From Clostridioides sp. ES-S-0054-01 (GTDB lineage Bacteria > Bacillota > Clostridia > Peptostreptococcales > Peptostreptococcaceae), in contig CP067346.1 of NCBI GenBank assembly GCA_021561035.1, positions 3,503,001 through 3,567,000 on the forward strand: a DNA stretch of 64,000 nt, given 5' to 3'. Both the position numbers and the translations under genes were made by a program. Of this stretch, positions 1 through 64,000 are shown in pieces (the first letter of the stretch is position 1; the number at the start of each line of letters is the position of its first letter). Under the pieces are notes generated by a model. That model saw nothing but the letters and a program-made list of their open reading frames with translations, was not told the DNA's origin and searched no databases.

Positions 1-512
1 ATATACATTTCTTTCTTTTGTTTATCAAGTTCTATATGCCATGCTCTAAAGTCCATATTTATTTTCTTTTGTATATTTTTATTAATTGTATCTATACATA
101 CTATCGAATTTATACACGGTACATATAACTTTTTACTTTCTCTATCAAAGTCAAATCCATGTGGCATGTTATCAACACCAATAATTCCTATTGGATTTAA
201 TGTGTTTTTATCTAGTACATATATACTATTAGAGTCTTCATTTGCTACAAATAATTCATTATCGCTAAGTACAACTTGACTAAGACTTCCTCCTATAGAA
301 ACAGTATCGATTATTTTATCATTACTTAAATCTAAGACATAGAGTATCCCATTACTTGAACTAGGTATGTATATTAAATTTTTTTCTTTTTCTATGCAAA
401 AATGGTGTGGATATATATTATCTTCTAATACTATTTCTTTTTCTAGCTCAAGTGTAGAATAATCAACTATGCTAATGCTCTTTGATAGATAGTTAGAAAT
501 ATAGATTTTCAT
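1..512 (-). CDS. Beta-propeller (YncE-like) protein, 3' end cut off by the window
   Basis: About 170 N-terminal residues are visible and the reading frame runs off the window start. The protein starts MKIYISNYLSKSISIVDYST and repeats blocks of the kind YVLDLSNDKIIDTVSIGG and IYVLDKNTLNPIGIIGVDN. These alternating strands about 40 residues apart are typical of the YVTN/YncE seven-bladed beta-propeller family. No signal peptide is seen, so a cytoplasmic or non-classical location is likely. A strong GAGGAGGGG ribosome site lies just before the ATG. The ligand or partner cannot be told from sequence. The gene is divergent from the TSCPD gene that follows. Confidence 0.7.
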   Translation of the reverse strand, partial: MKIYISNYLSKSISIVDYSTLELEKEIVLEDNIYPHHFCIEKEKNLIYIPSSSNGILYVLDLSNDKIIDTVSIGGSLSQVVLSDNELFVANEDSNSIYVLDKNTLNPIGIIGVDNMPHGFDFDRESKKLYVPCINSIVCIDTINKNIQKKINMDFRAWHIELDKQKKEMY

Positions 513-660
513 ATAACCCCCTCCTCTCTACAATACATATACTACAATAATATATTATTTCATTAGCTTGTATTATGCTTTATAGTTGCATTATTACGCA
601 TATATTTGGTATTATTATAAATGTTAAAAAAAGAAATAATATTTAATGGAGGTCTTCTTA

Positions 661-906
661 ATGAAAGTAACATTTAATCCAAGTGGTGTCTGTTGTAGAG
701 AAATGATTTTTGAAGTTGATGAAAATAATGTGATTGTTGATGCTGAATTTATAGGGGGATGTAATGGTAATTTGTCAGGACTTAGAAGCTTAATAATTGG
801 TCAAAATGCTCTTGAAGTTGCTGATAAATTAAATGGTATTGACTGTGGTGGAAAAGGTACTTCTTGCCCAGACCAGTTATCTAAAGCAATCCGTCAATCT
901 ATATAA
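661..906 (+). CDS. TSCPD domain protein (TIGR03905-type), 81 aa
   Basis: A small stand-alone TSCPD protein. The domain name comes from the C-terminal motif, seen here as GKGTSCPDQL; the Cys pair near the start (GVCCREM) and the CNGNLSGL segment are also typical. The same domain occurs at the C-terminus of some class II ribonucleotide reductases, but the free-standing form has no settled function. An upstream in-frame ATG at 646 overlaps the GGAGG ribosome site, so the ATG at 661 with proper spacing is the better start. It is transcribed alone and ends at a bidirectional terminator shared with folC. The conserved Cys residues suggest metal binding, which is inference. Confidence 0.8.
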   Translation: MKVTFNPSGVCCREMIFEVDENNVIVDAEFIGGCNGNLSGLRSLIIGQNALEVADKLNGIDCGGKGTSCPDQLSKAIRQSI

Positions 907-952
907 TTACTACTATACAAACATCAATAAAATTATTAAAAATTTACTATAT

Positions 953-987
953 AAAAAGAGTTGTCCATTTTTTAGACAACTCTTTTT
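953..987. terminator. Bidirectional terminator between the TSCPD gene and folC
   Basis: A perfect 13-bp stem (AAAAAGAGTTGTC against GACAACTCTTTTT) with a 9-nt loop. It has A runs on one side and T runs on the other, so it works for both converging genes. Confidence 0.9.
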
Positions 988-1024
988 ATACTTTTATTTA
1001 TATTTATATATTTGTTTTATAAAA

Positions 1025-2323
1025 TTATAATTTATTTACTAAAGTTCTTACTGCACCAATCATATATAATGAACCTGCACTTATTATAACATCATCTTTA
1101 CTTGATGTTTCTAATGTATAATTTACTGCATCTTCTATCTCATGTTTTGATGTTACATCATCCACATATTTTAATACTTTTTCTCTTAATGTATCTGAAT
1201 TTATGGCTCTTGGGTTATTTGGTGTTGTTGTTATTACCTTATTAAAATGTGGCAACAATATCTCTAAAACACTATCAATGTCCTTATCTTCTAACATACC
1301 TATTAATAATGTCAATTTTCTATCTTTAAAATTTTTATTAAGTGCTTTTGCTAAAGATTTTGCTCCATCTTCATTATGTGCACCATCTATTATAAAAATT
1401 GGATTTTCTTTTATCTTTTCTATTCTTCCTGGCCATTTAGTAGTTATAAGTCCTTTTCTTATAGATTCTTCACTTATATTTGCTAATTTATTTATATCTT
1501 TTAGATATTTTATTACGCTAATTGCCAATATAGAATTGTTTATTTGATGTTCACCTATCAACTTTATTTCAAGGTCTCTATAAATTTCTTTCATTACAGT
1601 ACAATCGTATATTTGAGAATTTATATCTGATTTTTTTATATTTAAATCATCAAAATTAACTTCTATATATTTAGCTTTTTTCTCCTCACAAACTGATTTT
1701 ATAACATCTTTTGCTTCATCAGTCTGGTCATATACTAGTACTACTCCATTTTCCTTTATTATTCCCGCCTTTTCATATGCTATTTTTTCTATTGTATCTC
1801 CAAGTATACCTGTATGGTCCAAGCTTATAGATACTATCACACTTACAAGTGATTTTGTTATTATATTTGTAGCATCATATCTGCCACCTAAACCAACTTC
1901 TAAAGCCACAAAGTCTACCTTTTGTTCTGAATAGTAATAAAATGCCATTGCAGTAACTACTTCAAACTCTGTTGGATATGTATAGCCTTCTCTTACCATA
2001 ATCTCTATTTTTTCTTTTATTAAATCAATTATCCTAGCAACATCATCTTGTGGTATATTTTGTCCATTTACTCTTATACGCTCAGTAAAAGTTTCTAAAT
2101 ATGGAGATGTATATAAACCAACTTTATATCCACACTCTCTTAGTATATTAGAAACAAAAGAACACACAGAACCTTTTCCATTAGTTCCAGCTACATGTAT
2201 TATATTTAAAGTTTCTTGTGGATTTCCTAATAATTCTAATAATTTTCCGATATTCTCTAGACCTAATCTTATACCAAATTTATTAGTTTGTGATATGTAC
2301 TCTAATGCTTCTTCATATTTCAT
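1025..2323 (-). CDS. folC: Bifunctional folylpolyglutamate synthase / dihydrofolate synthase
   Basis: An ATP-dependent ligase of folate metabolism. It adds glutamate to dihydropteroate and then gamma-glutamate residues to folates, in the cytoplasm. At 432 aa it has the usual length. The Mur-ligase-type P-loop is GTNGKGS at residues 46-52, preceded by the family hallmark IIHVAG. The LGLGGRYDATN-like segment (seen as VGLGGRYDATNII) and the C-terminal IIDGAHNEDGAKSL motif are all present. A GGGGGAATT ribosome site precedes the ATG. It appears to be a single-gene unit: about 130 bp separate it from the protease gene, and it ends at the shared hairpin at 953-987. Confidence 0.95.
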   Translation of the reverse strand: MKYEEALEYISQTNKFGIRLGLENIGKLLELLGNPQETLNIIHVAGTNGKGSVCSFVSNILRECGYKVGLYTSPYLETFTERIRVNGQNIPQDDVARIIDLIKEKIEIMVREGYTYPTEFEVVTAMAFYYYSEQKVDFVALEVGLGGRYDATNIITKSLVSVIVSISLDHTGILGDTIEKIAYEKAGIIKENGVVLVYDQTDEAKDVIKSVCEEKKAKYIEVNFDDLNIKKSDINSQIYDCTVMKEIYRDLEIKLIGEHQINNSILAISVIKYLKDINKLANISEESIRKGLITTKWPGRIEKIKENPIFIIDGAHNEDGAKSLAKALNKNFKDRKLTLLIGMLEDKDIDSVLEILLPHFNKVITTTPNNPRAINSDTLREKVLKYVDDVTSKHEIEDAVNYTLETSSKDDVIISAGSLYMIGAVRTLVNKL

Positions 2324-2455
2324 TATCTAATTCCCCCTGTATTGGCATTTTCTTTTATGTTATCTAATTATAGTATATTTTTTACTTTTAATCTACTGAC
2401 AAAGAATACATATAATTTAATACCTTCTACATTAAATTTAGTTACAAATCTTTAT

Positions 2456-3493
2456 TTATAAGTTTTTACTTTTATACCTTTCCACTAATCCAGTTAGTGT
2501 ATATATCGAAACTAAGTCATATTTTGAAATGTCCATATAATTAAACTTTATGTCAAATCTATGTTCTAGTTTTTTCAACAGATTAAAACAATTATCATAA
2601 ACTAGACCTATCTCCTTATTAAAAAGGCTACATTGAAATAATTTCTTATCATCATCTTCAATATTTAGACAATCCCTAACAACATCAGCGACTCTCATAA
2701 GAAGGGCATTATCTTTGTCATACAAATCCAATTTAAAGTTTAGAATTCCACTATATTCATCAAAATCACAACTATTCCAATGATTTCTAGTTGCTAATGA
2801 TTCAAGCTTATCATTTAAATCAGATATTGTTGTGTCTGGTTTTTCTGATAGTATCTTAGCTATTTTACCAGTAAGCTTTGCTGACAAATAACTATTACAT
2901 TTTGGTGGCAATCTATAGGAATTATTTATATCACAACTTATATACGAATTGCTATCCATAACACATTGAACATCATATTTTTTATTGTACCAAAATGAAT
3001 CATCTACATCTAAAGTAAATCCCCTCACTCCTATAACATTGTTAAACATAGCTGGATAACTTAAGTCAAAGTCATTAGCTAGTGAACATACTATTATTTT
3101 TCCTTTTCTAAATAATTCATAGCAAACTTCAAATAATCCCTTGACACTTTCTACGCCTATTACTGATAAACTTAAATTAATTAATCTTATGTTAGTGTCT
3201 AAAAGATATCTCAATGCTTCTTCAAGAACTTTTATATTTGTAATACCATCTTTTCCTAAAACTTTTATTACAAACAACTCTACATCTTCATACTCCTTCT
3301 TTATTATTGATGCACAAGCAGTTCCATGACCATCTTCATCATCAAATTTATCTGATATAAAGATATAATCATGTATACATTCAAAAGCAATTCCTCCAAC
3401 TAAGTTATCTTTTAAGTAATCATGATTTTTATCTATTCCTGTATCTAATACTGCAACCTTAACTTTATTATTCATATCACATACATTCTCCAT
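2456..3493 (-). CDS. S8 (subtilisin-like) serine peptidase, divergent, no signal peptide
   Basis: The first about 210 residues form a subtilase domain. The Asp motif is VAVLDTGID (Asp17), the His motif DGHGTA (His56) and the oxyanion Asn is in SLAND (Asn140). The Ser block normally reads GTSMATPHVAG but here reads CNSYLSAKLTG (Ser201), so the triad is complete but the Ser loop is unusual. About 135 further residues match nothing I recognise. There is no signal peptide or propeptide, so it probably acts in the cytoplasm. Such leaderless subtilases sometimes process ribosomally made peptides, but no precursor, modifying enzyme or exporter was found nearby. The start may instead be the ATG at 3475, which is better placed after a GGAG. 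Confidence 0.75.
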   Translation of the reverse strand: MENVCDMNNKVKVAVLDTGIDKNHDYLKDNLVGGIAFECIHDYIFISDKFDDEDGHGTACASIIKKEYEDVELFVIKVLGKDGITNIKVLEEALRYLLDTNIRLINLSLSVIGVESVKGLFEVCYELFRKGKIIVCSLANDFDLSYPAMFNNVIGVRGFTLDVDDSFWYNKKYDVQCVMDSNSYISCDINNSYRLPPKCNSYLSAKLTGKIAKILSEKPDTTISDLNDKLESLATRNHWNSCDFDEYSGILNFKLDLYDKDNALLMRVADVVRDCLNIEDDDKKLFQCSLFNKEIGLVYDNCFNLLKKLEHRFDIKFNYMDISKYDLVSIYTLTGLVERYKSKNL

Positions 3494-4413
3494 TACACAA
3501 GTTTTTAATATATCTATGTTAATAGTTCATCTTAAACTTTGATTTAAGTTGCACAATTTATCCTTTAAATGCTATATTTCTTGCTAAAAACCTAAAATAA
3601 GTACACTATATATTTAATTTATATTTATTATATCAATTATTATCATTAAATGGTTAAATACTGTGATAAAATTTTTAGATTTATATCATAATTTAGAATT
3701 ATTTGTAAAAAGGAGATTATCTTTCTCATTAGACAATCCCCTTGTATGCTTTATTAATATTTATCTATGATTAACCATCAATTGTATCTTATTCTTTTTA
3801 ATCTAAATACCATACATCTTAATTTTATTTAAGGGAATAATTATTTATATGCTATGGGAACATTAATTTGAACAAACTTGTCTTATAGGCAAATTTACAA
3901 AATGCACCATTCTACAAAGTATGAATCAAAAGGCAAAAAAAATACTAAAAACAACGAATGAACATCAATTTTAGTCAATATATAAAAAACTTATACCAAG
4001 TATACTATAAAAACTCATATAAGTATTGTCCTAAAAAACAATACCTATACCCTTATATATTATATCATATTTCAATAAATAAATTGTATAAAAGGAAATC
4101 TTTTAATAGAATTAAACTATTTATTAATTCATTACTATAAGTTTTACAAATTGTAAATAATTATTTTTATATCTATTCGATATTTCCTTAAATATTGATA
4201 TAACTAATTAGAATAGATATAATAAATAAAACAAATATGTATAAATTTTATAAATATTCATTATATATCCTAATGATGTCGCTCATGGTATTAAAGACGA
4301 GACATTTGATATATATAAAAATCAATTATAATATATTAATAATTAAGTTATTATAACGATTACTCTACATATGAAACAACATTAAAAATCTATAATCTAC
4401 TATTTTACATAAT
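3494..4413. other. Gene-poor AT-rich stretch between the S8 peptidase and the LytTR regulator
   Basis: No convincing gene is seen. It holds a minus-strand hairpin at 3710-3743, an extended -10 (TGATATAAT on the minus strand, 4059-4067) about 330 nt upstream of that hairpin, and a 12-bp inverted repeat (TTATATCTATTC and its complement at about 4167-4222). At 4254-4330 there is a short plus-strand open stretch, reading PNDVAHGIKDETFDIYKNQL before a stop, with no start codon or ribosome site. The last could be the tail of a decayed gene. Each of these is weak alone. Confidence 0.4.
3710..3743 (-). terminator. Minus-strand hairpin, possible terminator of an unannotated small transcript
   Basis: On the minus strand AAGGGGATTGTC pairs with GATAATCTCCTT over 12 bp with two G-U pairs and a 10-nt loop, followed by a short T run. 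On the plus strand the same positions would be A-C mismatches, so the structure belongs to a minus-strand RNA. No annotated gene ends here. Confidence 0.5.
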
Positions 4414-4459
4414 AAAACTGTCTTAATATACATAATTTTTTATATATTAAGACAGTTTT
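4414..4459. terminator. Terminator after the LytTR regulator gene
   Basis: A 17-bp stem (AAAACTGTCTTAATATA against its complement) with a 12-nt loop, about 60 bp after the regulator's stop. It is flanked by A and T runs so that it could act in both directions. Confidence 0.8.
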
Positions 4460-4521
4460 AATCAATAGCCCTGTGATGACATTAAATATTTTTTACAATA
4501 TTTTCGTTTACCTTTTTAAAA

Positions 4522-5232
4522 TTAATACATTATATCACATAACAAGCTTGTTAATGCTACTTTTAAATCTTTAAGCCTATACTTACTTATAGGTATAAAT
4601 TGTTCGTTAATAGTAATCATATTATCCCCAATATCTTCTATTCTTCTTAAATTAACAATAAAACTTGTGTGACATCTAAAAAATCCATTTTCACACAGTA
4701 ATTTTTCTGCTTGTTTCATGCTCATATTAGCTTTATAATCTCTACCTAATGTATGTACAACTAAATCTCTCTTTACAGTTTCAACGTATAAAATAGAATC
4801 TATCTGTATCCTGTTAAATCCTTTTTTACTATTTAAAACTATATAACGCTCCTTCTTTCTTTGAAGGTTGTCAATACAAAGATTTACACCCATTGCAAAG
4901 TTACTATACTCTATAGGTTTTACTAAATACCTATAAGCACGAACTTCATAACCTTGGGGGGCATACTCTGAAAAAGCTGTTGTAAATATAATTTCTACTT
5001 TTTCATCAAACTTTCTTATTTTTTTAGCCACCTCAATTCCATTAATATCTTTCATTTGGATGTCTAAAAATATAATGTCAATTTTTTCTGGGTATTTAGA
5101 TATTAAGTCTTCTCCACAGGAGAATTCCAGTATTTGATAATTTAGACATCTTTCAGACAAAAGTTTTTCTGTAAATTCTTTTAGTATACTTCTTTGTATT
5201 TTTTCGTCATCACATATAACTACCCTAAACAT
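4522..5232 (-). CDS. LytTR-family response regulator (AgrA/VirR-like), orphan
   Basis: A cytoplasmic DNA-binding regulator of 236 aa. The receiver domain covers residues 1-120 with the acidic pair Asp8-Asp9, phosphoacceptor Asp57 (IIFLDIQMKD), Thr85 and Lys105 (LVKPI). A LytTR DNA-binding domain follows at about 135-232 (ILYVETVKRDLVVHT, FFRCHTSFIVNL). Length and layout fit the AgrA class. GGAGGTGATATT before the ATG is a strong ribosome site. No histidine kinase, AgrB or AgrD peptide gene lies beside it, so its signal is unknown. It is followed by the terminator at 4414-4459 and is probably transcribed alone. Confidence 0.88.
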   Translation of the reverse strand: MFRVVICDDEKIQRSILKEFTEKLLSERCLNYQILEFSCGEDLISKYPEKIDIIFLDIQMKDINGIEVAKKIRKFDEKVEIIFTTAFSEYAPQGYEVRAYRYLVKPIEYSNFAMGVNLCIDNLQRKKERYIVLNSKKGFNRIQIDSILYVETVKRDLVVHTLGRDYKANMSMKQAEKLLCENGFFRCHTSFIVNLRRIEDIGDNMITINEQFIPISKYRLKDLKVALTSLLCDIMY

Positions 5233-5599
5233 AATATCACCTCCAAATCTAAAATATCATTTAGTTTACTTTATTTCAATTTTCAAAATGCACTTACTAG
5301 CTTTTATATTTAAATTCCTTGACGAATTTAAATTGTCGATTAAACTACTTATAGTAATTATCTTTAATATTTAAACTTAAATTATGATAAATTCATATGC
5401 TTTTATAGCTATATTATGTAAAAAAATATAGGAAAATAAACGTAACATGTATTTATTATCCTATATCAAATATCATAATATATCAAATTTTTATTGCTTA
5501 TAAATTTTAAAATATAAAATTGATACATTCATAAAATAAGATAAAAATATAATATATCTGTAAAGCATTATAACATCATATTTATCTATATAGAAAGAA
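5233..5599. other. AT-rich intergenic region upstream of the LytTR regulator
   Basis: No open frame of note. It must contain the promoter for the LytTR gene, but I do not see a clear -35/-10 pair that stands out from the AT-rich background. Confidence 0.4.
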
Positions 5600-5640
5600 A
5601 AACATACAAAAAGTAGATATTCTCTACTTTTTGTATGTTT
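5600..5640. terminator. Terminator of valS
   Basis: A perfect 17-bp stem (AAACATACAAAAAGTAG and its complement) with a 7-nt loop, starting 16 bp after the valS stop codon. Confidence 0.9.
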
Positions 5641-5656
5641 CCATTCATTCTTATAT

Positions 5657-8323
5657 TTATTTTATTTTTGATTCTAAATTTATTAGTCTTTCCTCAACAG
5701 ATTTAATCATCTCTTCAAATTTTTCTTTTTTGGCTTTTTCTTCCTCAATTAGACTTTCAGGAGCTTTTGCTAAGAAACCTTGATTTGCAAGTTTTCCATT
5801 AACTCTCTTTATTTCTCCTTCTAATTTTTTCTTTTCTTTAGATAATCTCTCAATTTCTTTTTCAAAATCAACTAACTCATTAAGAGGTATAAATATTTCA
5901 ACACCATCAATAACTACTCCAACTGCATCTTCTGGTACATTAGATTTGTCTTTTGCTATCTCAACATTTGAAGCAGATGCTAAAGTTATGAAATAATCTT
6001 TGCCAAGTTCAATAACTTCTATTTTTTCTTCACTTGGTATTATTATCAATTTAGCTTTCTTAGAAGGTGGTACATTCATTTCTGCTCTCACATTTCTTAT
6101 ACTTCTTATACCTTCCATCAATAAGCTCATCATCTCTTCTTCTTCAGCCATATTATCTTGTTCATTGTATTTTGGCCATTCAGATACTATTATACATCCT
6201 TCAACAGTAGGAAGATAAGTGTATATTTCCTCTGTTATAAATGGCATATATGGATGTAATAATTTTAATATTTTTTCAAGAACATAAGTTAATGTATATA
6301 ATGCTGCAGACTTAGCATTTGTATCTTCTCCATATAATCTAGGTTTAACCATTTCAATATACCAGTCACAGTATTCTGACCAAGTAAAATCGTATATCTT
6401 CTGAAGTGCTATTCCTAAATCAAACTTATCCATGTTATTAGTTGCTTCTTTTACAATATTATTTGCTCTTGATATTATCCATTTATCTGCTAAAGTTAAG
6501 TTATCTTTAACACTTTCTCTAGTTATGTTTTTAATTATATCTTCATCAACATTCATAAATACAAATCTTGATGCATTCCACAACTTATTGGCAAAGTTTC
6601 TAGCAAATTCTACTCTTTCCATATAGAATCTCATATCATTTCCTGGGGAATTTCCAGTTGTTAATGTAAATCTTAGTGCATCAGCTCCATATTGCTCGAT
6701 TATCTCCAATGGGTCGATACCATTTCCTAATGATTTACTCATCTTTCTACCTTGAGAATCTCTTACTAATCCATGAACCAAAACATGTTCAAATGGCTTT
6801 TCATTCATACAGAACATACCTGCAAATGCCATTCTAACTACCCAGAAGAATATTATATCATATCCTGTAACAAGTACACTTGTCGGATAATAGTAGTCTA
6901 AAGCTTCAGTCTTATTTGGCCATCCTAGAGTAGAAAAAGGCCATAATGCAGAACTAAACCAAGTATCTAGTGCATCTTCATCTTGTTTAAAATGAGTACT
7001 TCCACATTTAGAGCATTTATCTGGCATTTTTCTCGCAACTATTATTTCTCCACACTCTTGACAATAGTAAGCTGGTATTTGATGACCCCACCATAATTGT
7101 CTTGATATACACCAATCTCTTATATTTTCTAGCCACTGTAAATAAGTTTTATCAAATTTCTCTGGAACAAATTCTAGTTCTCCATTTTTAAGAATATCTA
7201 TAGCTGGTTTTGCAAGTTCTTCCATCTTAACAAACCATTGCTCTGATAATCTAGGCTCAACTACTGTATGGCATCTATAACACGTTCCTACATTATGATT
7301 ATGCTCTTTTACCTTAATTAGGTAACCCTGTTCTTTTAAGTCTGCTAAAATAGCTTTTCTACACTCAAATCTATCCATACCTTCATATTTTCCGCAAACT
7401 TCATTCATAGTTCCATCTTCATTCATAGTATTTAACTGTTCAAGATTATGTCTTAATCCTACTTCAAAATCATTAGGGTCATGTGCTGGAGTCATCTTAA
7501 CTGCACCAGTTCCAAACTCTAAATCAACATAACTATCTGCAACTATTGGAAGTTCTCTTCCTACTAATGGAAGTATTGCTGTTTTTCCTATTAAGTGTTT
7601 ATATCTATCATCCTCTGGATTTACTGCTATACCAGTATCCCCTATCATTGTCTCAGGTCTAGTTGTAGCTATCTCTAAGAAATCTTCACTATCTTTTAGT
7701 GGGTATTTTATATGATAAAAGTTTCCGTCATGTTCTTCATGTTCAACTTCTGCATCTGATAAAGTAGTTTTACAATCTGGACACCAGTTTATTATTCTAT
7801 TTCCTCTATATATATGACCTTTTTCATATAGGCTTACAAAGAATTCTATAACTGCCTCATTACACCCTTCATCCATAGTGAATCTCTCTTTATCCCAATC
7901 ACAAGAATCTCCTAATTGTTTAAGCTGGTTAGATATTTTTCCTCCAAACTCATCTTTCCATTCCCAAGCTCTCTTTAAAAATTCCTCTCTACCTACTTCA
8001 TATTTTGTCTTACCTTCTTGTTTTTTTATTCTTTCAACAACTTTAACTTCAGTTGCTATAGAAGCATGGTCAGTTCCTGGAAGCCAAAAAGCTTCATATC
8101 CATCCATACGCTTCCATCTGATTAGTATATCTTGAAGTGTATGGTCAAGAGCATGTCCCATGTGCAATTGCCCTGTTATGTTTGGTGGTGGCATCATTAT
8201 TGTAAATGGTTTTTTATCTGGATTTGGTTTAGATTTAAAATACCCTTCATCCATCCATTTTTTATATAACCTAGCCTCAAAATCTTTGGGATTATAAGTT
8301 TTTGATAAGTTCGTATTTTCCAT
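5657..8323 (-). CDS. valS: Valine--tRNA ligase
   Basis: A class I aminoacyl-tRNA synthetase that charges tRNA-Val, with editing of threonine. At 888 aa it has the usual bacterial length. The HIGH-type motif is [14 protein letters not shown] (HMGH at 54-57) and the KMSKS motif is [11 protein letters not shown] near residue 530. The editing domain has [14 protein letters not shown], and a zinc-type CxxC pair lies in [22 protein letters not shown] form. The last about 60 residues are the Lys/Glu-rich C-terminal coiled coil specific to ValRS. It is a single-gene unit under T-box control (leader at 8375-8668) and ends in a strong terminator. Confidence 0.98.
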
Positions 8324-8374
8324 TGTCTTGCCTCCTGTATTTTTATAAATAAATTTTTTAAAATATATCTAGAA

Positions 8375-8668
8375 ATAAAAAAGAGCCCTTCATCCTCTTT
8401 AAAAAGGACGAAAAGCTCGCGTTACCACCTTAATTCCAAAGCTTAAAAATACATTAACATATAGTTAAATTATCGGTTAATGTTATTTTATCAACTTTGA
8501 CTCTCAAAGAATTTAACGGTTCTAACCGTCTAAACTTACTAACAGTTCAGTTTAGAAACTCCAAAGCTACGTTCAGTAAACCTTGTACTTAGAAAATCTT
8601 ACAGCCAGTGAATTTTCCTCTCTTTTAGTAGTATTTACTTACTCCTCTTCTTCTCAGTCTTTAATATT
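8375..8668 (-). promoter_or_regulatory. T-box leader (tRNA-Val-sensing) of valS
   Basis: The minus strand carries the T-box core AAGGTGGTAACGCGAGC at about 8415-8432. Directly after it is a terminator: GAGCTTTTCGTCC pairs with GGATGAAGGGCTC over 13 bp (with G-U pairs) and is followed by six T. The 3' side of Stem I reads GAACGTAGCTTTGGAG, which places GTA, a valine codon followed by a purine, in the specifier position (8568-8570). Uncharged tRNA-Val should stabilise the antiterminator and switch valS on. The leader starts just below the promoter at 8676-8705. Confidence 0.93.
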
Positions 8669-8675
8669 ACATATT

Positions 8676-8705
8676 ATTATATACAAATATTATTCTCTTT
8701 GTCAA
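8676..8705 (-). promoter_or_regulatory. Sigma-A promoter of the valS T-box leader
   Basis: On the minus strand a perfect -35 TTGACA (8700-8705) and a perfect -10 TATAAT (8676-8681) are separated by 18 bp. The predicted RNA start lies at the beginning of the T-box leader. Confidence 0.85.
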
Positions 8706-8979
8706 TCATTTTTATTTTATTTTTTCTGAATTTTCTTAATTATTTTTTTATATTCTATGCTGATTATTATATCCTATACTATTTTTTTCAACTTATTTTG
8801 CCTTATAATGTCAATAATTATACTATTATTTTGTTTAAATTTTAACATCTTTTTATTGATTTTAGATTATATTCTATTTACATTATATTTCTTATGCTTT
8901 ATTTTTTATATTCTATTTTGTAAATTATATGTTTTATTTCATAAATAATTTACTTTATTTTTTACCATATTTAAATTTA
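8706..8979. other. Extremely AT-rich spacer between the valS promoter and the deacetylase gene
   Basis: Mostly T runs broken by A. A 63-codon plus-strand frame here is almost all Leu/Ile/Phe/Tyr and has no ribosome site, as expected from base composition alone. No gene or clear terminator seen. Confidence 0.5.
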
Positions 8980-9807
8980 TTATAAGTTTTCTTGCCAGAA
9001 ATTTTTAGGTGTGATATTTTCTGTAATTGGCAATATTGTATACCCTCTCTCTTTTAAGATTCTTATAATGTTATTTAAAGCATTTAAACTTTGCTCTTTC
9101 TCATGAATTAGTACTACTAATTCATCTCTTTTTCTTCCATAATATAATATATTACTTACTATCTGACTTGTAGAAGACTTCCAATCTTGTGTATCCAAAT
9201 TCCAGTCCCAAATTAAATAATCATTTGCCATAAGTTTATTATATGAACCTTCTGGCATATATGGCTTACTTCCATATGGTAATCTTATTAATTTTGAACT
9301 CTGACCAGTTATATCTTGCAGAGTATTATTGCATGTATTAAATTCCCCGACTGTTACTTCTGGGCTTTTATATAGCTTATGTATATCATGACTTACACTA
9401 TGAAAACCTATTGAATTTTTCTCTTCTAAGACTCTTCTTACTTCTTCCTTGTGGTTTTTCATGTTTTGATTAAGCATAAAAAATGTCGCTTTGACATCAT
9501 TTTCTTTTAAAATATCAAGTAGTGCATTTGTATATTTTGATGGTCCATCATCTATTGTTATGTACGCTACTTTTTCAGAAGTAGCTCCTGGTCCTTTTGT
9601 TTCTTCTTGAGATGCTTTATACATAATTTCTCCTAATGTATTCCCTTGAGAAAGTAATTCTAGTGTATTTTCACCTTTTGTGCTTATATTTTGGACTGGA
9701 ACATTATTGATTTTTTCTTCCAATAATGTCCCAGTTAAAATTAAAACAGCTATAAGAAATAACCTTATCATTACATGAAAAGTAGCCTTATTATCTTTAA
9801 TTTTCAT
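8980..9807 (-). CDS. Polysaccharide deacetylase family protein (NodB domain), membrane-anchored or secreted
   Basis: A predicted metal-dependent N-deacetylase of cell-surface polysaccharide or peptidoglycan, 275 aa. A hydrophobic segment at about 13-29 (MIRLFLIAVLILTGTLL) is a signal peptide or anchor, so it acts outside the cell. The NodB domain covers about 80-265: TIDDGPSKYT holds Asp86 and metal ligand Asp87, and HSVSH gives His136 and His140. Motif 3 is RLPYGSKPY, motif 4 WDWNLDTQDW and the catalytic-base region LIHE holds His233. All family motifs are present. The substrate cannot be told. The hydrogenase-like gene lies 45 bp upstream and may be cotranscribed. Confidence 0.87.
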   Translation of the reverse strand: MKIKDNKATFHVMIRLFLIAVLILTGTLLEEKINNVPVQNISTKGENTLELLSQGNTLGEIMYKASQEETKGPGATSEKVAYITIDDGPSKYTNALLDILKENDVKATFFMLNQNMKNHKEEVRRVLEEKNSIGFHSVSHDIHKLYKSPEVTVGEFNTCNNTLQDITGQSSKLIRLPYGSKPYMPEGSYNKLMANDYLIWDWNLDTQDWKSSTSQIVSNILYYGRKRDELVVLIHEKEQSLNALNNIIRILKERGYTILPITENITPKNFWQENL

Positions 9808-9852
9808 CCCCCATATCTCCCTTTTATAAAAGAATAAGTTTAAGAGTAAAAA

Positions 9853-11289
9853 TTATTTTTTATACTTATTCTCTTTCTTATTACTTTTTATATCTCTACT
9901 AAATATTTTTTTAACTTTTTCTTCTTCCTTTTCTCCTAGAGATTCTACTCTTTTGATTCCCAAAGAAGTTAAAAATTGTAATACATTTAAATTATCAAAT
10001 GGAGTTTCCATATTTGTACTTTCACTATATTCATCAACATTCTTAGTACCTTCTTCTACACTTAAAATACGTTTAGGACCTCCTACACAGCCTCCTATAC
10101 ACCCCATTCCTTCTATAAATGTAGCTTCTATTTCTTTATTTAGAACTTTCTTTAGACCGTCCATACACTCTTTTGTTCCTTCAAATGCTTTTTCTTCAAA
10201 TCTTATATTTTTATCAATTCTTCTAACTGATAATTTAACTGCCTTACTTACACCTCCTGTTCTAGCATAAACTCTACCTGAAAGAGATGCCTCTACTCTA
10301 TTACTCTCATCCATTATTGCTGGATTTAACTCTAATGCATCAAATATTTCTTGTAGCTCTTTAAATGTAAGCACAAAATCAACTGCATCCTTTATATCTT
10401 CTAACATTGCTTCTTTCTTTTTTGCCATACAAGGACCTATGAATACAACTTTAGCATCTGGATTTAAAATTTTTACAGCTCTCCCACAAGCAATCATAGG
10501 AGAAACAGATGGTGATACATTCTCCAGTATCTGAGGAAAACTATTTTGTATCAGGCTAACCCAAATAGGACAGCAACAACTAGTTATAAAGCATCCTTTT
10601 TCATCCTTTTTCATATGTTCATAATAATCATATGCTTCTTTTGCAGTAAGCATATCTGCTGCCAAAGCAACTTCTACCATATCTTCAAATCCTATCCTTT
10701 TTAATGCAGTTCTTAACTTACCAGGGCTCACATCTTTTCCAAACTGCCCTACAAAAGCTGGTGCAACTATTGCATACACAGGGCTCTTTATATCTTTCAA
10801 CAACTTTATCATTGGTATAAATTCTATTTTATCTGATATTGCACCTAACTTACATCTTGATACACAATCACCACAAGCACTACATACATCTTCCTCATTA
10901 CAATTAATATGCTTACTTCTTATCTTACATGACTCATCTTCCTTATTATTTTCATCACAATATTTGCAAGCATCTGATATTATAGATATTATTGGTCTTT
11001 TAACTTCATCTAAATTTACAGCTTCATGTAGTGCATCTTTTAGATTTTTATCTGTATCTCCTGTCACATCCAATCCCATAGTTACCCTAATTAAATTTAC
11101 CATAGTATCTTTATCGAATTTTTCACCAAAATAATTCTTTAAATTATCATTTAAATCTTCATTTAAAATTTTATTAGGTAAGTTTTCAATATCCTCTATG
11201 TCATCATTCCACACTGCCTTTACAAGTTCGCCAAAAAGCTTCATCTTATATATTTCTAATATTTTAGAATTATCATTTCTAGTATCCAT
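9853..11289 (-). CDS. [FeFe]-hydrogenase H-cluster domain protein with ferredoxin domain
   Basis: 478 aa. A Cys-rich region at about 108-150 (CKYCDENN, later CSACGDCVSRC) can bind one or two [4Fe-4S] clusters. The H-cluster domain follows. L1 is TSCCCPIW (236-243), L2 GPCMAKKKE (Cys287) and L3 EGMGCIGGCVGG (Cys397 and Cys401), so all four cluster-ligand positions can be filled. L1 is odd: the usual form is TSCCP followed by a residue and Trp, but here there are three Cys in a row. L2 also differs from the MPCxxKK of catalytic enzymes. It could be a hydrogenase or a sensory member of the family. No maturation (HydEFG) or electron-bifurcating partner genes lie nearby. Confidence 0.85.
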   Translation of the reverse strand: MDTRNDNSKILEIYKMKLFGELVKAVWNDDIEDIENLPNKILNEDLNDNLKNYFGEKFDKDTMVNLIRVTMGLDVTGDTDKNLKDALHEAVNLDEVKRPIISIISDACKYCDENNKEDESCKIRSKHINCNEEDVCSACGDCVSRCKLGAISDKIEFIPMIKLLKDIKSPVYAIVAPAFVGQFGKDVSPGKLRTALKRIGFEDMVEVALAADMLTAKEAYDYYEHMKKDEKGCFITSCCCPIWVSLIQNSFPQILENVSPSVSPMIACGRAVKILNPDAKVVFIGPCMAKKKEAMLEDIKDAVDFVLTFKELQEIFDALELNPAIMDESNRVEASLSGRVYARTGGVSKAVKLSVRRIDKNIRFEEKAFEGTKECMDGLKKVLNKEIEATFIEGMGCIGGCVGGPKRILSVEEGTKNVDEYSESTNMETPFDNLNVLQFLTSLGIKRVESLGEKEEEKVKKIFSRDIKSNKKENKYKK

Positions 11290-11372
11290 AAAAAATAGTA
11301 CCTCCGTAAATTAAACTTATATATGTTTAATATTTACAAAGATACTATTTTTTATTTATTATTTACTTACTA

Positions 11373-12245
11373 TTATTGATATAATTTATTTAATTTCTTT
11401 AACATCTCTATTTCAAGCATTATTTTCATTAAATGATAGTTGAATACAGGACTTTCTTCTTCATCTATATTCCAATCCAATTCATCCACATTATATATTT
11501 TCTTAAGGTATTTATATGTATGCTCTTTTAAATAAAGTTTATTTTCAAGTAACTCTATAGATTGCATATGAAAATGGATTTCTCTACATATCCTTAAGGC
11601 ATTCTCAATTTTTTCTATATTAGTCTCGCTCAAACTATAATCCAACTCATCAATAAGTTTTGAATATATTTCTTCCAATTTTTCTACTTCTTCTTCAAAT
11701 TTCTCGACATTTAAATTTTCTTTTCTGAGTATTTTATCTTCAATAAGTAACATTGAAAGTTCTTCTATCTTTTTAAACTCATCTATAACACTATTTAGAT
11801 AATTTGGTCTAGCTACATAATAATTAACAAGTACCCCAAACAAAACACCTACAGACGTATCTAATACCCTATGTAAAGAATAAGATACAGGGTCACTATT
11901 TCCTACACCTAGATGTATAGCCAGAAAAGTTACACATGCAACTACTACTGACTTTATTTTAAATAAATTGCATAAATATATTGCGCACATTACTCCTAGA
12001 CCGCATAAAAACGGGTCCCCAGCTTTAGTGATGGCAAATATGAATCCTATTATACCACCTAAAATAGTACCTTCCACTCTATTGATTCCCGTCTTTAGAG
12101 AACCTTTTACTGTATCTTGAACAGAAATTATACATGCTACTAGAGAATAAAACATATTCTCAACTAAATAATCGCCAAGAAGCATACATAAAGTGACACT
12201 AATTCCTGTTTTTATAGTCCTCATACCCATCTTTTGAAGTTTCAA
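11373..12245 (-). CDS. Aromatic acid exporter / FUSC-type inner membrane protein
   Basis: 290 aa. The first about 150 residues hold several hydrophobic helices (GISVTLCMLLGDYLV, YSLVACIISVQDTVKGS, LGGIIGFIFAI, VVVACVTFLAIHLG). The SVQDTVKGSLKTGINRVEGTI stretch is typical of the YgaH/ArAE_1 N-terminal domain. The C-terminal half is a charged, Glu-rich helical cytoplasmic domain (residues about 160-285). Related full-length proteins export aromatic acids, but half-size versions like this one have no firm substrate. The start is a TTG placed well after AGGAGGTG. It lies 84 bp upstream of the hydrogenase-like gene. Confidence 0.75.
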   Translation of the reverse strand: MKLQKMGMRTIKTGISVTLCMLLGDYLVENMFYSLVACIISVQDTVKGSLKTGINRVEGTILGGIIGFIFAITKAGDPFLCGLGVMCAIYLCNLFKIKSVVVACVTFLAIHLGVGNSDPVSYSLHRVLDTSVGVLFGVLVNYYVARPNYLNSVIDEFKKIEELSMLLIEDKILRKENLNVEKFEEEVEKLEEIYSKLIDELDYSLSETNIEKIENALRICREIHFHMQSIELLENKLYLKEHTYKYLKKIYNVDELDWNIDEEESPVFNYHLMKIMLEIEMLKKLNKLYQ

Positions 12246-12378
12246 AGTTCCACCTCCTAAAAAGCATCTTCTATAAAATACGCATCCTCATATTTAGTAT
12301 GTTCCTAGTATATCACAATTTTTTAAATTTACCCATTAATCATATTTTTTTATCAATTACTTATTAATTTAGACAATA

Positions 12379-12404
12379 AAAAAACTGCTTTAAAGCAGTT
12401 TTTT
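12379..12404. terminator. Terminator at the end of phoU
   Basis: AAAAAACTGCTT pairs with AAGCAGTTTTTT over 12 bp. Its outer edge overlaps the phoU stop codon, closing the pst-phoU operon and facing away from the next gene. Confidence 0.9.
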
Positions 12405-13056
12405 ATCCTATCTCTACCATTTTACCTTCAATTGCAAAAATTATCTTTTCACATACATTTGTTATATGGTCTCCAATTCGTTCAAGGTATCTTCCTATAA
12501 GTAAAAGTTTTACCCCTTGGTCTATAGTATTCTTATTTTCATGCATTATTTTTAAACAATCAATTTGTACTTGTTCATATAAATCATCTACAATATCATC
12601 TTTAGTTCCAACATTATAAGCTATACTGGCATCAAATGAGATTAAAGCTTCTCTAGTATGAGACATCATATCTCTACATTCTTTTGCCATTTTAGGAATA
12701 TCTATCAACTCTTTTATATAAGCTTCTCCACCTATCTTCAACATTTCTCTAGCTATATTTGCTGCATAATCTCCTATTCTTTCTAACTCTATCGATATAT
12801 TCCCCAATGAATAGATAAATCTTAAATCCCTTGCCATTGGTTGCTTTAATACTATTAGCTCTATACTTTTATCTCTTATTTCTTCCCTTAATTTATTTAT
12901 TTCTTCATCATCTTCTACTACTTTTCTTGCACCCTCTAAATCCTTCTCTATCATACAAGTCACAGACTTCTCTATTGCTTCTTCACATTTTTCTATCATA
13001 AGTACTGTTTGTTCTTTTAAAGTATCAATACTTATATCTAAGCTATTATTGACCAT
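12403..13056 (-). CDS. phoU: Phosphate transport regulator PhoU
   Basis: A cytoplasmic all-helical protein of 217 aa made of two PhoU repeats. Conserved E/DxxxD-type metal motifs appear as ELERIGDYAANIARE in repeat 1 and YLERIGDHITNVCEK in repeat 2. PhoU dampens Pst uptake and Pho signalling by binding the transporter and kinase. It is the last gene of pstC-pstA-pstB-phoU, 27 bp after pstB, with its own AAGGAG site. Length is normal. Confidence 0.95.
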   Translation of the reverse strand: MVNNSLDISIDTLKEQTVLMIEKCEEAIEKSVTCMIEKDLEGARKVVEDDEEINKLREEIRDKSIELIVLKQPMARDLRFIYSLGNISIELERIGDYAANIAREMLKIGGEAYIKELIDIPKMAKECRDMMSHTREALISFDASIAYNVGTKDDIVDDLYEQVQIDCLKIMHENKNTIDQGVKLLLIGRYLERIGDHITNVCEKIIFAIEGKMVEIG

Positions 13057-13083
13057 TGTCTAACTCCTTTATAGTTATATATT

Positions 13084-13848
13084 TTAACCAAATCTACCAG
13101 TTATATAATCTTCTGTTCTTTTATCTACAGGAGTGGTAAACATAGTTTTTGTATCGCTAAATTCTATAACCTCTCCATTTAAGAAAAAAGCTGTTTCATC
13201 TGATATACGAGCAGCTTGTTGCATATTATGTGTAACTATGACTATTGTGTAGTCTCTTTTTAAATCCTCTATAAGTTCCTCTACTTTTAATGTTGAAATT
13301 GGGTCTAAAGCAGATGTAGGTTCATCCATAAGAATAACTTCTGGTCTCATTGCAATTGCTCTTGCTATACATATACGCTGTTGTTGTCCACCAGAAAGTC
13401 CTAGTGCAGATGACTTAAGTCTATCTTTAACCTCATCCCAAATAGCTGCTCCTTTTAAGCTTTCTTCTACAATTTTATCTAATTGCTTCTTATCTCTTAG
13501 CCCCTGTGTACGAGGACCATATGCCACATTATCATATATACTCATCGGAAATGGATTTGGCTTTTGAAATACCATTCCAACTTTAGTACGGAGATTTATA
13601 ACATCATCTGAAGTATATATATCTTCTCCATCAACAAAAATGTTTCCTTTAATTGTTACATCCTCTATTAGGTCATTCATTCTATTTAACGTCCTTATAA
13701 AAGTTGATTTCCCACATCCAGATGGACCTATTAAAGCAGTAACCTTATTCTCTTTTATATCCATATTTATTTTCTTTAGAGCTTGCTTATCACCATAAAA
13801 TAAATCCAAATCTTTTACACTCATTTTTATCTTATCGATTAATTCCAT
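13084..13848 (-). CDS. pstB: Phosphate ABC transporter ATP-binding protein
   Basis: The ATPase that drives phosphate import, on the cytoplasmic face of PstA/PstC. 254 aa is standard. Walker A is GPSGCGKST (41-49), the Q-loop lies in [20 protein letters not shown] (a PstB hallmark), the signature is LSGGQQQR (151-158) and Walker B VILMDEP, then the His switch in VTHNMQQA. It lies 18 bp after pstA in the operon. Confidence 0.97.
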
Positions 13849-13866
13849 TATTCACACCTCTTAAAT

Positions 13867-14691
13867 TTAATAATTAGCCTTATTTAATTTCTTAGCAACA
13901 AATCTTGCTAACATGTTTAGTGCTAATACAATTACTATTAAAACAATTCCTATACTAGCTGCCGTCGCTATATCTCCACTCTCTTTAGTCAGTAAGTATG
14001 AGTGTACAGTTAATGTTCTTGCACTATCAAATATTCCTCCTGGCATCTTAGCTACAGTACCTGCTGTAAGTAATATTGCAGCTGACTCTCCAATTATACG
14101 ACCAACTGATAAGATTACTCCAGATAAGATTCCTGGTATCGCACTTGGAAGTACTACCTTATATAAAGTTTGAAATTTTGTAGCTCCTAATGCTAATGAT
14201 GATTCTCTATACGCTTGAGGAACTGTCTTTAAAGCTTCTTCTGTTGTACGAATTATTACTGGTAATATTATTATTGCAACTGTAAGCGAACCTGCAACTA
14301 TTGAATACCCCATTTTTAATGTAACAACAAAGAAAATTCCTCCAAATAATCCATACACTATAGATGGTATCCCTGATAAACTTTCAGTTGCAAATCTTAT
14401 AGCAGTAACTGCTTTTCCTTTTTTAGCATATTCTTGTAAATATATAGCAGCCAATATTCCTATAGGAGTTGCTACAACTATAGAAACTACTACAGTATAT
14501 AATGTTGTAATTATCATTGGAAGTATACCACCATCACCTGATGCTGAATAATTGCTAAATAAGAAATTAAAATTCATGTTTCCAATTCCCTTTATAAATA
14601 TAAATCCCACTATAACTACTAATGATACTATTGTAAATAGTGCTGATAGATATACTAATGACTTCAATAGATTCTCTTTGAACTTTCTCAT
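13867..14691 (-). CDS. pstA: Phosphate ABC transporter permease PstA
   Basis: An inner-membrane permease subunit of 274 aa with about six transmembrane segments. The binding-protein-dependent transport loop that meets PstB is seen as ESSLALGATKFQTLYKVVLPSAIPGILSGV. The EEALKTVPQAYRESSLALG segment is a PstA/PstC hallmark. It pairs with PstC to form the channel. Only one base separates it from the pstC stop codon, so the two are translationally coupled. Confidence 0.96.
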   Translation of the reverse strand: MRKFKENLLKSLVYLSALFTIVSLVVIVGFIFIKGIGNMNFNFLFSNYSASGDGGILPMIITTLYTVVVSIVVATPIGILAAIYLQEYAKKGKAVTAIRFATESLSGIPSIVYGLFGGIFFVVTLKMGYSIVAGSLTVAIIILPVIIRTTEEALKTVPQAYRESSLALGATKFQTLYKVVLPSAIPGILSGVILSVGRIIGESAAILLTAGTVAKMPGGIFDSARTLTVHSYLLTKESGDIATAASIGIVLIVIVLALNMLARFVAKKLNKANY

Positions 14692-14692
14692 C

Positions 14693-15610
14693 TTAATTTA
14701 CCGCCTTATTTGAAAGTTTATTTAAAACTAAGTTTAAAATTAATATAAATGTAAACAATACTACTCCAGTTGCAAATAACATTTCTTGATGTGTACCAAA
14801 TGCGTATCCCATTTCAAGTGCTATATTAGTTGTAAGTGGTCTTACACTATCTGTTATTGCAGTTGGCATAACTGGTGAGTTTCCTGCGACAAGTATTACT
14901 GCCATTGTTTCACCTAAAGCTCTTCCTACTCCTAACACTACTGCAGCCAATACTCCAGATTTCGCAGCAGGTAATACAACTTTGAATATTGTTTCTATTT
15001 TTGATGCACCAAGTGCTAATGAACCTTCTTTGTATGCTTTTGGTACTGCTCTTATTGCTGTTTCTGATACAGATATTATTGTCGGTAACATCATTACTGC
15101 TAGTACTATTACTATTGCCAACAAACTTTGACCTTTTGGAAGATTAAATATACTTTGTATCGTTGGAACTATCACTGCAAGACCAAATACACCATATAAT
15201 ACTGAAGGTATACCTGCTAAAAGTTCAACTGCTGGTGACATTATTTTTGCTAATCTTTTAGGTGCTACTTCTGCTATAAATACAGATGTTAATATACCAA
15301 TTGGTACTCCTATCACAAGTGCTCCAAGTGTTGCAAATATTGATGCTACTATCATAGATGATATTCCAAATTTATTAGCAGAAGGAACCCAATCTACACC
15401 AGTTAAAAAGTCTATAAATGAGTATCCCTCAAATATAAATGGTCTTAGCCCTTTATAAAATACGAATCCTATTATCAAAAGTAAACTTGCAACTGCTACT
15501 AAAGCACTAAGTAGAAAAATATTTTTTGCTACTTTTTCAATTACGTATTTTGTTTTATTGCCATTATTGTCATTTTTTTCTAAACCTACTAATCTAGATT
15601 TTACTATCAT
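14693..15610 (-). CDS. pstC: Phosphate ABC transporter permease PstC
   Basis: An inner-membrane permease subunit, 305 aa, with about six transmembrane segments after a charged cytoplasmic N-terminus. The coupling loop is KEGSLALGASKIETIFKVVLP. The longer N-terminus and the SFIDFLTGVDWVPSANKFGI extracellular stretch distinguish PstC from PstA. It is the first gene of the operon, with GGGAGG before the ATG, about 120 bp below a Pho-type promoter. Unlike the usual pstSCAB order, pstS is not next to it but about 2.8 kb upstream. Confidence 0.96.
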   Translation of the reverse strand: MIVKSRLVGLEKNDNNGNKTKYVIEKVAKNIFLLSALVAVASLLLIIGFVFYKGLRPFIFEGYSFIDFLTGVDWVPSANKFGISSMIVASIFATLGALVIGVPIGILTSVFIAEVAPKRLAKIMSPAVELLAGIPSVLYGVFGLAVIVPTIQSIFNLPKGQSLLAIVIVLAVMMLPTIISVSETAIRAVPKAYKEGSLALGASKIETIFKVVLPAAKSGVLAAVVLGVGRALGETMAVILVAGNSPVMPTAITDSVRPLTTNIALEMGYAFGTHQEMLFATGVVLFTFILILNLVLNKLSNKAVN

Positions 15611-15729
15611 AATATCCTCCCATTAAAATATACTTATCGATTTTCGTTCTGTATTCAAAATTTAAATTTTTATAATTCATCTTCATCAAATTTCCTGTAC
15701 TTTTATTCTACTTTTTTTAAGTTAAATCT

Positions 15730-15760
15730 ATATTAGGATTAAGTTAAGCAAGTGTAAAAT
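15730..15760 (-). promoter_or_regulatory. Predicted Pho-regulated promoter of pstC-pstA-pstB-phoU
   Basis: On the minus strand TTTACACTTGCTTAAC (upstream end near 15758) is followed by a -10-like TAATAT at 15730-15735. The pstS promoter has almost the same block: TTTACACTTACTTAAC, then CTAATAT. TTTACAC and TTAACTT are 11 nt apart, the spacing of Pho-box repeats. There is no normal -35, as expected for an activator-dependent promoter. Confidence 0.65.
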
Positions 15761-15844
15761 TATATTCACTTTTTTAACATTAATTTTACTTTTAAAACTA
15801 TATTTGAAATTTACTTTACATATAACGGTGTTTTGCTATATTAA

Positions 15845-15903
15845 AATAGCAGATATAGGTAATAATACGCTTTATGCGTAATTTATTACCTATATCTGCT
15901 ATT
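15845..15903. repeat. 59-bp near-perfect inverted repeat upstream of the pst operon
   Basis: AATAGCAGATATAGGTAATA and its extension pair with the complementary arm over about 26 bp, with a 2-nt bulge and a 5-nt loop. On the minus strand it is followed by TTTTAATAT, so it could be a terminator for transcripts from the regulator gene. It is much longer than the other terminators here. Confidence 0.7.
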
Positions 15904-16262
15904 AAGATTTGTTAACTAAATTTAACTTTTATACTACATATATAATTATTATCTATGTCACTATTATTTTCATCAAATTGTTATGATACTTGATATTTAC
16001 AATAGGTCAGAAAGGTTTAGCAACATAATATCTAAAATTACCAAATCAAATTCATCTAAGTTTCAAATGGAAACCTTAAAATAATAGCTTAAGTAAATAT
16101 CTTTTTAAACAATAAAACTGAATGTAAGTTAAACGTCAGTTAAACCCAGAAAAACAGGCTTTGACAGTTAAATTTCAGTCAGCTATTTTACAATAATTTC
16201 GTTTAAATATCGCTAAAGTTGCACATTTTTTATACTTATTAACGCTCATTAATATATGTTCA
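15904..16262. other. Spacer between the pst leader palindrome and the OmpR-type regulator
   Basis: No gene is seen. At 16128-16145 there is an exact 7-bp direct repeat, GTTAAAC, with copies 11 nt apart (GTTAAACGTCAGTTAAAC). It has the same orientation and spacing as the repeats at pstS and could be a further Pho box about 500 bp above pstC. Confidence 0.4.
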
Positions 16263-16943
16263 TTATTCCTTATTAAAATAATATCCTGCTCCTCTTATTG
16301 TTATAATCTTTTGAGGATTTTTATAATCTTTCTCTATTTTCTTTCTTAATCCATTCACTGCAACTACCACACTATAATTATCCTCTAAGTATTCATTCAT
16401 CCATACATGTTCATATATCTCTTTAGTAGTTAAAGTCTTTTCAGGATTCTCTATAAAAAAGTTTAATAACTTATTTTCTGTTGGAGTCAATTTTATTATT
16501 TTATCTTCTAACTTTATTACTCCACTAGTTCTATTATATTCCTCTAACTTTGTATTATTTTCATTATTATTTACATATAAATTCATTCTTCTTAAAATAG
16601 CTTTTACTTTTGCATATAATATTTCTAAATTTAAAGGCTTAATTAAATAATCGTCTCCACCAGAATTTAATGCATTTAAAATGCTTTGGTCTTCATTTAT
16701 GTAAGTCATATATACAATTGGACATGTAGTTACATTTCTAATTTTTTTACAAAGAGTCCATCCATCACCATCAGGTAAAATTATTTCTAAAAATATTAAA
16801 TCATATTTATTACTAAATATTTTTTCAATAGCTTCTTCACAATTATATGCTAAATCTATATTTATCCCTTTTCCTTCTAAAAAGTTTTTCAATTCCTGGC
16901 AATTATTTTTATCTTCATCTATTATCAATATCTTAGTTTGCAT
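16263..16943 (-). CDS. OmpR/PhoB-family response regulator with Glu at the phosphoacceptor site
   Basis: A DNA-binding regulator of 226 aa. The GTG at 16952 overlaps the AGGAG ribosome site, so the ATG at 16943 is preferred. The receiver domain (1-117) ends its third strand with LIFLEIILPDGDG: Glu53 stands where the phosphorylated Asp is expected. The other active-site residues (Asp9 and Lys102 in DYLIKP) remain. The winged-helix domain (about 130-225) is intact: LTPTENKLLNFF, KEIYEHVW and GAGYYF. Asp-to-Glu often mimics phosphorylation, so constant activity is possible. Its position between pstS and pstC suggests a phosphate role, but the family alone does not prove it is PhoP/PhoB. No intact kinase is adjacent. 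Confidence 0.85.
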   Translation of the reverse strand: MQTKILIIDEDKNNCQELKNFLEGKGINIDLAYNCEEAIEKIFSNKYDLIFLEIILPDGDGWTLCKKIRNVTTCPIVYMTYINEDQSILNALNSGGDDYLIKPLNLEILYAKVKAILRRMNLYVNNNENNTKLEEYNRTSGVIKLEDKIIKLTPTENKLLNFFIENPEKTLTTKEIYEHVWMNEYLEDNYSVVVAVNGLRKKIEKDYKNPQKIITIRGAGYYFNKE

Positions 16944-16992
16944 TATAATCACTCCTAAATATCATTATTCTTTTATATTAAATAACCCATTA

Positions 16993-17561
16993 TTATGAAA
17001 AACATAGATTTAGTTTTATTGTAAAAACAGTTCCTTTTCCTAACTCTGAATCTACAAAAATTTCTCCATCATGTTCTTTCACAATGGACTTTACAACATA
17101 TAACCCTAACCCTTGACCTGTTCAAATGTCAGCATCTCTTGATGTAAAGAATCGTTCAAATATCTTTGACATATTTTCTAATCTAAGACCAATCTCTCTA
17201 TCTTGTGATGTAAATTCTTGTAGACTATGTACTCTATTTTGTACCTCATTTGATTTTTGATTTATCGCAGATAGATAAGCTTTTGTCTCTTCATCTACAC
17301 GAATATTACCAACCTTATATTATATATTTTTATCTTCGAGAATACTGGTTCTTTGTTTTCAGCTAAAAATCACCAAATTTTTTCTTCTTCATGTTCATAA
17401 TTAGATAAAAACATTATAGATATGTTAACCTTTTCTTTTATATCATTGTACATTTCATATCCATCTATATCTGGCAATACAATATCCATAATTATACAAT
17501 CTAAAACTATGTTTTCTACTATATTTATAGAATCCTTTAGCAGTCTCTGATGTATATACAT
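16993..17561 (-). pseudogene. Decayed two-component remnant: receiver, winged-helix and kinase pieces
   Basis: Three pieces follow one another in transcription order. 17370-17561 still reads as a receiver fragment (LDCIIMDIVLPDIDGYEMY). About 17190-17350, with frame shifts and stops, recalls the linker and start of an OmpR winged helix (ENKEPVFSKIKIYN, then KVGNIRVDEETKAYL). 16993-17200 is the end of a histidine-kinase ATPase domain: LENMSKIFERFFTSRDADI, an in-frame TGA at 17119-17121, then GQGLGLYVVKSIVKEHDGEI to a natural stop. This looks like a regulator-kinase pair fused by deletion and then decayed. It lies just upstream of the intact regulator and probably is what is left of a sister system. 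Confidence 0.8.
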
Positions 17562-18109
17562 TACTCCACTCCATTCAAAAATATTTTAATCATAGTCTCA
17601 AGTTTTTATTATTACAAATTATAATGTTTTATTTTTATATAACTAGTATTATCATTTTATAATATTTTTACAAACTAGACTATAATACTTAAGTACTTTT
17701 GAATAATTCTTGAATATTATATTAAATATTAAGATTCATTATTAAATACTAATCAAAGTCTCCGATTGTTGGAAAATGGAGCTTAAAGTCGTTTTATCTT
17801 ATAAATCTATTGTTTTTCTAGAAACTTGTCCATTAGTGAGTTTGAGTATTGATTTATATGATTTATATGGTTATAATATAAAATAAATTGTATTATTTTG
17901 GTAAATATATTGTTACAAAAAGTTTACATTCTATATCCTAATGTTTATAAAAACGTTATTTTCTTATTATAATTGTATTATACTTTTTAAAAAATTTCCC
18001 TTTTCCAACAAATGGCTACTTTAAAATTCAAAATTTAACTTATTAATATAAATCTAACTACTAATACTATTATTTTCAAATTTCACAATATTCTTGTTAA
18101 TTTTAAAAC
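17562..18109. other. Empty stretch directly downstream of the c-di-GMP-II riboswitch
   Basis: I find no open frame with a ribosome site on the minus strand, where the riboswitch would direct transcription, and none on the plus strand. The composition is AT-rich with many stops. Whatever gene the riboswitch once controlled is missing or decayed beyond recognition. Confidence 0.55.
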
Positions 18110-18253
18110 AAAAAAGGCTATGCAATATAAAGATTATATTCATAGCCGGTTGCACCATTAACTCCATATATCTCTAGATGCCCAATAATAAGATATACTT
18201 CTCAGTTTCTAAAATATTTTTATTAAAAATCTTTAATATGTTTTAGTAAATTT
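18110..18253 (-). ncRNA. Cyclic-di-GMP-II riboswitch with terminator, no gene after it
   Basis: The minus strand carries the c-di-GMP-II aptamer landmarks in order. AGAAACTGAGAAGTAT (about 18195-18210) matches the GAAAC..GA.GA segment. ATTGGGCATCTAGAG and GGAGTTAATGGTGCAACCGGC match the family core ATTGGGCACTTGACT and GAGTTAGTAGTGCAACCGACC. The aptamer end overlaps the 5' arm of a terminator: GGCTATGAATATAA pairs with TTATATTGCATAGCC (one bulge), then six T. Ligand binding would hold the CCGGC segment and hinder the terminator, so an ON switch is likely. Transcription starts about 10 nt below the promoter at 18261-18289. The stalled transcript would be about 144 nt. Confidence 0.85.
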
Positions 18254-18260
18254 CCTTTTT

Positions 18261-18289
18261 ATTCTAACATTGTAATATTATTTTGTCAA
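18261..18289 (-). promoter_or_regulatory. Sigma-A promoter of the c-di-GMP-II riboswitch
   Basis: On the minus strand TTGACA (18284-18289) and TAGAAT (18261-18266) are 17 bp apart, a near-consensus housekeeping promoter. It lies below the pstS terminator, so the riboswitch is an independent unit. Confidence 0.85.
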
Positions 18290-18372
18290 TATTTCCATAT
18301 TCTTTAGGTATAACATACTAAAATATATATTATCTCTAAAAATATTTATATTTCTATATCCAAGAATAGACA

Positions 18373-18422
18373 ATACCCTGCAAGTTATAGCAACATTTTT
18401 ATGAGCTTACCTTGCAGGGTAC
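18373..18422. terminator. Terminator of pstS
   Basis: An 11-bp perfect stem, TACCCTGCAAG and its complement, with a 28-nt loop, about 30 bp after the pstS stop codon. Confidence 0.75.
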
Positions 18423-18451
18423 ATATATTTATTTTACATTAAATATTCATT

Positions 18452-19285
18452 TTATTGATTAACTTTAATAAATCCTTTCTCTGAAACAAGTGCTTGTCCT
18501 TCATCACTCAATATATAGTCTATTAAAGCTTTACCTTTTTCTGATAAACCATCTTCTTTATTAACTAGTATAAATGGTCTTGATATCGGATATTTGTTAG
18601 CTATTACATTTTCGTCAGTTGCTTCAACATCATTTACTTTTAAACTATTTACTTTCTCATCAACATATCCAAATGATATATATCCTATAGCATTTTCATT
18701 GCCTTCAACTGTAGTTTTTATATTTCCTGAACCATCACTTATTTGTGCATCTTTAGTTAATTCTTCTGACTCAAATCCTACAATTTCTTGGAATCCATCT
18801 CTAGTTCCTGAACCTTCTTCTCTTGATACTATTACTATTGGCGCATCCTTTCCTCCCACTTCTTTCCAGTTAGTTATCTTTCCTGTATATATACCTTTAA
18901 CTTGGTCCATTGTTAGATTTTTTACTGGGTTAGCAGTATTAGTTATCAATGCTATACCATCTATTGCTATCTTAGATTCCTTCAATCCAGCACTTTTTTC
19001 TTCATCTTTTAAATCTCTTGAGCTCATTCCTATTTCAGATGTTCCTTCTATGGCATTTTTTATACCTCCAGAAGAACCAATTTGTTGTACTTCTACACTA
19101 ACACCTTGATTTTTTCCCTGAAACTTTTCTGCGATAGTTTCCATAAGAGGACCTATTGAAGTTGAACCTGAAACAGAAACTTTACTTGAATCACCTGAAC
19201 CTCCTGAATTAGAACCACATCCTACTGCTAAAGCTCCAACTAGCATTGTACTAGCTAAAAGAACTCCTATTTTCTTTTTAAACAT
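18452..19285 (-). CDS. pstS: Phosphate ABC transporter substrate-binding lipoprotein
   Basis: An extracellular lipid-anchored phosphate receptor, 277 aa. The signal peptide ends in the lipobox LAVGC with Cys23 as the lipidated residue. Phosphate-binding segments are visible: VSGSTSIGPLMETIAEKF, SSRDLKDEEK and REEGSGTRDGFQEIVG. It hands phosphate to PstC/PstA. It is transcribed alone from a Pho-type promoter and ends in its own terminator, separate from pstCAB-phoU. That arrangement allows more receptor than permease to be made. Confidence 0.95.
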   Translation of the reverse strand: MFKKKIGVLLASTMLVGALAVGCGSNSGGSGDSSKVSVSGSTSIGPLMETIAEKFQGKNQGVSVEVQQIGSSGGIKNAIEGTSEIGMSSRDLKDEEKSAGLKESKIAIDGIALITNTANPVKNLTMDQVKGIYTGKITNWKEVGGKDAPIVIVSREEGSGTRDGFQEIVGFESEELTKDAQISDGSGNIKTTVEGNENAIGYISFGYVDEKVNSLKVNDVEATDENVIANKYPISRPFILVNKEDGLSEKGKALIDYILSDEGQALVSEKGFIKVNQ

Positions 19286-19366
19286 TTTACTTACCCCCGC
19301 TTATATTTTAATTTTTTTGTTTTCATATTATCCATGTTTTAATGATACATAATTTTTGTTAAATAA

Positions 19367-19406
19367 ATATTAGAGCGAGGTTAAGTAAGTGTAAACATTG
19401 TTAAAT
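19367..19406 (-). promoter_or_regulatory. Predicted Pho-regulated promoter of pstS
   Basis: On the minus strand the units TTTAACA, TTACACT and TAACCTC start 11 nt apart and are followed by TAATAT at 19367-19372. This is the arrangement of Pho boxes just upstream of a -10 with no good -35. The 16-nt core differs by one base from the block upstream of pstC. Confidence 0.7.
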
Positions 19407-19551
19407 ACATGTAAATATTTTATTTTATATAGTATATTTGAAATTATATTAAATTTTTTAAGTAACCTTTAGGGTATAGAAGTATGTGAGTATAGCATAC
19501 TTGTCTAATATTATTACAAGTTTTTACTTAATTCATTAATCTATTTATATA

Positions 19552-21336
19552 TTATAGCTCTTTTTCCAGTCTATTAACTAAACTAGAAAATACATTTAAA
19601 GCTTCTTCTATAGATTCTTTTTTCGTCATATCCACACCAGCAGATTTTAATTGTTCTAAAGGATACTCTGACCCTCCACTTTTTAAGAAGTTTATATATC
19701 TATCTACAGCAGTACTTCCTTCTGAAAGTATCTGTTGACTTAAAGCACTTGCAGCAGAAAATCCTGTAGCATACTTATACACATAGAAATTTGAATAAAA
19801 ATGAGGAATTCTAGCCCATTCTATTCCTATTTGTTTATCTACTATTGCAGATTTTCCGTAATACTTTTCATTTAATTTGTAGTATATGTCAGTAAATTCA
19901 TCAGCAGTAAGTGGTTCTTTGCTCTCTACCCTTTCATGTACAATCTTTTCAAACTCAGCAAACATAGTTTGTCTATGAACTGTAGTTCTAAATTGTTCTA
20001 AATAGTAATTTAATAGGTATACAGTTTCATCTTTAGACTTAGAATTTTCTAATAAATAATTTATAAGAAGTAATTCATTAAGTGTAGACGCAACTTCTGC
20101 AACGAATATCTTATAGTCTGAATATAAAAATGGTTGACTTGTTCTTGAATAATGACTATGGACAGAGTGACCTAATTCATGGATTAAAGTAAATAGAGAA
20201 TTAAGGTCATTTTTATAGCTCATTAATATATAAGGATGAGAATCATAACTTCCCCAAGAATAAGCTCCTCCTTTTTTACCTTCATTATCATATACATCAA
20301 TCCAACCTTCGTCAAAAGCACTTTTTATAACCTTCAAGTATTCTTCTCCTAAAGGCTTAAGTGCCTCTAATATGATATCCTGTGCCTTATCATATGGTAT
20401 ATCCATGTCAAATTTATCTGTCAAAGGAACATACAAATCATACATGTGTATTTCATTCAATCCTAAAAATTTCTTTTTAAGCTCAACATACTTATTTAAA
20501 GTAGGAAGACTTGCATCTATAGCTGATATAAGATTATTGTAGACATCTAAACTTACATCATCTGAAAATAAAGACGCTTCTATTGCTGAATTATACTTTC
20601 TAGTTTTTGCGTAAAATATCTCTGACTTTATTCCACCATAAAGTGTTGATGCAAATGTATTTTTATATTTCTCATAAGTTGAAAATTCACCTTCAAAAGC
20701 ATCTTTTCTAACTCTACTATTTTTACTTTTTATAAATAAAGAGTAGTTTGAATGAGAAAGCTTGACCTTATTACCTTCTTCATCTTCTATCTCAGGAAAT
20801 TCCATATCTGCATATGCTAACATATCGTATACATTTTCTGGAACTGTTGATAATTCTGATGTGGCTGCAAGTATTTCTTCTTCTCGTTCACTCAAAGTAT
20901 GTGGTTTATCTCTTAATATATCCTTTATATATTTTGTATAAAAAGATAACTTCTCATCTTTTAAATATTCACTTAACCTATTCTCTTCTATAGCCAGGAT
21001 TTCTGGTACTATATAAGAAGTAGCCACACCCAAATCAGTAGATAGCATTTCTGTCTTAGTAGCTCTTCCTTGATTATCATTAATTCTAGTATCTTCGTGT
21101 TGTTTCATATGAGTATATACATATAAATTTTGAACAATTCTAGACGCATTTTCAGAGATATTTAATACTTTATACAAATTCTCCTTACTCTCAGAAAGCT
21201 TCCCCTTATATTCTTTTACCTCTTGGATAAGATTTTTTACTTTGCTTATATCTTTTTCAATTTCCTCTTTACTAGAGTACATCTTATCTATCTTCCATTT
21301 ATACTTTTCTTCTATCGTACTTCTATCAGTTCCCAT
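19552..21336 (-). CDS. pepF: Oligoendopeptidase F (M3 metallopeptidase)
   Basis: A cytoplasmic zinc peptidase that cuts short peptides, 594 aa and normal for the family. The zinc motif LIHELGHSVHSHYSR carries HExxH, with the third ligand Glu in FVAEVASTLNE. The ATG at 21345 sits too close to the GAGGTG ribosome site, so the in-frame ATG at 21336 is a better start. It is probably transcribed alone: a 206-bp gap separates it from pstS and 64 bp from the MgtC gene upstream. Confidence 0.94.
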   Translation of the reverse strand: MGTDRSTIEEKYKWKIDKMYSSKEEIEKDISKVKNLIQEVKEYKGKLSESKENLYKVLNISENASRIVQNLYVYTHMKQHEDTRINDNQGRATKTEMLSTDLGVATSYIVPEILAIEENRLSEYLKDEKLSFYTKYIKDILRDKPHTLSEREEEILAATSELSTVPENVYDMLAYADMEFPEIEDEEGNKVKLSHSNYSLFIKSKNSRVRKDAFEGEFSTYEKYKNTFASTLYGGIKSEIFYAKTRKYNSAIEASLFSDDVSLDVYNNLISAIDASLPTLNKYVELKKKFLGLNEIHMYDLYVPLTDKFDMDIPYDKAQDIILEALKPLGEEYLKVIKSAFDEGWIDVYDNEGKKGGAYSWGSYDSHPYILMSYKNDLNSLFTLIHELGHSVHSHYSRTSQPFLYSDYKIFVAEVASTLNELLLINYLLENSKSKDETVYLLNYYLEQFRTTVHRQTMFAEFEKIVHERVESKEPLTADEFTDIYYKLNEKYYGKSAIVDKQIGIEWARIPHFYSNFYVYKYATGFSAASALSQQILSEGSTAVDRYINFLKSGGSEYPLEQLKSAGVDMTKKESIEEALNVFSSLVNRLEKEL

Positions 21337-21400
21337 ATCATACACCTCTATTTTTATTTGTTTTATATTTTATTACTTTACAAAATATATTGTATATATT

Positions 21401-22066
21401 TTAGTCCAAATAATCTACATTTATTACTCCTTCTATCATATTTATTTCTTTCATAACATCGTGTAAGTATATTCTTTTATCATAGGATACAAAAAAATTT
21501 ACCTTCCAGTATTCTTCATTACGACATTCTATTTCCATGTTTCTTACAATAAGTTGATTTTTTTCAAATTTATCATATAAAAAAGGTATAGAATCCAAAT
21601 TGCTTAATTTTAATATCAATACATTTTTTTCTTGGCTAAATAAAAATGTATTGATTATCCTAAGCACAAATAATGCTATCATTACAAATAATCCACCTAA
21701 AATTGATAATTCATAATAACCATAACCCACTGCTATACCAATACATGCAGTTGCCCACATTCCAGCAGCTGTAGTAAGCCCTTTTACTCCACCTTTATTT
21801 TTTAAAATTGCTCCTGCACCTAAAAAACCAATTCCAGATAATACTTGAGCAGGCATTCTTGCTGGGTCAGCATTTGTATACAAATTATAATCAAAAAATA
21901 ATCGAATCGAAGTTATTGAAACAATACAAGAACCTATTGCAATTAATATATGTGTCCTAAAGCCTGCAAACTGTCTTATTTTTTCTCTCTCTAGACCTAT
22001 TATTCCTCCTATTATTAAAGCTAATAGTAACCTTATTGCTATCTCCTTACTTCCTATATCAATCAT
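21401..22066 (-). CDS. MgtC/SapB family membrane protein
   Basis: 221 aa from the ATG at 22066, which has AGGAGGG at the right distance; the longer frame starts within that site. The N-terminal about 140 residues hold four to five transmembrane helices with the family hallmarks LIIGGIIGLEREK, AGFRTHILIAIGSC, PARMPAQVLSGIGFLGAGAI and GLTTAAGMWATACIGIAVG. The C-terminal about 80 residues form a soluble domain of the ACT-like kind. MgtC proteins are tied to growth in low magnesium and inside hosts by inhibiting ATP synthase or acting on phosphate uptake in some bacteria; the role here is unknown. Confidence 0.9.
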   Translation of the reverse strand: MIDIGSKEIAIRLLLALIIGGIIGLEREKIRQFAGFRTHILIAIGSCIVSITSIRLFFDYNLYTNADPARMPAQVLSGIGFLGAGAILKNKGGVKGLTTAAGMWATACIGIAVGYGYYELSILGGLFVMIALFVLRIINTFLFSQEKNVLILKLSNLDSIPFLYDKFEKNQLIVRNMEIECRNEEYWKVNFFVSYDKRIYLHDVMKEINMIEGVINVDYLD

Positions 22067-22195
22067 AATATAAAACCCTCCTGACTTAATCACATCTTAT
22101 GCCCTACAGATAATTTACACATCAGAAATACTATTTTATATCTTAATATTATTATTAATATATGTAAAATATAGCCATCTGTTAATTTTTGATAC

Positions 22196-22218
22196 AAAAA
22201 AACCCACAACTGTGGGCT
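22196..22218 (-). terminator. Terminator of the Spo0E-like gene
   Basis: On the minus strand CCCACAGTTGTGGG is a compact GC-rich hairpin followed by seven T. It overlaps the end of the small gene. Confidence 0.88.
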
Positions 22219-22378
22219 ATTTGCTTAGGTACATGTATTTATTTATTAATATATCTATTTTCTTACTCGATTCTACTAACTCTTCTTGAAATATTTCTGG
22301 ATATTCTATGTATGTATTTATCTCTTCCCTAACTGCTTCAATCTCATTTTTTAACACTTCTAATTCATTGTTCGCCAT
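22217..22378 (-). CDS. Spo0E-like sporulation regulatory protein, 53 aa
   Basis: Two short helices form a hairpin: ELEVLKNEIEAVREEINTYI and, after a turn, EELVESSKKIDILINKYM. The second carries the Spo0E signature, Ser-x-x-(L/I)-D-x-L-I (SSKKIDILI). Spo0E-type proteins remove phosphate from Spo0A~P and so hold back sporulation; in Clostridia the partners are less certain. The start at 22378 follows GGTGAT; the longer frame upstream is hydrophobic and lacks a ribosome site. The gene is monocistronic with its own terminator. Confidence 0.8.
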   Translation of the reverse strand: MANNELEVLKNEIEAVREEINTYIEYPEIFQEELVESSKKIDILINKYMYLSK

Positions 22379-22455
22379 AATAATCACCACTATTACAAAT
22401 TTGTATATTTTTATATACATTTTATCAAACAATATTATATTTTGTCAATATTATG

Positions 22456-22965
22456 TCAATAAAACTTACTATAAAAATGTTTTAATTTAGGTATTGTATA
22501 CCTAGATACTAAACCTACAAACATACCAGTTACTAATGACGCCATTAACATAAATGGTAAGTATCCTATAGCAAGTATATTTTCTATAATTAAACTTGCA
22601 ACTAATAATTGACCTATATTATGCCCTATTGCACCTATAATGCTTATCCCTATCAGCGATAAATCTTTTATTTTACTTGCTAAATACATAAATAAAAGAC
22701 TTAGATAAGCTCCTCCTATACTGAATAGTAGATATGATAAAGGGCCTGCGAATATTGATGACAAAATTACCCTGATAGTAACAATTATAACAGTATCTTT
22801 GACACCTAACAACATTAATGAAATTAAAGTTATAATATTGCTCAAACCTAATTTTGCCCCTGGAAATATAACTATAAGAGGATTTGGTATATATGTCTCT
22901 AGTACGTATAAAGCTAAACTATATCCTATCATAAGACCTAAAAAAGTCATTTTTCTAGTTTTCAT
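22456..22965 (-). CDS. Gx transporter family / heptaprenyl diphosphate synthase component I-like membrane protein
   Basis: 169 aa with about five transmembrane helices. The N-terminus MTFLGLMIGYSLALYVLETYIPNPLIVIFPGAKLGLSNI has the proline-rich turn and the GAKLGLSNI motif of the HepS component-I-like family (now called Gx transporters). It is related to ECF-type S components, so a small-molecule transport role is plausible. No transporter ATPase or the component II prenyl synthase lies nearby. GAAGGAG precedes the ATG. It is divergent from feoA. Confidence 0.8.
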   Translation of the reverse strand: MKTRKMTFLGLMIGYSLALYVLETYIPNPLIVIFPGAKLGLSNIITLISLMLLGVKDTVIIVTIRVILSSIFAGPLSYLLFSIGGAYLSLLFMYLASKIKDLSLIGISIIGAIGHNIGQLLVASLIIENILAIGYLPFMLMASLVTGMFVGLVSRYTIPKLKHFYSKFY

Positions 22966-23106
22966 TAAGTTAACTCCTTCAAATTTTATCTATCATCTTA
23001 CATTATAATACAAAATATATAAAAACACCTAATTTAAACTAAAATATTTTTTAATCTATTTAAAATAAATATTAGTTATTTCAACGTGCAATTGACTCTA
23101 TAATTC

Positions 23107-23158
23107 TTGACTTTTTGTATCATACTTGTTACAATTTTAATGATAATGAATTTCATTA
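23107..23158 (+). promoter_or_regulatory. Promoter and Fur box of feoAB
   Basis: -35 TTGACT (23107-23112) and -10 TACAAT (23130-23135) are 17 bp apart. Directly after them, AATGATAATGAATTTCATTA (about 23139-23158) resembles the Fur box GATAATGATAATCATTATC. Binding there would cover the transcription start, so iron-loaded Fur should repress feoAB. Confidence 0.78.
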
Positions 23159-23171
23159 GGAGGTGTTAATA

Positions 23172-23390
23172 ATGACTGTTTATGATTTAAAAATAGGAGA
23201 AAAAGGACTTATTAATAGCATAGATGGAGACATTAAATTATCTAAAAGATTACTTGCACTTGGATGTATAAATAGTACTGAAATAGAAGTTAAAAAGGTT
23301 GCCCCATTTGGAGACCCAATTATAATTAGATTTAGAGGTTTTGACCTTGCGATTAGAAAATCTGATGCTAAAAATATTTCTTTACAATAA
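23172..23390 (+). CDS. feoA: Ferrous iron transport protein A
   Basis: A small SH3-like cytoplasmic protein, 72 aa, that assists FeoB. Family features are LKIGEKGLINSI at the start, the KRLLALGC segment and VKKVAPFGDPIIIRFRGFDLAIRK. AGGAGGTG lies 7 nt before the ATG at 23172; a GTG further upstream overlaps that site. It lies 17 bp before feoB and is cotranscribed under Fur control. Confidence 0.93.
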   Translation: MTVYDLKIGEKGLINSIDGDIKLSKRLLALGCINSTEIEVKKVAPFGDPIIIRFRGFDLAIRKSDAKNISLQ

Positions 23391-23407
23391 TAGAGGAGGA
23401 GCTACCT

Positions 23408-25354
23408 GTGATTAATGTAGCATTATTAGGAAACCCAAATGTCGGTAAAACTACTGTTTTTAACATACTTACAGGTTCAAATCAATATGTAGGTAACTGG
23501 CCTGGTGTTACTATAGAAAAAAAAGAAGGATTTCTTGGGAAAGAAATAAAAGTTGTCGATTTACCTGGTATATATGCAATGGATACTTTCTCAAATGAAG
23601 AAAAGGTTTCTAAATCATATTTAGAAAATGAAGATGTCGATGTAATAGTAAATGTAGTTGATGCCTCTAATTTATCGAGAAACCTTTACTTAACAACTCA
23701 ACTTATGCAGTTTAACAAGCCTATAGTGATACTGCTTAATATGTTAGACATTGCAGAATCTAAAGGAGTTAATATAGATGCTAAAAAACTAGGCGAAGAA
23801 CTTGGAGTAATTGTTGTTCCAATTATAGCAAAAAAGAAAAATGGTGTTGATAGGATAGAAGAAGAAATTAAGGGAGCTACACAAAAAGCTTTTATATATC
23901 AAAAAAACTTTGGAAGTGAAACAGAAACATATAAAAAATTAGAATCCATTTTATCAAGATGTACAAAAACTACATATACACAGAGAAAATCTATCAGTGA
24001 TAAAATAGACAATATAGTTTTAAATCCTATATTAGCATATCCGATATTTATTGGTATATTGTTCCTCTTATTTAAATTTACCTTTGATTGGGTTGGAGGA
24101 CCACTACAAGAAGGATTTGCTAGTCTTATAGAAGCTTATATTTCTGCACCTGTTAGTGATATATTATCTAACTCTAGTCCATGGTTTAAATCGCTTATAG
24201 TTGATGGAATAATTGGAGGTGTTGGTGGCACTTTACCATTTTTCCCTTTAATATTTACATTGTTCTTTGGTATATCGTTGTTTGAAGATAGTGGATATAT
24301 GTCAAGAACAGCATTTTTAATGGATAAGGTTATGAGAAAAGTTGGTCTATCTGGTAAAGCATTTATACCTATAGTTATGGGAATGGGATGTTCTTCTCCA
24401 GCTATAATGGCAACTAGAACATTGGAAAGTGAAAAGGATAGAAGAGTTACAGCTCTTATTGCACCACTTATGACTTGTGGAGCAAAGTTACCTATCTATG
24501 CACTATTTGTAGCTATATTCTTTCCACATAATGCTGCTTTAGTAACTACATCACTGTACTTAGTTGGTATAATTATGGCAATTGTAGTTGCATTATTCTT
24601 AAATAAAACAGCATTTAAAACAGAGGCTGAACCATTTATATTAGAATTGCCAGAATATAGAATACCTACTATAGATGCACTTATTAAAAATACATGGAAT
24701 AAATCAAAAGGCTTCTTGATAAGAGTTATTACTGTCATGTTTGCAATGTCAGTCTTAATTTGGGGACTTTCTTCATTCAATGTTTTTGGATATACAGAGG
24801 ATATAAATGTAAGCTTCTTGGCTACTCTAGGGCATATTATATCTCCTATATTCAAACCTCTTGGTTTTGATGATTGGAGGACTTCAGTTGCCATTTTAAG
24901 TGGTCTTGGAGCAAAAGAAATTGTAGTAAACTCTTTAAATATACTATATGGTAATCTAACTGTTGTCTTGCCAACAATATTTAATGGAATTACTGCATAT
25001 ACTTTCTTGATATTTACTGCTTTATATACTCCATGTATAGCCGCACTTGCAACTATGAAAAAAGAATACGGCAATAAAATGATGTTTGCATCATTTGCAT
25101 ATCAATTTATACTAGCATGGATAATGGCTTTTATAGTTAAAAGTATAGGTGGAGTATTGTTTATGGGTAATTCAATAATGGAGGCTTTGATAGGTGGAAT
25201 AATTATAGTCCTTGCACTTTTTATTTTATTTAATAAATTCAAGTCCACAAAAAACGGAAGTGGCTGTAGTGGATGTTCTGCTTGCTCTGGATGTCCAAAT
25301 GCTAATTCTTGCTCAGGTGAGGAAGACAGTAATAAAAAAAGTAGTATACACTAA
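23408..25354 (+). CDS. feoB: Ferrous iron transport protein B with Cys-rich tail
   Basis: The Fe2+ permease, 648 aa, starting with GTG after AGAGGAGGA. The N-terminal G domain has G1 GNPNVGKT (8-15), G3 DLPG and G4 NMLD. The transmembrane part holds the two Gate motifs (PFFPLIFTLFFGISLFEDSGY, then the second half with PCIAALATMKKEYG) and the conserved MGMGCSSPAI. The last about 25 residues are GSGCSGCSACSGCPNANSCSG-like with six Cys. No feoC is present, so this tail may replace its Cys-rich function. The original terminator downstream is split by an insertion sequence. Confidence 0.95.
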   Translation: MINVALLGNPNVGKTTVFNILTGSNQYVGNWPGVTIEKKEGFLGKEIKVVDLPGIYAMDTFSNEEKVSKSYLENEDVDVIVNVVDASNLSRNLYLTTQLMQFNKPIVILLNMLDIAESKGVNIDAKKLGEELGVIVVPIIAKKKNGVDRIEEEIKGATQKAFIYQKNFGSETETYKKLESILSRCTKTTYTQRKSISDKIDNIVLNPILAYPIFIGILFLLFKFTFDWVGGPLQEGFASLIEAYISAPVSDILSNSSPWFKSLIVDGIIGGVGGTLPFFPLIFTLFFGISLFEDSGYMSRTAFLMDKVMRKVGLSGKAFIPIVMGMGCSSPAIMATRTLESEKDRRVTALIAPLMTCGAKLPIYALFVAIFFPHNAALVTTSLYLVGIIMAIVVALFLNKTAFKTEAEPFILELPEYRIPTIDALIKNTWNKSKGFLIRVITVMFAMSVLIWGLSSFNVFGYTEDINVSFLATLGHIISPIFKPLGFDDWRTSVAILSGLGAKEIVVNSLNILYGNLTVVLPTIFNGITAYTFLIFTALYTPCIAALATMKKEYGNKMMFASFAYQFILAWIMAFIVKSIGGVLFMGNSIMEALIGGIIIVLALFILFNKFKSTKNGSGCSGCSACSGCPNANSCSGEEDSNKKSSIH

Positions 25355-25400
25355 TATGTAAATATTTTAGTTTAAAATAACATAGAAGATGGTGTCTCGA

Positions 25401-25416
25401 GAAAAAGGCTTATCTC
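25401..25416. terminator. Left arm of the feoB terminator, split by the insertion sequence
   Basis: GGCTTATCTC here pairs with GAGATAGCC at 26727-26735. With the 1.29-kb element and one copy of the target duplication removed, the two arms form a hairpin with a 19-nt loop and T-rich tails on both strands. It would be the shared terminator of feoAB and the opposing PTS operon. Confidence 0.75.
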
Positions 25417-25505
25417 TTTTCTAGTATAATCCCCTTATAGTAGACATTTAAATAAAAGGCTATTATAATAGGTCTAAAAAGCGTATACTCTAAGGGGGTT
25501 TTTCT

Positions 25506-25823
25506 ATGTCTAAAAAACACAAAAAATATAGCAAAGAACTTAAACTAAAAGCTGTAAACTTATATATAAAAGAAGGATACTCATCATACAAAATTGCTGA
25601 GATGCTGAATATAAGAAGCAAAACACAAGTTCAAAACTGGGTAAAAGATTATAAAAATAAAGGTAAAACTGCGTTTAATGATGAAACTAGGGGCAGATTT
25701 AAAAATATTAGTCTAGAAAATGATAATAGAAAATTTAAATCTGTTGAAGAAGAATTGAAGTACTTACGCATGGAGAATGAATTCTTAAAAAAGTTAAGTA
25801 CCCTATTGGACAAGTCAAAGTAA
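25506..25823 (+). CDS. IS3-family transposase OrfA (helix-turn-helix)
   Basis: 105 aa. The N-terminal helix-turn-helix reads KKYSKELKLKAVNLYIKEG then YKIAEMLNIRSKTQVQNWVK. A leucine-zipper-like stretch follows (EEELKYLRMENEFLKKLSTLL). OrfA binds the element's ends. Near its 3' end the heptamer AAAAAAG at 25787-25793 is in the A-AAA-AAG phase of a -1 ribosomal slippage site. Shifting there continues into OrfB and gives the OrfAB transposase of about 391 residues. A GGGGG-type ribosome site precedes the ATG. Confidence 0.93.
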   Translation: MSKKHKKYSKELKLKAVNLYIKEGYSSYKIAEMLNIRSKTQVQNWVKDYKNKGKTAFNDETRGRFKNISLENDNRKFKSVEEELKYLRMENEFLKKLSTLLDKSK

Positions 25824-25849
25824 GCGATAAATTTAAAACAATTAAACTT

Positions 25850-26677
25850 ATGTCTAGGAAGTATAGTATTTCTAGTATGTGTAAGTTGATAGGTGTGTCA
25901 AGAAGCGGTTACTATAAATGGCTAAGTTATTCTAAAAAATCTTCCGATAGGGGTATCAAAGATAGAATTATTAAGGATTATATAATTGAAATACATAAAA
26001 AATATAGAGGAACTTACGGTAGAAAAAGAATTTGTACTTATTTAAATAAAATACTTGATAGCCCTATTAATCATAAGAGAGTATATAGGTTGATGAAAGA
26101 ACTAGGTATTAAATCTATTATTAGAAAGAAAGTATATAGACGTAAGTTTAAATCATATGAGATATATGATAATATATTAAATCGTGAATTTAGAGCTAAT
26201 CAACCATTAGAAAAAATTTGTATGGATATAACATACATACCTATCGGTAAAAAATTCTTATATATGAATGTAGCCAAAGATTTATTTAATGGTGAAATAG
26301 TGGCATATGAGATAAGTACAAAAATGGATACTAAATTAGTTAATAATACAGTAAATCAACTAATAAATATGAATTTAGCTAAAGATTGTATTTTACATAC
26401 AGATCAAGGTTCACAATATACAAGTAGATCTTACTCTAAAAGGCTTAAGGATAATGGTATTATACAATCAATGTCCCGAAAGGGCAACTGCTGGGATAAT
26501 GCTCCTATAGAAAGTTTTTTCAGTCATTTTAAATCTGAATTAATATATTTAATTGATACTACAGATCCAAAGAAAATGATTAGTCTAATAAATGATTATA
26601 TTTATTTTTATAATAATGAAAGAATACAATTAAAAAACGGAATGAGTCCGATTGAATATCGAACTCATTGTGCGTAA
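25850..26677 (+). CDS. IS3-family transposase OrfB (DDE integrase domain)
   Basis: 275 aa, in the -1 frame relative to OrfA; its frame is open back to the slippage site, so it is normally made as part of OrfAB. An HTH_21-like segment (IIEIHKKYRGTYGRKRICTYL) precedes the rve catalytic core. The DDE triad is visible in CMDITYIPIG, HTDQGSQYTS and NCWDNAPIESFFSHFKSE. The C-terminus YIYFYNNERIQLKNGMSPIEYR is typical. No internal stop is seen, so it is likely functional. Confidence 0.94.
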   Translation: MSRKYSISSMCKLIGVSRSGYYKWLSYSKKSSDRGIKDRIIKDYIIEIHKKYRGTYGRKRICTYLNKILDSPINHKRVYRLMKELGIKSIIRKKVYRRKFKSYEIYDNILNREFRANQPLEKICMDITYIPIGKKFLYMNVAKDLFNGEIVAYEISTKMDTKLVNNTVNQLINMNLAKDCILHTDQGSQYTSRSYSKRLKDNGIIQSMSRKGNCWDNAPIESFFSHFKSELIYLIDTTDPKKMISLINDYIYFYNNERIQLKNGMSPIEYRTHCA

Positions 26678-26726
26678 AGATAGCCTTTTTTAAGTCTGTC
26701 TACTTGACAGGGACATATCCATTTCT

Positions 26727-26744
26727 GAGATAGCCTCTTCTTTT
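26727..26744. terminator. Right arm of the split terminator, after the SIS-domain gene
   Basis: GAGATAGCC followed by a T-rich run on the plus strand. It is the partner of the arm at 25401-25416. On the minus strand the intact hairpin would have ended the PTS operon with a TTTTT tail. With the element between the arms it can no longer fold locally. Confidence 0.7.
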
Positions 26745-27800
26745 TTACTTATTCAACTTCTTGCTACCTAACTTCATGTGGAACTTAGTATCTTTTGGAA
26801 TACTTGGGTCTACACCTCTTAATGCAGGTATTTCTCCACATATTAGTTGTATAGGTACTATGAAATTAAAAGTTTGATAGTAAGGATTATCTGTAATATC
26901 TATTTTTAAGTTTTTATCGTTTTCTATAACATCTCTCCCTATAGCAAATACATTTTCTGTCCAACCAGAAAGTACATCAATCATCTTATTTACTCTAGGC
27001 TCTTTTCCTGTATCCAGTATAAATATAGTAGAGTCACTGTTTATAGCATTATATATACCATGTATGAACTCTTCAAATTCATATCCAGTTACAGGTATTC
27101 TCATTGTTTCTAATAATTTTAATGCTGATTCTAATGTATCTCCATATATATCAGAATGACCTATTATTCTTATTTCTTTAGAATTAACTAACTTTTCTTT
27201 GTTTCTTTCAATCCATTGTTTAGACAACTTGTACACTGCTTCAAATCTATCAATTGCATCTAATATCTTATTTATTTCCTCACTATACTTTTTACTAGAT
27301 ATTAAACCTTTTTCTCTAGCTATTTGAAGACCTAATAGCATCAAGTTTAATTTTGTACAATAGTATCCTTTTGTTTTAGCTCCAGATTTTTCTTCACCAC
27401 AATTTACTGTTAATATATAGTCAGAAATCTCATCTATTAGAGCATTTTTACAACCTGCCATAGATGCTATTTTACAACCTTTGTCTTCAGCTAACTTCAT
27501 AGCATTGTATGTAGAATAACTACTCCCACCTTGAGATATACCTACTACTAGAGTATTTTCATTATCAAACTTAAATGTATCTTCAGTTATCATAAATGGA
27601 TACATCTTCACAACATCTATGTCTAATAAATTTTGTAAATATGGTTGTACTTGCACTCCTGAGTGATAGCTAGTACCTGAACCTGTTATTATAATCTTTT
27701 TTATGTTTTCTTTCTTAACTTCATTAAATAATCTATCTGCATTAGATATAATTTCTCTCATTTTAACGGGTGTTTCTAGCATATAATCTTGTATCGTCAT
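26745..27800 (-). CDS. SIS-domain protein, likely fructosamine- or glucoselysine-6-phosphate deglycase type
   Basis: 351 aa from the ATG at 27800 (the GTG at 27809 is inside the ribosome site). Two SIS domains: the first has IIITGSGTSYHSGVQVQPYL and VVGISQGGSSYSTYNAMKLAE, the second EIRIIGHSDIYGDTLESALKLLETMRIP. These bind sugar phosphates. No glutaminase domain is present, so it is not GlmS. Close relatives split amino acid-fructose 6-phosphate adducts. As the last gene of a mannose-class PTS operon, it probably processes the imported phosphorylated substrate. The exact substrate is inference. Confidence 0.82.
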   Translation of the reverse strand: MTIQDYMLETPVKMREIISNADRLFNEVKKENIKKIIITGSGTSYHSGVQVQPYLQNLLDIDVVKMYPFMITEDTFKFDNENTLVVGISQGGSSYSTYNAMKLAEDKGCKIASMAGCKNALIDEISDYILTVNCGEEKSGAKTKGYYCTKLNLMLLGLQIAREKGLISSKKYSEEINKILDAIDRFEAVYKLSKQWIERNKEKLVNSKEIRIIGHSDIYGDTLESALKLLETMRIPVTGYEFEEFIHGIYNAINSDSTIFILDTGKEPRVNKMIDVLSGWTENVFAIGRDVIENDKNLKIDITDNPYYQTFNFIVPIQLICGEIPALRGVDPSIPKDTKFHMKLGSKKLNK

Positions 27801-27847
27801 TTTGTACACCTTCCTTATCTATATATTAATAAATTATAATTTAACTT

Positions 27848-28648
27848 CTATAACAGACCTATAGCATGTAAAGCAATTCCTACTACTATAATGCCTATGG
27901 TCAATTTTGTTACACTTACCTTCCTCCTTAACATGTAATATATTACAAATGCAAAAGTTAAAGGTAACATATTAGGTATTATTTTATCTAATATATCTTG
28001 TAAAACTACTTCTGCACCATTTAAGTTAAATTTAAGAGGAGTAGTTATACTTAACATAGTAGCAACCATTCCTCCTACAACAAATAAACCAACAGTTGTA
28101 GCCATAGACATTATTTTCTCCATAAGCCCTTCTCTTTGTATTCTTTCAAGAGAATTTACTCCGACTTGATACCCATATTTAATTCCAAATATTCTAAGAG
28201 CAAATGCTGGTATATTGTATAATATCAAGAATAATAGTGGTCCAAATATATTACCTTCTTTTGCAAGTGATACTCCTACTCCAGCTGCTATAATCCTAAA
28301 TGTCCCCCAAAATAGTGAATCACCAATTCCTGCAAGAGGTCCCATAAGAGCTGTTTTAACAGCACTAATTGAACTTTCATCAAATTCTGGATTATTAGCA
28401 TTTTCCTCTTCCATAGCTGCGGTTATACCTAATATGGTAGGAACTGCCACTGGCGTTGTATTAAAAAGCTCCAAATGTCTTTCTATTGCTTTTGCTTGAT
28501 TTTCTTTCTTATTGTATAACTTCTTTATTGCAGGTAACATTGAATAGCAGTAACCTAAGTTTTGCATTCTTTCGTAATTAAATGCACCTTGAAGAGCAAA
28601 TGAACGCCAAAACATACTTCTTAATTCTTTTTTTGTTAGTTTATTCAA
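27848..28648 (-). CDS. PTS mannose/fructose/sorbose-class component IID
   Basis: An inner-membrane transport subunit, 266 aa. The hallmark N-terminus is LTKKELRSMFWRSFALQGAFNYERMQNLGYCYSMLPAIKKLY, and ALMGPLAGIGDSLFWGTFRIIAAG is the family signature. Hydrophobic helices occupy the C-terminal half. The likely start is the TTG at 28648, 9 nt after GGAG; it overlaps the IIC gene by 8 bp. It forms the membrane channel with IIC. Confidence 0.93.
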   Translation of the reverse strand: MNKLTKKELRSMFWRSFALQGAFNYERMQNLGYCYSMLPAIKKLYNKKENQAKAIERHLELFNTTPVAVPTILGITAAMEEENANNPEFDESSISAVKTALMGPLAGIGDSLFWGTFRIIAAGVGVSLAKEGNIFGPLLFLILYNIPAFALRIFGIKYGYQVGVNSLERIQREGLMEKIMSMATTVGLFVVGGMVATMLSITTPLKFNLNGAEVVLQDILDKIIPNMLPLTFAFVIYYMLRRKVSVTKLTIGIIVVGIALHAIGLL

Positions 28649-29432
28649 AGTCAATCTCTCCTTCCGTTAAAGTATTAATTGCTAATTGAGGATTTTGATT
28701 ATTTTCTTTGTTATTGATATAAAAGTTTAACACGACTGCTACACATACTCCAAATAGAGCTATAGCAGTTATATCTAACCCACCATAAGATGCTAACAGA
28801 AATCCTATAAAGAAAAATACTGACATCTTTTTTGAAAGTAACATATCCATAAGTAATGCAAATCCTACTGCTGGTAACAATGTTCCTGCAACGCCTAATC
28901 CATCTAATATAACTTTAGGTATTGCATTTATTAATACTGTAACTTTATCAGCACCAATCATAATTGCTAAAAATGTTGGAATTGATGTACTTAAAAAGAA
29001 TAATACTACTGGTAACCACATCATTATGGTAACCTTCTTAAAATCAGCCTGTTTAGCATAAAAAACTGCCTTTTGAGAAAAGTATGAATTTACTATTCTA
29101 ACTAATACTCCAAGAGATTGTGCTAAGACTGCTACTGGCACTGCTACTGCTAGAGCAACTTCTGCACCATTTCCTGATAATATAGCAAAAGCTGTACCTA
29201 ATACACCACCAGTTACTACATCTGGAGGAGTAGCTGCTCCTATACCTGCAATTCCCATCCAAATTAATTCAAGCTGTGCACCAATCATAATCCCTGATTT
29301 TATATCTCCTAAAACTAATCCTACTAACATACCTGTAACTATTGGTCTATCAAGCATAGATTGACCAAATATACGTCCATCTAATATACCAAAGCCTGCT
29401 ACAATAGCTAACATAATAGCTTGTACTAACAT
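28641..29432 (-). CDS. PTS mannose/fructose/sorbose-class component IIC
   Basis: An inner-membrane sugar transporter subunit of 263 aa with about seven to eight hydrophobic helices. Family signatures: ILDGRIFGQSMLDRPIVTGMLVGLVLGDIKSGIMIGAQLELIWMGIAGIG and AATPPDVVTGG. It carries the substrate site with IID. It lies between the IIA and IID genes, 39 bp after IIA and overlapping IID. Confidence 0.93.
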   Translation of the reverse strand: MLVQAIMLAIVAGFGILDGRIFGQSMLDRPIVTGMLVGLVLGDIKSGIMIGAQLELIWMGIAGIGAATPPDVVTGGVLGTAFAILSGNGAEVALAVAVPVAVLAQSLGVLVRIVNSYFSQKAVFYAKQADFKKVTIMMWLPVVLFFLSTSIPTFLAIMIGADKVTVLINAIPKVILDGLGVAGTLLPAVGFALLMDMLLSKKMSVFFFIGFLLASYGGLDITAIALFGVCVAVVLNFYINNKENNQNPQLAINTLTEGEIDFE

Positions 29433-29471
29433 AGTAAACCTCCATCTTAACTTAATTTAATTTCTATTAAA

Positions 29472-29894
29472 CTACATTACATTTTTGATTTTATTTAGAT
29501 TTTCTAATAATTCATTTACATAAACAATTCCATTTTTTGCTTCCTCCAAACCTGACTTAACTAGTAATTTTGTATCTTCCTCGACTAATAAAAGAATAGA
29601 TAAAAGCATTGGTAGATTTACTCCTGTCAATAACTCAAATTTTAGCCCTTGTAAAAGTAAATTTGTACATATATTTGCTACACTTCCACCAAACACATCT
29701 GTTAAAACAACAAATTCTTCACTATATTTGTTATTTGATAATATACTTCTAATTTCTTTCTCAGCATCATCTGTTGACTTATCCTTTGTCATACAAAAAT
29801 ACTCAACATTATTTAATGAACCAATTATTAATTTACTTGTGTCAACAAGTTCTCTAGACAATTCTCCATGTGTTGCAATTAAAAATTTTTTCAT
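29472..29894 (-). CDS. PTS mannose-class component IIA
   Basis: A cytoplasmic phosphocarrier of 140 aa. MKKFLIATHGELSRELVDTSKLIIG places phosphoacceptor His9 as in EIIA-Man; FVVLTDVFGGSVANI is the second family segment. It takes phosphate from HPr and passes it to the IIB protein encoded 16 bp upstream. GGAG precedes the ATG. IIA and IIB are separate proteins here, unlike the fused ManX of E. coli. Confidence 0.92.
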   Translation of the reverse strand: MKKFLIATHGELSRELVDTSKLIIGSLNNVEYFCMTKDKSTDDAEKEIRSILSNNKYSEEFVVLTDVFGGSVANICTNLLLQGLKFELLTGVNLPMLLSILLLVEEDTKLLVKSGLEEAKNGIVYVNELLENLNKIKNVM

Positions 29895-29910
29895 TTTCTT
29901 TCTCCTTAAA

Positions 29911-30390
29911 TTATTTTATTAAATCTTGTAGTCGTTTCTTTTTATCTCTAGGTAACATTCTGAATTCTATATCAATCCCTAAATCAATTATTTCTTTAAA
30001 GTTATTTATATCACTATCATCAACAGCAACTAAATCTGTAAGTTTCTTCTTTCCTTCTTCATATCTTAATCCCCCTACATTTATTTCTTTTAAAACGCCT
30101 CCTGAGTTTTTAGCTACAATTAAAGCATCTTTGGTATTTTTTACTAATACTAATACATTACTTTTCTTTGAAGAAGCAAATTTTTCTACTATTTCTCCAG
30201 ATTCCTCTACCCCCCTTATATATAAAGTTACATTGCTAGGTTTAGCTAAATTTAATGACATAGCTTTCATTTGGTCATTTTTTACTTCATCATTTGCAAC
30301 TAGTATTACATTTATACCTAGTGATGTTGCCCATCCATATGCTACCTGACCATGTATTAATCTGTCATCAATTCTCATTAAAGATACCAT
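29911..30390 (-). CDS. PTS mannose-class component IIB, first gene of the operon
   Basis: A cytoplasmic phosphotransferase subunit, 159 aa. MRIDDRLIHGQVAYGWA holds phosphoacceptor His13, with VILVANDEVKND as the second family block. The longer frame from 30411 begins inside the ribosome site (GGAGG), so the ATG at 30390 is preferred; 30378 is also possible. It is the first gene after the sigma-54 promoter at 30447-30463. Confidence 0.92.
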   Translation of the reverse strand: MVSLMRIDDRLIHGQVAYGWATSLGINVILVANDEVKNDQMKAMSLNLAKPSNVTLYIRGVEESGEIVEKFASSKKSNVLVLVKNTKDALIVAKNSGGVLKEINVGGLRYEEGKKKLTDLVAVDDSDINNFKEIIDLGIDIEFRMLPRDKKKRLQDLIK

Positions 30391-30446
30391 TTTCCTAAAA
30401 TCCTCCATCATATATTAAGATTTTTATCCTCTTATTTATCTATAAA

Positions 30447-30463
30447 AGCAAAAAGTATGCCAA
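30447..30463 (-). promoter_or_regulatory. Sigma-54 promoter of the mannose-class PTS operon
   Basis: On the minus strand TTGGCATACTTTTTGCT matches the -24/-12 consensus (TTGGCAC, five bases, TTGC). GG and GC are 10 nt apart, as required. It lies about 60 bp above the IIB start and just below a gene for a sigma-54 activator, which supports it strongly. Confidence 0.85.
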
Positions 30464-30480
30464 ATAGTGGCATACTTTTT
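30450..30480. terminator. Terminator of the LevR-type gene, overlapping the sigma-54 promoter
   Basis: A 13-bp stem (AAAAAGTATGCCA and its complement) with a 5-nt loop, 35 bp after the activator's stop codon. The promoter's -24 and -12 elements are part of the 3' arm as read on the minus strand. Confidence 0.85.
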
Positions 30481-30514
30481 TAAATTTCATTTATTTATTT
30501 TATAATCTTGTATT

Positions 30515-33277
30515 TTACTGTGGTAGACCATAGATAATATTATAGATGTATCCTATTTCTGAAATTGGTATTTGCACACTATAACTCTTTTCTAGCACAC
30601 TAAATGCATTTTTTATTAGTTTAACTTCACTATGATGGTTTCTAATTAGCAAATTCATATCAGTATACTCTTCAATTTCAGCTTTTCTAACTAATCTTTC
30701 AATCATGCAACTTAGATGAACATATAAAGCAATCTTTTTATCATTTGAAAACTTTTTTTTTTGAATATTTTCTAAAGTATTAATTCCCTCTTCTATTCTC
30801 TCTATTATCTTTCTTGAATCCAAAATAGTCAGACTATCTATTACTCTAATCAATGAAAAATTTTTTACGATAGAGTCATTTATGTTCTTTATTTTTTCAT
30901 TTTCTACTACTCTACTAAATATTCTAAAGACATCAGCTTCTCCTTTTCCTGATATTATATCCTCTAACAGTATAAAATCCACTCCATCCACATTTGGATT
31001 GGCAGTTCCTACTATAGCCAGTACATCATACATTTCAAAAATCGAGTCTTTATCTCCCATAGAAACAAGACTATCATAATCATAAGGTATTATTTTAACA
31101 TCAACTATTCCAATTAAACTTTCTGAAAGTAGATGTTGTATTTTTATAGCAGTACCTATCCCTGTAAAACAAGATGATATTATAGCATATTCTTTATTTT
31201 TTTGAGGATAATACAATTGTATATTGAGTTTAATTTCTTCATCCATAATTTCTGCAATCTCTTCAATGTTTTTACCTTGCATTAATAAATTTCCTATTTC
31301 TAGTGCAGAAATAGTGGATATTTGGTCTATAAATAACATTGGACTATTTATCTTACCCTTTAAATCTTCGTATATAAGATTAAGAGAGCCCATATCAAAT
31401 AATACAATTAAACCATTTTTTATTCTATCCCCCTCTAGGTATCTAGACATTTGATTTGATACATCAGCAATGGTAGCATCTATAGGCATATCAATAGCTG
31501 TAAATACATTTTTACCTAGCATACGATTACATACATTCGCCATACTACTGGCAGTAGCATATCCATGTGCTATAATAATCACATTAACTTGATTAAATTT
31601 CATTCTTATAATTGTTGCCTTAATAAATATAATCATTATAATTGTATCTACATTATTAAGGTACATATCCAATCGGTTTGTTATTAATGTTGATACTTTA
31701 TTTACTATAGAGTATTCTTTATAATTTTCTTTTTTTAAATATATTAGTAATTTATTTTCTAAAGCTTTATATTCATCAGACAATTGATAAGACTCATCCT
31801 TCAAATAAAGATAAGATGAAAATGCTAATACATTATTCCCATCGTATTTTATATTGTTGTTAACTTCTAAGTTTCTAAATATATCCTGCATTATAGATAT
31901 TATAAGCTCCATAAGTACATTTTTGTTTTCATCATTATTTGAAAAAACTAAATTGTCCATTAATCTAATCATTAAACTAGAACTCTTTTTATTAAATAAT
32001 TCTTTTGTTATTTCATTTTTTTCTAGTCTATCAAAGTAATCTAAACATTTTATGAAACTTTGATATATTATATTTCTTTTATTTTCTCCATTTGAGATTT
32101 CAAGACTAAATTGTTTAGGAGAAAATACAATGCTTTTGCTTTTACCACTTTGGAATTGAAACATACCTACATTTTCTATATAAATATTTCTAGGAAGGTC
32201 TTGAAGAGTGACAAAAATATTTCCATTTCTTCTTTGATTTTTTGCATATGCTCGTCCACATGCATATTTTATTACATTTTTACATTCACCTATATTACCC
32301 TTGAATTTTATCTTTAAAATCGTGTTTAATGTAATTTGAGTTATCTCTATAGGCAAACCAAGTATCTTACTTTCCTCATATATAAAATGTTCTACAATCC
32401 TTCTTTTTTCAATAATCCCTCTTTCTTCTATATTAGGAACATAAATGTTTATAGGTATTCTTCTCAAAAAAGTTTGTAAAAACTCAGCTAGGTTTTCTGT
32501 CGTAGCAAATACTAACCTTACTCTGGCTCTTCTGCTTACTCCATTCTCTCCAATTCTAGAAAATGTACCTGTATCCATAAATGTAAATAACTTTTCCTGA
32601 CCTTCACTATTTAATCTATGTACCTCATCTAAAAATAAGACACCTCCATCAGACTGTTCTATTAACCCTGCTCTAGATTCATTAGCTCCAGTATAAGCTC
32701 CTTTCACATGCCCAAACAGTATACTAGATAATAACTCCAAATTATTATAATATTGAGCACAGTTTAGTACATTGTATGGAGCATTTTTTTCTAATACATT
32801 ACTACTTACACTATATTTATATATTATCCTGGCTAAAAAAGTTTTTCCTACTCCACTTTCACCTGTTAGCATTATCGTAAGCCCACCATTTGGATAAAGT
32901 ACAGCAGTTTTTATTTGTTCTATTACCTCTTTTAAGCTATTGTCATGCCCTATAATACTATTAAATACACTCTCTTGCTTTAATAATTTACACTCATTGT
33001 TAAGTTCATCTATATTTTCATAAATACTCTTCTTTGTAGGACCTATTACATCATTTATCTTATTTTTAGGTAAAAAGATAACAGGTCTACTATTTATCTT
33101 TATAAGGTTATCAGACTTTACTAAGTCATTTAATAATCTACTTGATTGAGTTCTACTTAAATTAAACTTTTTTACTATATCTTCTGTTACTATACCACTC
33201 TGTTTTTTAAGTTCATCAAAATTGTTAAATAATACACATTCATTTATAAAACTTAAAATTTCATCCCTCATGTTCAA
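30515..33277 (-). CDS. LevR-type sigma-54 transcriptional activator with PTS regulatory domains
   Basis: 920 aa. The N-terminal winged helix (about 25-70, FNLSRTQSSRLLNDLVK) likely binds DNA. The AAA+ domain (about 105-340) has Walker A GESGVGKT (139-146), GAYTGA (193-198, the sigma-54 contact loop) and Walker B LFLDEVH. After it come a PRD domain, an EIIA-Man-like domain with HGYATASSMANVCNRMLG, an EIIB-like segment (AIISSCFTGIGTA) and a second PRD near the C-terminus (RNHHSEVKLIKNAF). Phosphorylation by HPr and the PTS sets its activity. It should turn on the operon directly downstream. Confidence 0.93.
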   Translation of the reverse strand: MNMRDEILSFINECVLFNNFDELKKQSGIVTEDIVKKFNLSRTQSSRLLNDLVKSDNLIKINSRPVIFLPKNKINDVIGPTKKSIYENIDELNNECKLLKQESVFNSIIGHDNSLKEVIEQIKTAVLYPNGGLTIMLTGESGVGKTFLARIIYKYSVSSNVLEKNAPYNVLNCAQYYNNLELLSSILFGHVKGAYTGANESRAGLIEQSDGGVLFLDEVHRLNSEGQEKLFTFMDTGTFSRIGENGVSRRARVRLVFATTENLAEFLQTFLRRIPINIYVPNIEERGIIEKRRIVEHFIYEESKILGLPIEITQITLNTILKIKFKGNIGECKNVIKYACGRAYAKNQRRNGNIFVTLQDLPRNIYIENVGMFQFQSGKSKSIVFSPKQFSLEISNGENKRNIIYQSFIKCLDYFDRLEKNEITKELFNKKSSSLMIRLMDNLVFSNNDENKNVLMELIISIMQDIFRNLEVNNNIKYDGNNVLAFSSYLYLKDESYQLSDEYKALENKLLIYLKKENYKEYSIVNKVSTLITNRLDMYLNNVDTIIMIIFIKATIIRMKFNQVNVIIIAHGYATASSMANVCNRMLGKNVFTAIDMPIDATIADVSNQMSRYLEGDRIKNGLIVLFDMGSLNLIYEDLKGKINSPMLFIDQISTISALEIGNLLMQGKNIEEIAEIMDEEIKLNIQLYYPQKNKEYAIISSCFTGIGTAIKIQHLLSESLIGIVDVKIIPYDYDSLVSMGDKDSIFEMYDVLAIVGTANPNVDGVDFILLEDIISGKGEADVFRIFSRVVENEKIKNINDSIVKNFSLIRVIDSLTILDSRKIIERIEEGINTLENIQKKKFSNDKKIALYVHLSCMIERLVRKAEIEEYTDMNLLIRNHHSEVKLIKNAFSVLEKSYSVQIPISEIGYIYNIIYGLPQ

Positions 33278-33592
33278 CCTCCAATATAAATATCAATAAT
33301 ACTATAATAATAGTATATCATTTATATATTTATGAAAAAGCTAATTATATCCCTATCTAACTCTCTTTTGTAAGATTGTAAAATCAAACTTTTATAAGCA
33401 TAAAGTCCAGATTTTTAGCATAATCTCAAAGTTCTTATCTTCTCATATATTTGATATAGAACTGATATAAGAATATATTTATTGTATTTATCATAACCAA
33501 AAGTAAAACACTATGGATATTTTTAAAACTCATTAGTGAAGAAAATATTTGTAAATTTTATTATCTTATGAATATTATTTCAAATTTACAAA
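33278..33592. other. Spacer upstream of the LevR-type gene
   Basis: AT-rich, with a short inverted repeat at about 33298-33317 (AATACTATAATAATAGTAT) near the gene's start. No gene seen. The activator's own promoter should be here but cannot be fixed. Confidence 0.4.
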
Positions 33593-33633
33593 GGCTATAG
33601 GTAAATTTATTTTGCGTAAATCTACTTATAGCC
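33593..33633 (-). terminator. Hairpin downstream of proC, probable terminator
   Basis: GGCTATA arms with a further GTA and ATTTA pairing give a 17-bp stem with two imperfect positions and a 7-nt loop; TTTG follows on the minus strand. It is about 220 bp after proC, and the sequence between holds no gene. Confidence 0.55.
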
Positions 33634-33850
33634 TCACAATGATACTTATAAATTTTTTTCTACAATAGTATATTTCAAATATAGTTAAAAATATATCTAT
33701 TTAAGTATTAATATTTAAGTAATAAACTCTCACTCAATCATTAAACTCCTTCCATAACAAATTACTCTTCTTTTACTTGTACCCCATACATTTCTTTGTA
33801 AATATAAGTAAATACTAAAAAAGTAATATGATAAACCTCATTTATATCTG

Positions 33851-34654
33851 TTATTTGCTCATATCTTTAGATTTATCTATACAAGCAACAATAGATTTTA
33901 TAACTGCTGCTCTAAAACCTTCCTCCTCTAAAACCTTAACTGCTTCTATAGTAGTTCCTGCTGGAGAACAAACCATATCTTTTAATTCACCTGGATGTTT
34001 TCCAGTTTCAAGAACCATCTTAGCTGACCCCATTACTGCTTGAGATGCAAATTTATAAGCTTGCTGTCTTGGCATACCAGCTAATACTGCTGCATCTGCC
34101 ATAGCTTCTATAAACATAAATACATATGCAGGAGAAGAGCCACTAATACCTGTAACTGTATCCATTAAATATTCTGATACTATTTCTGCCTCACCAAATG
34201 ATTCAAACAAATCCTTAATCATATTTAGCTCTTCATCAGTTACATTACTATTTTTACAAAGAGCCGACATTCCTTCACCAACAAGGGCTGGAGTATTTGG
34301 CATTACTCTTACTATTTTTTTATCTGAACCTATAAAGCTTTCAAGACTTTCGATAGTTTTACCTGCTGCTATTGATACTATTATTTTATTTGCATCTATT
34401 AATCCTTTAAGTGGTGTTAAAGCCTTTTCACATATATTAGGTTTAAGTGCTACTATTACCACATCAGAGTTTGTAACAGCTACTTTTGAATCAGTTGTAG
34501 TATTTACTCCAAACTCTTCTTTTACTTTATCTAAAGCAAATTGACTTAAGTCTGACACAGTTATATCTTCTGCCTTTACTAATCCTGATTGTACTATACC
34601 ACCTATCATTGCACTTCCCATATTTCCTGAACCAATAAATCCTAAAGTTTTCAT
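33851..34654 (-). CDS. proC: Pyrroline-5-carboxylate reductase
   Basis: Reduces pyrroline-5-carboxylate to proline with NAD(P)H in the cytoplasm; 267 aa is normal. The Rossmann motif is IGSGNMGSAMIGG at residues 6-18; VRVMPNTPALVGEGMSAL and the C-terminal signature VTGISGSSPAYVFMFIEAMADAAVLAGMPR, with CSPAGTTIEAVKVLE, are all present. Its place after hypD gives it a clear job: reducing the P5C made from hydroxyproline. It may be transcribed separately, since a hairpin lies between it and hypD. Confidence 0.96.
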   Translation of the reverse strand: MKTLGFIGSGNMGSAMIGGIVQSGLVKAEDITVSDLSQFALDKVKEEFGVNTTTDSKVAVTNSDVVIVALKPNICEKALTPLKGLIDANKIIVSIAAGKTIESLESFIGSDKKIVRVMPNTPALVGEGMSALCKNSNVTDEELNMIKDLFESFGEAEIVSEYLMDTVTGISGSSPAYVFMFIEAMADAAVLAGMPRQQAYKFASQAVMGSAKMVLETGKHPGELKDMVCSPAGTTIEAVKVLEEEGFRAAVIKSIVACIDKSKDMSK

Positions 34655-34836
34655 ATCAAATCTCCTTTTTTCTATTAGTTTTTATTTTAAAGTAGCTAAA
34701 TTGGTTTTATTTTAACTGCTTAAAACTATCTTATTCTCATAAAATATAATCTTATTATGATTATAATAATAATTTATTCCTTATATATGTATGACTTATT
34801 AAATATAAATTTAACGATTATTAGATTAAACTTAAC
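34655..34836. other. Spacer upstream of proC
   Basis: AT-rich, with no gene. A promoter for proC may lie here. The rest of the 310-bp gap holds the hypD terminator. Confidence 0.4.
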
Positions 34837-34866
34837 GAGCTAACTTCCTATTTAGAAAGTTAGCTC
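34837..34866. terminator. Terminator-like hairpin after hypD
   Basis: GAGCTAACTT and AAGTTAGCTC form a 10-bp stem with a 10-nt loop. The T tail is weak on the minus strand, so some read-through into proC is possible. Confidence 0.6.
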
Positions 34867-34964
34867 ATAATTAGTCTAAAATTTTTGAAATGGTATCTAA
34901 GCATCCATACTCTATTATACCAGTTCAGTTTTTATATAGTAAGAAGTTTTGTTTACAAACAATC

Positions 34965-37334
34965 CTAAAATGTTTGCTCAGTTCTTCCTATTATCTCATC
35001 TTGTAATGTTCTACTTAGGTTATTGAAATGGTCACTATATCCTGCAACTCTAACTATCAAGTCTTTGTAATCTTGAGGATTCTTTTGAGCCTCTAACAGT
35101 ACATTTTTATCAAATACATTAAATTGTATATGATGACCATCCATATTAAAGTATGCTCTTACTAGATTAGCCATATTATCCAATCCTTTTTCTCCTTGAA
35201 CCACTGATGGTGCAAATCTTTGATTTAATAGTGTTCCTCCAGTTTTTATGTGGTCCATCTTAGCACAAGATTTTATAACTGCTGTAGGTCCATTAGTATC
35301 TCCACCTTTTTCAGGTGAAATTCCCTCTGAAACTGGTTTTGCACAAAGTCTACCGTTTGGACTTGCTCCCATAATTTCTCCAAAGTATATATGACAAGTT
35401 GTTGGTAGCATATCTACTCTGTATTCTCCACCACAAACAGTTGGTCTACCAGTTACCTCATTGTAATATGCATTGAATATCTCTTGCATTATCTCATCAG
35501 CATAATCATCATCATTTCCATATTTAGGAGTCTTATTTGAAACTAAATTAAGTATGGCTTCGTATCCTTCAAAATTAGCATCAAGTGCTTTAAGTAATGT
35601 ATCCATATCAAATTTTTTCTTATCAAATACATTATATTTTATTGCTGTTAAACTATCTGTTATAGTGCCTATACCAACACCCTGTATATATCTAGTGTTG
35701 TATCTTGCCCCACCTCTTTGATAGTCCTTACCTTTTTTTATACAATCATCAACTATTGTAGACATAAGTGGACAAGGCATATGTTTTGCACATATATTTT
35801 CTATTACAGCATTTCCCTCTACCTTTATGTCAATCATATAATGTAATTGCTTTTTAAATGCCTCAAATAATTCCTCATAAGATTTAAAGCTTCTAGGGTC
35901 TCCAGTTTCAATACCTATTTGCTTTTTACTAATTGGGTCATATCCATTATTTAATGTTAATTCAAGTATTTTTGGAATATTCATATATCCAGTTAAAACA
36001 TATGCTTCTTTACCAAAACATCCAGTTTCAACACAGCCACTAGTTCCACCAAGTCTAGCATCTTCTATAGTCTTTCCAGCTTCCATAAGCTCTTGAACTA
36101 TTGCTTCAGTATTATAAAATGCTGGTTGCCCCCATCCTTTTCTCGATATTTCACAAGCTCTCTTTAAGAATTTTTGAGGAGTCTTTTTACTTATTTGAAC
36201 GTTTGAACTAGGTTGTATCAATTTCATTTCATCCATAACATCAAGTATTATATAACTAACTTCATTAACACCATCTTGACCATCTGGATTTATTCCACCA
36301 GTGTTTATATTTGCAAAGTCTGTATATGTACTACTTTCTTTTAATGTTATACCAACTTTTGGTGGTGCTGGTTGATTGTTAAATTTAACCCATAAACATT
36401 CAAGTAATTCTTGTGCTCTATCTCTATCTAGTATTCCATTCTCTACATCTCTTTCATAGAAAGGATTTAGATGCTGGTCAAGTCTTCCTGGAGTAAAAGC
36501 ATCCCATATATTAAGTTCAGTAGTAACCCCTATATGAACAAACCAGTACATTTGTATAGCTTGATGATAAGTTTCTGGTTTGTGAGCTGGTACAACATCA
36601 CAAGTTTCAGCAATTAACAATAAATCGTTTTTCTTAGCTTCATCTGTTTCCTCTTTTGCCATTTGTCTTGCTTTTTCAGCATATCTTTTGCCTAATATAA
36701 CCATTGCATCACAAGCTATTGCCATAGCTTCTAAGTCAGCTTTTTTATTATATGCATCTAAATCATTAAGAAAATCTAATTCTTTTAACCTTGCCTCTAT
36801 GTCTTCCTTTAAATCTAAAAATCCTTTTTTATATATTGTATCTCCACAAACTGTATGTCCTGGAGCTCTTTGCTCCATAAACTCTGTGAACATACCTGCT
36901 TCATATGCTGCTAACCATTCAGGTGTCATAGCATTTATTATCTTATCTCTTGTTTGTCTCTTTTTCCAAAAAGGAATTATTTCTTCTTTATGTATTTTTC
37001 TTGCTTCTTCAGATACACTAAAATTTATTATATCTCTATTATGCATTACTTCTAAATCTTCCATTGTATGACAACAAATCTCTGGATATGTTGGTGCTCC
37101 ATTAGGAGAATCCCCTTTTTCGCCTACTATTAATTCTCCATCATTTATGCTAAGAGTTCTATTTTCAATATAATGCTTAAATGATAAAGCACGAAGCACA
37201 GGAATCTCTACACTTCCCTCATATTTTTTATAAGCTTCCGTCATAAGTACTGCTCTTTCAATAGATATGTGTGGTTCTGCATTAATACTTTCTTCTCTTA
37301 ATTTTTTAGTTCTCTCAAAAGTTCCTCTTGCCAT
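34965..37334 (-). CDS. hypD: trans-4-Hydroxy-L-proline dehydratase (glycyl radical enzyme)
   Basis: Removes water from trans-4-hydroxy-L-proline to give pyrroline-5-carboxylate, by radical chemistry under anaerobic conditions. From the ATG at 37334 (GGAGGG upstream) it has 789 aa. The catalytic thiyl Cys is Cys434 in GTSGCVE, with Glu436, and the glycyl radical is Gly765 in RVAGYSDHF. These numbers equal those of the characterised C. difficile enzyme, which also confirms the start. The activating enzyme gene ends 4 bp upstream and proC lies downstream, giving the complete route to proline. Confidence 0.97.
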   Translation of the reverse strand: MARGTFERTKKLREESINAEPHISIERAVLMTEAYKKYEGSVEIPVLRALSFKHYIENRTLSINDGELIVGEKGDSPNGAPTYPEICCHTMEDLEVMHNRDIINFSVSEEARKIHKEEIIPFWKKRQTRDKIINAMTPEWLAAYEAGMFTEFMEQRAPGHTVCGDTIYKKGFLDLKEDIEARLKELDFLNDLDAYNKKADLEAMAIACDAMVILGKRYAEKARQMAKEETDEAKKNDLLLIAETCDVVPAHKPETYHQAIQMYWFVHIGVTTELNIWDAFTPGRLDQHLNPFYERDVENGILDRDRAQELLECLWVKFNNQPAPPKVGITLKESSTYTDFANINTGGINPDGQDGVNEVSYIILDVMDEMKLIQPSSNVQISKKTPQKFLKRACEISRKGWGQPAFYNTEAIVQELMEAGKTIEDARLGGTSGCVETGCFGKEAYVLTGYMNIPKILELTLNNGYDPISKKQIGIETGDPRSFKSYEELFEAFKKQLHYMIDIKVEGNAVIENICAKHMPCPLMSTIVDDCIKKGKDYQRGGARYNTRYIQGVGIGTITDSLTAIKYNVFDKKKFDMDTLLKALDANFEGYEAILNLVSNKTPKYGNDDDYADEIMQEIFNAYYNEVTGRPTVCGGEYRVDMLPTTCHIYFGEIMGASPNGRLCAKPVSEGISPEKGGDTNGPTAVIKSCAKMDHIKTGGTLLNQRFAPSVVQGEKGLDNMANLVRAYFNMDGHHIQFNVFDKNVLLEAQKNPQDYKDLIVRVAGYSDHFNNLSRTLQDEIIGRTEQTF

Positions 37335-37338
37335 TTTA

Positions 37339-38247
37339 TTACCCTCCAATCTTAGTATTGAAATTACTTGCCTCAAACAGTCTTTTTATTTCCTCTAGCT
37401 TTTCTTCAGATGGTCTTTGCAATTCTTCTCCTTCATACTTTTTATAAATTTTATCATACTTATGTTTACCAATATTATGATATGGAAGAAGACTTACTGC
37501 TTTTATATTCAAAGGCTTTAAAAACTCTATCATTTTTTTAACCTCTAAATTTTCATCATCTACATTTACTCCTACAATTAATGGTATTCTTATATTTATA
37601 TTAGCTCCTAATTCACTCAAAAGCTTAACATTTTCAAGTATTAAATCATTTGATTTTCCTGTAAATTTTCTGTGCTTTTCTTCATCAATAAGCTTAATAT
37701 CATATAAGAATAAATCTGCACATTTAGCAACTCTTTCATAATTTTCTGACTTTGCATAACCACAGGTATCAATTGCTACATGAATTCCCTTTGATTTGCA
37801 CATGTTTATTACTCCACAAATAAAATCCATGTCTTGAGCCATTACTTCTCCACCTGATAAAGTTACTCCACCACCTGATTCTTCATAAAAAACTCTATCC
37901 TTCTCTATCTCTTTAACTAAGTCTCTTACAGAATACTCTTGACCAACAATCTCTCTTGCATTGTTTACACAATAGTCTAAGCAAGTTTCACAAAACTCAC
38001 ACTTATCTTGGTCTAGACATATTTTTGTTTCACCTTTATAAATTGCCTTATGAGGACATATATTTATACATGCTTCACATCTTGAACATCTTTCTTCATT
38101 ATACAAAACTTGTTTTGTATATGTTTGGCTCTCTGGATTATGACACCAAACACACTCAAGTGGGCATCCTTTAAAAAAAACTGTACTTCTTATCCCTGGT
38201 CCATCATGTATGCTACATTTTTGTAAGTTTATAACTAATGGATTCAT
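37339..38247 (-). CDS. hypE: Glycyl-radical enzyme activating enzyme (radical SAM)
   Basis: Installs the glycyl radical in HypD using S-adenosylmethionine; 302 aa. The radical-SAM cluster motif is CPLECVWC (Cys28, Cys32, Cys35). Two ferredoxin-type [4Fe-4S] motifs follow (CSRCEACINICPHKA and CEFCETCLDYCVNNA). GGGVTLSGGEVMAQ is the SAM-binding GGE motif. It lies directly upstream of hypD in the same operon, and its partner is therefore clear. The symbol follows the usual name for the HypD activase and is unrelated to hydrogenase HypE. Confidence 0.94.
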   Translation of the reverse strand: MNPLVINLQKCSIHDGPGIRSTVFFKGCPLECVWCHNPESQTYTKQVLYNEERCSRCEACINICPHKAIYKGETKICLDQDKCEFCETCLDYCVNNAREIVGQEYSVRDLVKEIEKDRVFYEESGGGVTLSGGEVMAQDMDFICGVINMCKSKGIHVAIDTCGYAKSENYERVAKCADLFLYDIKLIDEEKHRKFTGKSNDLILENVKLLSELGANINIRIPLIVGVNVDDENLEVKKMIEFLKPLNIKAVSLLPYHNIGKHKYDKIYKKYEGEELQRPSEEKLEEIKRLFEASNFNTKIGG

Positions 38248-38545
38248 AATTTTTCACCCCTAAATAATATCCATTCCATTTTTTCATTTCTACGTAATTT
38301 ATCTTTATAGAGTATACCTATGAAAAGCATTTCTACAATTACATAATACTATATTTGTTATTATTTTGTCTATATATTTTTAGTAATATTAAAAATCTTT
38401 ATTTTGCTATGATATTTATATTGTTTTTGTAAATTAAATTTAAATATTTATTAAATTTATTTTTATAAGAAAATATAGCAATAATCCGTAAACAATATAT
38501 TATTTTAGTTAATTTATATGTATATACCATAAAAATTAAATAAAA
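38248..38545. other. Spacer upstream of the hypE-hypD operon
   Basis: Very AT-rich with no gene. It should contain the operon promoter; I see no riboswitch and no convincing -35/-10 pair. Confidence 0.4.
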
Positions 38546-38577
38546 ATAGAGACTATACTTTACCATGTAGTCTCTAT
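38546..38577 (-). terminator. Terminator of the HtrA-like gene
   Basis: ATAGAGACTA and TAGTCTCTAT form a 10-bp stem with a 12-nt loop, followed on the minus strand by TTTTATTTAATTTTT. It lies 15 bp after the stop codon. Confidence 0.88.
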
Positions 38578-38591
38578 CTTTCTAGTCATAT

Positions 38592-39671
38592 TTAGAAATT
38601 TACATTTATTGTTACTGCTTTTCCGCCTCTATTTACTGTGATTTTTGTACTAGTACCTTTTGAGAAAGTATATAACTTTTTATTCAAGTCATTCATGCCT
38701 GTTATATCTGTATCTCCTACTTTAGTTATAATATCTCCTACTTTTACTCCAGCTTTTTCTGCTGCTGAACCAAATATTACTTCTGCAACATAAACACCTT
38801 TCTCAGTACTTAATTTTGTACCTGTCGCTGCTTCATAATTTGATACATCTGTACCTTTTATACCTAAAGTTACTTTTTCATATTTTCCAGTTTTTATTAC
38901 TTCTTCAACTATGCTTTTAGCTGTATTAATTGGTATTGCAAACCCTAAACCTTCTGCTTGAGAAGCTTTTGCTGTATTTATACCAATTACTTGACCTTTT
39001 TGATTTAACAATGGTCCTCCACTATTTCCTGCATTTATACTTGCATCAGTTTGTAATAAACCAGTCATATTAGTTTTTTCTGTTTGTATAGTTCTATCTA
39101 ATCCACTTATTATCCCTTGAGTAACTGTTTTTTGGAAATCTAATCCAAGAGGATTGCCTATTGCTATTGATATATCTCCAACTTTTACTTTATCACTGTC
39201 AGCAAATTCTGCTGGTGTTAATCCAGTTTTATCAACTTTAACTATAGCCAAATCAAGTTGTTGGTCAAACCATACCACTTTACCTGAAGTTGTCGAACCA
39301 TCATTGAATAGTACATTTACACTTGTAGCTTGACCATCTGATATAACATGAGAATTAGTAAGTATATATCCATTTGAATCTACTATAATTCCAGTTCCTA
39401 CACCTTGTGTTTCAGTTGGTATTGCAAACATATTATTAGTATCAACGCTAGTTGTCGTAATACCTACAACAGATGGTGTGGCTTTTTCTGCAACTGCCTG
39501 ATAAATATTTTGGCTCTTACCATCATCATTTACAACTATTGGCGTAGAATTTCCTGTAGTCTTACTTCCTAAATTGTCTTTAACTAAAATTATTGTTAGT
39601 AAACTACTAAGTATTGAACTTATTATAGCAACTAATATTACTAAACTTATACCTTTCTTTCTTCTTGACAT
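38592..39671 (-). CDS. HtrA/DegP-like membrane-anchored serine protease with PDZ domain
   Basis: 359 aa from the ATG at 39671 (GGGAG 9 nt before); the longer frame is not supported. A transmembrane anchor at about 8-30 (ISLVILVAIISSILSSLLTIILV) puts the protease outside the membrane. The trypsin-like domain has His in LTNSHVISDG, Asp in LDLAIVKV and Ser in INAGNSGGPL. One PDZ domain occupies the last about 90 residues (GVYVAEVIFGSAAEKAGVKVGDIITKV). HtrA proteins remove misfolded surface and secreted proteins during stress. It is monocistronic. Confidence 0.93.
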   Translation of the reverse strand: MSRRKKGISLVILVAIISSILSSLLTIILVKDNLGSKTTGNSTPIVVNDDGKSQNIYQAVAEKATPSVVGITTTSVDTNNMFAIPTETQGVGTGIIVDSNGYILTNSHVISDGQATSVNVLFNDGSTTSGKVVWFDQQLDLAIVKVDKTGLTPAEFADSDKVKVGDISIAIGNPLGLDFQKTVTQGIISGLDRTIQTEKTNMTGLLQTDASINAGNSGGPLLNQKGQVIGINTAKASQAEGLGFAIPINTAKSIVEEVIKTGKYEKVTLGIKGTDVSNYEAATGTKLSTEKGVYVAEVIFGSAAEKAGVKVGDIITKVGDTDITGMNDLNKKLYTFSKGTSTKITVNRGGKAVTINVNF

Positions 39672-39739
39672 CTCATACCACTCCCTATCTAATATAATAT
39701 AAATTATCAAAATATATTTTTCCCAATTTTTCATAAAAA

Positions 39740-39785
39740 AATGAAACCATCTATTTTGAGTAAACTCCTTTTCGATGATTTCATT
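39740..39785 (-). terminator. Terminator of pgi
   Basis: On the minus strand AATGAAATCATC pairs with GATGGTTTCATT through one G-U pair and is followed by seven T. It lies 40 bp after the pgi stop codon. Confidence 0.88.
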
Positions 39786-39824
39786 ATATTATTTTAATCT
39801 TAATTAAACCTTAACTATTTAAAA

Positions 39825-41174
39825 TTATTTAAGTCTTTTTTCTAATTCTTCCTTTTCCTTTTCATAACCTGGTTTTCCTAATAAAGCAAACATATTTTTC
39901 TTGTAGGCTTCTACTCCTGGTTGGTCAAATGGATTAACTCCTAATAAATATCCACTTATTCCACAAGCTTTTTCAAAGAAATACACTAAATATCCAAAAT
40001 TATACTCATCTAATTGTGGTATATTTATTACTAAATTAGGTACTTTTCCATCTGTGTGAGCTAGTAGAGTTCCTTCAAAAGCTTTATGATTAACAAAATC
40101 TACAGTCTTACCTGCTAGATAATTTAAACCATCTAAATCTACTTCCTCTGAATTTATAGTTATATTTCTCTTACAGTTCTCAACATTGAGTACTGTTTCA
40201 AATAAAAGTCTTTTTCCATCTTGTATATATTGCCCCATAGAATGTAAATCTGTTGAAAAATCTACAGAAGCAGGGAATAAACCTTTATTTTCTTTTCCTT
40301 CACTTTCCCCATAAAGTTGTTTCCACCACTCACTTACATAGTGTAACTGAGGTTCGTAGTTAACCAATAGTTCTACATCTTTTCCTTTTCTATGTAAAAT
40401 TGTTCTAGCAACAGCATATCTATAACTATCATTACTTTTTAAATCAGGATTTTGAAATGCTTCTCTAGCATCATTTGCACCTTTCATCATAGCATCAATA
40501 TCAAGCCCTGCAGCAGCAATAGGAAGTAATCCAACTGCTGTCAATACAGAGAAACGACCACCTACATCATCTGGTATTACAAAAGTCTCATATCCCTCTT
40601 CTGTAGCTAACTGTCTAAGTGCACCTTTACTTGAATCTGTTGTTGCGTAAATTCTCTTTCTCGCTTCTTCTTTACCATACTTTTTCTCTAAGTAATCTTT
40701 AAATATTCTAAAAGCAAGAGCTGGTTCTGTAGTAGTTCCTGATTTAGATATTACATTTACAGAAATATCCTTTCCTTCAATTATATCTAATAAATCCATA
40801 ATGTATGTTGAGCTTATATTATGCCCTACAAAATATACTTCTGGAGCTTTTCTTTGTTCTTTTTTAAGTCCATTTCTAAAAGAATGACTTACCATATCTA
40901 TAGCAGCTCTTGAACCTAAATAAGAGCCTCCTATACCTATTACTAAAAGGACGTCTGAATCAGATTTTATCTTTTCAGCAGATTTTTTTATTCTATCAAA
41001 CTCTTCCTTATCATAATTTTTAGGAAGGTCTATCCAACCTAGAAAAGTATTTCCTAAGCCTGTTTTGTTATGTAACATCTCATGTGCAACATCTACATAT
41101 GGTTGCATAACATCTATTTCGTTTTGACAAAAAAACTCCATAGCTTTACTATAATCAAAATTTATTTTTCCCAT
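39825..41174 (-). CDS. pgi: Glucose-6-phosphate isomerase
   Basis: Interconverts glucose 6-phosphate and fructose 6-phosphate in glycolysis. 449 aa is the length of the short Firmicute form. Motifs: [31 protein letters not shown] (sugar-phosphate loop), [21 protein letters not shown], and [26 protein letters not shown] with the C-terminal Lys in [19 protein letters not shown] precedes the ATG. It is transcribed alone. Confidence 0.97.
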
Positions 41175-41353
41175 TTAAATCCCTCTTTTCAGCATATTCG
41201 TTTTAAAGAGATTATAACATAAAATATGGGTGTTTTTTTTTAAAATTTGCCACAAAATTATACATATATCATCACTGGCTATTAGGAAATCGATTCTTCT
41301 AAATACTATAACTATCTATAAATTTTTAAATTTTAATCAAATAAATTTATAAA

Positions 41354-41390
41354 AAAAGAAACTCTAAACATATGGTTTAGAATTTCTTTT
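41354..41390. terminator. Terminator of the Na/Pi cotransporter gene
   Basis: AAAAGAAA and TCTAAAC pair with GTTTAGA and TTTCTTTT around a single mismatch, with A/T tails on both sides. It lies about 50 bp after the stop codon. Confidence 0.85.
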
Positions 41391-41437
41391 TATTTATTTT
41401 ATACTTCAATTTTTATATTATTTTAAATCAACTATTT

Positions 41438-43066
41438 TTAATCATTTCCTAATCTCTTAGCTATAACTTGTTGCGCTATGTTGACAGCATGGTCAGATAT
41501 TCTCTCTAGATTACTTATTACATCTAAATAAATAACTCCATTCTCTATACTACATAGATTATTATTCAATCTGTACATATGATTAGCTCTACAAGATTTT
41601 TCCATTATATCAACTTGTTCTTCGATTTTTATAACCTTGCAAGCCAAATCTATATTATCACTTCTCATTGATTCTAACGCATAAGTATAGGCTGAAACAA
41701 CTCTATTGTACATAACATCAAGTTCAGATTGTCCTTCTTCTGAGAAAGAAATATTTGAATCTATTGCAACTTGTGATAATTCAGCTATGTTTTTAGCGTG
41801 GTCACCAATTCTTTCTATATCATTGACTGTATTAAACAAGGTATCCACAACTTCTCTTGAATCATCATCTAAAGGTGCTTTTGAAAGTTTAAGTAAGTAA
41901 TTCAAAATAGCTTTCTGTAAATCATTGATTAATCTCTCTCGTCTATATGTCTTGTCTATTTTTTCAGCTGAATGTTCTACTAAAGCTTCCATAGATGCAT
42001 TTAGACTTTCCTTAGCCTTCTCACCCATACGAAGTGCTTCTTTTATCGTATTTGCAAGAGCTATAGAAGGAGTTTCTATCATTCTATCGTCTATATATTT
42101 GATAGTCTTAGTTTCATCTTCATCTATGTCGCCTACTTTATCAGGAACAAGCTTTATAGCTAGTTTTATGATAAGATTTGTAAATGGCAAAAGTATCAAT
42201 ACAGATATTATATTAAACAGTGTATGTGTATTGGCTATTTGTCTTGCAACATTGCTTGGGTCCCAACTTGTAACCAAACTTACTACTGGTTTATTCAAGA
42301 ATATCAAGAATATCACCGTTCCTAAAACATTGAAGATTAGATGCATCATGGCTGCTCTTCGTGCATTTTTGTTGGCACCAATACTCGATAACAGTGAAGT
42401 TACACATGTACCAATATTTTGACCATAAAGAATTGGTAGTGCTGCTGATAATGGCACTAGACCTTCTGCTGCCAATGCAACCAACATCCCCATAGATGCA
42501 CTTGAACTTTGTATTATTGCTGTAATCCCAAATCCCAATAATAATCCAAGTAGAGGATATCTACCAAATGTAACAAGTAAGTCAGTAAATCCTTGATAAT
42601 CTCTTAGTGGTTCTACTGCCATCTTCATAAAATCCATACCTGTAAATAATATACCAAAACCTATAAGTATTTCGGCTATATTTTTTATTCTAGGCTTATT
42701 TCCAAATAAATAAAGTATAATACCTACACCTAGTGCCACTGGAGCCATACCAGTTAAGTCAAAAGATACCAATTGGGCTGTAACAGTAGTACCTATATTA
42801 GCACCCATTATAACTCCGATTGCCTGTTTTAAAGTCATTATTCCCGCATTTACGAAACCAACAACCATTACAGTAGTAGCACTTGAACTTTGTATTACTG
42901 CTGTAACTCCTGTACCTACTAAAACCCCCATAAATAGGTTACTAGTAAGTAATTTTATTATCTTTTTTAGCTTTGTCCCAGCAGATTTTTGAAGACCTTC
43001 TCCCATAAGGTTCATACCGTATAAGAACAGACCTAATCCACCCATTAGACTTATTATAATGTTCAA
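41438..43066 (-). CDS. Na+/phosphate cotransporter (NptA type) with C-terminal PhoU-like domain
   Basis: A sodium-driven phosphate transporter, 542 aa. Two Na/Pi repeats hold the paired QSSSATTVMVVGFVNAG and QSSSASMGMLVALAAEG signatures, and GANIGTTVTAQL and GQNIGTCVTSLL complete the re-entrant loops, with about eight transmembrane helices over residues 1-310. The last about 200 residues are a helical PhoU-like domain (NDIERIGDHAKNIAEL and SNLERISDHAVNIAQQ). The start is TTG after AAGGAGG. A TATAAT with 11-bp-spaced repeats lies upstream. The transport direction in vivo is uncertain. Confidence 0.92.
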   Translation of the reverse strand: MNIIISLMGGLGLFLYGMNLMGEGLQKSAGTKLKKIIKLLTSNLFMGVLVGTGVTAVIQSSSATTVMVVGFVNAGIMTLKQAIGVIMGANIGTTVTAQLVSFDLTGMAPVALGVGIILYLFGNKPRIKNIAEILIGFGILFTGMDFMKMAVEPLRDYQGFTDLLVTFGRYPLLGLLLGFGITAIIQSSSASMGMLVALAAEGLVPLSAALPILYGQNIGTCVTSLLSSIGANKNARRAAMMHLIFNVLGTVIFLIFLNKPVVSLVTSWDPSNVARQIANTHTLFNIISVLILLPFTNLIIKLAIKLVPDKVGDIDEDETKTIKYIDDRMIETPSIALANTIKEALRMGEKAKESLNASMEALVEHSAEKIDKTYRRERLINDLQKAILNYLLKLSKAPLDDDSREVVDTLFNTVNDIERIGDHAKNIAELSQVAIDSNISFSEEGQSELDVMYNRVVSAYTYALESMRSDNIDLACKVIKIEEQVDIMEKSCRANHMYRLNNNLCSIENGVIYLDVISNLERISDHAVNIAQQVIAKRLGND

Positions 43067-43131
43067 ATTATTTCCTCCTTGTGAAGAGATTACTATATCT
43101 AAAAATTTTATAACCTATTGTATTTTATCAA

Positions 43132-43166
43132 ATTATAGGAGTTGCAATGTTAAATTCATGTTAAAT
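43132..43166 (-). promoter_or_regulatory. Predicted Pho-type promoter of the Na/Pi cotransporter
   Basis: On the minus strand two ATTTAACAT units start 11 nt apart (43147-43166). A perfect -10, TATAAT (43132-43137), lies about 10 nt further on. This is the layout of a Pho box, and it fits the phosphate role of the gene 66 bp away. A third ATTTAACAT at 43187-43195 is out of phase. Confidence 0.55.
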
Positions 43167-43189
43167 ATTACAAAATTATTAAGTTTATG

Positions 43190-44794
43190 TTAAATTTTTG
43201 TATTATTAGTGTATTTTTGTATTATTTTTTCTGCACATCTTATACCATCAACTGCTGCTGTAACTATCCCACCTGCGTATCCAGCACCTTCACCACATGG
43301 ATATAGATTCTTAATACTTATTGATTCTAAAGTATTTTCATCTCTTACTATTCTTATTGGTGATGATGACCTAGTTTCTACTCCGGTTAAAACAGCATCA
43401 TACATTGCAAATCCATTTAATTTTTTATCAAGAGATATAAATGCTTCTCTCATAGTCTCTGTTACAAAGCTAGGTAAACATTCGCTTAAATTTGTAAGTG
43501 TATATCCCGGTCTATATGATGGCTCAACACTTCCTAAATTTAAAGAAGCTTTATTATTGATAAAATCTCCAACAAGCTGAACTGGTGCATTGTAATTTTT
43601 TCCACCTAGTTCAAAGGCTAATTTCTCATATTTCTGTTGGAAATGCACACCTGCTAGTGGATTATTACTATTAAAATCTTCTGGCGTTACATTTACTAAA
43701 AATGCACTATTTGCATTTACTTTATCTCTTGCATGTTCACTCATACCATTTGTAACTATTTCAAAATCATTTGATGTAGATGCTATGACACTACCTCCTG
43801 GACACATACAAAAAGTATATGCTGTTCTTCCATTTGAAACATGCTCTATAAGTCTATAATCAGCAGCTCCTAATCTAGGATGATTATAAAACTCCTTATA
43901 CTGTGCTTTATTTATTAAATCTTGTGGATGTTCAACTCTAGCTCCTATTGCAAAAGGTTTCTGAACTATTTTTACACCTCTTGAATACAACATTTCATAA
44001 GTATCTCTTGCACTATGCCCTACAGCTAATATAATCGTATCTGTATCTATTTTTTCGGTATCATTTATTATTACAGATTGTACAGAATCATTTGATACAA
44101 CTATATCTGTTACTTTTGAATTAAATCTAACTTGACCACCTAAATTTATTATTTCATTTCTTATATTTTTAACTACATTTTTTAATATATCTGTTCCTAC
44201 ATGTGGCTTATGTGAGTATAATATTTCATCTGGTGCTCCAAACTGAACCAATTCTTCTAATACTTTTCTACATCGTATATCTTTTATTCTAGTTGTAAGT
44301 TTACCGTCCGAAAAAGTTCCTGCTCCACCTTCTCCAAATTGAACGTTTGAATTATTTTTAAACTTTCTAGTTGTCCAAAACTCACTTATATCTTTAGTTC
44401 TATTGTCTACATCAAGACCTCTTTCAAGTATGATTGGTTCATAACCCATTTGAGCTAAAATCAAACCTGCAAACAAACCTGCTGGTCCACTACCAATTAC
44501 TAAAGGATTATTTTTTAATTTTTTATCACCCATGGTTACATTTACATATCTAACTTCCTTTATTTTTGTTACATCTTTTATTTTTGAGTTGAGTATTTTA
44601 TTTTCATCTTTAACTTCTACATCTACAGAATAAACAAACTCCATTTTTCCTTTTTTTCTAGCATCTACAGATTCTTTATATATACTATATTTAACTAAGT
44701 TTTTTTCTTTTATTCTTAGCTTCTTAAGTACAATATCTTTTAATAAAGATATATCTTTATCAATTCCAAGTTTTATATTAGATACTCTTAACAT
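43190..44794 (-). CDS. NAD(P)/FAD-dependent oxidoreductase (BaiN/HI0933-like dehydrogenase family)
   Basis: 534 aa from the ATG at 44794, which follows GAGAGG; the longer frame includes the preceding terminator and is not credible. An N-terminal about 90-residue domain precedes the FAD-binding Rossmann motif VIGSGPAGLFAGLILAQMG at about 105-123. NVQFGEGGAGTFSDGKLTTR and the C-terminal GEGAGYAGGIVTAAVDGIRCAE are signatures of the uncharacterised FAD dehydrogenase group (COG2509). The substrate is unknown. It is probably made from its own promoter. Confidence 0.88.
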   Translation of the reverse strand: MLRVSNIKLGIDKDISLLKDIVLKKLRIKEKNLVKYSIYKESVDARKKGKMEFVYSVDVEVKDENKILNSKIKDVTKIKEVRYVNVTMGDKKLKNNPLVIGSGPAGLFAGLILAQMGYEPIILERGLDVDNRTKDISEFWTTRKFKNNSNVQFGEGGAGTFSDGKLTTRIKDIRCRKVLEELVQFGAPDEILYSHKPHVGTDILKNVVKNIRNEIINLGGQVRFNSKVTDIVVSNDSVQSVIINDTEKIDTDTIILAVGHSARDTYEMLYSRGVKIVQKPFAIGARVEHPQDLINKAQYKEFYNHPRLGAADYRLIEHVSNGRTAYTFCMCPGGSVIASTSNDFEIVTNGMSEHARDKVNANSAFLVNVTPEDFNSNNPLAGVHFQQKYEKLAFELGGKNYNAPVQLVGDFINNKASLNLGSVEPSYRPGYTLTNLSECLPSFVTETMREAFISLDKKLNGFAMYDAVLTGVETRSSSPIRIVRDENTLESISIKNLYPCGEGAGYAGGIVTAAVDGIRCAEKIIQKYTNNTKI

Positions 44795-44822
44795 ATTGTT
44801 TTCCTCTCTTAGATTGTAATAT

Positions 44823-44849
44823 AAAAAAGCTAGGGTTATTCCTAGCTTT
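44823..44849. terminator. Terminator after the 105-aa hypothetical gene
   Basis: AAAGCTAGG and CCTAGCTTT form a 9-bp stem with a 6-nt loop, followed by TTT on the minus strand. It overlaps the end of the upstream gene. Confidence 0.85.
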
Positions 44850-45159
44850 CTACAAATATAACTTCTATATTCTCTTTTACTAGATTTTCTACCCAAATCT
44901 CATCTAGCACAAAATTCTTTATTTTGTTTACAACAAGTGCTTTATCTAAATTTTTTTTCAAATTTTTTACTAAGACCATTGCTTCAACTGATTTATTCAA
45001 TCTTTCAACATACAGAGAATTAACTTTAATTAATACAACCCTTAATTCACACAAATATAGCTCTTCACTACCTAAGGTAATTTCATCATCATATTTATAC
45101 ACACTAAATTCATATATATTTTCATAAGGTGTTATATTTTCTATTCCTATATAGTCCAT
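44842..45159 (-). CDS. Hypothetical protein, 105 aa
   Basis: Not recognised. A soluble, acidic protein beginning MDYIGIENITPYENIYEFSV with mixed strands followed by a helix-rich C-terminal half (VLVKNLKKNLDKALVVNKIKNF). No Cys clusters or membrane segments. It starts 4 bp after the 121-aa gene, with AAGGATAAG before the ATG, so the two are cotranscribed and probably work together. It ends in the terminator that overlaps its stop region. Confidence 0.7.
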   Translation of the reverse strand: MDYIGIENITPYENIYEFSVYKYDDEITLGSEELYLCELRVVLIKVNSLYVERLNKSVEAMVLVKNLKKNLDKALVVNKIKNFVLDEIWVENLVKENIEVIFVES

Positions 45160-45163
45160 TTAC

Positions 45164-45529
45164 TTATCCTTTTTTAGTTATAAGACCTCTTATAACTTTC
45201 ATGTTATTAAATACCTTTTCTAAGAAGTTTTCTGCTTCTTCATTATCTAAAAGATTCATTTCAAGGTTTTCATTTTCTACAATACCTTTAGATTTACAGT
45301 ACTCTTTAGCAATATTTATTAGTTCAATTTTTTTATCCATAGATAAATCAAACTCTTTATAGTCTATTATTATATATTGTTTGGTATCAGGGGATACACC
45401 ATTATTATATCCTATTTCTATATGATAAATAACTGCATATATTTCTTCTCCGTTGTACACAGGTACTGCTGGGTTAGATTTTATAAAGTTCGTTGACACA
45501 GCAATTGCATTTCCTAAACTAAGACTCAT
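45164..45529 (-). CDS. Hypothetical protein, 121 aa
   Basis: Not recognised. The first half reads as beta strands (AVPVYNGEEIYAVIYHIEIGYN, KQYIIIDYKEFD) and the second as acidic helices (NLLDNEEAENFLEKVFNNMKVI). It lacks a signal peptide. AGAGGTATTAATA gives a good ribosome site. It forms a two-gene unit with the 105-aa gene. The SEC-C protein gene lies 80 bp upstream. Confidence 0.7.
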   Translation of the reverse strand: MSLSLGNAIAVSTNFIKSNPAVPVYNGEEIYAVIYHIEIGYNNGVSPDTKQYIIIDYKEFDLSMDKKIELINIAKEYCKSKGIVENENLEMNLLDNEEAENFLEKVFNNMKVIRGLITKKG

Positions 45530-45609
45530 TATTAATACCTCTTTCTAAACATTATACATATATTATACTATATATTCTTTATCTATGACTTAAAGCTTTT
45601 TATAATTAA

Positions 45610-46659
45610 TTAAGATATTTTTAAATCTTTGTATCTTTTTCCTAGAGTGCTAGAGCTTATATCGTATTTTTTTGATATTTGCACTTGAGTTATAGGTTGT
45701 CCTGCTTCTTTCTTAACATAATATTCAACAGCAGCTGCCCAACCATTTTCAGCTCCTTTTATATTTTCATGATTTTTCTTATATTCATTCCAAAACTCTA
45801 TACATGCATCTATATTTTCTTTTTCTACATTTTCTTTAAGAGTATCTAAAACCTTACATTCTTCTTCAGCTAATCCACTTTCTGAATTAACTTTTATATC
45901 ATTTTTTTCTCTTTCTCTCTTTAAGTATTCAGCTATACTTGGGTCTAAAAGCTGTTGTATATACTTGTATAGTATATGTGTATGATAAATTAAGAACGTC
46001 TTCATATCTTTGTATACACCTTGATATTGATTGAATAAATTCATAATATCCTTTAAAATTATATCTTTAACCTCATTTGATATACTTATAGTTACATCTA
46101 TCAATATGTTAATTCCTTCAATATCAACTATTCTAGCTATCATACAACTTCCGATTTTAAAACTTCTTAAAAGTTTTACATCTTCTGTATAAAGTTCATT
46201 CCCACTCAGACAATCTTTTAAGACTACTCTTCCAACAGAAACTTCTTTTACCTCATAAATACTTACATATGATTCAAATAGACTTTTTAATATTGATACT
46301 TCTGATTGACTTAGGTTTGCACCATTTTCTTCAAGAAAACCAACTGTCATAACCTTTTTATTTTCCATTATGTGGTCTTGTATTAAATAAGTATTAAAAA
46401 ATCTTTCAAACTTTTCATTTACACTATCATTATGCATTATATAAAACATTTCTTTAGCTTTTTTACATTCGTCTTTAAACTTATCCTGTCTTGAATAATC
46501 ATATAACTTTGAATATAAATCTGTATATTGTTTTTGTGAAAGTTCAGTTTTTCTGCATGCTCTTTCTGAAACAATATCTTTATTTAAACAACATTTCTTG
46601 TATTTTTTGCCACTTCCACAAGGGCATAGCTCATTTCTCCCTAACAATATGACTTCCAC
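45610..46659 (-). CDS. SEC-C motif protein with C-terminal helix-turn-helix
   Basis: About 345-349 aa. The N-terminus has the zinc-binding SEC-C motif RNELCPCGSGKKYKKCC, the same module that ends SecA. A long mid-region, residues 40-290, matches nothing I know. The C-terminus, QPITQVQISKKYDISSSTLGKRYKDL, reads as a helix-turn-helix. DNA or ribosome binding is possible, but the function is unknown. The GTG at 46659 is inside GGGAGTGG, so the TTG at 46647 may be the real start. Confidence 0.75.
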   Translation of the reverse strand: MEVILLGRNELCPCGSGKKYKKCCLNKDIVSERACRKTELSQKQYTDLYSKLYDYSRQDKFKDECKKAKEMFYIMHNDSVNEKFERFFNTYLIQDHIMENKKVMTVGFLEENGANLSQSEVSILKSLFESYVSIYEVKEVSVGRVVLKDCLSGNELYTEDVKLLRSFKIGSCMIARIVDIEGINILIDVTISISNEVKDIILKDIMNLFNQYQGVYKDMKTFLIYHTHILYKYIQQLLDPSIAEYLKREREKNDIKVNSESGLAEEECKVLDTLKENVEKENIDACIEFWNEYKKNHENIKGAENGWAAAVEYYVKKEAGQPITQVQISKKYDISSSTLGKRYKDLKIS

Positions 46660-46899
46660 TCCCTTATTATTAAATTAAAGTACAATTTGTTATTATACCA
46701 TTTTTTTATTAATCCATCTATAGTATAAGTAAATATTCTCTTAAATTCACTTATACTTTGGTACAATATATTAACTTTAATTAGGATTTCGATAAAATCA
46801 CTAACAATCCCTCTTATAGAAATGGATTATCGTAAAACTAATTCCTCTATAAAATTTTATTAATTGATAATAGTTTTTTACTTTATCTATTCTTTTTTG

Positions 46900-47484
46900 T
46901 TATATGACTCTAACTGTCATTTTACATTCAACAATATTATCTTTTTCTTGTTTATATTCATTGGAAATATTTTGAGCATCAAAATTATTAGTTTTTAATT
47001 TATTGATTTCTATCTTTTCAAGTTTATTGTTTAGTTTTAACTTCTTCATTACACCTTCAAGTTTCAATACATTTTCAAGTTCTCCATTAACTTTTATTTC
47101 TAAATTAACTTGTTTTTTATTATGATTATCTAAACTACTTTCTTGATTAATATATTCTATGTTCACAATATCTCTCAGTCCATTTTCTACTAATAACACT
47201 ATATCTTTATTTGTTTTTTTATCTAAAAATGAATTATTAAAATTATTTTTCAATTCTTCATTTTTATTTAATTCAACACTTTCTATATATTTATCATCTT
47301 TATGCTTATTATCCTTTATTTGATAATTATCTTGACTATTTATTTTATTTATTATATTTTGCTTTTCATTCTCTAAACTAGTTAAATTTTCTCTCAAAGG
47401 ACTTACTATTATATTAGTTGCTAACATAATAGCTAATATTAACAATATTTTAAGTAGATTTTTTTCTCTATTATTTAATCTCAA
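46900..47484 (-). CDS. PilO-like type IV pilus assembly protein
   Basis: 194 aa. One N-terminal transmembrane helix (LLKILLILAIMLATNIIVSP) follows a short Arg/Lys-rich cytoplasmic segment. A coiled coil follows (LTSLENEKQNIINKINSQ), then a predicted ferredoxin-like domain with VNLEIKVNGELENVLKLEGVMKKLKL. Shape and position at the end of the pilM-pilN-pilO series identify it as PilO. With PilN it forms the inner-membrane alignment complex. The sequence itself is weakly conserved. It lies 14 bp after the PilN gene. Confidence 0.75.
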   Translation of the reverse strand: MRLNNREKNLLKILLILAIMLATNIIVSPLRENLTSLENEKQNIINKINSQDNYQIKDNKHKDDKYIESVELNKNEELKNNFNNSFLDKKTNKDIVLLVENGLRDIVNIEYINQESSLDNHNKKQVNLEIKVNGELENVLKLEGVMKKLKLNNKLEKIEINKLKTNNFDAQNISNEYKQEKDNIVECKMTVRVI

Positions 47485-47498
47485 AAATAACCACCCAT

Positions 47499-47942
47499 CT
47501 AACTTTTTATTCTAAATCTGTAATATTCTCCATCTCTTACAATGCTATCTATGTAATAATATTTTATATACTTTATTTTCCTTAGATTCTCTAAAACATC
47601 TAAATCATTACACACACCTTCCATCTCCAACTTATTTTTATCTATTAAGATTCTAGTAATACTATTTATTCCAACTATTTCATATATTTTTTTTATTTCA
47701 TTAATTTTTATTTTAGAAAATTTCTCTCTAGTTTTATCTGTTGTTGGTACAGTGCGTTTTGATTCATTCACTAACTTATTTTGACTTATATAATCTTCAA
47801 GTTCATTTATAGATTTCACATACATAAACGATTTAAATAAAATACACGTTAAAATTAAGACTATTATTACATTATAGACTTTATTACATGGTTTAGTTTT
47901 TTTGAATCCATTAAGAAAATTTATTGTTTTATATACTTTCAT
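47499..47942 (-). CDS. PilN-like type IV pilus assembly protein
   Basis: 147 aa. A short cytoplasmic N-terminus (MKVYKTINFLNGFKKTKPCNK) takes the place of the PilM-binding NLLP-type peptide. One transmembrane helix follows (VYNVIIVLILTCILFKSFMYV), then a coiled coil and a small alpha/beta domain. Its start directly follows the PilM stop codon with no gap. Function is assigned by shape and gene order. Confidence 0.75.
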   Translation of the reverse strand: MKVYKTINFLNGFKKTKPCNKVYNVIIVLILTCILFKSFMYVKSINELEDYISQNKLVNESKRTVPTTDKTREKFSKIKINEIKKIYEIVGINSITRILIDKNKLEMEGVCNDLDVLENLRKIKYIKYYYIDSIVRDGEYYRFRIKS

Positions 47943-48836
47943 TTAAATAATCATTCCTATACTACTTATATAATTTATGCTACTATCTTCTAAGCCTGTA
48001 TCAAAATTATTTTCTACTTTTACTTTATCTTTTAATCTTAATGGATTTACTTCAATAGACTTATCTGTATATTTAAAGTATTCTTCAATAAAACAATCTT
48101 CTATACCATAGTAATAAATGTACTTAAAATTCCTTAATATCCTTTTTACTGACTCATATGATTTTATTTCCTTTGATAGCAAGTATGTTTCTTCTATTTT
48201 TTTATCTTTCGCTATATTTATAATGAACTGATTTTTTTTACATTCTATAAATACTCCTTCTTCTGAAAAGTTGTCTATTAAATCTAAGTTTATAAGCTTT
48301 TGTAATATATCAAAATTTATATTTATAGCCTTTGGATTCATGTTTAGACTTTTTGAAATACTTTCAACTAATTGAATAATACTCTTTGGAAAAAGAATTA
48401 CTTGTATATTCAATTTATCATTGGTAGAATTTATAACTTTATATTTTATTGAATAGCTATTTATATTTATTGGGATATATTGTGTTATTTCAAATTCAAT
48501 CATACTTAATATATCTCTTTTTTTCTTAGTATCTAGAACTTCAACATTTCTAATGACTATATCTTGAATTTGAATGTTAAAGTATAAAGTTTTATATGAT
48601 ATTTTTAATTTCCTTATCTCCTCTTTTACAAATCTAACTACATCTTCTATGTATTTAATCTTCTCAACCGAATCACTATCATTTTTTATATTAAAATTAA
48701 TCTCTTTTATAATTGATTTATCTATAAAAACTTTTTTATGATTTTTTCTTAAAAATATAAGCCTTATATAATCATCATTTATCTCTAAATTTAAAAATTT
48801 TTTAATTATAGCCATCTCCTTCTTAAATAAAAACAA
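47943..48836 (-). CDS. PilM-like cytoplasmic type IV pilus protein
   Basis: 297 aa. An actin-like (FtsA/ParM-type) protein that links PilN to the assembly ATPase. Visible features are the KKFLNLEINDDYIRLIFL start, DILSMIEFEITQYIPINI (a PilM hallmark, close to EAEKYIPF in others) and MNPKAININ. The last part of the usual actin fold seems short, so it may be a reduced version. It is followed without a gap by PilN and preceded by the pilin gene. Confidence 0.8.
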   Translation of the reverse strand: MFLFKKEMAIIKKFLNLEINDDYIRLIFLRKNHKKVFIDKSIIKEINFNIKNDSDSVEKIKYIEDVVRFVKEEIRKLKISYKTLYFNIQIQDIVIRNVEVLDTKKKRDILSMIEFEITQYIPININSYSIKYKVINSTNDKLNIQVILFPKSIIQLVESISKSLNMNPKAININFDILQKLINLDLIDNFSEEGVFIECKKNQFIINIAKDKKIEETYLLSKEIKSYESVKRILRNFKYIYYYGIEDCFIEEYFKYTDKSIEVNPLRLKDKVKVENNFDTGLEDSSINYISSIGMII

Positions 48837-48868
48837 ATTTTAAAATTTATAACAATCTATATAAAATA

Positions 48869-49219
48869 CTATTTTGGATAAAATTGTTTAGAATTTATAT
48901 TTACACTTATATCCGTTCCGTTATCACTTATAACAAGTTCAAATTTACCTGATGTACTCTGAGGAACTGGAACAGTATTTAAGTATCCCTTTTCCTTTAA
49001 TGACTCTACACTTAGTGATTCTGCTATCTTTTCATCATCATTAATTGCCATACTAGCTGCTGTTACTATATTAGCGGCATTTGTATAGTCTGCATTTAAC
49101 TTAGCACTTTCTTGAACCTTACTGTATTTAACTAATGCTATACTAGATATAACTCCTAAAATAGTTACCACTACAATCATTTCAACAAGTGTAAATCCTC
49201 TTCGTTTTTTATTTATCAA
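48869..49219 (-). CDS. Type IV pilin (PilA-type prepilin)
   Basis: 116 aa. The class III signal is KKRRGFTLVEMIVVVTILG: cleavage after Gly leaves N-methyl-Phe1 and the conserved Glu5. A hydrophobic helix packs the pilus core, followed by AKLNADYTNAANIVTAASMAI and a small C-terminal domain. No Cys pair is present, so the C-terminal loop is not disulfide-bonded. It is the only pilin in this operon. In C. difficile this locus is known as the secondary pilus cluster (pilA3), which is from memory. Confidence 0.9.
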   Translation of the reverse strand: MINKKRRGFTLVEMIVVVTILGVISSIALVKYSKVQESAKLNADYTNAANIVTAASMAINDDEKIAESLSVESLKEKGYLNTVPVPQSTSGKFELVISDNGTDISVNINSKQFYPK

Positions 49220-49272
49220 TTAAATATTCTCTCCTTTTCAAAAGTTTTATCTAATAAAATTTATTTTTCTCC

Positions 49273-50358
49273 CTAAAAACTAGTAATTGCATCGAACATA
49301 GGAATAACCATTGCCAAAATAAAAGTTCCAATAATTAATCCCATAAAGATAATTAACATAGGTTCTATAAATTTCATTATTTGCTCTATTTTGCTATTTA
49401 ATTCATTTTCATAAAATTTATTTATTACATCTAGACTTTTATCTAGTTTACCGCTTTCTTCTCCTGTATTTGCCATTGAAATAAATAATTTAGGAAAAAT
49501 ATTCGCTAGATTCAAGGATTTACCTATGCTATTGCCTTTTTTTATATAGTTATTAGAAATCTTTAACCTTTCGTAAATAAATTCATTGTCTATAACACTA
49601 GCTGACATGTCTATAGCTTCCACAATTTGTATTCCACTACTAATCAAAATAGACAATGCTCTTGAAAATCTTGTTGTAGCTACTAATTGATTAATTCTTT
49701 TTACAAATGGCATTTTGAACTTTAACAAATTAATCAATTTTTTTATATTATCATTTGTTACAAAGAAATAAATGCTTCCTATTGAAAACAATATAAGACA
49801 AAATATCAGATAACCTAAATTATTTGTAACTATTGTAGATATTCCCATTAAAACTTTAGTTATTAAAGGTGGTTCAATTCCATTACTGGTAAAAACCACC
49901 TTAAAATTAGGTATTACAAATATAAATATAAATAGCATTGATAAGATAGATAATACTATAAGTATTATTGGATAGATTGAGATAGTTATTATTTTCGTTT
50001 TTAATTTGTATTCTTTATCATAATAGTTAGACAAATCGCTCATTATTACATCTAAGTTTCCACTAGCTTCTCCTGCTTTTATCATGCTTATAAAGAATTT
50101 AGAAAATGTACCTGTTATTTGAAATGATTCTGCTATTGAGTTACCTTTTTGAATATGATTTGATACTATATTGAGCAAATTTTTTACTTTTTTATTGGAC
50201 TGACTCTCAATGATTTCAAATATCTTTGTAATTTCACATCCTGATTCCAATAGTATGCCTATCTCTTTGCAAATTATTCTAATTTCTTTATCACTAATTC
50301 TATTTAATACTAAATAAAACTTTTCTAAATTATAAAATATACTTTTAGATAATCTCAT
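49273..50358 (-). CDS. pilC: Type IV pilus inner-membrane platform protein PilC
   Basis: 361 aa with two T2SF domains. Each ends in a transmembrane pair: SIYPIILIVLSILSMLFIFIFVIPNF and MLIIFMGLIIGTFILAMVIPMFDAI. The duplicated motif is FSKFFISMIKAGEASGNLD and FPKLFISMANTGEESGKLD. The protein holds the pilus base and takes force from PilB. It lies 53 bp before the pilin and 171 bp after pilB. Confidence 0.93.
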   Translation of the reverse strand: MRLSKSIFYNLEKFYLVLNRISDKEIRIICKEIGILLESGCEITKIFEIIESQSNKKVKNLLNIVSNHIQKGNSIAESFQITGTFSKFFISMIKAGEASGNLDVIMSDLSNYYDKEYKLKTKIITISIYPIILIVLSILSMLFIFIFVIPNFKVVFTSNGIEPPLITKVLMGISTIVTNNLGYLIFCLILFSIGSIYFFVTNDNIKKLINLLKFKMPFVKRINQLVATTRFSRALSILISSGIQIVEAIDMSASVIDNEFIYERLKISNNYIKKGNSIGKSLNLANIFPKLFISMANTGEESGKLDKSLDVINKFYENELNSKIEQIMKFIEPMLIIFMGLIIGTFILAMVIPMFDAITSF

Positions 50359-50529
50359 GTACTATAATACCTTCCAACTTATATTAATTACAATTAAATA
50401 AATTTAATACTTTCTAATTTAATGCATTTAATTTTATTTTACTTGAATATAATTTATACTCAAACACTTTAATTAAAATAAATTAAATGAAGTCCAACTG
50501 TCTAAAAGAAGTTTAACTATACAATTCAG

Positions 50530-51909
50530 TTAAATCATTTCATTTACTACTAAACATTCTTCTAACGTCGTTATTTTTTCATTTATTAGTCTTTTACAAC
50601 TATCTTCAAATGTTATCATTCCATTGTTTTGTGCTACTTCTTTAACAGTACTAGAATCCTCCATATTTCTTATACATGTCTTTATATCATCATTGATTTC
50701 TAAGATTTCATAAATTGCTGTTCTTCTAAAATATCCTTTATCATTACATCTTTCACAACCTACAGCTACTGTAGTATTTACGTCTCCACTAAAATTATCT
50801 TTTATCATAATCTCATGACTACAATGATTACAAACTTTTCTAACCAACTTTTGAGATATAACACCTATAAGAGAGGCATTTAAAAGATATGGTGGTATTT
50901 GCATTTCCAGTAATCTAGCTATAGAAGATACTGCATCATTAGTGTGTAAAGTGCTTATAACTAAATGACCTGTTATAGCTGCTCTTACTGCTATCTTAGC
51001 TGTTTCTGCATCTCTTATTTCTCCGACCATTATTATATCTGGGTCTTGTCTTAATATCGCTCTAAGACCAACCTCAAAACTCAATCCTACTTTTGAATTT
51101 ACTTGAATCTGACTTATACCATCCATCTTATACTCTACGGGATTTTCTATAGTCATTATATTTTTATTTATACCTTTTAAATCATTCAATAAGGAATATA
51201 CTGTTGTAGTTTTTCCGCTACCTGTAGGACCTGTGACTAATAATATTCCTGCTCTTTTGTTTATTATATGATTTATAGATTTTATAGCTTCTTCTGAAAA
51301 ACCAAGTTCTAGTTTATCTTTTAAGAAAGTATCTCTATTAAGTATCCTCAAAACGATTTTTTCACCATAGACAGTTGGTATTGATGAAACTCTAATGTCA
51401 ATTAAATTACCACTTAACTTTATATCTACTCTACCATCTTGAGGAAGCCTTTTTTCTGTTATATCCATTGATGCCTTTAATTTTACAACTGTAGATAACG
51501 ATGGATAGACATCAACCAAAAACTTTGATACTTCCTTTAGTTCTCCATCTACCCTCATTCTCACTATTAAATGTTCTTTAAATGGTTCTATATGTATATC
51601 ACTCGCGTTTTCTTTTATAGCTTTTTCTAAAAGATTTTCAAATAATTTTTTTGCATAATCCTCATCAAGTTCAGAACTATTGTAATATTTTTCAATCTTT
51701 TCACTTATAAGTTCTTTTTTCTCTTTCTTCAATATAATTTCTTTACCTGTAGCTAATCTCAAGTCCTGTAGAGCATATATATCTTCATCCTCTATTTCTA
51801 CAACTAAATTATCATCTTGAAATTCAACTGGAAATACATTATATTTTTTTGCAAGTTTTTCTGGTATTAACATTGATAAACTGCTTTCCTCTAATATAAT
51901 CTTAATCAC
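50530..51909 (-). CDS. pilB: Type IV pilus assembly ATPase PilB (GspE family)
   Basis: A hexameric cytoplasmic ATPase, 459 aa, that powers pilus extension. A short N-terminal MshEN-like part is followed by the ATPase domain: Walker A GPTGSGKT (227-234), Asp box IMTIENPVEYK, Walker B DPDIIMVGEIRDAETA and His box ITGHLVISTLHTNDA. Two CxxC pairs form a zinc site (CNHCSH and CERCND). It is shorter than typical PilB (about 560 aa) at the N-terminus. It overlaps the DUF881 gene by 8 bp. Confidence 0.95.
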   Translation of the reverse strand: MIKIILEESSLSMLIPEKLAKKYNVFPVEFQDDNLVVEIEDEDIYALQDLRLATGKEIILKKEKKELISEKIEKYYNSSELDEDYAKKLFENLLEKAIKENASDIHIEPFKEHLIVRMRVDGELKEVSKFLVDVYPSLSTVVKLKASMDITEKRLPQDGRVDIKLSGNLIDIRVSSIPTVYGEKIVLRILNRDTFLKDKLELGFSEEAIKSINHIINKRAGILLVTGPTGSGKTTTVYSLLNDLKGINKNIMTIENPVEYKMDGISQIQVNSKVGLSFEVGLRAILRQDPDIIMVGEIRDAETAKIAVRAAITGHLVISTLHTNDAVSSIARLLEMQIPPYLLNASLIGVISQKLVRKVCNHCSHEIMIKDNFSGDVNTTVAVGCERCNDKGYFRRTAIYEILEINDDIKTCIRNMEDSSTVKEVAQNNGMITFEDSCKRLINEKITTLEECLVVNEMI

Positions 51910-52582
51910 CCTTTATATACTTTAATTTATTAGGTATATTCATTTTTTTCATAGAGATATTTTCTTCAGTTTTTATGCTTATTTTCATTGGATAATTTGT
52001 TTGTATGCTATCTAAATATTTACTCCCTTTATCTACATAATTAGATAGTTTACCTTTATCCCCAATGCATTTTATTTCATATGGTTGTGCTACAGGAACT
52101 CCATTTATATTTATATGGCTTCCTGCAAGTACGACTTCCGAATATTGATTAATTCTTTGACCATTTATTTCTATGTATTCTCCTCCATTTACTTTTAATT
52201 CATTTATAACTTTTACAAGAATCTTGTTATAGTCTATACTATTAGCTATATTCCCTGTTTTTTCATCTATTGCATCTATACTTAATATTATTCCACTACC
52301 TTTTATATCTGAATATGATAGACTATCTCTAAGAGTTTCTATTTCTGATATTTCTTCAGAATTTTTTTGATTTTTTTTCATTGAATCAATCTCTTTATCT
52401 AACTTACCTTTCTCTTTGCTTAATTCTTTTATAGATTTTTTTGTCATTTTTATTTCTTTTCTTATTGACTTATCCTTACTTGTATAAACTGTTTCTTCAC
52501 TTCTATAATCTCTAAATATGGTTCCAACAAGTATACCTAAAATAGTACTTGCTAGTATTATAAACACATATTGTTTTTTCAT
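51902..52582 (-). CDS. DUF881 membrane protein, first gene of the pilus operon
   Basis: 226 aa. An N-terminal transmembrane helix (YVFIILASTILGILVGTIF), a coiled coil (SIKELSKEKGKLDKEIDSMKK) and a DUF881 domain at about 90-220 (SYSDIKGSGIILSIDAID, VNELKVNGGEYIEINGQRI, and the final PYEIKCIGDKGKL). The family is often found beside cell-division or pilus genes, with no established function. GGAG precedes the ATG. The gene is translationally coupled with pilB, which points to a role in pilus assembly. Confidence 0.85.
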   Translation of the reverse strand: MKKQYVFIILASTILGILVGTIFRDYRSEETVYTSKDKSIRKEIKMTKKSIKELSKEKGKLDKEIDSMKKNQKNSEEISEIETLRDSLSYSDIKGSGIILSIDAIDEKTGNIANSIDYNKILVKVINELKVNGGEYIEINGQRINQYSEVVLAGSHININGVPVAQPYEIKCIGDKGKLSNYVDKGSKYLDSIQTNYPMKISIKTEENISMKKMNIPNKLKYIKGD

Positions 52583-52654
52583 ACTGTATTGCTCCTTACA
52601 AATTTATTTTTATGTTATAATTTTTAATTAAATATTAAACATTTACATACGCTT

Positions 52655-52663
52655 ATTATATCA
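52655..52663 (-). promoter_or_regulatory. Extended -10 promoter of the type IV pilus operon
   Basis: TGATATAAT on the minus strand, an extended -10 with perfect TATAAT (52655-52660), 70 bp above the first gene. No clear -35 is seen. No riboswitch-like sequence was found in the leader, unlike the main pilus locus of C. difficile. Confidence 0.5.
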
Positions 52664-52811
52664 AAATTGTATATTAAAATTCATCTTTAGTATATAATAT
52701 CATACATTAAAATCCTATCGCTAATCTACCACCTATATTGTACTGTTTAAGTATAAATAAGTGAGCCACCAAAAATCCTCTTACTTTAGATATAGAGATA
52801 GTATCAAAAAC
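52664..52811. other. Spacer between the pilus promoter and the ATPase terminator
   Basis: Contains an imperfect short inverted repeat on the minus strand (TAAGAG near 52780 and CTCACTTA near 52760) but no gene or known RNA motif. Confidence 0.4.
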
Positions 52812-52849
52812 AGTAAAATGGCATAGCTCCAAAGCTACACCAGTTTACT
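52812..52849 (-). terminator. Terminator of the twin P-loop ATPase gene
   Basis: On the minus strand AGTAAACTGGTGTAGCT pairs with AGCTATGCCATTTTACT through G-U pairs and one mismatch, followed by GTTTTTG. It lies 45 bp after the stop codon. Confidence 0.8.
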
Positions 52850-52893
52850 AAAAATTATACATTATAATTGATATTCATTTTAAACATATGTGT

Positions 52894-53973
52894 TTATATG
52901 TTTTCCTCATATTTTAAAATTCTCTTAATTAGTTTGTCTCTTAATTTTCCTACTTCATCAAATCTCATATTAGGGATATAGTAACTTTCTATAATATCAT
53001 GTTTGGACTTGGCTCTCTTAAGATTTAACACAGCCCAACAAATTAAATCATCTAAGACTTTTTCATCAAACTTAATATCCTCTTCATACTTAAGTAGTTT
53101 TTCTCTATTCAAAAATTGATTTAAATCAATTGTATCTTCTTCTTTAAAAATCGTGCTTATTGTTATACCTATATCTAAGTCAGTTAATACTACAGTCTCA
53201 ATTTTCTCTGGAATAAGTGGATAATGATAAACTTCTACATTTAAACCTTTTTCAATTGCTTTCTTATATACTTTGTTTAATAGTGTAGTTTTCCCAGTTC
53301 CTATTTCTCCAGCTAAACAATAAACTTTCTTTACATCTTTTAAAATATTTTCTGTATAATCCAAACACCCTACAGGAGTTATAGCTGAACCAAATAAATG
53401 CTTTTCTCTTTTTAAATTTCCTGTGCTTTCAACTCCATCAAACAAACTTTTTATAAATTCTTCTGTGATTAGATTCACTTTACCATAGTCCATACAATCA
53501 GAATATTTTTCTTCTATATCTCTAAAGATTGGTTCTGCTGATTTTAAAAACTTAAATGCTCTTTTAAATGCATTACTAATATCTTTATCGTAGACTAATA
53601 TTTCCTGTCTATTCTTTTCTAACTCTTCTGTATTCCAGTAATCACCTAAATTAATTATCTCGTCCAAAGCTCCAGGTAGCTTTGGGTCCCTAGTATGTGG
53701 AGCAGTTGCATCCATAAGTACCACGCCTAATTTCTTTATAACTAAACCATCCAATGAACTTGGGTCAGAAGGGCAGTAATATAAATCAATATCATATCCT
53801 CTATGCAAAAACTCTTTATAAATTTTTTTCATAAGCGAGGATTTTCCTACTCCAGGTCCACCCTTTAAACAAAAAACTCTTTTTACATTTTCAGGAATTA
53901 TATAGTCAAAAAAAGAATATGAGCCCTGTGATGTGTTTCCACCCGGAAATGCCTTCTTTACCTTTCCTTCCAT
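52894..53973 (-). CDS. Twin P-loop ATPase of unknown function (PRK06851-type)
   Basis: 359 aa. Two related NTPase halves: the first Walker A is GGPGVGKSS at about 38-46 (VFCLKGGPGVGKSSLMKKIY), the second is GEIGTGKTT near 220 (VYCLAGEIGTGKTTLLNKVY). Both are preceded by the same kind of sequence (ENVKRVFCLKG and KDVKKVYCLAG), evidence of internal duplication. Conserved DLYYCPSDPSSLDGLVI and VEVYHYPLIPEKIE follow each. No membrane segment. The function is unknown; members occur in many Clostridia and Bacilli. Monocistronic. Confidence 0.85.
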   Translation of the reverse strand: MEGKVKKAFPGGNTSQGSYSFFDYIIPENVKRVFCLKGGPGVGKSSLMKKIYKEFLHRGYDIDLYYCPSDPSSLDGLVIKKLGVVLMDATAPHTRDPKLPGALDEIINLGDYWNTEELEKNRQEILVYDKDISNAFKRAFKFLKSAEPIFRDIEEKYSDCMDYGKVNLITEEFIKSLFDGVESTGNLKREKHLFGSAITPVGCLDYTENILKDVKKVYCLAGEIGTGKTTLLNKVYKKAIEKGLNVEVYHYPLIPEKIETVVLTDLDIGITISTIFKEEDTIDLNQFLNREKLLKYEEDIKFDEKVLDDLICWAVLNLKRAKSKHDIIESYYIPNMRFDEVGKLRDKLIKRILKYEENI

Positions 53974-54258
53974 ATTAGCGCCTCCTCATAATTTACAATA
54001 TCTCTTAATTAAGATATTCATATTATAAGAGTTTTATTACAGCTTTATACTTTTGATAAATTTAAAACTTACCATCTAATACTAATAACATGTTAATCTT
54101 ATCTAATTATTATAGGTTTTTATACTATATCTTAGCTTTTATCGATAAATATAAATTTAACTATAAAGGTGAAATTCCTTTTCCTAACTGATAAGTTCTT
54201 TTTTTACTTTATTTTCATAAAAACGTATTGTAGCATTAATTTAGTATTAAAAACTAAA
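53974..54258. other. Spacer upstream of the twin P-loop ATPase gene
   Basis: AT-rich, without a gene. The ATPase promoter should lie near 54000-54050 but is not distinct. Confidence 0.4.
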
Positions 54259-54301
54259 AGGATGCCAAAAAATGACCATTAAAACCATTTTTAGGCATCC
54301 T
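54259..54301. terminator. Terminator of the lon-ysxC operon
   Basis: AGGATGCC and GGCATCCT with further A-T pairing (AAAAATG/CATTTTT) give a strong stem. T runs follow on the minus strand. It lies about 100 bp after ysxC. Confidence 0.88.
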
Positions 54302-54398
54302 ATATTTTATTTTGATATTAATACAATTAAAACTAATCTAATGTTATTTTACATAGATTATCTAAACAAGTATTATGGCAACATTTAATATTTTAAAT

Positions 54399-55010
54399 TT
54401 AATCTACTGTTATCTCATATCCATGTTGATTGTATTGATTTACAATTTCTTCCCACAATTCTTCAACACCAGTCTTCTTTAGCGAAGAAACAGGAATTAC
54501 TTTTTCGCTACTTTCCATTTGTAATTTTTTTCTTATTATACTTATGTGTTTTTGATATTGTCCTCTAGATATTTTATCTGCCTTAGTTGCAATAACTACA
54601 CAGTTATATCCAAAATGCTTTATCCATTCATACATAAGCTTATCATCTGCTGTAGGTTCATGTCTAATATCTACAAGTAGGAATATAGAACATAATTCTT
54701 GTCTACTTTCTAGATATCTTTCCATTATACCTCCCCACTTTTCTTTTTCAGACTTAGCTATCTTTGCATATCCATAGCCTGGAAGGTCTACAAAATAAAA
54801 TTCATTATTTATTAAATAAAAATTTATAGTTCTAGTTTTTCCTGGTGTTTGACTAGTCCTAGCAAAGTTTCTTCTGTTAAGCAATGTGTTTATTATTGAT
54901 GATTTTCCAACATTTGACCTACCAGCTAGTGCTATCTCTGGAATTCCTTCTGCTGGATACTGTGATTTATTCACAGCACTCATAGTTATCTCTGAACTTC
55001 TAATTTTCAT
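54399..55010 (-). CDS. ysxC: Ribosome biogenesis GTP-binding protein YsxC/EngB
   Basis: A GTPase for assembly of the 50S subunit, 203 aa. G1 is GRSNVGKSS, preceded by EIALA. The switch region has [12 protein letters not shown]3 is DLPGYGYAK and G4 TKADK. Length is normal from the ATG at 55010; a GTG at 55022 is a weaker start. It overlaps the end of lon by 11 bp, an order (lon-ysxC) kept in many Firmicutes. It is essential in relatives. Confidence 0.95.
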
Positions 55011-57363
55011 TCTTTTCACCACTCTTTAATAAAGCTTGTTCTAATACTTCATCCATATGTTCTACAAGAACAAACTCCATTTTTTCTTTTACATTTTCTG
55101 GTATTTCATCTAAGTCAGCTTCACATTCTTTAGGAATTAATACTTTTGTTATACCAGCTCTATGAGCTGCTAATAATTTTTCTTTAACCCCTCCTACTGC
55201 TAACACTCTACCTCTTAAAGTTACCTCTCCTGTCATGGCTATATTTCCAGGTACAGGTCTTTTAGTAAGTGCTGAAATTACTGCAAGGGCCATAGTTATA
55301 CCAGCTGATGGTCCATCTTTTGGAACAGCACCTTCTGGAATGTGTATATGAATATCATTAGTCTTATAAAAGTCAGGGTCTATGTCAAACTTGTCCACTA
55401 TTGACCTTATATAAGAGATACCTGTCTTAGCAGATTCCTTCATAACATCTCCTAGCTTTCCAGTTAATACAATTTCACCTTTACCTTTAAGCACATTTAC
55501 TTCCACTTCAAGTGTAACTCCACCAACTGCTGTCCATGCAAGACCATTTACTAATCCTATTTGAGGATTAACTTCTGCAAGTTGATACTTAAACATGTCT
55601 TTTCCAAGATATGTCTCTAGGTCAGATTTATTTACAACAACTTCTTCAAGAGTTGGGTCTTCAACGTATTTTTTAGCAACTTTTCTACAAATCTTACCAA
55701 TAGTTCTCTCTAAGGTTCTTACACCAGCTTCTCTTGTATAATGGTTTATTATACTTCTTAAAGTTTCATCATCTATTTTTATAAAGTTTTCTTTTAAAGC
55801 GTGTTCTTTAATTTGTTTTGGAAGTAAGTATTTTTTTGCTATATTTAGTTTTTCTTCTTCTATATATCCAGATACTTCTATTACTTCCATTCTATCTAAT
55901 AACGGTCTTGGTATATTACCTAGACTATTTGCTGTTGTAACGAATAGTATTTTTGATAAATCAAAAGGTATTTCTAAGTAATGGTCTACAAAATCCTTGT
56001 TTTGCTCTGGGTCTAATACTTCTAACATAGCTGAAGCTGGGTCACCTTTATAATCCGCTGCCATCTTATCTATCTCATCAAATAAGAATACAGGATTCTT
56101 TGTTTGTGCTTCTTTTACTCCATTAATTATTCTTCCTGGAATTGAGCCTACATAAGTTCTTCTATGACCTCTTATTTCCGCTTCATCTCTAACTCCACCT
56201 AAAGATATTCTTACAAATTTTCTATTTAATGCTCTAGCTATTGATTTTACTATAGATGTCTTTCCTGTTCCTGGAGGTCCAACTAGACATATTATAGGAC
56301 CTTTAAGCGACTTAGCAAGGGTTCTTATGGCTAGGTATTCTAATATTCTTTCTTTTACTTTCTCTAATCCATAATGGTCTTCATCTAATATAGCCTTTGC
56401 CTTAGTTATATCTAATTTATCTTTTGTTTCTTTGCTCCATGGCAATGAAAATATAGTATCCAAGTAGTTTCTACTTACAGATACATCTGGAGACATTGAA
56501 GATATTTTTGAAAATTTATCTATTTCTTTTTCTATTTTTTCCTTAGTTGTCTTAGGTGCTTTTATTTTTTTAAGCTTTTCTCTATATTCATCTGCTTCAG
56601 AATTTATATCTTCTTCTTCACCTAATTCTTTCTGTATAGCTTTTAATTGTTCTCTTAGATAATATTCTTTTTGAACTTTATTCATTTGTTTTTTTACTCT
56701 TAAAGTTATTTTTTTCTCTATTTTTAATATATCTATTTCCTCTAATAATATAGAATAGATAAGTTCAAGTCTTTTCTTAATATCAAACTCTTCTAATATT
56801 TCTTGCTTTTGGCTTGATTTTAGGTATATGTTTGCAGCTATTGTATCTATAAATCTATCTACATCCTCTATATCAGCCAAAGATATTAATATTTCTGGTG
56901 ACACCCTGTTTCCAATATTTATATATTCTTCAAAGGCATCAAATACATTTCTTACAAATGCTTCAATTTCAATTTCTGTCTCACTATTTAGATTATCACT
57001 ATCAAAAACTATTTCTTCTATTACTGCTCTAAAATACCCTTCTTCTTGTTCTATTTTTTTTACTCTACCTCTTGATACCCCTTCAACTAAAACACGAACT
57101 GTATCTCCTGGTAATTTTATCATTTGTTTAACTTTACAGATTGTTCCCACATGATAAAAATCTTCTTCCCCTGGCTCGTCAACTTCTGCTTCTTTTTGAG
57201 ATGTTAAAAATATAAGCTCTTCATCCATCATAGCTTGGTCTAAAGCCTTAAGAGATATCTCTCTTCCTATATCAAAATTTAATATCATATATGGAAATAT
57301 AGCTAATCCTCTTAGAGGAATTAATGGTAATTCATGATCTATTTTAGTATAATTTTGTTCCAT
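55000..57363 (-). CDS. lon: ATP-dependent protease Lon (LonA)
   Basis: Degrades damaged and regulatory proteins in the cytoplasm; 787 aa, standard for LonA. The N-terminal LON domain ([16 protein letters not shown]), coiled-coil region, AAA+ domain with Walker A GPPGTGKT and Walker [12 protein letters not shown], and the C-terminal Ser-Lys protease domain with Ser in PKDGPSAG and Lys in [11 protein letters not shown] are all intact. The ATG at 57363 is 8 nt after GGAG and is preferred to 57369. Confidence 0.97.
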
Positions 57364-57534
57364 CAACATTACTCCTTTTCTAGTGTAATTATTTTGCTTT
57401 TAATATTATATATTCGAAACAGTTAATTTTCAACATTAATGATAAATTCTTAGAATATTATATTATTATTTTATTATGATATAATATTAATGTTAGTATA
57501 CTTAGATGTTATTTATCTTTTGGAGGTTTCTATT

Positions 57535-58047
57535 ATGTTGAAATTATTTTTAACCTTTTTAAAAATTGGTGCATTTACATTTGGTGGTGGATACGCTATG
57601 GTTCCCCTTATACAAGATGAACTTGTAAACAAACAAAAACTTTTAGAGCAAGAAGAATTTATTGATTATTTATCCATAGCTCAAAGTTATCCTGGAGTAC
57701 TGGCAGTTAATATCTCTGTATTATTAGGATATAAACTTTATGGTATACCAGGCGTTCTTATATGTACCTTAGGCTCTGCTTTACCATCATTTTGTATAGT
57801 CTTAGTACTGTCATATTTGTATTTTAAAAATTCCTCGTCTAAAATTTTAGATGGATTTTTTAAAGGAGTTGCACCTGTTGTAATAGCTCTTATATTGTAT
57901 TCTTTTACGAGCATGTTTAAGAAACTGCCAAAGTCCAAAACTAACATACTACTATTAATTATAGCAGTTTTATCTGTTGGTGTATTCAATATAAGCCCTA
58001 TTTATTTAATAATTGGAGGAGGTGTATACAGTCTATGTCAGAAATAA
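57535..58047 (+). CDS. Chromate transporter family protein, first half
   Basis: 170 aa, one CHR domain with about five transmembrane helices. FLKIGAFTFGGGYAMVPLIQDELV is the family signature (FGGGYAMVP) followed by LSIAQSYPGVLAVNISVLLGYKLYG. GGAGG lies 8 nt before the ATG at 57535. Short CHR proteins come in adjacent pairs that form one antiparallel transporter. The family is named for chromate export, but in anaerobes the natural anion is uncertain. The plus-strand pair lies within the minus-strand tig-clp-lon block. Confidence 0.88.
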   Translation: MLKLFLTFLKIGAFTFGGGYAMVPLIQDELVNKQKLLEQEEFIDYLSIAQSYPGVLAVNISVLLGYKLYGIPGVLICTLGSALPSFCIVLVLSYLYFKNSSSKILDGFFKGVAPVVIALILYSFTSMFKKLPKSKTNILLLIIAVLSVGVFNISPIYLIIGGGVYSLCQK

Positions 58048-58562
58048 CACTACTCTTCTTAATATTTCTTAAAATAGGAGCATTTAGTTTTGGTGGTGGA
58101 TATGCTATGCTGCCATTTATTCAACAAGAGTTTATATCTAAACACCACCTTATAACTAATCAAGAGTTTTTGGATTTACTTGCTATATCACAATCTACAC
58201 CTGGTCCTGTAGCAATAAATAGTGCTACATTCGTAGGATTTAAGACTGCAGGTTTCTTTGGTTCTCTGGCTGCAACTATTGGTGTCACGATTTTTGCGTT
58301 AATAGGTCTAACTATTATATCAAAGTTATTTTCTAAATTTAAAAACAATAAAAAAGTAGAAAACTTATTGATAGTTCTTAGACCAATTACTTTAGGATTC
58401 ATACTATCAGCAGCTTTTTCATCTGCTAAAGAAGTTAATTGGGATTTATATGGAATAATTGCATTTATAGCGTCATTTTATCTTTTATATAAAGGAAAAA
58501 TTGGCTCTATTGCAATTGTATTCGTCTTTGGTGTTCTAGGTATATTACTCACATTTTTATAA
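58035..58562 (+). CDS. Chromate transporter family protein, second half
   Basis: 175 aa, one CHR domain starting FLKIGAFSFGGGYAMLPFIQQEFI, with LLAISQSTPGPVAINSATFVGFKTAGF as the conserved PGP segment. It overlaps the first gene by 13 bp and has its own GGAGGTG site within that gene, so the two are translationally coupled partners. It ends at a bidirectional terminator facing clpX. Confidence 0.88.
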   Translation: MSEITLLFLIFLKIGAFSFGGGYAMLPFIQQEFISKHHLITNQEFLDLLAISQSTPGPVAINSATFVGFKTAGFFGSLAATIGVTIFALIGLTIISKLFSKFKNNKKVENLLIVLRPITLGFILSAAFSSAKEVNWDLYGIIAFIASFYLLYKGKIGSIAIVFVFGVLGILLTFL

Positions 58563-58601
58563 TGCCGAGATTTAGTTTTATATTTAGTATATTAAAATAA
58601 A

Positions 58602-58626
58602 AAAAGGAGCTTTTAAAGCTCCTTTT
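58602..58626. terminator. Bidirectional terminator between the chromate-transporter pair and clpX
   Basis: AAAAGGAGCTTT and AAAGCTCCTTTT form a 12-bp stem, with A runs upstream and T runs downstream on both strands. Confidence 0.9.
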
Positions 58627-58633
58627 CATCATC

Positions 58634-59884
58634 TTATGCACTTTCCTCTTGATCCTTAAGTACTATGATAGGATTTACTGAGTCTTCGTTCACAGATTTC
58701 TCTGTTACTATAACCTTCTTTATATTATCTCTAGATGGTACCTCAAACATAGTTTCCATCATTACACTTTCAACTATGCTTCTAAGCCCTCTAGCTCCTG
58801 TATTTCTTTCTATAGCCTTTTTAGCTATTGCACGAAGAGCATCTTCTTCAAATTCTAGCTCAACATCATCTAACTCTAATAATTTTTTATATTGTTTTAC
58901 TAGAGCATTTTTAGGTTCCTGTAATATCTGCATTAATGCATCTTCATCCAGTAGTTCTAAAGTAGCTAAAACTGGTATTCTTCCTATAAATTCAGGTATT
59001 ATACCATACTTTAATAAATCCTCTGGAAGTACTTTTTCATATAATTTTCCTAAATCTAATTCTTTTTTACTTTCTATTTTAGCTCCAAAACCTAGTGTTT
59101 TATCTCCACCACGTTTTTGAATTATCTTCTCTAATCCATCAAAAGCTCCACCTAATATAAACAATACATTAGTAGTGTCTATCTTCAAGAATTCTTGATG
59201 AGGATGTTTTCTTCCTCCTTGTGGTGGAACATTTGCAACAGTACCTTCTAATATTTTTAGAAGAGCTTGTTGAACACCTTCACCACTAACATCTCTAGTT
59301 ATAGATGGGTTTTCAGATTTTCTTGCAATTTTATCTATCTCATCTATATATATTATACCTCTTTCAGCTTTTTCTATATCAAAATCAGCAGCTTGAATAA
59401 GTTTTAAAAGTATATTTTCAACGTCTTCTCCAACATATCCAGCTTCAGTTAATGATGTAGCATCTGCCATTGCAAAAGGTACATTTAGAGTTCTTGCTAG
59501 AGTTTGAGCAAGTAATGTCTTTCCAGAACCTGTAGGCCCTAATAAAAGTATATTGCTCTTTTGAATTTCTATATCCTTACTACTAGATTTTTTACTGTAT
59601 ATTCTCTTGTAATGATTATAAACTGCAACTGATAAAGCTTTTTTAGCTTTTTCTTGACCTATTACATAATCATTTAGAATCTCCATCATTTCCTTTGGTT
59701 TTGGTAAAGATGTAGTATCTTCATCTATAGTATCTTCTATTTCTTCTTGAATAATTTCGTCACAAAGTTCAACACACTCGTCGCAAATGTATACATTTGG
59801 ACCTGCAATTAATCTTCTTACTTGATCTTGATTTTTACCGCAGAATGAACACTTTAATTGTCGTTTTTCTTCATATTTAGACAT
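58634..59884 (-). CDS. clpX: ATP-dependent Clp protease ATP-binding subunit ClpX
   Basis: The AAA+ unfoldase that feeds ClpP; 416 aa. The N-terminal zinc domain has CSFCGKNQ and CDEC. Walker A is GPTGSGKT, Walker B IIYIDEID, the pore loop GYVGED and the ClpP-binding IGF-like loop appears as LGFGA. It lies 18 bp after clpP and is cotranscribed. Everything expected is present. Confidence 0.97.
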
Positions 59885-59902
59885 ATTAACACCTCTCTCT
59901 AT

Positions 59903-60487
59903 CTACGGTCTCTTTGTAAATACTTCATCTATTAAACCATATTCTTTGGCTTCTAATGCACTCATGAAGTTATCACGTTCAGTATCCATTTTAATTTTCT
60001 CTAATGGCTGACCAGTTCTTTCAGATAATATCTCATTTAGAGTTTCTTTTGTTTTTAAAATTCTCTTTGCATGAATTTCTATATCTGTTGCTTGACCTTG
60101 AGCTCCACCTAATGGTTGATGTATCATTATTTCACTATTTGGTAGCGCTAGTCTTTTCCCTTTTGCTCCTGCTGCCAACAAAAACGCTCCCATAGAAGCA
60201 GCCATACCTATACATATAGTACTTACATCTGGTTTGATGTATTGCATAGTATCATATATAGCCATTCCAGAAGTTATACTTCCTCCTGGAGAATTTATAT
60301 ATAAATGTATATCTTTGTCTGGGTCTTCAGCTTCTAAAAATAATAGCTGTGCTACTATAAGCCCTGCTGTGGCATCGTTAACTTGATCTCCTAAGAAGAT
60401 TATTCTGTCTTTTAATAGTCTAGAAAAAATATCATAAGATCTTTCTCCTCTTCCTGTTTGTTCAACAACTACAGGTACTAATGCCAT
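59903..60487 (-). CDS. clpP: ATP-dependent Clp protease proteolytic subunit ClpP
   Basis: A 14-mer serine protease; 194 aa. The triad is Ser98 in GMAASMGAF, His123 in MIHQPLGGA and Asp172 in [18 protein letters not shown] and the N-terminal [22 protein letters not shown] axial region are typical. GGGGG precedes the ATG. A 17-bp perfect hairpin lies 25 bp upstream of the start. It forms an operon with clpX, after tig. Confidence 0.98.
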
Positions 60488-60511
60488 GGTTTTATACCCC
60501 CTTCATTCTAT

Positions 60512-60550
60512 ATAATTTACAGTAGCTTTTTCTAAGCTACTGTAAATTAT
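60512..60550. repeat. Perfect 17-bp hairpin in the tig-clpP spacer
   Basis: ATAATTTACAGTAGCTT and its exact complement with a 5-nt loop. On the minus strand no T run follows, so it is a weak terminator at best. It may instead act as an RNA structure or processing site before clpP. Confidence 0.7.
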
Positions 60551-60636
60551 TATACGCATTTAACTAAATTATATTTGCACATCATTATATACTAAACATT
60601 TCATAACGTCAACTATGTTAGTTAGCGTTTCTTTTA

Positions 60637-61923
60637 TTAAGCTATTGTTGCATTCTCAACTAATAAATCTATTGTTTTTCTTATCTTTATTTGTCCTTTT
60701 ATGTCTTCCTTATCAGCATCTCTTAAAGAAGCTTCTATTTTTTCTATTTCCATATTGTAAGCAGAAGCCATTTTCTCTAACTCAGATTTAAATTCTTCTT
60801 CTGTTGCTTCAATTCCTTCAGCTTTAGTTATTGCTTCCAATACTAGAGAAGATTTAACTAATTTTTTAGCATCTTCTTTTCTCTCTTCTCTTAATTCTTC
60901 CATAGTTCTACCAGTCATCTCCAATAATTGTTGTAATCCAAATCCTTGATATTGTAATTGATAGTTAAGTTCGTTTAACATATTATCTATTTGATGTTGA
61001 ACCATAACTTCTGGTATTTCTATTTCTGTATTTTCAGCAACTTTTTCTACTACTGAATTTCTAGTCTCTGCATCTGCTTTATTTTTAGCTTCTTCTTCTA
61101 ACTTAGCTCTTACATCTGCTCTTAATTCATCTAAAGTATCAAATTCGCTAGTATCTTTAGCAAATTCATCATCTAATGTAGATAATTCTTTTACTTTTAC
61201 ATCGTTTATTTTCACATTAAATACAACTGGTTTTCCAGCTAAATCTTGTGAGTGATACTCTTCTGGGAAAGTAACATTAACTTCTACTTCTTCACCAGCT
61301 TTTTTACCTACTAATTGTTCTTCAAATCCTGGTATAAATGTGTTTGAACCTATAACTAAGTTATAATTTTCACCTTTACCACCTTCAAAAGCTACACCAT
61401 TCTCAAATCCTTCAAAGTCTATTATAGCTGTGTCTCCATCTTCTAAAGCTTTATCTTCTACACTTACTAATCTAGCATTTTTTTCAACCATTTCTTGTAG
61501 TTTAGCTTCAACATCTTCGTCACTTACAGTATTCTCCACCTTAGCTATTTCTATACCCTTGTAGTTTCCTAATTCAAACTCTGGCTTAACTTCTACATTA
61601 AGAACCATAACTAATCCATTATCTTTGCTTATTTCTTCTATATCTAAATCTGGATTGTCTATTGGGTCTATATCTAATTCCTTGATAGCTTCTGGATAAA
61701 CTTCTGGGAATAATATTTCTATAGCATCATTATAGAATATGCCTTTTCCGTATTGAGTCTCTATAACAATTCTTGGAGCTTTACCTTTTCTAAATCCAGG
61801 TATATTGTATTTATTTCTGCTTTTATTATAAGCCTTATTTACTGCTGCTTCAAATTTATTGTTATCTACTGTTATTTTTAAAGTAACTTTATTACCCTCT
61901 TTTTTAATTAGTTCTGCTTTCAT
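60637..61923 (-). CDS. tig: Trigger factor
   Basis: A ribosome-bound chaperone and peptidyl-prolyl isomerase; 428 aa from the ATG at 61923, which follows GGAGG (the longer frame is not supported). The ribosome-binding loop is PGFRKGKAPR at about 42-51. The FKBP-type domain (about 150-240) has DGDTAIIDFEGFENGVAFEGG and VNVTFPEEYHSQDLAGK. The C-terminal helical chaperone arm fills the rest. It is the first gene of the tig-clpP-clpX unit. Confidence 0.97.
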   Translation of the reverse strand: MKAELIKKEGNKVTLKITVDNNKFEAAVNKAYNKSRNKYNIPGFRKGKAPRIVIETQYGKGIFYNDAIEILFPEVYPEAIKELDIDPIDNPDLDIEEISKDNGLVMVLNVEVKPEFELGNYKGIEIAKVENTVSDEDVEAKLQEMVEKNARLVSVEDKALEDGDTAIIDFEGFENGVAFEGGKGENYNLVIGSNTFIPGFEEQLVGKKAGEEVEVNVTFPEEYHSQDLAGKPVVFNVKINDVKVKELSTLDDEFAKDTSEFDTLDELRADVRAKLEEEAKNKADAETRNSVVEKVAENTEIEIPEVMVQHQIDNMLNELNYQLQYQGFGLQQLLEMTGRTMEELREERKEDAKKLVKSSLVLEAITKAEGIEATEEEFKSELEKMASAYNMEIEKIEASLRDADKEDIKGQIKIRKTIDLLVENATIA

Positions 61924-62116
61924 CCTTCTAATCCTCCTAGTGATATTTATGTAATACCCGATAATGGTATCATAATTCATTCTATTTATAATTCAACCAC
62001 TTAATTATATCACATAAGTTTTTTTATTTACAAGTGTTCCATTAATATCGTTGTACTTATTTGATAAAATTTAATTTTTTGAGCGTTTTTTGCCATTTTT
62101 TTGGATAAATACACCT

Positions 62117-62587
62117 TTATATGCGTATTTCTTCAATATTTATCTCATCTTCTTCTATATCCATAATGACAAAACTTTTATACGATACTCCTCTTGGAAG
62201 TGAAATACTTCCAGGATTTATGTAAAGTACACTATCTTTAATTTCTCTAAACGGAGTATGGGTATGACCAAATATAACTATATCAGCTCCAACTTCAGTT
62301 GCCTTCTTTTCTAACATATGTGTACCATATTTTACACCATACTTATCTCCATGGCATAAAAATATAGTTTTATTTGCTACTTCAAAGATAACTTCTTCCT
62401 CAACAGCATCAAAATCGCAATTACCTTTAACTGCAATAATTCCTACATTAGTCATACTATGAATATATCTTGAGTCTGTAAAGTTGTCACCCGCATGAAT
62501 TATTAGGTCACATTCTTTCAAATATGGTATTGTTTTTTCCATATTTTTAGTCATCATATGTGTATCACTCACTATGCCTATTTTCAT
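62117..62587 (-). CDS. YfcE/MJ0936-family metallophosphodiesterase
   Basis: 156 aa. The calcineurin-like metal site is intact: GIVSDTHMM (Asp7 and His9), IHAGDNF, VKGNCD (Asn and Asp), LCHGDKYG and the final GHTHTP. GSISLPRG follows. Family members hydrolyse phosphodiesters in vitro; the physiological substrate is unknown. The start codon overlaps the rph stop (TAATG), so the two are translationally coupled. Confidence 0.93.
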   Translation of the reverse strand: MKIGIVSDTHMMTKNMEKTIPYLKECDLIIHAGDNFTDSRYIHSMTNVGIIAVKGNCDFDAVEEEVIFEVANKTIFLCHGDKYGVKYGTHMLEKKATEVGADIVIFGHTHTPFREIKDSVLYINPGSISLPRGVSYKSFVIMDIEEDEINIEEIRI

Positions 62588-63936
62588 TACTTCACTACCC
62601 TTTTTATAAACTCTTGTTTCATAAGTTTTAGTGCATTTGCTCTATGACTGATTGAATTTTTTATAACACTAGGTATTTCTCCAAAAGTCTTATCATATCC
62701 TTTTACTATAAATAAACTATCATATCCAAAGCCATTTTTACCCTTTTCTTCAAAGCCTATCTTTCCTTCACAGATTCCTCTTACTACAAATTCTTTTCCA
62801 TCTGGAAAAACCACTGCTATTGCAGAGACAAATCTTGCATTTCTTTTACTCATTGGTATATTTTGCATAGCTTTTAATAGCTTTTTTCTATTTTCTTCAT
62901 CTGTTGCATGTTCTCCTGCATATCTAGCTGAATAAACACCAGGTTTTTTGCCTAAAGCATCTACTTCTAATCCAGAATCATCTGATATAGCTATAAGTTT
63001 AGTCTTTTTGGCTATTGTTCTAGCTTTTATCAATGCATTATGTTCAAATGTTTTTCCATCCTCTACTATTTCTATCCCTGCTAAGTCAACATCTTTTAAA
63101 GAATATACTTTATATTCAAAGTCTTTTAAAATTTCGCCTATTTCTTCTAGTTTATGAGCATTATTAGTAGCAATCACTACTTCATTGCCATAATCCATAC
63201 CTAATATCTCATCTGCTATTTCACCTAAAACTTCTCTTTGAAGCCTTATTAATTCTTTATTCCCTTTTTCTCCTAACTCTAACAATAAATTTAAATCTTT
63301 TCTCGAAAAAGGTTTCTCTTCTCCAGTCCCCTGTACTTCTACAAACTCACACTTATCAGTCATTATTATATTCATATCTACTTGTGCTTTAGAATCTTCT
63401 TCATAACATAAATCTAGCATGTGTATTTCATTTACTATACCAACACTAATTGCAGATACAAAATTTGTTATTGGCATTTCTTTTATTGTCTTTGCTTTAT
63501 ATAATTTATATATTGCTTCTGCAACTGCTACAAACGCCCCTGTTATAGATGCAGTTCTAGTTCCACCATCTGCTTGAATCACATCACAATCTACCCAAAT
63601 AGTTCTTTCTCCTAACTTATTTAAGTCTACAACAGACCTTATCGCTCTTCCTATTAATCTTTGTATTTCTTGTGTTCTTCCGTCAATTTTTCCCCTAGAT
63701 GCATCTCTTATCTTTCTTTGTTGTGTTGCTCTTGGCAGCATAGAATATTCAGCATTTATCCATCCAGTACCACTATTTCTTAAAAAAGGAGGAACTTTAT
63801 CTTCTACTGAGGCAGTACATATAACCTTTGTCTCTCCCATTTCTATAAGAACAGAACCTTCTGCGTACTTTGTGTAATCTCTAGTTATCTTTACAGGTCT
63901 TATCTGTTCGTTACTTCTATCATAACTTCTGGTCAT
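62587..63936 (-). CDS. rph: Fused ribonuclease PH / XTP-dITP pyrophosphatase
   Basis: 449 aa, two enzymes in one. Residues 1-about 245 are RNase PH, which trims tRNA 3' ends with phosphate: [51 protein letters not shown] and [20 protein letters not shown]. Residues about 250-449 are RdgB/HAM1, which removes non-canonical purine triphosphates: [43 protein letters not shown] and [15 protein letters not shown]. Both parts look complete. In many bacteria the two are adjacent genes; here they form one frame. Continuity over the junction is clear in the sequence. Confidence 0.95.
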
Positions 63937-64000
63937 TTTTCATATCCTTTCTTATATTTTTTATATTTTATAAAGTCATTTTTATAATTTTTAATTTTGT

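What the first reader, a model, noticed from the sequence alone, without database searches (positions are those of the whole stretch)
18110..18289. c-di-GMP-II riboswitch with promoter and terminator but no downstream gene
The minus strand has near-consensus TTGACA-17-TAGAAT, then the core landmarks of a c-di-GMP-II aptamer (GAAAC segment, ATTGGGCA, GTGCAACCGGC), then a 14-bp terminator whose 5' arm overlaps the aptamer end. That is the layout of an ON switch. Yet the next about 550 bp hold no gene, and the first recognisable sequence is a decayed two-component remnant. Either the target was lost, or the short RNA itself, or a cryptic downstream RNA, is the product.
Basis: partly seen in the sequence, partly recalled or inferred. 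Interest (0 to 1): 0.8.

Follow-up and report, generated by a model that had tools for sequence, protein, structure and literature searches.

The report
Shrunken cmr switch locus, riboswitch kept
The RNA switch is the known c-di-GMP sensor in front of the cmrRST genes of Clostridioides; in this close relative of C. difficile the first two of those genes have decayed, so the switch now probably drives only the third, cmrT.

Summary
Rfam scores a c-di-GMP-II aptamer at 18135-18218(-), 69.5 bits against a cut-off of 53.5, with a near-consensus promoter and an overlapping 14-bp terminator. It is not an orphan of unknown kind: it is the orthologue of Cdi-2-2, the published riboswitch of the C. difficile operon cmrRST, at the same place (pstS - riboswitch - cmr - pstC). 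The predicted start falls where published TSS1 maps. The "empty" 550 bp is the normal long cmr leader with the invertible cmr switch (Cdi6), here apparently OFF. cmrR and cmrS have collapsed to fragments through several deletions, but cmrT (16952-16263) is open, about 1.17 kb after the terminator; its C. difficile homologue is thought to act without phosphorylation. cmrR is intact in 6 of 8 Clostridioides species genomes; this one and G003 lost it through different deletions. Most likely: a cut-down circuit in which c-di-GMP, plus the DNA switch, sets CmrT level with no kinase and no CmrR feedback. That read-through still reaches cmrT is inferred. The riboswitch is known; the cut-down locus is a modest new variant.

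The parts
18452..19285 (-). pstS, upstream neighbour
   Evidence: ORF 277 aa; found beside the riboswitch in the sister genomes
18261..18289 (-). promoter of the riboswitch (TTGACA-17-TAGAAT); predicted start 18254
   Evidence: published TSS1 (699 nt upstream of cmrR, PMC8844915) maps to 18254 through the G001 alignment; 29/29 identical to G001
18135..18218 (-). c-di-GMP-II aptamer, orthologue of Cdi-2-2
   Evidence: RF01786 69.5 bits; 83/84 identical to G001
18110..18147 (-). intrinsic terminator, 5' arm overlapping aptamer P1
   Evidence: sequence, RNA fold
17997..18022 (.). left inverted repeat of the cmr switch
   Evidence: one of 38 inverted pairs found there; arms across genomes
17755..18022 (.). 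cmr switch (Cdi6 invertible element) with both arms, apparently OFF orientation
   Evidence: 246/268 identical to G001; collinear with 5 unbroken sister loci, opposite in G003; identified by place, size and promoter distance, the R20291 sequence not being in hand
17849..17877 (+). likely ON promoter inside the switch (TTGATT-17-TATAAT), pointing away from cmrT in this assembly
   Evidence: in G001 the inverted site predicts a start at about 4333, against 4332 for published TSS2
17755..17780 (.). right inverted repeat of the cmr switch
17319..17561 (-). cmrR remnant; a 63-aa ORF (17561-17370) keeps part of the receiver domain
   Evidence: tblastn pieces and deletions against G001; Pfam Response_reg partial, 34.7 bits
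16999..17316 (-). cmrS remnant (two pieces of the kinase end, most of the gene deleted)
16263..16952 (-). cmrT, open response-regulator gene (MQTK start at 16943), E53 in place of the phospho-acceptor Asp
14693..15610 (-). pstC, downstream neighbour

Best explanation
This is the cmr locus of a Clostridioides species close to C. difficile. The riboswitch is Cdi-2-2. Low c-di-GMP: RNA polymerase from TSS1 stops at the terminator after about 145 nt. High c-di-GMP: stem P1 closes, the terminator cannot form, and transcription runs on through the leader, the OFF-oriented cmr switch and the dead cmrR/cmrS fragments (about 1.17 kb) into cmrT. A second input is inversion of the cmr switch, which would turn its internal promoter towards cmrT. 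CmrT keeps the Glu found at the phosphorylation site of C. difficile CmrT, a regulator inferred there to be constitutively active (the Glu alone does not fully account for that), so its amount would be the main thing controlled: a c-di-GMP-to-transcription wire without sensor kinase or CmrR positive feedback. Shown: identity, synteny, intact regulatory elements, broken cmrR and cmrS, open cmrT. Inferred: ligand response, read-through to cmrT, inversion and CmrT activity in this strain.
For: Rfam hit. Same gene order in the five other genomes whose loci are unbroken, and consistent pieces on two contigs in G002. Published: Cdi-2-2 lies 5' of the switch and raises cmrRST expression; c-di-GMP acts whatever the switch orientation (PMC6837544, PMC8844915). 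Promoter 29/29 and aptamer 83/84 identical to G001, while the spacer after the terminator is 73/87. Of the 13 ligand contacts listed for 3Q3Z (PMC7288161), 12 are kept by my own position mapping; the 13th has the family-consensus g. cmrT is open, pairwise dN/dS 0.083 with G001, and has 5 unique changes in 678 sites against 24 in 588 in the cmrR/cmrS remnants (Fisher p 8e-5). [quoted passage not shown] The terminator scan lists only one weak site between 18110 and cmrT.
Against: No expression data exist here. A long untranslated leader could be cut short by Rho. cmrT has 3 amino-acid changes private to this genome, and 4 of its 5 unique changes are at codon positions 1-2, against 7 of 32 in the other seven genomes pooled (p 0.02): constraint may be slackening. 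A weak terminator-like site lies in the cmrS remnant (17088-17065), and that scan missed the riboswitch's own bulged terminator, so it cannot exclude others. The aptamer has one private change next to a ligand contact (18158, A for G). A stands there in 1 of 21 other genus aptamers counted and in 5 of 31 from other genomes, but in all five of those together with a second change two bases on that the window lacks.
Confidence: 0.62

Rival explanations
1. The whole locus is on its way out: riboswitch and cmr switch are relics of a dead operon, and cmrT is no longer usefully driven by them.
For: cmrR and cmrS are dead; 3 private amino-acid changes in CmrT, one in the DGD motif (G10E), with slackened codon-position bias; one private aptamer change beside a ligand contact; 1.17 kb of mostly untranslated RNA before cmrT.
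Against: From promoter to terminator the window has 2 unique changes of 178 sites, against 1-3 in the five sister genomes with intact operons in that alignment; cmrT is open and has far fewer unique changes than the remnants.
Confidence: 0.28
2. The 145-nt terminated RNA, or a cryptic RNA in the 550-bp stretch, is the functional product.
For: A short terminated RNA is expected at low c-di-GMP; short forms (about 100, 160 and 200 nt) of another C. difficile c-di-GMP-II leader, Cdi2_4, were seen on Northern blots, though the authors read such bands as possible spliced or GTP-attacked forms (PMC3649979 passages).
Against: The same leader stands before intact cmrRST in sister genomes (five unbroken loci and the pieces in G002), so it is explained without a separate RNA; the only Rfam hits over threshold in the window are this aptamer and a T-box.
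Confidence: 0.06
3. The 63-aa ORF left from cmrR is a functional short protein.
For: It keeps a start codon and part of a receiver domain.
Against: Unique changes in the remnants of both genes fall 20 at codon positions 1-2 and 4 at position 3, unlike intact cmrR and cmrS (66 and 111, pooled from three of the six intact genomes; p 3e-5); G003 lost cmrR by different deletions.
Confidence: 0.02

Closest known systems
Cdi-2-2 riboswitch (c-di-GMP-II, RF01786) of C. difficile cmrRST
   Same: Orthologous position, promoter start, aptamer (83/84 with G001) and overlapping terminator
   Different: Its first two target genes are broken here; one aptamer base differs beside a ligand contact
cmr switch (Cdi6)
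   Same: Inverted repeats, element of about 268 bp, internal promoter that would face the genes only when inverted
   Different: No difference seen against sister genomes beyond point changes; inversion in this strain not shown, and the published R20291 sequence was not compared directly
CmrRST signal transduction system
   Same: cmrT intact with E53, D9, D11, T80 and K102
   Different: cmrR and cmrS decayed; CmrT has E10 instead of G10 and P57 instead of S/T57

Membership tests
c-di-GMP-II riboswitch (RF01786) | Covariance-model score above the gathering threshold | tested here: met
   69.5 against 53.5 bits, full length
c-di-GMP-II riboswitch (RF01786) | Nucleotides that contact the ligand | tested here: met
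   12 of the 13 listed for 3Q3Z, mapped by me through the consensus; the 13th is the family consensus g
c-di-GMP-II riboswitch (RF01786) | Expression platform that excludes P1 | tested here: met
   Terminator 5' arm is the P1 3' strand
c-di-GMP-II riboswitch (RF01786) | Binds c-di-GMP and controls a downstream gene | not testable with these tools
   Needs binding assay and RNA data
Cdi-2-2 / cmr leader | Between pstS and pstC in the sister genomes, upstream of cmr switch and cmr genes, start site as published TSS1 | tested here: met
cmr switch (Cdi6) | Inverted repeats flanking a segment with an ON promoter | tested here: met
   not compared with the R20291 sequence itself
cmr switch (Cdi6) | Inverts by site-specific recombination | tested here: inconclusive
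   G003, a draft whose contig ends at the switch, holds the opposite orientation; no read data for this strain; a candidate recombinase is present in 8 of 8 genomes, but its identity as RecV is recalled
CmrRST three-gene system | Intact cmrR and cmrS | tested here: not met
   Fragments only; best CmrR-like protein in the genome 39% identical
CmrRST three-gene system | Intact cmrT with E53 | tested here: met

The most novel reading that the evidence does not exclude
Reduction of cmr loci to CmrT alone happens repeatedly in Clostridioides: here, in G003, and in second cmr-like loci of G001, G002, G004 and G006 (where cmrR or cmrS fragments are seen) and perhaps G005, leaving phase-variable, or c-di-GMP-gated, expression of a phosphorylation-independent regulator as the selected unit. 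In such loci an RNA sensor and a DNA switch have taken over the sensing job of a two-component system.
Probability: 0.4. Interest if true: 0.5.

Novelty: new variant of a known kind. Interest (0 to 1): 0.36.

Why it matters
Published surveys of C. difficile report cmrRST and its leader as highly conserved (present in all 65 complete genomes examined in PMC6837544; high identity among 71 in PMC8844915). A sister species that keeps the riboswitch, the DNA switch and cmrT but has lost the kinase and the autoregulator is a natural test of the published suggestion that CmrT level alone may set the output. It also warns that a riboswitch with no adjacent gene may still have a target more than 1 kb away.

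Tried and rejected
Rejected: 'orphan riboswitch of unknown target' (synteny, published TSS1). Rejected: a 30-kb inversion in G003 that parts riboswitch and cmrT; the scaffold has a run of N exactly there, so the join proves nothing. Rejected: a shared deletion history for G000 and G003; the BLAST and tblastn pieces differ (the MAFFT gap placement gives both a gap at nearly the same place in cmrS, disagrees with BLAST, and I set it aside), and a tree of six neighbouring genes groups G003 with intact G001 (support 88; cmrT itself 92), so an early shared null mutation is unlikely but not excluded. Rejected: the aptamer change at 18158 as proof of decay. One search counted only the 31 distinct aptamers that fitted a text pattern in 25 of the loci of the order survey (109 of 297 genomes with a match); one search counted the 22, window included, that fitted an exact string in 30 genus loci; the rest were not counted. 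A phrase search for CmrT homologs, paralogs or pseudogenes gave 0 papers; a wider search found 17 papers and listed 15, of which I opened passages of 5. Papers: PMC8844915 abstract, outline and part of Results (parts 1-2 of 3, and section 10); PMC11477304, PMC3649979, PMC6143707, PMC8428550, PMC12140426, PMC6837544, PMC12548384, PMC12694794, PMC7288161 and PMC3764141 passages only (the last did not bear on it).

Full report
What is there. cmscan of the whole window gives two Rfam hits above threshold: a T-box at 8401-8664(-) and a c-di-GMP-II aptamer at 18135-18218(-), 69.5 bits, E 1.5e-13. The promoter TTGACA-17-TAGAAT (18289-18261) is the best of 29 promoter-like sites in 16200-18450, where shuffles give 21.5 on average. 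The terminator is visible in the sequence and folds as 14 pairs with one bulge; its 5' arm is the P1 3' strand. The fold energy of the whole leader RNA is not exceptional (z -1.44, 17 of 200 shuffles as good), and the terminator scan does not list this bulged stem.

Which locus it is. The window lies in G000, a 3.93-Mb single-contig genome; its genus has 8 held species genomes, G000 included. G001 is C. difficile in the strict sense or very near it: its CmrT receiver, compared by eye, reads the same as PDB 2qzj, which PMC12548384 names as the C. difficile CmrT receiver, over the stretch aligned there. In G001, G004, G005, G006 and G007 the order is pstS - riboswitch - switch - cmrR - cmrS - cmrT - pstC. 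G002 has the same parts on two contigs. Literature names this riboswitch Cdi-2-2, upstream of CD3267 = cmrR (PMC8428550, PMC11477304, PMC6837544). PMC8844915 maps TSS1 699 nt upstream of cmrR; carried from G001 to the window by alignment, that base is 18254, where the promoter scan puts the start.

The empty 550 bp. It holds what I take to be the cmr switch: arms 17997-18022 and 17755-17780, 81% complementary. That pair alone would not stand out among the 38 inverted pairs found in this AT-rich stretch; the identification rests on place, conservation, the opposite orientation in G003 and the promoter distances. I had no R20291 sequence to compare. A TTGATT-17-TATAAT site inside it points away from the genes in the window and in the five collinear sister loci, and towards them in G003. 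In G001 the inverted site predicts a start at about 4333, against 4332 for published TSS2 (336 nt upstream of cmrR). So the window assembly is in the OFF orientation and G003 in the ON orientation. A tyrosine recombinase of about 190 aa, 97-100% identical in 8 of 8 genomes, is a candidate for RecV; that name is recalled, not tested.

What is broken. Against G001 the window lacks about 70 bp at the cmrR start, about 200 bp inside cmrR, about 1.64 kb from late cmrR through most of cmrS, and about 256 bp inside the kinase part. An intact CmrR (92-100%) is found in 6 of 8 genomes; in G000 and G003 the best hit is a 39% relative. An intact CmrS (87-100% over 674-675 aa) is found in the same six. 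G003 keeps and lacks different pieces from G000, so at least part of the decay is independent. The distance from TSS1 to the cmrT start is 1311 nt here, against 3513 nt in G001 (coordinates). This is not the state of C. difficile clade 5, where cmrRST is reported to be expressed and to drive chaining (PMC12140426 passages).

What is kept. Promoter 29/29, aptamer 83/84 and switch 246/268 match G001. From promoter to terminator the window has 2 unique changes in 178 sites, within the 1-3 of the five genomes with intact operons in that alignment. By my mapping, 12 of 13 ligand contacts listed for 3Q3Z in PMC7288161 are kept. The one private aptamer base lies next to a contact; A is also found there in 1 of 21 other genus aptamers counted and in 5 of 31 from the order survey, these five with a second change two bases on that the window does not have. 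cmrT is open, with receiver and DNA-binding domains and E53, D9, D11, T80 and K102.

Selection. Pairwise dN/dS of cmrT is 0.083 with G001, against 0.054 for six neighbour genes in the same pair; cmrT pairs without G000 range from 0 to 0.076. Unique changes: cmrT 5 of 678 sites, remnants 24 of 588 (p 8e-5); in G003, 6 of 678 and 52 of 854 (p 2e-8). Against my reading: 4 of the 5 unique cmrT changes in G000 are at codon positions 1-2, against 7 of 32 pooled in the other seven genomes (p 0.02). Three residues are private to G000, among them G10E in the DGD motif studied in PMC12548384. That is a small sample and could mean slackening or adaptation. The conditioning sets differ (7 other genomes for cmrT, 6 intact ones for the remnants).

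Mechanism. [quoted passage not shown] Losing cmrR and cmrS therefore removes kinase input and positive feedback but can leave the output. That is my best explanation, with confidence 0.62; the identification of the locus itself is near certain. The main rival is that the locus is decaying as a whole (0.28).

Wider pattern. Five genomes (G001, G002, G004 with two copies, G005, G006) hold six further CmrT-like genes at 81-87% identity. Five of the six have a cmr-like leader with its own inverted repeats and the same internal promoter, none has a riboswitch hit, and four show tblastn fragments of cmrR and/or cmrS (L036, L037, L038, L039). L040 shows only DNA similarity to the leader and to short stretches near cmrT, and L041 only a short stretch at the cmrT start. 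In each of the five, the two repeat cores share the same variable base (G in two, A in three), as expected if inversion or conversion keeps them alike. All five are assembled in the same orientation, so inversion itself is not shown there. dN/dS among the six copies is 0.15-0.29, so they are constrained but less than cmrT. One phrase search found no paper on them.

Noticed in passing
L036, L037, L038, L039, L040, L041: Second cmr-like loci in five sister genomes, G001 (C. difficile-like) among them: CmrT-like gene at 81-87% identity, in five of six with an inverted-repeat leader, no riboswitch hit, and in four with cmrR or cmrS fragments.
   Followed up: partly
whole genome G000; L054, L085, L086: This genome has 3 c-di-GMP-II riboswitches where the other seven have 4; the missing one appears to be the pilA1 type (gene name recalled from L054's pilin ORF), and no close match to that pilin was found (best 55% over 61 aa).
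   Followed up: partly
window 16943-16263: CmrT here carries E10 (the other seven G) and P57 (the others S or T), two of the positions at which C. difficile CmrT departs from a standard receiver, while keeping E53.
   Followed up: partly
L071, near G003:C109:29990: A run of N in the G003 scaffold between a PrdC-like gene (name recalled) and the riboswitch makes the two halves of the cmr locus look 28 kb apart; probably a scaffolding join.
   Followed up: yes
window 8401-8664: T-box leader on the minus strand, 111.4 bits.
   Followed up: no
G000:C1:1133358-1133921: Tyrosine recombinase of about 190 aa, 97-100% identical in 8 of 8 genomes, candidate for the RecV that flips the cmr switch (name recalled).
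   Followed up: partly
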